Source of the DNA: Sphingomonas sp. CCH21-G11
GTDB lineage: Bacteria > Pseudomonadota > Alphaproteobacteria > Sphingomonadales > Sphingomonadaceae
Direction: 5' to 3'
Length of the DNA: 24,270 nucleotides
Assembly (NCBI RefSeq): GCF_001555965.1
Contig: NZ_LSHX01000027.1
Coordinates: 1-24,270 of the forward strand
Below, in pieces: positions 1-24,270 of the stretch (its first letter is position 1; every line of letters starts with the position of its first letter). A program made the translations under genes and the position numbers. Below the pieces are notes generated by a model, which did no database searches, had not been told where the DNA came from, and worked only from the letters and a program-made list of their open reading frames with translations.

Positions 1-13
1 GGGCGCTGCAGCT

Positions 14-210
14 TGGGGTTGCGCGCGTCCTTCGATACGCGCCCCTTCGACTGCCTGCCAAGGCAGGCGCTCAGGACAGGCTTCGCCAAGCTAAGTCGCT
101 ATTCAGGATGAGCGGGTGTGGGGTCAGATTGAAGCCAAAAAAGGACCGCTCATCCTGAGTAGCCGCTGAGCGAAGTCGAAGCGGCGTATCGAAGGACGCG
201 CGCACCCCCA
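14..210. repeat. Composite palindromic repeat downstream of leuA (copy A)
   Basis: A nested inverted repeat fills the space after the leuA stop. The outer arms are a perfect 20-bp pair at 21-40 and 184-203. An inner pair at 103-115 and 146-158 is 13 bp and perfect. Positions 42-87 carry a segment starting CCCTTCGACTGC, then GCGCTCAGGA, that recurs inside the pyrC-like gene on the opposite strand (about 14415-14460), so both belong to one dispersed family. A run of six T on the minus strand (140-145 region) could help end leuA transcription, but it does not directly follow a strong stem. No protein-coding potential is evident. Confidence 0.75.
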
Positions 211-217
211 GCCCCGA

Positions 218-1885
218 TCACCCCCGCGCCGCGTTCGCCGCGCTGATGACCGCGCGCACGCTGGCGGTGGCGACATCCTCGTCGATGCCGACGCCCCAGT
301 GGGTGCGGCCGTCGCCATCGATGCACTCGACATAGGCGGCGGCGCGCACGTCCGATCCCTTGCCGATCGCGTGCTCGCTATAGTCGGCCACGTCCAGCTC
401 GATCCCGCACGCCTCGCGCAGCGCCGCGACGACGCTGGAAATCAGGCCGTTGCCGCGCCCGCTGACCGACCGGCGCTCGCCCGCCACGACGATGCATCCG
501 GCAAAGATGCGGTCGCCATCGGGTGCGCGGGTTTCCTCATAAGCTTCCAGCGTGATCGGCTGTGCGCCGTCCAGCCGATAGGCGCGCTCGAACGCGCCCC
601 AGATGTCGTCGGCATTGAGCTCGCGGCTGGTCGCATCCGCCAGCGCCTGAACATGGCGGCTGAAATCGGCCTGGAGCCGCTTGGGCAGCTTCAGCCCCTT
701 GTCCTGTTCCAGCACCCAGGCGACGCCGCCCTTGCCCGATTGCGAATTGACGCGGATCACCGCCTCGTAACTGCGGCCGAGATCGGCGGGATCGATCGGC
801 AGATAGGGCACGTCCCAGACCTGGTCGTTGCGCGCCGCCTGCGCGGCAAACCCCTTCTTGATCGCGTCCTGGTGGCTGCCCGAAAAAGCGGTGAACACAA
901 GTTCGCCGGCATAGGGGTGGCGCGGATGGACGGGCAGCTGGTTGCAATATTCGACCGTGCCGATCACCGCGTCGATGTCGGAGAAATCCAGGCCCGGGTC
1001 GATCCCTTGGGTGTACATGTTGAGCGCCAGCGTCACGAGGTCGCAATTGCCGGTGCGCTCGCCATTGCCGAACAGGCAGCCCTCGACCCGGTCAGCCCCC
1101 GCCATCAAACCCAGCTCCGCCGCCGCGATGCCGGTGCCGCGGTCATTATGCGGGTGCAGGCTCAGCACCACGCACTCCCGATTACGGATGTGGCGGCCGA
1201 ACCATTCGATCTGGTCGGCATAGATATTAGGCGTCGCGCATTCGACGGTGGCGGGCAGGTTGAGGATCAGCGGATGATCGGGCGTCGGGCGCAGCACCTC
1301 CATCACCGCCTCGCACACCTCCAGGCTGAAATCGAGTTCGGCGGTGGAGAAGGTTTCGGGCGAATATTCGAAATGCCAATCGGTATCGGGCTGGGCGGCG
1401 GCGCAATCGCGCAGGATCTTTGCTCCCGTCACCGCGATCTCGCGCACTTCATCGCGGCTCATCCCGAACACGATCCGCCGCCACGCCGGGCTGACCGCGT
1501 TATAGAGGTGGACGATCGCGCGCCCGGCCCCGCGCAGGCTTTCGAAGCTGGTCTCGATCAGGTCGCGGCGCGACTGCGTCAGCACCTGCACCGTCACGTC
1601 GTCGGGAATGCGCCCGTCGCGGACCAGGCCGGAGATGAAGTCGAACTCGGTCGCGCCGGCCGAAGGGAACCCGACCTCGATCTCCTTGATGCCGATGCGG
1701 ACGAGCAGGTCGAAGAAGCGGGTCTTCTTCTCCGCATCCATCGGGTCGATCAGCGCCTGGTTGCCGTCGCGCATGTCGGTCGACAGCCAGCGCGGCGGCG
1801 CGGTGATGGTGCGCGAAGGCCATTGCCGGTCGGGCAGGTCGACCTGTGGGAAGGGGCGATATTTGACGGACGGGTCGCGGAGCAT
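218..1885 (-). CDS. leuA: 2-isopropylmalate synthase (LeuA)
   Basis: Cytoplasmic enzyme of the first committed step of leucine synthesis: acetyl-CoA plus 2-oxoisovalerate gives 2-isopropylmalate. It has 555 residues, the length of the long LeuA2-type enzymes. The N-terminal HMGL-like TIM barrel shows the metal/substrate motif [11 protein letters not shown] (residues 35-45), HPHNDRG (244-250) and GNGERTGN (273-280). The C-terminal region from about residue 430 fits the LeuA dimerisation/leucine-feedback domain. The ATG at 1885 has only a weak GAG-type ribosome site, but the N-terminus ([13 protein letters not shown]) is typical of the family. A leucine-rich leader ORF and hairpin upstream suggest attenuation by leucyl-tRNA supply. 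It lies on the same strand as ilvBNC but is separated from them by two unrelated genes. Confidence 0.96.
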
Positions 1886-1933
1886 GGTCGGCGGCTCTTT
1901 TCGCTGGCGTTGGGTTCGGTCGGCGGCGTTTCA

Positions 1934-1973
1934 CCCTCAAGGGGGACGCGCAACCGCGCTACCCCCTCAAGGG
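1934..1973 (-). promoter_or_regulatory. Candidate attenuator hairpin in leuA leader
   Basis: Immediately after the leader ORF the minus strand has two copies of CCCTTGAGGG (plus-strand 1964-1973 and 1934-1943). Between them is an imperfect hairpin: AGGGGG/CCCCCT arms at 1962-1967 and 1940-1945, then a 2x2 internal loop, then a GCGC/GCGC stem (1948-1951 with 1956-1959) closed by a four-base loop. The leader stop codon overlaps the edge of the stem, so a ribosome finishing the leader would cover it. No U-run follows. If this is an attenuator it may be Rho-dependent or act on translation. The role is inferred. Confidence 0.45.
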
Positions 1974-2014
1974 CAGGTAAGCAGCAGGGCGAACAGCTTC
2001 GGCGCAACGATCAT
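1967..2014 (-). CDS. leuL: Putative leuA leader peptide (15 aa, leucine-rich)
   Basis: A short ORF on the leuA strand, MIVAPKLFALLLTCP, stops 81 bases before the leuA start. Four of 15 residues are leucine, three of them consecutive (CTG CTG CTT), with isoleucine and valine nearby. This composition and its place before a GC hairpin fit the leader peptides that sense leucyl-tRNA in bacterial leucine-operon attenuators. No clear Shine-Dalgarno precedes the ATG, so it could be read from a leaderless transcript. The gene name is by analogy only; expression is not shown. Confidence 0.5.
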   Translation of the reverse strand: MIVAPKLFALLLTCP

Positions 2015-2080
2015 GCGCGGGTGATGGCGCAGGCGACGGATGATGTCCAGTGGAGAGTGGGGCGTAAGTCTGAAATGGCC

Positions 2081-2159
2081 GTCATGCCAGCGCAGGCTGG
2101 CATCTCGTGCCGCAGGTCGCGCGTGGGTGGCTTGAGGCCCCAGCTTTCGCTGGGGCGAC
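2081..2159. repeat. REP-doublet-like inverted repeat between yceI and leuA
   Basis: Two related half-units of about 26 bp face each other. The first starts GTCATGCCAGCG and contains an 8-bp hairpin (2084-2091/2096-2103). The second, read on the minus strand, starts GTCGCCCCAGCG and contains a 7-bp hairpin (2138-2144/2149-2155). Read as protein, the first gives the MPAQAGIS string often seen in spurious ORFs, which marks it as a dispersed repeat. The rest of the 1886-2227 gap holds the leader ORF, the hairpin and presumably the leuA promoter, which I could not place confidently. Confidence 0.75.
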
Positions 2160-2227
2160 GTCGAAACGGCCTCGGTTGCCGGGTGGGGCCTGTCCGCGCG
2201 ATCTCCGCCCGCCAGGCCCCTGCCACC

Positions 2228-2857
2228 TCACTGCTTTTCGAACGCGACGCTGATGTCCAGTTCGACCTCATCGCCGACCAGGGGAATGCCATAGCTGACG
2301 CCAAAGTCGGAACGCTTGATCGTCGTCTCGGCCTCGAAGCCGACGGTTTCCTTCTTGTTGTAGGGGTTGGTGCCCGCGCCGACGAACTCGGCCTCCAGCG
2401 TCACCGGCTTGGTCACGCCGTTGAGCGTCAGATTGCCGGTGATCTCGGCCTCCATGCCGTTCACCTTGACCGCGGTGGAGACGAAGCGGGCAGGGGCCGG
2501 GCTGGGGCCGAAGAAGTCGGGCTTGCCGCCGTCCTTGCCCGCGCGCAGCAGATGCTCGGTCAGCCCCTTGCTGGCCGTGGTGACGCCCGCGACGGGGATC
2601 GTCACATCGACCTTGGCTGCCGCCGGGTTCTTGGGATCGAGCACCAGCGTTCCGGCGACATCGCCAAAAATGCCGTAATAATCGTTGAAGCCGAAGTGGT
2701 TGACCTCAAAGCCGATCAGCGAATGCGACGGGTCGGTCGCATAGGTGCCGCCGGTGATGCGGCTGGCATCCTGTGCGCCGGGCGCCTGGGGCGTGGACTG
2801 GCCAACCAGCGGCGTGGCGACGGCAAGGGCGATGACGGCAGTCAGGATCGGACGCAT
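2228..2857 (-). CDS. Secreted YceI-family lipid-binding protein
   Basis: A 209-residue protein with a signal peptide (positive start, hydrophobic stretch about residues 4-18, likely cleavage near VGQ-S). It is followed by one YceI domain over the rest of the chain. YceI proteins form a lipocalin-like barrel that binds isoprenoid-type lipids such as polyprenyl chains in the periplasm. Family signs visible here are the start GTYATDPSHSLIGFEVNHFG, the central NGVTKPVTLEAEF strand pair and the late IKRSDFGVSYGIPLVGDEVEL. The ATG at 2857 follows a GGGGA site. It has its own spacing on both sides and no obvious functional partner, so substrate and role remain open. Confidence 0.92.
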   Translation of the reverse strand: MRPILTAVIALAVATPLVGQSTPQAPGAQDASRITGGTYATDPSHSLIGFEVNHFGFNDYYGIFGDVAGTLVLDPKNPAAAKVDVTIPVAGVTTASKGLTEHLLRAGKDGGKPDFFGPSPAPARFVSTAVKVNGMEAEITGNLTLNGVTKPVTLEAEFVGAGTNPYNKKETVGFEAETTIKRSDFGVSYGIPLVGDEVELDISVAFEKQ

Positions 2858-3005
2858 GGAGGTTTCCCCGTTTGGTGAAAGACGTAAGGGAAATAGGGGC
2901 TGGTGGGGAAGATGTGAACCGTGCGGTGTGGAAACCGACCGTTTCGGGGTAGTTGGACTGAGGCATGTCTGACCGATCGGTGCGACGTCCCCGTCGTGAA
3001 ATCAA

Positions 3006-3794
3006 TCAAAAACCTGTGTCTCGCGCGCCATGTTTAACTATAGATTCAATGTAATATGGTGGCCACGCGATTCCCAAGTGGACCTCTGTTCCGATAGGAT
3101 TAAATAGTCGACCGGTGTACATACCGAAGAAAAAAGAGCGTCCATTATTACCGTGATAACCAAATACATGTCGATCACGATCCCAGGGATATGATCTTTT
3201 GATTATCGGAGCTCCCGACATGCCGGGGCGTGAAGCTGTATCAATCAACCAATAGGGCCGGATCGACCGATCAATCAGCCATTCAGAAGCTAGGCTTCCC
3301 CTCTTCCAAATCGGAAGTTTTGACTCATCAATGCCGAGGGGGAAGCCTAGGATATATACGTCTTGCCCAACGGCAATTCCATCCCATTCACTCGGTAGCT
3401 TATTTATGGGATAAGCGGTTGCATCGATTGGACATTCGATTGGCAAAACAGCAATGTCGACATCTGAGCCTTTTTCCGCGTCAACAAGCCATAGAGGCTC
3501 TCCTGATTCATCTCGTATGGGAATGGTCCAAGCCGCTTTCCGACCGATTGGCGGCTTTGTCAGATTCCACCAAACTGTAATGAAGTTAGGCTCTGCTAAC
3601 GTAGGAGAGATATGCTTCTTATCTTCAAAATTGCGACCAGACAGGCAATGCCAAGCAGTTATCAAAAAAAGTTGGTCTTCTTCTTCAAAAAAGAACGCCG
3701 TTCCCGTCGAAAGAAGTTGCTCATTGAACTTCATTTCAATGGGAACCGAAGATAGGGAATACCAGTCAAATTTTGTTGGCTGATTGAGGTCCAT
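3006..3794 (-). CDS. Trypsin-like (chymotrypsin-fold) peptidase domain protein, AT-rich
   Basis: A 262-residue protein with an apparent chymotrypsin-fold serine-protease core: His49 in TAWHC, Asp113 in DVDIAVL and Ser193 in RPGMSGAP form a plausible catalytic triad, and GQDVYILGFPLG resembles the central strand of HtrA-like and trypsin_2 domains. The serine motif is GxSGA, not the usual GxSGG. No signal peptide, membrane segment or PDZ domain is visible, so it is probably cytoplasmic. The ATG at 3794 has a good GGAG site 8 bases upstream. Base composition differs from its neighbours: positions 3661-3720 count to 40% G+C against 72% in a pyrC-like stretch (14041-14100). It sits alone between ilvC and yceI. 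I infer horizontal acquisition. Function unknown; stand-alone proteases of this kind occur in some defence and stress loci, but no partner is present. Confidence 0.8.
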   Translation of the reverse strand: MDLNQPTKFDWYSLSSVPIEMKFNEQLLSTGTAFFFEEEDQLFLITAWHCLSGRNFEDKKHISPTLAEPNFITVWWNLTKPPIGRKAAWTIPIRDESGEPLWLVDAEKGSDVDIAVLPIECPIDATAYPINKLPSEWDGIAVGQDVYILGFPLGIDESKLPIWKRGSLASEWLIDRSIRPYWLIDTASRPGMSGAPIIKRSYPWDRDRHVFGYHGNNGRSFFFGMYTGRLFNPIGTEVHLGIAWPPYYIESIVKHGARDTGF

Positions 3795-3849
3795 ATTTCC
3801 GCTCCAAAAAAGTGCGCGATAGGTAATCGCTGAGCAATGGACAGCTGTG

Positions 3850-4989
<1,140 letters not shown>

Positions 4990-5505
4990 TCAGGCGGCTT
5001 CGTTCCCCCGCGAAATCGCGACGATGCCGGTGCGGGCGATCTCGATCAGGCCGACTTCGCGCATCAACTCGACGAACTTGTCGATCTTTTCGGTGCCGCC
5101 GGTCACTTCGAACACGAAGCTGGAGATGGTCGCGTCGACCACGCGGGCGCGGTACACTTCGGCCAGCCTCAGCGCCTCGATCCGCATGTCGCCGGTCCCA
5201 CGCACTTTCACGAGCGCCAGCTCGCGCTCGACATGCGGGCCCATCACGGTCAGGTCGCTGACCTTGTGCACCGGCACCAGCCGCTCGAGCTGGGCGACGA
5301 TCTGTTCGAGCACCGACGCGCTGGCCGAGGTGACGATGGTGATGCGGCTGACCGAATCATCGTCGCTGATCTCGCTGACCGTCAGGCTTTCGATGTTGTA
5401 GCCGCGCGCGGTGAACATGCCGGCGATCCGCGCCAGGATGCCGGGCTCGTTGTCGACGAGGACGGCGAGGGTGTGCCGCTCGCGCAGTTCTTCCTTGATG
5501 TGCAT
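4990..5505 (-). CDS. ilvN: Acetolactate synthase small (regulatory) subunit IlvN/IlvH
   Basis: A 171-residue regulatory subunit of acetohydroxyacid synthase, which gives the holoenzyme full activity and valine feedback sensitivity. The N-terminal ACT domain is clear (HTLAVLVDNEPGILARIAGM, then FTARGYNIESLTVSEI), followed by the family C-terminal domain ending GLIEIARTGIVAISRG. The chosen ATG at 5505 (MHIKEELRERHTL) has a GGAG site 8 bases upstream. A longer in-frame start at 5610 would add 35 residues translated from a palindromic repeat and is rejected. It lies downstream of ilvB and upstream of ilvC on the same strand. Confidence 0.95.
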   Translation of the reverse strand: MHIKEELRERHTLAVLVDNEPGILARIAGMFTARGYNIESLTVSEISDDDSVSRITIVTSASASVLEQIVAQLERLVPVHKVSDLTVMGPHVERELALVKVRGTGDMRIEALRLAEVYRARVVDATISSFVFEVTGGTEKIDKFVELMREVGLIEIARTGIVAISRGNEAA

Positions 5506-5519
5506 GTTATTCTCCAGCT

Positions 5520-5652
5520 CCTCCCCGAGCTTGCTCGGGGAGGTGGCGGCGCGAAGCGCTGACGGAGGGGCGTCGGCGCAGCCGGCGAGCTGCGCTCGCG
5601 GCCCCTCCACCGCTCTGCGAGCGGTCCCCCTCCCCGAGCAAGCTCGGGGAGG
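5520..5652. repeat. Inverted palindromic repeat pair in ilvB-ilvN spacer
   Basis: Two perfect stem-loops with 11-bp arms CCTCCCCGAGC/GCTCGGGGAGG lie at 5520-5543 (TT loop) and 5629-5652 (AA loop). Each continues inward through a small variable hairpin to GGAGGGGC or its complement, so the element is two inverted copies of one unit. This fills nearly the whole gap between ilvB and ilvN. The sequence type is a common dispersed intergenic repeat in sphingomonads and other alphaproteobacteria. It could act as an mRNA stabiliser or partial terminator between the subunit genes; that is inference. Confidence 0.85.
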
Positions 5653-5673
5653 ACCTGTCCATCCAATCCATCA

Positions 5674-7419
5674 TCACACCAGCGCCTTGGCTTCGTCGTC
5701 CATTTCGCCCGAGACTTGGGCGGCACCCAGCAGCATGTCGGTGTGCGCCGCGCCGCTGGGAATCATCGGGAAGCAGTTGGCGAGCTTCGCCACCCGGCAA
5801 TCGACGATCACCGGCCCGTCATGCGCGAGCATGTCGGCGATCCCCGCATCGAGCTGGTCGCGCTGCTCGATCAGGATGCCCTTCCAGCCATAAGCCTCGC
5901 CCAGCTTCACGAAATCGGGCAGGCTGTCCGAATAGCTCTCGGCATAGCGCGACTGATAGGTCAGCTCCTGCCACTGGCGCACCATCCCCATATATTCGTT
6001 GTTGAGGATGAAGATCTTGACCGGCAGGCGATATTGCGTCGCCGTCGCCAGTTCCTGGATGTTCATCTGGATCGACGCTTCGCCGGCAATGTCGATGACC
6101 AGCGCATTCGGGTTGCCCAGCTGCGCGCCGATCGCGGCGGGCAGGCCATAGCCCATGGTGCCCAGGCCGCCGCTGGTCAGCCATTTGTTGGGCTGTTCGA
6201 AATGGAAATGCTGTGCCGCCCACATCTGGTGCTGGCCGACTTCGGTAGTGATGATCGGGTCGCGGTGGCGGGTCGCTTCCCACAGCGCCCGGATCGCGCG
6301 CTGCGGCATGATATCGGTCCCGCGCTCATCGAATTCCAGGCAGCGTTTGGCGCGCCAGCCGTCGATCCGCGCCCACCATTCGGCCAGATCGGGCTTGGGC
6401 AACTGCCGCGTTTTCCAGATGCGGACCATGTCCTCCAGCGCGTGGCCGACATCGGCGACGACGGCCAGGTCGACGCGCACCACCTTGTTGATCGACGAGC
6501 GGTCGATATCGATGTGGATCTTGCGGCTGTGCGGGCTGAACGCATCCAGCCGCCCGGTAACGCGATCGTCGAAGCGGCTGCCGAGCGCGACGATCAGGTC
6601 AGCCTTGTTCATCGCCATATTGGCTTCATAGGTGCCGTGCATCCCCAGCATCCCCAGCCATTGCGGCGAGGAAGCGGGGAGGGCACCCAGCCCCATCAGC
6701 GTGGAGGTGACCGGCGCGCCGGTGATCCGGGCGAGCTCGCGCAGCAGTTGCGAGGCACCGGGCCCCGAATTGATGATGCCGCCGCCGGTGTAGAGGATCG
6801 GGCGCTCGGCCGCCGCGATCATCTCCACCGCCGCCTCGATCGCGGCGCGGTCCGCCTTCACCTGCGGGCGATAGGTCTTGTGCTGGATCGGTCCGGGCTT
6901 GGCATAGCGCGCGGTCGCGACCTGAACATCCTTGGGGATGTCGACCACCACCGGGCCGGGACGGCCCGAGGTCGCGATGTGGAACGCTTCATGGATCACG
7001 TCGCCCAGCCGCGCCGGATCCTTCACCAGGTAATTATGCTTGGTGCAGTGGCGCGTGATGCCCACCGTGTCGGCCTCCTGAAATGCATCGGTGCCGATCA
7101 GCGTCGTCGGGACCTGTCCCGTGATGACGACCATCGGGATCGAATCCATCAGCGCGTCGGTGATGCCGGTGACCGCATTGGTGGCGCCGGGGCCGGAGGT
7201 GACCAGCACGACGCCGGGCTTGCCGGTCGACCGCGCATAGCCCTCCGCGGCATGGGTCGCGGCCTGTTCGTGACGGACCAGGATGTGGCGGATCCGCTTC
7301 TGCTTGAACAGCGCATCGTAGATCGGGAGCACCGCGCCGCCGGGATAGCCGAACACGACCTCCACACCGAGGTCGCACAACGCCTCGATCAGGATGTCGG
7401 CTCCGCTCTTCTCCGCCAC
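5674..7419 (-). CDS. ilvB: Acetolactate synthase large (catalytic) subunit
   Basis: Thiamine-diphosphate enzyme condensing two pyruvates, or pyruvate and 2-oxobutyrate, in the first common step of branched-chain amino-acid synthesis. With the GTG start at 7419 it has 581 residues. The N-terminal TPP domain carries GYPGGAVLPIYDAL and the catalytic Glu51 in RHEQAA. The central FAD-type domain and the C-terminal TPP-binding domain (GEAS at about 446-449, then NNEYMGMVRQWQEL) follow. GEAS replaces the textbook GDGS; from memory this is frequent in alphaproteobacterial AHAS. The GTG start is supported by GGAGA about 8 bases upstream. A TTG at 7512 would give a 31-residue extension that overlaps a promoter-like TTGACG, and is rejected. 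Works with IlvN. Confidence 0.95.
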   Translation of the reverse strand: MAEKSGADILIEALCDLGVEVVFGYPGGAVLPIYDALFKQKRIRHILVRHEQAATHAAEGYARSTGKPGVVLVTSGPGATNAVTGITDALMDSIPMVVITGQVPTTLIGTDAFQEADTVGITRHCTKHNYLVKDPARLGDVIHEAFHIATSGRPGPVVVDIPKDVQVATARYAKPGPIQHKTYRPQVKADRAAIEAAVEMIAAAERPILYTGGGIINSGPGASQLLRELARITGAPVTSTLMGLGALPASSPQWLGMLGMHGTYEANMAMNKADLIVALGSRFDDRVTGRLDAFSPHSRKIHIDIDRSSINKVVRVDLAVVADVGHALEDMVRIWKTRQLPKPDLAEWWARIDGWRAKRCLEFDERGTDIMPQRAIRALWEATRHRDPIITTEVGQHQMWAAQHFHFEQPNKWLTSGGLGTMGYGLPAAIGAQLGNPNALVIDIAGEASIQMNIQELATATQYRLPVKIFILNNEYMGMVRQWQELTYQSRYAESYSDSLPDFVKLGEAYGWKGILIEQRDQLDAGIADMLAHDGPVIVDCRVAKLANCFPMIPSGAAHTDMLLGAAQVSGEMDDEAKALV

Positions 7420-7475
7420 GTCGGGTCTCCAATAACCGGGCAAAACCGCCTTGCCGGCGCGTTTAGCACAAAAGT

Positions 7476-7515
7476 GAGCGGCGCTGCTAACCGCATTAAA
7501 AATGCGCGTCAACCG
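7476..7515 (-). promoter_or_regulatory. Possible ilvB promoter and small inverted repeat
   Basis: Reading toward ilvB, TTGACG (7512-7507) is followed after 16 bases by TTAGCA, a fair match to a sigma-70-like promoter. The spacer is an inverted repeat, CGCATT-TTT-AATGCG (7492-7506). A regulator could bind there, or it may be chance. It starts immediately after the miaA stop, which suggests ilvB need not depend on miaA transcription. Confidence 0.3.
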
Positions 7516-8454
7516 TTAAATTTGTAATCTTCTTTCAAATTCGATCTGCGATGTTGTCGGATCCGCGTGCGAGATGCGCGGCCATTCAGGCGGCGGCTGG
7601 TGGCGGAACCAGGTGTATTGGCGCTTGGCATATTGGCGGGTCGCGGCCTGCGCGCGGGCGAGTGCGGTCGCGCGGTCGATGCGCCCCGCCAGCCATTCCG
7701 CGATTTCGGTCACCCCGATCGCGCGGCGCACCGGCGCGCTCGCGGCGACGTCGGGACGGGCGATCAGCGCGCGCACTTCGTCGACCGCGCCACCGTCGAA
7801 CATCGCCGCCAGCCGCCGGTCGCAGCGTTCGGCGAGCCAGGCGCGCTCGGGCAGCAATATCGACGCGACGATCGCCACGCGTCCGCCGATGCCGCCCACC
7901 CGGTCCGCCTGCCATGCACGCAGCGGCCGTCCGGTCGCACGTACCACCTCCAGCGCGCGGGCGACGCGGGTCGTGTCGGTCGCGCGCAGCAGTGCCGCGC
8001 CCGCCGGGTCGAGCCGTGCCAGTTCGGCATGCGCCGCCGCGACGGGCAGCGCGCGGACCTCGGCGCGCAGCTCGGGCGGAATGTCGGGCACCGGCGCAAT
8101 GCCGTCGATCAGGGTGCGTAGATACATGCCCGTTCCGCCGACCAGGATCGGCAACGACCCGGCGGCGATCGCCGCGTCGATCGCGGCGGCGGCTTCCGCG
8201 GCCCATTGCGCCGCCGAATAGGGCTGCGCACCGTCGACATGCCCGAACAGCCGGTGCAGGGCCTGTGCCTCCTCCGCGACGGTGGGGCGCGCCGACAGGA
8301 CGCGCAGGTTGCGATAGACCTGGGCGGAATCGGCGTTGATGATCGTGCCGCCGGTGCATTTCGCCAGTTCGAGCGCAAGCGCGGACTTGCCGCTGGCCGT
8401 CGGCCCTGCAATGAGCGCGACTTTAGGGGGTTCAAGGGAAGGTGCGATGTTCAT
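7516..8454 (-). CDS. miaA: tRNA dimethylallyltransferase MiaA
   Basis: Transfers a dimethylallyl group to N6 of A37 in tRNAs reading UNN codons. It has 312 residues, normal for the family. The P-loop GPTASGKS is at residues 17-24, followed by [11 protein letters not shown] and the prenyl-acceptor region [13 protein letters not shown]. The C-terminal [16 protein letters not shown] motif is characteristic. The only plausible start before the P-loop is the ATG at 8454, although no clear ribosome site precedes it. That start overlaps the beginning of divergent serB by 8 bases. ilvB follows on the same strand, with a likely own promoter. Confidence 0.95.
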
Positions 8455-9325
8455 CGCGACCGTGATAGCAGCGGCCGGCGTTCATGCGGGCGATATTTCG
8501 GAACTGCGCGACCGGCTGCACGACGCCGGCTGCGGGCCGGTCGACTGGGGCTGGATCGACGACGGGATCGCCGCCGACATCGCGTTCGGGCTGGCCCCCG
8601 ATGCGGCACGCGTCGCGCTGGAGGGCGCGATCGCGCGGTCGGACATCGTCGTTCAGCCCGCGCATGGCCGGCGCAAGCACTTGCTGGTCGCCGATATGGA
8701 TTCGACGATGATCACCGTCGAATGCATCGACGAGCTGGCCGACTATGCGGGGCTGAAGGCGGAGATTTCCGCCGTTACCGAGCGCGCGATGCGCGGCGAA
8801 CTCGATTTCGAGGCCGCGCTCGATTCACGCGTCGCGCTGCTCGCCGGGCTTGAGGAGGGGACGATCGACGAATGCCTCGCCGACCGGGTGGAGGTCATGC
8901 CCGGCGCGGTCGAACTGGTGCGCACGATGCGCGGCTGGGGCGCGGTGACGGTGCTGGTCTCCGGCGGCTTTACGCGGTTTGCCGAGCCGGTCGGGGCGAC
9001 GATCGGCTTCGACCGCGTGATCGCCAACCGGCTAGAGATTGCGGACGCAAAGCTGACGGGCCGGGTGCTTCGCCCGATCGTCGATGCGCGCGTGAAGGAA
9101 CAGGTGCTGCTCGACACCGCCGCCGCCGAACGGCTCGATCGCCCGGCCACGCTTGCGGTCGGCGACGGGGCGAACGACCTGCCGATGCTGCGCGCGGCGG
9201 GGCTGGGGATCGCCTATCACGCCAAGCCGGTGGTCGCCGCCGAAGCGGATGCGCGGATCGGTCACCACGACCTGACCGCCTTGCTCTACGCGCAGGGCGT
9301 GCCCCGCGCGCAATGGGTGGAATGA
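8447..9325 (+). CDS. serB: Phosphoserine phosphatase SerB
   Basis: HAD-superfamily phosphatase of the last step of serine synthesis (phosphoserine to serine); cytoplasmic. Residue signs: DxD motif D83-M-D85-S-T, motif II VSGGF at 171-175, motif IV GDGAND at 239-244. The roughly 75-residue N-terminal extension resembles the ACT-like part of long SerB proteins. The start at 8447 has AAGG a few bases upstream and gives 292 residues; a frame opening at 8336 runs antisense through miaA and is rejected. The gene diverges from miaA with overlapping starts and converges with the Sel1-SPOR gene 7 bases beyond its stop. Confidence 0.95.
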
Positions 9326-9332
9326 AGCGGGT

Positions 9333-10265
9333 TCAGGGCCTGACGGGCAGGCAGGGGGTGCCGGTCGCCTTCACCGCTGTGCACGCCGCCCCGGCCTCGC
9401 TCGCCCCGGCGAACGGGCCGACCTGAAGCCGGGTCACGCCGCCCGATGCGACATAGCTGGGCGTTCGGCCGGCAAATGGCGCGACCTGCCCCGACAGCCG
9501 GCCCCATAGCGCGCGCGCGTTGGCGGCGTCCTTGAACGCGCCGAGCTGGACCCGCCACGCGCCCTGCGCCGATAGCGGCGCGGCCGATGCTGTGGTCGCG
9601 GGGACCTTTCCCGGTGGCTTTGGCGCGGCCGCCAGTCCGATCGCCGGCGTACCTATCGCGCGTGCCTTGCGCGGCCCGCGGCCGGGCAAAGTCGCGGCGA
9701 GCTTGAGCGCGCGCTGGCGCTCCTGCACCGACAGATACAGGTCCATCTGATCCAGCGTCGTCGCGGCCTGTGGCAGGTTGGTGTCGCCCGCGCGCAGCAC
9801 CAGGGCATAGGCGCGGACCCAGTCCTTCGCCACGCCCTCGCCGTTGAAATACATGGTGCCCAGCACGAATTGCGCGCGCGGCTCGCCCCGGCTGGCGGCG
9901 CGGTCGAGCCAGGTCACCGCGTCGGCGAAGCGGTCGCGCTGATGCAGCGCCAGGCCGTACATCTCCTCGGCCTTCTGATGCCCCTGCAGCGCGGCGCGGC
10001 GATAATAGTCCTCCGCCTGGTTCAGGTCCGCGGGCACGCCGCGGCCGAGCTTATACGCCTGGGCCAGATTGAACTGCGCGTCCGCGTCGCCGGCGTCGGC
10101 CAGGGGGCGCCACGCCTGGACGGCTGCGGAATAATCGCCACGCTCCCACGCATCGACGCCCGCCTTGACGGCCTCGGGACCGCCTGCCTGGGCGCGTCCG
10201 GCGACCGGCACCATGGCCGATATGACCAGCGCCGTCGCCAGCATCGCCGTCCGCCCGTGCTTCAT
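9333..10265 (-). CDS. Secreted Sel1-repeat / SPOR-domain protein
   Basis: A 310-residue protein beginning MKHGRTAML, with a signal peptide (hydrophobic about residues 8-22, probable cleavage after GRAQA). Sel1/TPR-like helical repeats cover about 35-165 (for example AQFNLAQAYKLGRGV and AQFVLGTMYFNGEGV). A low-complexity Ala/Pro linker leads to a C-terminal SPOR domain from Trp237 (WRVQLGAFKDAANARALW). SPOR domains bind glycan strands lacking stem peptides at division sites, so a periplasmic cell-wall role is likely. Cys295 and Cys305 have the same spacing as a pair in the TPR-SPOR protein encoded at 11800-13161. The ATG at 10265 has GGGAG upstream; a start at 10292 is less likely. It diverges from the ParA operon. 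Confidence 0.9.
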   Translation of the reverse strand: MKHGRTAMLATALVISAMVPVAGRAQAGGPEAVKAGVDAWERGDYSAAVQAWRPLADAGDADAQFNLAQAYKLGRGVPADLNQAEDYYRRAALQGHQKAEEMYGLALHQRDRFADAVTWLDRAASRGEPRAQFVLGTMYFNGEGVAKDWVRAYALVLRAGDTNLPQAATTLDQMDLYLSVQERQRALKLAATLPGRGPRKARAIGTPAIGLAAAPKPPGKVPATTASAAPLSAQGAWRVQLGAFKDAANARALWGRLSGQVAPFAGRTPSYVASGGVTRLQVGPFAGASEAGAACTAVKATGTPCLPVRP

Positions 10266-10414
10266 CGCTGCCGCTCCCGTGCCGTCGCGCATCCTTTATT
10301 CCGGATAAACCGGCATTGGCAAAGAATTGGTAAGCGGCATGCAAACGCCATTAACGGCTTTTTATCATCCCGCATGGCAAGCGAGCATCTGGATAGCCAA
10401 TATCAGGGGTTCCG
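10266..10414. promoter_or_regulatory. Divergent promoter region, Sel1-SPOR / ParA operon
   Basis: This 149-base gap must hold promoters for both directions. Toward the ParA gene, TTGGTA (10327-10332), a 17-base spacer and ATTAAC (10350-10355) form a possible sigma-70-type promoter. TTAA-N7-TTAT at 10351-10365 is one base off the CtrA consensus TTAA-N7-TTAA, which could tie the operon to the cell cycle; this is weak evidence. An AGGGG ribosome site lies at 10405-10409. Confidence 0.35.
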
Positions 10415-11131
10415 ATGCGAGTTTTGGCGATGGCGTCGCAAAAGGGGGGATCGGGCAAGACCACCCTTTCCGGGCATCTAGCCGTTCAGGCCCAGCTGGC
10501 CGGGGCGGGGCCCGTCGTTCTGATCGACATCGATCCGCAGGGTTCGCTGTCCGATTGGTGGAACGAGCGCGAGACCGAATTTCCGGCCTTTGCCCAGACC
10601 ACGGTCGCGCGGCTGGCCGCCGACCTCGAGGTGCTGCGCCAGCAGGGCTTTCGCCTGGCGGTGATCGACACGCCGCCCGCCATCACCATGGCGATCCAGA
10701 GCGTGATCCAGGTCGCCGAACTCATCGTCATCCCGACGCGTCCCAGCCCGCACGACCTGCGCGCCGTCGGCGCGACCGTCGATCTGTGCGAGCGTGCGGG
10801 CAAGCCGCTGATCTTCGTGGTCAACGCCGCCACGCCCAAGGCCAAGATCACCTCGGAAGCCGCCGTCGCGCTGTCGCAGCACGGTACCGTCGCCCCGGTC
10901 ACCATTCATCACCGCACCGATTTCGCCGCGTCGATGATCGACGGGCGCACCGTCATGGAAATCGACCCCAATGGCCGGTCGTCGCAGGAAGTGATCGCGC
11001 TGTGGAGCTACATCTCCGACCGGCTCGAAAAGAATTTCCGCCGTACCGTGTTCGCCGCGCCCGTCGCGCATGGCGCGGGCTTCGGCAATGTCCGTCAGGC
11101 CGCCGGCTTCGGCCGGCGCGTGGTCAGCTAA
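10415..11131 (+). CDS. ParA/MinD-type ATPase
   Basis: A 238-residue ATPase of the ParA family, which positions DNA or protein cargo by ATP-dependent binding to the nucleoid. The deviant Walker A is KGGSGKTT (residues 10-17), motif A' is VVLIDIDPQGS (35-44, D38/D40), and Walker B is LAVIDTPP. It has no N-terminal helix-turn-helix, like the small type Ib ParA/ParF proteins. A late DGRTVMEIDPNGRSSQEV segment is typical of ParA C-termini. The ATG at 10415 follows AGGGG. It is followed after 9 bases by a gene with a ribbon-helix-helix motif and then a TPR-SPOR gene. This is not the chromosomal parAB-parS locus: no ParB gene is present. Cargo unknown. Confidence 0.9.
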   Translation: MRVLAMASQKGGSGKTTLSGHLAVQAQLAGAGPVVLIDIDPQGSLSDWWNERETEFPAFAQTTVARLAADLEVLRQQGFRLAVIDTPPAITMAIQSVIQVAELIVIPTRPSPHDLRAVGATVDLCERAGKPLIFVVNAATPKAKITSEAAVALSQHGTVAPVTIHHRTDFAASMIDGRTVMEIDPNGRSSQEVIALWSYISDRLEKNFRRTVFAAPVAHGAGFGNVRQAAGFGRRVVS

Positions 11132-11140
11132 AGGGTCAGG

Positions 11141-11803
11141 ATGATGTTCGGTAGTTCCAAACCCGCTGCTTCGCTGTCCTCCGGGCTGCTCGCCCGCAAG
11201 GGCCAGGCGCGCCCGGCCATGCGTCCCCAGGGCTTTGTCGGCTTTCCTGCCAACGGCACGCTCGAAGATCTGGGCTGGAACGACATGGGCGGCGAACCCG
11301 CCCCGGTCGCGCAGCCCTTTGCCCCCGACATGCTGCCGCCGGTCGATCCGGAAGCCGCACCGCTGCCCCAGGTGCTGCGCCAGCGCGCGTCGCTGAAGGC
11401 CGAATTCGACGCCGCCGCAGCCGATGAAGCCGGCGAGGACGACGTCGTTGCCGACACCGCATTCGCGTCGCTCGACCGCGCGCTCGCGCCCCGCCCGGTG
11501 CCGGTGGAAATGCCCGCCGAAGTTGCCGCGGTGCCGACGCCGGAATTGCGGCCGGTCTCGCTCAACACCGCCGCGCGCATCAAGCGCGAGACGGTGACCA
11601 AGCAGGCGAAGGCGGCGTTCACGCTGCGCCTCGATGCCGAACGGCACCTGCGCCTGCGGCTCGCCTCCGCCGTGCGCGGCGCGTCGGCGCAGAAGCTGGT
11701 GACCGAGGCGCTGGACCAATTCCTGGCGGCGCTGCCCGAAGTGGACGCGCTGCTCGACCAACTGCCCACCGGCAAGGATCGCAAATCGAGGGGGAAGGCA
11801 TGA
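11141..11803 (+). CDS. Putative ribbon-helix-helix protein, partner of ParA-like ATPase
   Basis: A 220-residue protein I do not recognise as a named family. The first ~155 residues are Pro/Ala-rich and probably disordered. Residues 158-197 read as a ribbon-helix-helix unit: strand KAAFTLRLD, helix AERHLRLRLASAVRG, then ASAQKLVTEALDQFLAAL. Small type Ib ParA ATPases are often encoded next to RHH partners such as ParG, which use an N-terminal tail to stimulate the ATPase; here the RHH is at the C-terminus. It could be a DNA-binding adaptor or a dimerising ParA partner. ATG at 11141 or 11144, behind AAAGGG. Its stop overlaps the next start (ATGA at 11800-11803), so the two are translationally coupled. 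Confidence 0.75.
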   Translation: MMFGSSKPAASLSSGLLARKGQARPAMRPQGFVGFPANGTLEDLGWNDMGGEPAPVAQPFAPDMLPPVDPEAAPLPQVLRQRASLKAEFDAAAADEAGEDDVVADTAFASLDRALAPRPVPVEMPAEVAAVPTPELRPVSLNTAARIKRETVTKQAKAAFTLRLDAERHLRLRLASAVRGASAQKLVTEALDQFLAALPEVDALLDQLPTGKDRKSRGKA

Positions 11804-13161
11804 AGTCCCGTACGCTGTTCTCCAGTGCCCTGACGGCGCTGGTCCTGGTTGCGCCGGTCGGGGTGATGACCGGCATCGGCGTCATCGCCCAGGCGAGCGA
11901 CCAGAGTGCCGAGGCCCGGATGAAGATGGCCGCCGTCGCGGTGGAAAAGGCCGAAAAGGCGCTGGCCAAGGGCCGGACCGACCTGGCCATCCGCCATGCG
12001 GAAAGCGCGGTCGCCTATGTGCCGACCAACCCGGCCTATCGCATGCTGCTCGGCCAGTCCTATCTGTCGGGCGGGCGCTTTGCCTCGGCGGCGCAGACCT
12101 TCAACGACGTGGTCCAGCTTGATCCCGCCAACGGGCGCGCCGCGCTGCACCTCGCGCTTGCGCAGACCGCGCTCGGCGATTGGGTCGCGGCGCGGTCGAC
12201 GCTGGAAACGCACGCGACGCTGATCTCGCCGACCGACCGGGGCCTCGCGCTCGCGCTCGCCGGCGATCCCGGCACCGCCATCGCCATTCTGGGCGAAGCC
12301 GCGCGCGCGCCCGACGCCGATGCGAAGGTGCGCCAGAATCTCGCGCTGTCGCTGGCGCTCGCCGGCCGCTGGGCCGAAGCCCGCGCGGTCGCGGCGTTCG
12401 ATGTGCTGCCCGGCGAACTCGACAAGCGCATGCTCGAATGGGCCAGCTTCGCGCGTCCCCAGACTGCGGCGGACCAGGTCGCGACGCTGCTCGGCGTGAC
12501 CCCGGCGGCGGACCAGGGCCAGCCGGTCCAGCTTGCGCTGGTGACGAGCGGACCCGCACTGGCCGTCACCATGCCGGCCGACGAAGTCGCTGCCGAAGCG
12601 CCGGCGCCGGTCGATGCCGCGCCCGTCGACATCGCACCGGTCGCGGTTGCGGTCGCGCCAGTTGCGGAGCCTGCGCCGGTCGAAACCGGCACTGCGGCTG
12701 CGGTCTCGGACCAGCCCGCAATCGTCTTCGCGCCGCGTCAGGAGGTCGTCCAGACGATCAAGCCCGTCGCCGCTGTCCGCCCCGCGCGCGTCGCTGCTCC
12801 GGCCAAGCCGGTGCTGTCGGTCGGCGCGATGGCCGCCAAGCCGGCCGCGCCGCGCAGCTTCGCCTCGGGCACTTTCTATGTTCAGCTCGGCGCGTTCGAC
12901 AACGCCGCGGTCGCGCAGGATGCGTGGCGGCGGATGAACCGGCGCCACGCCGCGCTGGGCAAGCTGACCCCGCATGAACATCAGGTCGAACTGAACGGCA
13001 CCAGCTTCTATCGCCTGTCGGTCGGCGGCTTCACGCGCGGCGATGCCGACGCGCTGTGCCGGACGATCCGGGCGCGGGGCGACCGCTGCTTCGTGCGCGG
13101 CACCACCGGCGAAAAGGCGGCGAGCTGGCACAAGGGCTTCGCGCTCGCCAGGCGGGGATGA
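11800..13161 (+). CDS. Secreted TPR / SPOR-domain protein
   Basis: A 453-residue exported protein. The signal peptide spans about residues 1-32 (ALTALVLVAPVGVMTGIGVI, then AQAS). TPR helices follow from about 40 to 210 (YRMLLGQSYLSGGRFASAAQ, NDVVQLDPANGRAALHLALA), similar in style to TadD-like TPR proteins. A long Ala/Pro/Val linker (about 245-350) ends in a SPOR domain from about 358 (TFYVQLGAFDNAAVAQDAW) to 435. Cys420 and Cys430 may form a disulfide. SPOR suggests binding to septal peptidoglycan. GGGGAAGG precedes the ATG, which overlaps the previous stop. As the third gene of the ParA operon it may report or anchor the system at the cell wall; that link is inferred from gene order only. 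Confidence 0.9.
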   Translation: MKSRTLFSSALTALVLVAPVGVMTGIGVIAQASDQSAEARMKMAAVAVEKAEKALAKGRTDLAIRHAESAVAYVPTNPAYRMLLGQSYLSGGRFASAAQTFNDVVQLDPANGRAALHLALAQTALGDWVAARSTLETHATLISPTDRGLALALAGDPGTAIAILGEAARAPDADAKVRQNLALSLALAGRWAEARAVAAFDVLPGELDKRMLEWASFARPQTAADQVATLLGVTPAADQGQPVQLALVTSGPALAVTMPADEVAAEAPAPVDAAPVDIAPVAVAVAPVAEPAPVETGTAAAVSDQPAIVFAPRQEVVQTIKPVAAVRPARVAAPAKPVLSVGAMAAKPAAPRSFASGTFYVQLGAFDNAAVAQDAWRRMNRRHAALGKLTPHEHQVELNGTSFYRLSVGGFTRGDADALCRTIRARGDRCFVRGTTGEKAASWHKGFALARRG

Positions 13162-13167
13162 CACTGT

Positions 13168-13188
13168 CGGCGGGCCGGTCAGCCGCCG
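13168..13188. terminator. Possible stem-loop between convergent genes
   Basis: CGGCGG (13168-13173) and CCGCCG (13183-13188) form a 6-bp stem with a 9-base loop in the 58-base gap between the TPR-SPOR gene and the convergent pyrC-like gene. There is no adjacent T-run, so it would be a weak intrinsic terminator at best. Confidence 0.3.
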
Positions 13189-13219
13189 GCTCGTCCCGAC
13201 CTTGCGTGCCGGGTTTTCG

Positions 13220-14572
13220 CTAGCCGCGCGCGTCGAACGCGCCGCCCTTCATCACCTTGAGCACGCGACCCTGGACGGGCAGGCCGTCGAAGGGCGTGTT
13301 GCCTGCCTTGGCGACCATCTGGTCGGCGTCGATCAACCACGGCGCGTCCGGATCGACCAGAATGAGGTCTGCGGGCTGGCCGGGGGCGAGCGTGCCGGTG
13401 TCGAGCCCCAGGATGCGCGCGGGATTGCGCGCCAGCAGCGCGAACAGCCGCTCCATCGTGATCACGCCGTCGCGCACGAAGCCCAGGCCCAGCGCGAGTA
13501 GCGTTTCGGCCCCCGCCGCACCTTCGGCCGAATCCGCGAATGGCAGCCGCTTCTGCTCCGGCCCGCGCGGGTCGTGGCCCGATGTCAGCACGTCGATCGT
13601 CCCGTCGGCCAGCGCGGCAATCGCCGCCTGCCGGTCGCTCTCGTCGCGCAGCGGCGGCGACAGATGCGTGAAGGTGCGGAAATCGCTCATCGCGATGTCG
13701 GACAGCAGCAGGTGCGCGGGCGTGATGCCACAGGTGACCGCGATGCCGCGCGCCCGTGCCGCGCGGATCAGATCGAGCCCGCGCGCGGTCGTCACCTGGC
13801 GGAAATGGATGCGCGCCCCGGTTTCCTCCGCCAGCATCAGGTCGCGGGCGATCGCCAGCGCCTCGGCGATCGCGGGCGCGGCGGGCAGGCCCAGACGGGT
13901 CGCCGTCTCGCCCGCCGTCGCCACGGCTGCACCGGCCAGCCCGCCATCCTCGGCATGCGCGATCACGGTCAGCCCGACATCGCGGGCATAGCCGAGCACG
14001 CGGCGCATGACGCCCGCATCCGCGATCCAGCGCCGCCCGGTCGCGACCGCGCGCGCGCCCGCATCCGCATTGATCGCCATTTCGGCGAGGTCGGTGCCGT
14101 TCAGTCCACGCGTCGCCGCCGCGATCGGGTGAACCCAGATCTCCGGCTTGCCCATCGCCGCGCCGCGCTGGATGATGCCGGGATCGTCGAGCACCGGCGA
14201 CTGGTCGGGCATCAAGCCGACGCGCACGATTCCGCCCGCACGGAACGCCGCCTTGTCGATCGCGAACACGCCCAGATCGACGATCGCGGGCGCGAGCAGC
14301 TTGCCCCGGCAGTCGATGGTTTCGGCTTCAGCCTTTCCAGCCTCAAAAGAGCCGTTGGTTTCGAGCGAAGTCGAGAAACCTGAGCCGGGCATACGTTTCT
14401 CGACTTCCGCCTCCGGCGGAAGTTTATCCTGAGCGCCCGCCCTGCGGGCAGTCGAAGGGCTCGAAACGAACGGGGTCTTCAGGATCATGTCTTCCTGGAC
14501 TACCAGCTCACCCGCGTGCACCCCGCCGTCGGGACAAACCAGTGTGGCATTCGTAAAGCGAACCGCGCTCAT
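13220..14572 (-). CDS. pyrC': Dihydroorotase-like protein (probable inactive PyrC'/PyrX partner of ATCase) with internal repeat
   Basis: A 450-residue amidohydrolase-fold protein whose ATG overlaps the pyrB stop (ATGA), fixing the start at 14572. It resembles dihydroorotases overall but lacks key residues. The zinc motif DxHxH is VDLGVF (residues 98-103, both His missing), and the catalytic TDHAPH is SGHDPR (331-336, Asp replaced by Gly332). Only the middle His positions ([17 protein letters not shown]) are kept. This matches the PyrC' type known from Pseudomonas, an inactive homologue needed to assemble ATCase, also overlapping pyrB. Residues 34-74 are encoded by a palindromic repeat; without them the protein would be about 409 residues. 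An active dihydroorotase should be encoded elsewhere. Automatic annotation would probably call it pyrC. Confidence 0.85.
14352..14473. repeat. Palindromic repeat inserted in frame within pyrC-like gene
   Basis: A 122-base element bounded by inverted ends CCGTTGGTTTCGAG and CTCGAAACGAACGG. Inside are a hairpin ACTTCCGCC/GGCGGAAGT (around 14404-14423) and a second, CCCGCCCTGCGGGC type, near 14437-14450. Bases 14354-14384 match 29 of 31 positions of copy B in the ilvN-ilvC spacer, and the complement of about 14415-14460 matches copy A next to leuA. It keeps the reading frame open and encodes about 41 residues, located between the N-terminal strand (ELVVQEDMI) and EAETIDCRG. Confidence 0.85.
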
Positions 14573-15570
14573 GCCCAGCCCTCCACGCCGCGCGCGCGGC
14601 GGGTCAGCACGTCCAGGCACGCCATGCGCACCGCCACCCCCATTTCGACCTGCTGGGTGATCGCCGATCGCGACGCGTCGTCGGCGACGCTCGAATCGAT
14701 CTCGACCCCGCGGTTCATTGGACCCGGATGCATGACCAGCGCATCGGGCCGCGCGCGCGCCAGCCGTGCCGGGGTCAGGCCGTAGCGGAAATGGAACTCG
14801 CGCGTCGACGGCACGAACCCGCCGTTCATCCGCTCGTTCTGCAGGCGCAGCATCATCACCACGTCCGCCCCGTCGAGCGCGGCGTCGAAATCATGGTGCG
14901 CCGTCACTCCCATGCGCGCCACTCCCTCAGGCATCAGCGTCGACGGCGCGACGACATGGACGTCGGCGGCGAGCGCGGTCAGCGCCAGGATGTTGGAGCG
15001 CGCGACGCGGCTGTGGCGGATATCGCCGCAGATCACGACGCGCTGTCCCGCGATCGATCCCTTGCGCCGCCGGATGGTCAGGGCATCGAGCAGCGCCTGG
15101 GTTGGGTGCTCGTGCCAGCCGTCGCCTGCGTTGAGCACGGGGCAGTCGACCTTGTCCGCGATCAGCTGCACCGCGCCCGAACTGCCGTGGCGGATGACGA
15201 TCACGTCGGCGCGCATCGCGTTGAGCGTGACCGCGGTGTCGATCAGCGTTTCGCCCTTCTTCACGCTCGACTGCGCGGCGTGCATGTTGACGACGTCGGC
15301 GCCCAGCCGCTTGCCCGCGATCTCGAAGGACAGGAGCGTGCGCGTCGAGTTTTCGAAGAACGCGTTGATCTGGGTGATGCCGTCGAGCCGCCGGTCGGAT
15401 GCCGCGCGCGCGCGGTTCGCCTCGACCCATTGTTCGGCCTCGTCGAGCAGGAACATGATCTCGTGCGGCTGCAGACCCTGGATGCCCGTCAGATGCCGGT
15501 GCGGGAACGCCGCGCTGCCGTTCAGGACCGTGCCGGGGCGATGATCGGAATGCTGCATCAGGGCGGTCAT
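14569..15570 (-). CDS. pyrB: Aspartate carbamoyltransferase catalytic subunit PyrB
   Basis: Catalyses carbamoyl phosphate plus aspartate to carbamoyl aspartate, the first committed step of pyrimidine synthesis. It has 333 residues, normal for the class needing a PyrC' partner. Carbamoyl-phosphate motif [13 protein letters not shown] starts at residue 71, the active-site lysine loop is SSVKKGETL (101-109), [10 protein letters not shown] starts at 155, and the aspartate domain has [10 protein letters not shown]. Start ATG 15570 ([10 protein letters not shown]) has a poor ribosome site; the ATG at 15558 is an alternative. Downstream it overlaps the dihydroorotase-like gene by 4 bases; upstream lies a repeat and then ruvX on the same strand. 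No regulatory pyrI is present. Confidence 0.96.
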
Positions 15571-15621
15571 CTAGCCGATGGCACCCGCAAGTAAAGCGGC
15601 CGCGGCCGCCCCACGCGTGAT

Positions 15622-15702
15622 GTCACCCCGGGGTCGACCCGGGTTCCCACTGTTCGTTGCGCCGGATCAGGCAGCGGGACCCCGGCGCAAGGCCGGGGTG
15701 AC
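15622..15702. repeat. REP-doublet-like inverted repeat between ruvX and pyrB
   Basis: Two facing half-units begin GTCACCCCGG on opposite strands (15622 rightward, 15702 leftward), each with its own small GC hairpin, separated by about 20 unrelated bases. The right half, read on the minus strand, closely matches the repeat at 23366-23392 downstream of gatB. It fills most of the 162-base gap between ruvX and pyrB. Confidence 0.8.
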
Positions 15703-15732
15703 GCGCTTTGATTCCGACGATGGCCCCATGCC

Positions 15733-16209
15733 TCAGCGGTCAAGCGAGCCGCTGGCCAGCCCGTCGATCGCACCCTGCAGGATATAGGCGGCGGCGTGGT
15801 TGTCGACGCGCTCGGCGCGCTTGGCGCGGCTCATGTCCTGTTCGATCATCGCGCGCTCGACCGCGACCGTCGACCAGCGTTCGTCGCACAGCAGGATGGG
15901 AAGGCCAAGCGCGGCGAGGTTGCGCGCGAACGCCCGTGTCGACTGGCTGCGCGGCGATTCGCTGCCGTCGAGGTTGAGCGGCAGGCCGATGACGATGCCC
16001 TTGACCGACTGTGCGGCGATGATCCGCGCAATCGCCGCCTGGTCGGCGGTGTACTTGGTCCGGCGGATCAGCTCGGCGGGGCTGGCGAAGCTCCAGCCCG
16101 CGTCGCACAGCGCCGTCCCGATCGTCCGGCTGCCCACGTCCAGCCCGATCAGCCGGCCCCCGTCGGGCAGCGCCGCCAGGAACGCGGCGCGATCGGTCGT
16201 CGGTGTCAT
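15733..16209 (-). CDS. ruvX: RuvX/YqgF-family RNase H-fold nuclease (putative Holliday junction resolvase)
   Basis: A 158-residue protein of the YqgF/RuvX family, annotated as Holliday junction resolvase and also linked to pre-16S rRNA 5'-end maturation. The RNase H-like acidic residues are in place: Asp24 in [10 protein letters not shown], Glu110 in LLCDERWST and Asp136 in [10 protein letters not shown], with [12 protein letters not shown] between. The ATG at 16209 overlaps the stop of the upstream hydrolase gene (ATGA), so the two are translationally coupled. pyrB and the dihydroorotase-like gene lie downstream on the same strand. Confidence 0.93.
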
Positions 16210-17309
16210 CGCGCAAACACCTTCAGCCGCCGGTCGGCATCGGCGCGGACATTCGCCCAGAACAGGCTGTAGTCGAACACATGATAATTGTTGCCGGGCA
16301 GCACATAGGGGCCCAGTTCCGGCGGCTCCCCGATCAGCAGGACGCCGCGCTCGGCGCAGCGCGCGGGCACGCGCCCCGGCGCGATCGTCGCACTCTTCAG
16401 GTCGTCGGAGGCGAACAGCGTGCCCAGATTGGCGTTGGCGGGCGCGGCATCCCCGGCATTTCCCGTGATCGGGTTGGTGCAGATCATCGGCGTGCCCCGG
16501 CGCGGCTGGCCGTCAAAGCCCGTCGTCGCATCGAAGGTGTCGAGGATCAGCGACGGATCGGCCGGTTCGCCGAAGCTTTGCCATGACAGGATGCAGTTGG
16601 CCTGTTCGGCGCGGCGGCATTCGGCAAGCCCCAGCGCCGGCAGGTCGGTCGTGCGCGACACCGGCCAGCCGACGACATAGGCCGCGACCACGCGGCGCGC
16701 GAGCGGCGTGCCCGCCACCCGGTCCTTGAGCAGGCGGGTCAGGTGCAGCGCCCCCTGACTATGCCCGGCCAGGATGATCGGGCGGTCGGGACCGGCTTCG
16801 CGCACGAACTGGCTGAACGCCGCGTCGATGTCGCCATAGGCCAGGTCGAGCGCCGCCTGCGCGTCCGCCGCGCTGGTCAGGAATGCGCCGAACGTCGCCT
16901 GGCGATAGCGCGGTGCCCAGATCGCACCGGCGGCATTGAACGCGCTCGCCTGGCCGCGCAGGAACGTCGCTGCCAGATCGTTGGCGCGCGCGTCGTCGAG
17001 CGGCGCGTTCCAGCGGCTGCGGTCGAGATAGGAGGTCGGGTGGATGAAGAAGACCGCGGCCGGCGCATCGGTCGCGGGCCGATAGCCCTCGGGCGTCCAC
17101 AGGGCCGGATTGCCCGGCTGGTCCGGCCGCGCGATCCACAGGCGGGCATCGGCATAGGCGTTGGTCTCGACGCGCGGCAGCGCCTCGAACCGGGCCGAGG
17201 GAACCAGCGCGAAACGCGTCAGCTGGACCCCGAACAGGCGATAGGCAAAGGCGGCGGCGAGCGTCAGCACGATCAGGATGGCGACCACGTAGAGGAATTT
17301 GCGAGCCAA
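16206..17309 (-). CDS. DUF3089 alpha/beta-hydrolase-like membrane-anchored protein
   Basis: A 367-residue protein with an N-terminal membrane anchor or uncleaved signal ([19 protein letters not shown], residues 5-23) and a DUF3089 domain of alpha/beta-hydrolase type. The nucleophile elbow is GHSQG at 182-186 (Ser184). [20 protein letters not shown] near 88-107 is the characteristic family start, and the C-terminal [12 protein letters not shown] probably carries the catalytic His. The start is taken as TTG at 17309 with GGAGA 9 bases upstream. An open frame continues to 17786 but runs antisense through the DUF4153 gene and is rejected. Substrate unknown. It is translationally coupled to ruvX and diverges from the DUF4153 gene. 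Confidence 0.88.
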
Positions 17310-17327
17310 GCCGGCTTCTCCATTGTG

Positions 17328-17347
17328 CGATGCAGCATCGGTGCTGC
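17328..17347. promoter_or_regulatory. Overlapping inverted repeats in divergent intergenic region
   Basis: CGATGC-A-GCATCG (17328-17340) and GCAGCA-TCGG-TGCTGC (17332-17347) overlap just upstream of the DUF3089 start, in the 136-base gap shared with the DUF4153 gene. They may be an operator or mRNA hairpin; no regulator is identified. Confidence 0.25.
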
Positions 17348-17445
17348 CGGGGCAATTGCGGTTGCGCGACTGATGGTTGCTGGTCATGCAACTGTCCAGA
17401 CCGACTTTGGTCGCCGGCACATCGGGTAAGGAGGGAGCGGAGGGG

Positions 17446-19182
17446 ATGAACGAAGCCGATCGATCCGCGCAATCGACGCCGGCATGGCCGGCGCGCACGC
17501 CGTTGCTTGCCGGGCTGGGGCTGGCGACTGGCCTGACCGCGCATCGCATTGTCGAGGCCTCAGGCCAAAACCCCGGTGCCGTCGCGATCGGCTGGTTCAG
17601 CTTTGTCGTGGTTGCTGCCGCTGTCATCGGCTTCACGATCGATCGACCGCGCGGCGTTGCGTCATTGCTGTTCGGCCTGGGGTGCGGCGTCATCGCCGGC
17701 CTGATCGCCGCATTGAACGGCCCGACCGAGAGCTGGAGCGCGAGCGAAGGCTGGCGGATGGTCAGCGGGGCGCTGGCGATCGGCATCGCCGCGCCGCTGT
17801 TTCAGGCAAGCACGCGGCAGGGGCGCGGGTGGCCGTCGATTGCCGTCCAGTCGGTCCACGATCATGCCTGGACCAACGCGGTGCTGTTCGCCGGCAGCTG
17901 GGTGTTTGTCGGCATCGCGTTCCTGCTGCTGCTGGTGGTCAGCGAGCTGTTCCACCTGATCGGCATCGATCTGCTGCGCGATTGGCTGCGCGACAACGCG
18001 GTCGTGGCTGCGCTGGTCGGCGGCGCGTTCGGCGCGGGGCTGGGGCTGTTGCGCGATCAGGACCGGGTGGTGCGCCTGCTCCAGGCGGTGGTGCGCAACG
18101 TGCTGGCGGTGCTGGCCCCGATGCTGGGCGCGGCGTTGCTCATTTTCCTGGGCGCGCTGCCCTTCACGGGCGTCGATGCGTTGTGGGAAGCTTGGGGATC
18201 GGCGGCAACCTTGCTGCTTGCCTGCGCGGTCGCGGCGCTGGTGCTGGTCAATGCGGTGATCGGCAACGCGCCGGAGGAGGAAGCGCGCAACCGCGCGCTG
18301 CGGTTCGGCGCGATCGCGCTCGGCATCGTCATGCTGCCGCTGGCGCTGCTCGCCGCCTTCGCGATCGGCCTGCGCGTCCATCAATATGGCATCACGCCCG
18401 ACCGGCTATGGGCGATCAGCTTCGCCACGCTCGCCAGTGCGTACGGCCTTGCCTATCTGGTGACGCTGGTCCGCGCGCGCACGGCGTGGATGGCGGCGCT
18501 GCGCCGCGCCAATCTGCGCCTGGCGATCGGCACTGCGCTGTTCGCGCTGCTGCTCGCGACCCCGCTGGCCGGCTTCAACGCGATCGCGACGCGCGACCAG
18601 ATCGCCCGGCTGGAATCGGGCAGGGTGCGCGCGGACCAGTTCGACTGGACGGCGCTGCGCTTCGATTTCGGCGCACCGGGGCGTCGTGCGCTCGAACGGC
18701 TGGCCAGGGGACCCGACAAGGCGCTGGCGGCGCGGGCCGCGGCCGCGCTGGGCCAGACCAGCCGCTACGCGGCGGCTCAGGACGCGCAGCGTCGCGCGAG
18801 CACCGCGTCGATGGCTCGCCGGGTGCGAGTCCTGCCCGCCGGGACCGCGCTGCCCGACGGGTTGCGCGATCGCCTGGCCGATATCGGCGACTGCGGCTTC
18901 GACACCGCGCGCTGCACCGTGCTGTTCGTCTCACCGCGCGAGGCGCTGGTCCTCCCCGACGGCTGCATCTCGGGGCCCGCGACCATTGCGGCGTGCGACG
19001 CGACGCGGCTGGAACGCAATCCCGGCGGCTGGGCGGTCGCGCCGATCCGCCCCGTCGCCGGCGCCGGTGCCGCGCCCGGCAGCCTCGCCCGCGACTATCG
19101 CGCCGGGCGGCTGGAAGTCCGCCGGGTCGAGCGCCGCCAGCTCTTCATCGGCGACCAGCCGGTCGGTGCCGCGTTCGAGTGA
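17446..19182 (+). CDS. DUF4153 multi-pass membrane protein
   Basis: A 578-residue inner-membrane protein. About ten hydrophobic segments occupy the first ~390 residues (for example VAIGWFSFVVVAAAVIGF, AVLFAGSWVFVGIAFLLLLV and LAIGTALFALLLATPLAGF). A soluble C-terminal part of about 190 residues follows, with several Cys (CGFDTARC, CISG, CDATR). The pattern WSASEGWRM and DHAWTNAVL, then the ALPFTGVDALW region, is that of DUF4153 proteins common in sphingomonads. Function unknown. Start ATG 17446 has a strong GGAGGGAGCGGAGGGG leader; a start at 17377 is less likely. Diverges from the DUF3089 gene; gatC follows after 48 bases on the same strand. Confidence 0.88.
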   Translation: MNEADRSAQSTPAWPARTPLLAGLGLATGLTAHRIVEASGQNPGAVAIGWFSFVVVAAAVIGFTIDRPRGVASLLFGLGCGVIAGLIAALNGPTESWSASEGWRMVSGALAIGIAAPLFQASTRQGRGWPSIAVQSVHDHAWTNAVLFAGSWVFVGIAFLLLLVVSELFHLIGIDLLRDWLRDNAVVAALVGGAFGAGLGLLRDQDRVVRLLQAVVRNVLAVLAPMLGAALLIFLGALPFTGVDALWEAWGSAATLLLACAVAALVLVNAVIGNAPEEEARNRALRFGAIALGIVMLPLALLAAFAIGLRVHQYGITPDRLWAISFATLASAYGLAYLVTLVRARTAWMAALRRANLRLAIGTALFALLLATPLAGFNAIATRDQIARLESGRVRADQFDWTALRFDFGAPGRRALERLARGPDKALAARAAAALGQTSRYAAAQDAQRRASTASMARRVRVLPAGTALPDGLRDRLADIGDCGFDTARCTVLFVSPREALVLPDGCISGPATIAACDATRLERNPGGWAVAPIRPVAGAGAAPGSLARDYRAGRLEVRRVERRQLFIGDQPVGAAFE

Positions 19183-19230
19183 CGCTTTGGCGTTGCGCCG
19201 CCCCCGCGGCCGGTGCTAGCCGCTCGGGCC

Positions 19231-19518
19231 ATGTCCGTAGATATCTCCACCGTCAAACGGGTCGCCGGGCTCGCCCGCATCGCGATCACCGATGATGAAG
19301 CCGCGCGCCTCGCGCCTGAACTCGCCAACATCCTGGGCTGGATCGAGCAGCTGAGCGAAGTCGACTGCACCGGCATCGAACCGATGACCGCGGTCATCCC
19401 CAACACGCTGCGGCTGCGCGATGATGTCGTCACCGACGGTGATTGCCGCGACGCGGTGCTCGCGAATGCGCCCCAGGCCGAACACGGCTTCTTCGCAGTG
19501 CCGAAGGTGATCGAATGA
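19231..19518 (+). CDS. gatC: Glu/Asp-tRNA amidotransferase subunit C
   Basis: A 95-residue GatC, the small subunit that wraps the GatA-GatB interface of the amidotransferase converting Glu-tRNA(Gln) to Gln-tRNA(Gln) (and Asp-tRNA(Asn) where relevant). Family signs: [39 protein letters not shown] and C-terminal [13 protein letters not shown] at 19231 has no clear Shine-Dalgarno, so translation may be leaderless or weak. The stop overlaps gatA (ATGA). Confidence 0.96.
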
Positions 19519-20999
19519 CCGACCTCACCGATCTCGGCATCGCGGCGCTGCGCGACGGCATCCGCCTAGGCAATTTCAGCGCGCGCGAAGTCGCCGACCA
19601 GTTCATCGTCAAGGTCAGCAAGGCCAAGCCGCTCAACGCGTTCCTTGTTGAAACCCCCGATCACGCGCTCGCCGCCGCGCGTGAGGCCGACGCGGCGCGC
19701 GCGGCGGGTGAGGTGCTGAAGCCGCTCGCCGGCGTGCCGATCGGGATGAAGGACCTGTTCTGCACCAGGGGCGTGACCTCGACCGCGGCCAGCCACATCC
19801 TCGAAGGTTTCAAGCCGACCTATGAATCGACGGTCAGCCAGAAATTGTGGGATGCCGGCGCGGGCATGCTGGGCAAGCTCAACATGGACCAGTTCGCGAT
19901 GGGATCGTCCAACGAAACCAGCGCGTTCGGCAATGTGGTCAGTCCCTGGCGACGCAAGGACGGCGGCAATGCCCCGCTGACCCCCGGCGGATCGTCGGGC
20001 GGCAGCTCGGCGGCGATCGCGGCGCGGCTGTGCCCCGGCGCCACCGGCACCGACACCGGCGGCTCGATCCGCCAGCCGGCCGCGTTCACCGGCATTGCGG
20101 GGATCAAGCCGACCTATGGCCGCTGCTCGCGCTTCGGCATCATCGCCTTTGCCTCCTCGCTCGACCAGGCGGGACCGATGGCGCGCGATGTCCGCGACTG
20201 CGCGATCCTGCTCAGGGAAATGGCAGGGTTCGATCCGCGCGACGCGACTTCGCTCGACGTCGCCGTGCCCGACTGGGAGGCCGCGCTGTCGCCCAGCCTG
20301 GCGGGCAAGCGCATCGGCATCCCGAAGGAGTATCGCGTCGACGGCATGCCCGCCGCGATCGACGCCTTGTGGCAGCAGGGCATCGCCTATGCCCGCGATG
20401 CCGGAGCCGAGATCGTCGAGGTCTCGCTGCCCCACACCCGCTACGCGCTGCCGGCTTACTACATCATCGCGCCGGCGGAGGCGTCGTCCAACCTCGCCCG
20501 TTATGACGGGGTGCGCTATGGCCAGCGCGACCTGCCTGATGGCGCGGGGTTGCAGGACATGTATGCCGCCACCCGCGCCGCCGGCTTCGGCGATGAGGTC
20601 AAGCGGCGCATCATGATCGGCACCTATGTGCTCTCGGCCGGCTTCTACGACGCCTATTATACCCAGGCGCAAAAGGTCCGCGCGCTGATCGCCCGCGATT
20701 TCGAGCGCGTGTGGGACCAGTGCGACCTGCTGCTCACCCCGACTGCGCCGTCATCGGCCTTTGCGTTGGGGGAAAAGTCCGCCGATCCGATCGCCATGTA
20801 TCTGAACGACGTCTTCACCGTCCCGTCCTCGCTCGCCGGCCTGCCGGCGATGAGCGTGCCGGCCGGGCTGGACGAGGCCGGGCTCCCGCTGGGCCTCCAG
20901 ATCATCGGCAAGCCGCTCGACGAACAGGGCGTGCTCAACGCCGGCCTCGCGATCGAGCAGCGCGCGGGCTTCGTCGCGCGGCCGGACGCGTGGTGGTAA
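19515..20999 (+). CDS. gatA: Glu/Asp-tRNA amidotransferase subunit A
   Basis: A 494-residue amidase-signature subunit that frees ammonia from glutamine for tRNA amidation. The Lys-Ser-cisSer triad is visible: Lys79 in [10 protein letters not shown], Ser160 in TPGGSSGGS and nucleophile Ser184 in [15 protein letters not shown]. Length and the C-terminal [13 protein letters not shown] and [12 protein letters not shown] are standard. The ATG at 19515 overlaps the gatC stop. Normally gatB would follow; here a toxin-antitoxin pair intervenes. Confidence 0.97.
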
Positions 21000-21011
21000 T
21001 GGCGATGGCGA

Positions 21012-21031
21012 GGTGTTACCTTGGTAACACC
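21012..21031. promoter_or_regulatory. Perfect palindrome upstream of antitoxin gene (operator candidate)
   Basis: GGTGTTACC-TT-GGTAACACC, 9-bp arms with a two-base centre, starts 12 bases after the gatA stop and ends just before the GGAG ribosome site of the antitoxin gene. AbrB-type antitoxins commonly repress their own operon at such palindromes. As RNA it could also form a hairpin between gatA and the module. Confidence 0.55.
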
Positions 21032-21044
21032 GGAGACTGAAGCC

Positions 21045-21347
21045 ATGAACGCGCAAAGCAAGATCGAGCATGAGACGCTGGTCAACATGACCAGCAAGGG
21101 TCAGGTGCTGATCCCGAAAGAGGTTCGTGAAAAGAACGGGCTGATCCCCAACAGCCCGGTACGGGTAGGGATCAACGACCGCGGCGAGACGGTTGTGCTG
21201 CCCGGTAATCCGGAGCCAGCCGAAACGCTCGAGGAGCGCACCGCGCGCATTCGTGCCGCGATCGAAAGTGTCCGTGGCAGTATCGACCTGGGCGGCATGA
21301 CGACGGACGAATATATGCGCGAAATCCGTGGCGATTGGGAGCCGTGA
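21045..21347 (+). CDS. vapB: AbrB/SpoVT-type antitoxin (VapB-like)
   Basis: A 100-residue protein with an N-terminal swapped-hairpin AbrB DNA-binding domain (MTSKGQVLIPKEVREKNGL, then VRVGINDRGETVVLP, about residues 14-55). The acidic C-terminal tail ends [16 protein letters not shown], the kind that wraps a VapC toxin. ATG at 21045, GGAG 9 bases upstream. Its stop overlaps the toxin's GTG start, and a 20-base palindrome lies just upstream. It probably binds DNA as an autorepressor and neutralises the following PIN toxin. Confidence 0.85.
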   Translation: MNAQSKIEHETLVNMTSKGQVLIPKEVREKNGLIPNSPVRVGINDRGETVVLPGNPEPAETLEERTARIRAAIESVRGSIDLGGMTTDEYMREIRGDWEP

Positions 21348-21766
21348 TCCTTGTCGACTCGAATGTCCTGATCGACGTGTTCGATGCCAATCAACCTTGG
21401 CATCACTGGTCCGCGGGCACGCTGAGCATCACAGCCGCGGCCGATGGCATTGGGATCAACGCCATCATCGTCGCCGAAGTCGCACCGCGCATGCACTCGC
21501 TGGCGATGTTTCACGACCGTATCGGGCGGATCGGTGCCGAAATCCTCGATCTGACGCCCGAAGCCGCCTTCGCTGCGGGCCGCGCTTTCGATCTTTATCG
21601 GGCGCGACGTCGCGAAAAATCGGTGAAATCCGGTGCGGTCCTGCCTGATTTCTTTATCGGCGGCCACGCCACGGTATTAGGTGCGTCGATCTTGACCCGT
21701 GACCCACGCTTTTACCGCAGCTATTTCCCCGAATTGACCCTCATCACCCCAGAGACCCAGCCATGA
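21344..21766 (+). CDS. vapC: PIN-domain ribonuclease toxin (VapC-like)
   Basis: A 140-residue PIN-domain protein. The acidic metal-binding residues are Asp5 ([11 protein letters not shown]), Glu45 (IIVAEVAPR), Asp102 ([10 protein letters not shown]) and Asp120 (ILTRDPRFY), the order expected of VapC toxins, which cut tRNAs or other structured RNA. The GTG at 21344 overlaps the antitoxin stop (GTGA); a TTG at 21335 is an alternative. Its stop overlaps the gatB ATG at 21763, so toxin and gatB are translationally coupled. All four catalytic acids are intact, so the toxin is probably functional. The RNA target cannot be read from sequence. Confidence 0.88.
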
Positions 21767-23250
21767 CCGAGACCGCCACCACCTCCACCTACCGCATCCC
21801 CGGCGCGACCGGCGACTGGGAAGTCGTGATCGGGCTGGAGGTCCACGCCCAGGTCACGTCCAAGGCCAAGCTGTTTTCCGGCGCGGCCACCGATTTCGGG
21901 GCGGAACCGAACACGCAGGTGTCGCTGATCGACGCCGCAATGCCCGGGATGCTGCCGGTGCCCAATCGCGAATGCATCCGCCAGGCGGTGCGCACCGGCC
22001 TCGCCATCGATGCGCAGATCAACAAATGGTCGCGCTTCGACCGCAAGAACTATTTCTACGCCGATCTGCCCCAGGGATATCAGATCAGCCAGCTCTATCA
22101 CCCGCTGGTGGGCGAGGGTGCGCTGACCATCGACGCGGATGAAAAGGCCGGGATTGCCGCGCCCAAGCGCATCTGCATCGAGCGCATCCATGTCGAGCAG
22201 GATGCGGGCAAGCTGATGCACGATCAGCATCCGACCCGTTCCTATGTCGACCTCAACCGCTCGGGCGTCGCGCTGATGGAAATCGTCAGCCGCCCCGACA
22301 TGGCGTCGCCGGCGGAGGCGGGCGCCTATCTTTCCAAGCTCCGCTCGATCCTGCGCTATGTCGGCTCGTGCGACGGCAATATGGACCAGGGATCGATGCG
22401 CGCCGACGTCAATGTCAGCGTGCGCAAGCCCGGCGATCCGCTGGGCACGCGCACCGAGACCAAGAACGTCAACTCGGTCCGCTTCGTCATGCAGGCGATC
22501 GAGCATGAGGCGCGCCGCCAGGTCGACGTGCTCGAATCGGGTGGCACGATCGTCCAGGAGACCCGGCTGTTCGATCCCGACAAGGGCACGACCCGGTCGA
22601 TGCGGTCGAAGGAGGACGCGCACGACTATCGCTATTTCCCCGATCCCGACCTGCTGCCGCTCGAACTCGACGATGCGTTCATCGCGGAATGCCGCGCGTC
22701 CCTGCCCGAACTGCCCGACGCCAAGCGCGCGCGATACGAAGGGCTGGGCATCACGCCCTACAACGCCGCGGTGCTGACCGCCGATGTCGAGACCGCGCGC
22801 TGGTTCGACGCGCTGCTCGATGCGGGCGCTGCGCCGGTTCAGGCGGCGAACTGGGTCGGTGCCGAGCTGTTCGGCGCGCTCAACCGGCTTGGCAAGGAAA
22901 TTGAGGAAAGCCCGGTAAGCCCCTCTCAGGCAGCCGAATTGCTTGGACTGATCGCCGACGGCACGCTGTCGAATACGCTCGCCAAGCAGGTGTTCGAGAT
23001 CATGCTGGAAACCGGCCAGGATGCCGGCGCGATCGTCGAAGAGCGTGGCCTCAAGCAGACCAGCGACACGGGCGCGATCGAGGCGGAAATCGCCAAGGTG
23101 ATGGCCGCCAATGCCGACAAGGTCGCCGAATATCGCGGCGGCAAGGACAAATTGTTCGGCTTCTTCGTCGGCCAGACGATGAAGGCGATGGCGGGCAAGG
23201 CCAATCCCGCGGTGGTGAATGAGTTGCTGAAAAAGGCGCTGGACGGCTGA
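21763..23250 (+). CDS. gatB: Glu/Asp-tRNA amidotransferase subunit B
   Basis: A 495-residue tRNA-binding and kinase subunit that activates the mischarged amino acid before amidation. GatB signatures are clear: [20 protein letters not shown] near residue 21, then [28 protein letters not shown] and [14 protein letters not shown], with an AspB-type catalytic N-domain. The C-terminal YqeY-like tRNA-binding tail contains [20 protein letters not shown]. The ATG overlaps the vapC stop, so gatB translation may depend on ribosomes leaving the toxin gene. Confidence 0.97.
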
Positions 23251-23307
23251 GCGTGAGCCCCGGCCCCTCGGGTCGCTTGCGAAGGTTGAAGGGTTGCGCG
23301 TGCTGCC

Positions 23308-23395
23308 CAGTGGATGCCGGAACAAGTCCGGCGTGACGGACGGGCTTTGGTAACCTCCCTTCACCGTCACCCCGGCCTTGTGCCGGGGTCCACTG
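23308..23395. repeat. REP-doublet-like inverted repeat downstream of gatB
   Basis: Half-units at 23311-23337 and 23366-23392 are inverted and agree at 22 of 27 positions, with outer arms CAGTGGA/TCCACTG. Each holds a CCGG-stemmed hairpin. The right half is nearly identical to the repeat between ruvX and pyrB. It lies in the 259-base gap between gatB and the PPIase gene and could end gat transcription. The remainder of the gap shows nothing else I can identify. Confidence 0.8.
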
Positions 23396-23509
23396 CGCCG
23401 ACTGCGCGGTGGGCTGATGTTTTGCACTGTCCTTCAAGCCGGTGACGTGGCTAGGCTTGGGACCGCGATTTGCATGACATTCTGCCTAACCCGATCCCGG
23501 AGCCCGGAA

Positions 23510-24190
23510 ATGACTCGCCACAGCCCGCAACTTCCGCAACTTCGCCGGCGTGCCCTTGTCGCCTTCGCCACGTTTGCGTCGCTTTTCGGCTGTGCCTTCG
23601 CGGTCGCCCAGGACGCACCGACGCCGCCCACGCCACCCTTGCCCCGCGTCCTCATCGAAACCAGCGTCGGCACGATGACGGTCGAGGCGGACGTGGTGCA
23701 CGCGCCGGTCACGGCGGGCGATTTTCTGAAATATGTCGCGCAGAAGCGGCTGGACGGCGTCGTCTTCTATCGCGTCGTCAAGGTTCAGGACCAGTTCGGC
23801 TTCGTCCAGTTCGGGCCGCAGGGCGACCCCAAACGCGTGCTGCCGCCGATCAAACATGAGCCGACGACGCAGACGGGCCTCAGCCACACCGACGGCGTGC
23901 TGTCGGTCGCGCGGCTGGAGCCGGGCACGGCGCGGGGCGAGTTCACGATCATGGTCGGCGACCAGCGACGCGGGCTCGACGCCGGCAATGGCGCGCCCGC
24001 CGACAATCTCGGCTATGCCGCCTTCGGCCGCGTGGTCGAGGGGCGCGAGGTGCTGGTCCGCATCCTCGACACCCCGGTCGATCCCGAAAAGAACAGCCGC
24101 GGCGCATTCAAGGGCGAGATGCCCGGCGATCCGGTGCGGATCATCCGCGCGGTGCGCCTCGCGACGCCGGCCAGCGCGCCCGCGCGCTAG
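23510..24190 (+). CDS. Secreted cyclophilin-type peptidyl-prolyl isomerase
   Basis: A 226-residue exported protein. The signal peptide has RRR then ALVAFATFASLFGCAFA, with cleavage probably after AVAQ; the Cys lacks a proper lipobox. The rest is a cyclophilin-like domain (VLIETSVGTMTVEAD, APVTAGDFLKYV, then VVFYRVVK with the catalytic-type Arg), predicted to isomerise prolyl bonds during periplasmic folding. The usual QGGDP loop is FGPQGDP and the FF-I core is EFTIMVGDQ, so activity may be reduced. ATG at 23510 has GGAG 8 bases upstream; an ATG at 23474 is an alternative. No operon partner is visible. Confidence 0.88.
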   Translation: MTRHSPQLPQLRRRALVAFATFASLFGCAFAVAQDAPTPPTPPLPRVLIETSVGTMTVEADVVHAPVTAGDFLKYVAQKRLDGVVFYRVVKVQDQFGFVQFGPQGDPKRVLPPIKHEPTTQTGLSHTDGVLSVARLEPGTARGEFTIMVGDQRRGLDAGNGAPADNLGYAAFGRVVEGREVLVRILDTPVDPEKNSRGAFKGEMPGDPVRIIRAVRLATPASAPAR

Positions 24191-24249
24191 GCGATCGGCT
24201 GGCCCGGTGCCGGGCCTGGAATCGTCGGCGCGGGGTCGGGCACATCGAT
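24187..24249 (-). CDS. Possible 3' end of a convergent gene (partial)
   Basis: On the minus strand a frame open to the contig edge ends IDVPDPAPTIPGPAPGQPIA and a TAG that overlaps the PPIase stop. The Pro/Ala-rich tail looks like a secreted-protein C-terminus, but 20 residues are too few to be sure that it is real. Confidence 0.3.
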   Translation of the reverse strand: MDVPDPAPTIPGPAPGQPIA

Positions 24250-24251
24250 GT

Positions 24252-24270
24252 CTGTCTCTTATACACATCT
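24252..24270 (+). other. Nextera/Tn5 mosaic-end adapter sequence (artefact)
   Basis: The last 19 bases, CTGTCTCTTATACACATCT, are exactly the Tn5 transposase mosaic end used in Nextera libraries. This is untrimmed adapter at a contig end, not genomic DNA. Translated on the minus strand it gives MCIRDR, a familiar artefact at protein N-termini. Confidence 0.97.

Follow-up and report, generated by a model that had tools for sequence, protein, structure and literature searches.

How a palindromic repeat can lie inside a coding sequence without interrupting it is the question raised by a dihydroorotase-like (pyrC-like) gene in the window, the whole stretch of 24,270 nucleotides analysed here, whose closest loci and proteins point by homology to a sphingomonad-like host, as an earlier note on this DNA had proposed. 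The note described a single inverted-repeat element at 14352-14473, within the pyrC-like ORF and without a break of frame. These coordinates proved exact and the frame is open throughout the 122 bp, whose coding (minus) strand starts with CCGTTCG and ends with CAACGG, but the element is not single: it is a 71-bp inverted pair (24 codons with one further base) with a 51-bp module nested in one arm, the first, where it sits between GAGC and GAAG. The main features of the window are the following:

36..181, unstranded: related repeat with the CCTTCGACTGCC...GGCGCTCAGGA module and the GAGCGAAGTCGA core
4890..4967, unstranded: another copy of the family, arranged as an inverted pair in the spacer from the acetolactate synthase small-subunit gene to ilvC
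13220..14572, minus strand: host gene, encoding the dihydroorotase-like (pyrC') protein P0001, 450 aa, without HxH metal motif
14352..14473, minus strand: whole in-frame palindromic element, 122 bp, making residues 34-74 with one further base
14352..14379, minus strand: inverted second arm, GTTTCTCGACTTCGCTCGAAACCAACGG, encoding FSTSLETN and part of G
14395..14407, minus strand: second half of the CCGTTCG arm, GAAGTCGAGAAAC, encoding EVEK and the first base of R
14408..14458, minus strand: 51-bp module nested in the CCGTTCG arm, 17 codons long and similar to part of the repeat at window 1-215
14459..14473, minus strand: first half of the CCGTTCG arm, CCGTTCGTTTCGAGC, encoding PFVSS
14569..15570, minus strand: pyrB, aspartate carbamoyltransferase (NF002032, 398 bits, above the cut-off)

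The host gene directly follows pyrB, the stop of which is overlapped by its start over 4 bases. Dihydroorotase models predominate among the best 25 of 38 NCBIfam matches of its product, none of which reaches its curated cut-off, and its predicted fold matches the Aquifex dihydroorotase 3d6n (Foldseek E 6.5e-30). Since the HxH motif is absent, with DLGVFAID at the position of DIHVHLRD in the Aquifex enzyme, the protein most likely represents, as far as its sequence tells, the non-catalytic partner of aspartate carbamoyltransferase. The predicted dihydroorotase fold, the missing HxH and the adjacent pyrB make it resemble the known pyrC' homologues. Structure prediction, recommended by the note as a check, gave the extra segment low confidence: residues 34-80 have a pLDDT <50 and lie between strands 17-26 and 84-87 of an AlphaFold model of moderate confidence (mean pLDDT 67.3), run on a shallow alignment of 57 sequences. 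The insertion site is thereby modelled as probably a disordered loop between two strands. The note's surface loop is supported as far as a low-confidence loop goes, low pLDDT being no proof of a surface position.

An alignment of 14 proteins including P0001 bears out the roughly 41 added residues, since residues 34-74 are absent from 12 of the 13 relatives. The sole aligned relative with the same 41 residues is P0002, of ENA source, which differs from P0001 at 5 of 450 residues, none of them inside the segment. At the DNA level, the 1001 bp flanking the insert were matched in 289 of 295 genomes of one genus; none of the matches listed extends into the 122-bp element, and among them no strain-level empty site was found. 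On the coding strand the element is predicted to fold as RNA at -70 kcal/mol against -50.6 for shuffled versions (z -5.3; 0 of 200 shuffles as good), and on the plus strand as DNA with a z of -4.4. Rfam gave no match to window 14200-14600 at E 1, and protein-database searches with the insert peptide in frame 1 and frame 3 returned nothing at E 10 in candidate sets of just 10 and 3 proteins. Two apparent parallels were discarded: L015, suggested by its coordinates as a second pyrC insertion, has no insertion in its sequence, and the larger size of P0003 is not a product of the repeat. In this dihydroorotase-like protein about 54 residues of its own sequence are duplicated in tandem.

The element belongs to a repeat family, the unit of which is made of two inverted 28-bp arms round a short spacer and measures 71-78 bp in most copies. 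From 166 arms, picked in copies from three genomes by a pattern allowing 6 mismatches, the arm reads CCGTTCGTTTCGAGCGAAGTCGAGAAAC, with a conservation of at least 93% at 27 of 28 positions (position 17 is A in 67%) and with sharp ends, conservation dropping abruptly at the outer end to bases near background. The nested architecture of the window copy recurs in five other loci (L074, L075, L099, L306 and L315) and, degraded or doubled, in L105 and L100. A pattern for this form (1 mismatch) had 24 matches, spread over 20 of 151 genomes, and its reversed control had 6; among ten of these loci that were taken the whole architecture was present just in L306, one base short in its last arm, and in L315. 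Judged from these sequences, the nested-module form is an established but rare subtype of the family.

Within the window itself, the two likenesses reported by the note were recovered. Positions 14353-14384 match the repeat of the ilvN-ilvC spacer (4938-4969) at 94% over 32 bp, and the similarity of the 51-bp module to the repeat beside leuA, a gene name carried over from the note, is visible as CCTTCGACTGCC...GGCGCTCAGGA. The window also holds further repeats. Two CGTC-tagged monomers, CGTCACCCCGG...CCGGGGTCC, lie mutually inverted at 15677-15703 and 23365-23391 and belong to a family different from that of the pyrC insert. At 5515-5657, at the start side of the ORF for the acetolactate synthase small subunit, there is a strong inverted repeat with 32-bp arms, 94% complementary and 79 bp apart, CTCCCCGAGCTTGCTCGGGGAGG.

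The description of the element as a dispersed repeat is confirmed on a larger scale. DNA matches at E 0.001 or better were found in 21 of 33 genomes reached via pyrC loci, and frame-1 peptide matches at E 0.1 in 38 of the 151 genomes sampled from one genus, each of four genomes having more than 50 such matches with both palindrome strands counted. The 172 loci taken by DNA similarity are the best matches of longer lists, and the second DNA query, of 78 bp (L182), had itself been obtained by frame-1 peptide search. Plasmids also carry the repeat: one record matched the 181-bp query and eight, all from Sphingobium, matched the 34-bp core, the best place of which has no annotated gene in seven of them and lies in cobF in one. 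On one complete, annotated megaplasmid of Sphingobium, cobF ends in a single arm, which lies past the family match and is read as SFASSEVEKRGTEFD in frame 1. Three contigs of a viral collection (L071, L072 and L073) have the repeat as well; the values of L073 mirror those of the L140 locus, and both perhaps represent the same host region.

No candidate for a dedicated transposase emerged from the Y1 family. Around 13 Y1-transposase loci, present in 8 of 21 genomes, the fetched flanks (some shortened by contig ends) contained no core at 1 mismatch or fewer, and a Y1 match was absent from the copy-rich genomes G018, G020 and G024. The best reading is that the repeat is non-autonomous. PMC3733652 likewise reports no dedicated transposase for CGTC repeats.

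The pyrC-like gene is far from the only coding sequence invaded. Genes were called from open frames and a codon-usage score, the model of which was built for this analysis with the same loci as part of its training set, and were then named by NCBIfam. An in-frame copy within a gene so named was found in 11 of the 172 DNA-selected loci:

KdpB: L081
HpnG: L120
ValS: L149
CarA: L143, L167
lipoyl E2: L112, L165 (single arms)
HrpB: L212, L252
PutA: L256
RibD: L228

A twelfth, L221, is a probable in-gene copy on the strength of a weak Rne/Rng match below the cut-off. Among 30 loci picked by frame-1 peptide, five copies lie in genes, for DnaE, UvrA (two), GlyS beta and a biotin carboxylase, the last of which seemingly has two successive stretches of repeat-derived peptide in G036 (L206, fetched again as L333). 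Besides the pyrC' of the window, 12 kinds of host gene were thus named by NCBIfam, including UvrA, DnaE, GlyS beta and the biotin carboxylase-like gene. Of 202 elements given a codon score, 13 were flagged; because the score missed the window copy, L143, L149 and L167 and left out L112, too short to score, these in-gene counts are minima, and an element without a flag is not thereby shown to be intergenic. Where structures of relatives are available, the inserts stand out: the KdpB copy puts 24 residues where the best PDB match has 2, and when ValS, CarA and UvrA are aligned to PDB relatives, breaks or gaps appear at the insert. Moreover, residues 538-574 of the G020 ValS have no counterpart in the G019 protein, whose flanking parts are 95% and 86% identical. 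The note had associated tolerance of the insert with a non-catalytic protein, which suits the pyrC-like product with its missing metal motif but does not generalize, copies being present in the enzymes ValS, CarA and KdpB.

Ten further open-frame candidates, and some loci of the frame-2 and frame-3 peptide searches, were dropped from this set. L105, L170, L177, L085, L154, L160, the plus-strand frame of L081 and L335 (the same locus as L355) have no NCBIfam family, and L368 and L371 are not the repeat, as seen by eye from their peptides. In L080, L082 and L171 (frame 3 if extended) the family match begins after the element; these three copies, in open frames just upstream of genes, may be N-terminal extensions.

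The way in which the repeat is read in its host genes is strongly biased. All six frames of the consensus arm are free of stop codons, as are those of 6% of shuffled arms, and among 297 readings with a recognisable start, from 154 full-length DNA-selected elements in both directions, 274 are open in frame 1, 217 in frame 2 and 273 in frame 3. The bias was assessed in the ten genes not picked by frame-1 peptide alone, namely KdpB, HpnG, E2, ValS, CarA, HrpB, PutA, RibD, L221 and the carboxylase, also recovered by the frame-3 query. In nine of these the CCGTTCG arm is read in frame 1 (PFVSSEVEK...FSTSLETNG), as in the window copy, the exception being L221 (P 0.0007 for a frame-1 share of 0.359 expected from frame openness). 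Of the nine genes with an inverted arm, eight have it in frame 1 and RibD does not (P 0.0017). The arms come in reverse order in CarA and differ in frame within one copy in L221 and L228. Peptide searches of the 151 genomes in frame 3 and frame 2, from which 28 and 30 loci were fetched out of a larger number of matches, gave 2 and 5 loci flagged as in-gene; once L335/L355, L368 and L371 are dropped, the remaining L333, L351 (a repeat of L120) and L353 are read in frame 1, and no family-supported copy among the loci of these searches is read in frame 2 or 3. A plausible origin of this bias is a filter set by what folded proteins can accommodate, because the arms have a net charge of -1 in frame 1 against +4 and +1 in the other frames; the bias could instead come from a preferred phase of the target.

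Certain sites are occupied in more than one genome. One loop of ValS contains the family in G020, G024 and G018, apparently twice in the latter, a different repeat-like segment in G004 and none in 7 other genomes, one further locus being incomplete. HrpB is invaded at one place in G155, G042 and G043, and CarA and UvrA each at the same site in two genomes. Either shared ancestry or repeated entry may account for such same-site occupancy in ValS, HrpB, CarA and UvrA. The segment of the G004 loop (L302) is proline/arginine-rich, SPSPRSRGEG...LSPTLSPEGERE, where L294, L295 and L298 have the pyrC-insert family, and the ValS loci L294-L305 display a second strongly length-variable stretch just before the invaded loop, after GHRIPAW.

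These shared sites could also be taken as a sign that the insert is useful to its host and kept by selection, as a linker or an mRNA hairpin tuning pyrB-pyrC' expression or the assembly of a carbamoyltransferase-dihydroorotase complex. The strong fold predicted near the 5' end of the pyrC-like coding sequence and the integrity of the segment in P0002, in spite of 5 differences elsewhere, would agree with such a role. Nevertheless, 41 identical residues between near-identical proteins tell little, the segment is missing from nearly all aligned relatives, and a ValS loop holding the family in three genomes, another segment in one and nothing in seven fits tolerance better than a specific function, so we regard usefulness to the host as unlikely. 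Far less probable is a misassembly or chimera in the source record. Repeats are often sites of assembly error and the note had named this outcome as one that would overturn its reading; however, P0002, from another source and with its own differences, has the same insert, frame and length are kept, and analogous insertions are found in G155 and G042 on contigs as large as the genomes (2.9 and 3.4 Mb), which makes an error specific to the window improbable. That the segment is an ordinary native loop, palindromic by chance, is hardly credible: the N-terminal loop of the relatives does vary in length, but the 28-base core, matched twice in the window at 3 mismatches or fewer, recurs at 2 mismatches against 0 matches in 100 dinucleotide shuffles, and has hundreds of matches elsewhere, both palindrome strands counted.

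We thus consider, with a probability of about 0.85, that the insert in the pyrC-like gene is a copy of a dispersed, non-autonomous sphingomonad palindromic repeat, near-neutral and tolerated in a probably disordered loop. The repeat would have entered the gene between the present residues 33 and 75, and the addition of one base on entry is suggested because 122 bp make 41 codons with one further base. The length of the insert keeps the frame, the arm is free of stop codons, and other invaded genes share the frame in which it is read. Going by the open frame, the repeat may be translated as part of the protein, frame 1 (PFVSSEVEK...), the least basic of the three, presumably being the best tolerated by a folded protein, with an effect on the host protein that we infer to be near neutral.

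A broader reading, which we put forward tentatively and at somewhat less than even odds, is that sphingomonads harbour a large family of protein-invading palindromes preadapted to genes, with an arm open in six frames and a commonest length class (129 of 297 readings, 2 modulo 3) that would leave the frame of any gene intact should entry add one base, the survivors being filtered to one frame and recurring at the same loops of ValS, HrpB, UvrA and CarA across species, as a free-living counterpart of the Rickettsia system. If this is true, selection on in-gene insertions becomes measurable. In-frame repeats inside genes are a natural insertion mutagenesis, and a family that has dozens of copies, a nearly fixed frame and reused loops in bacteria that live freely and can often be cultured would make the distinction between neutral passengers and protein-changing inserts directly testable, which is hard in the obligate intracellular Rickettsia. 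It also serves as a warning for annotation, since repeats may be what lies behind additional stretches of about 24-41 residues in sphingomonad enzymes.

REPINs are dispersed units of two inverted short repeats associated with a RAYT. S. alaskensis and E. lithoralis, two hosts of the GTAG/CGTC repeats compared below, are Sphingomonadales. The sphingomonad repeat is similarly dispersed as two inverted repeats; its arm lacks a GTAG tag, and the fetched flanks of the 13 Y1 loci showed no copy of its core. Of the traits of classical MITEs, which are terminal inverted repeats with target-site duplication and a parent transposon, inverted arms were observed; the matches listed gave no strain-level empty site from which to read a duplication, and no parent transposon was found among the Y1 genes. 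A closer comparison is offered by the GTAG/CGTC repeats, described in PMC3733652 (Di Nocera et al. 2013) as small, often inverted dimers, mostly intergenic and in some cases inside ORFs of several bacteria, the intragenic hosts including UvrA, DnaE/DnaE2 and tRNA synthetases, those of S. alaskensis and E. lithoralis among the latter, with dimers encoding 20-30 aa and clusters 43-82 residues. Their host genes overlap with those of the sphingomonad repeat (UvrA, DnaE, ValS and GlyS). In contrast, its 28-bp arm contains neither GTAG nor CGTC on either strand and, by inspection, does not fit the rule given there for CGTC repeats, a terminal CGTC tag with an 8-9 bp stem beginning with AT and a 4-5 base loop. 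Two core strings were not found in the open-licence literature searched, and no title or abstract among the matches listed from these papers deals with the family. The sphingomonad repeat is a new family of a known kind, although PMC3733652, compared by its text, may already include it.

The note had singled out Rickettsia as the best-described case. Protein-invading repeats outside Rickettsia already figure in PMC3733652, and the parallel itself holds, since the Rickettsia palindromic elements (including RPE-1, RPE-4 and RPE-6) are described in PMC10969869 and PMC3733652 as lying in frame in unrelated protein-coding genes with a recurrent peptide. Compared with these elements, known here by description, the sphingomonad repeat differs by its host lineage, by its unit of 71-78 bp with inverted 28-bp arms and by the majority of its copies not being flagged as in-gene; it shares with them the in-frame presence within several unrelated genes and a recurrent peptide and frame.
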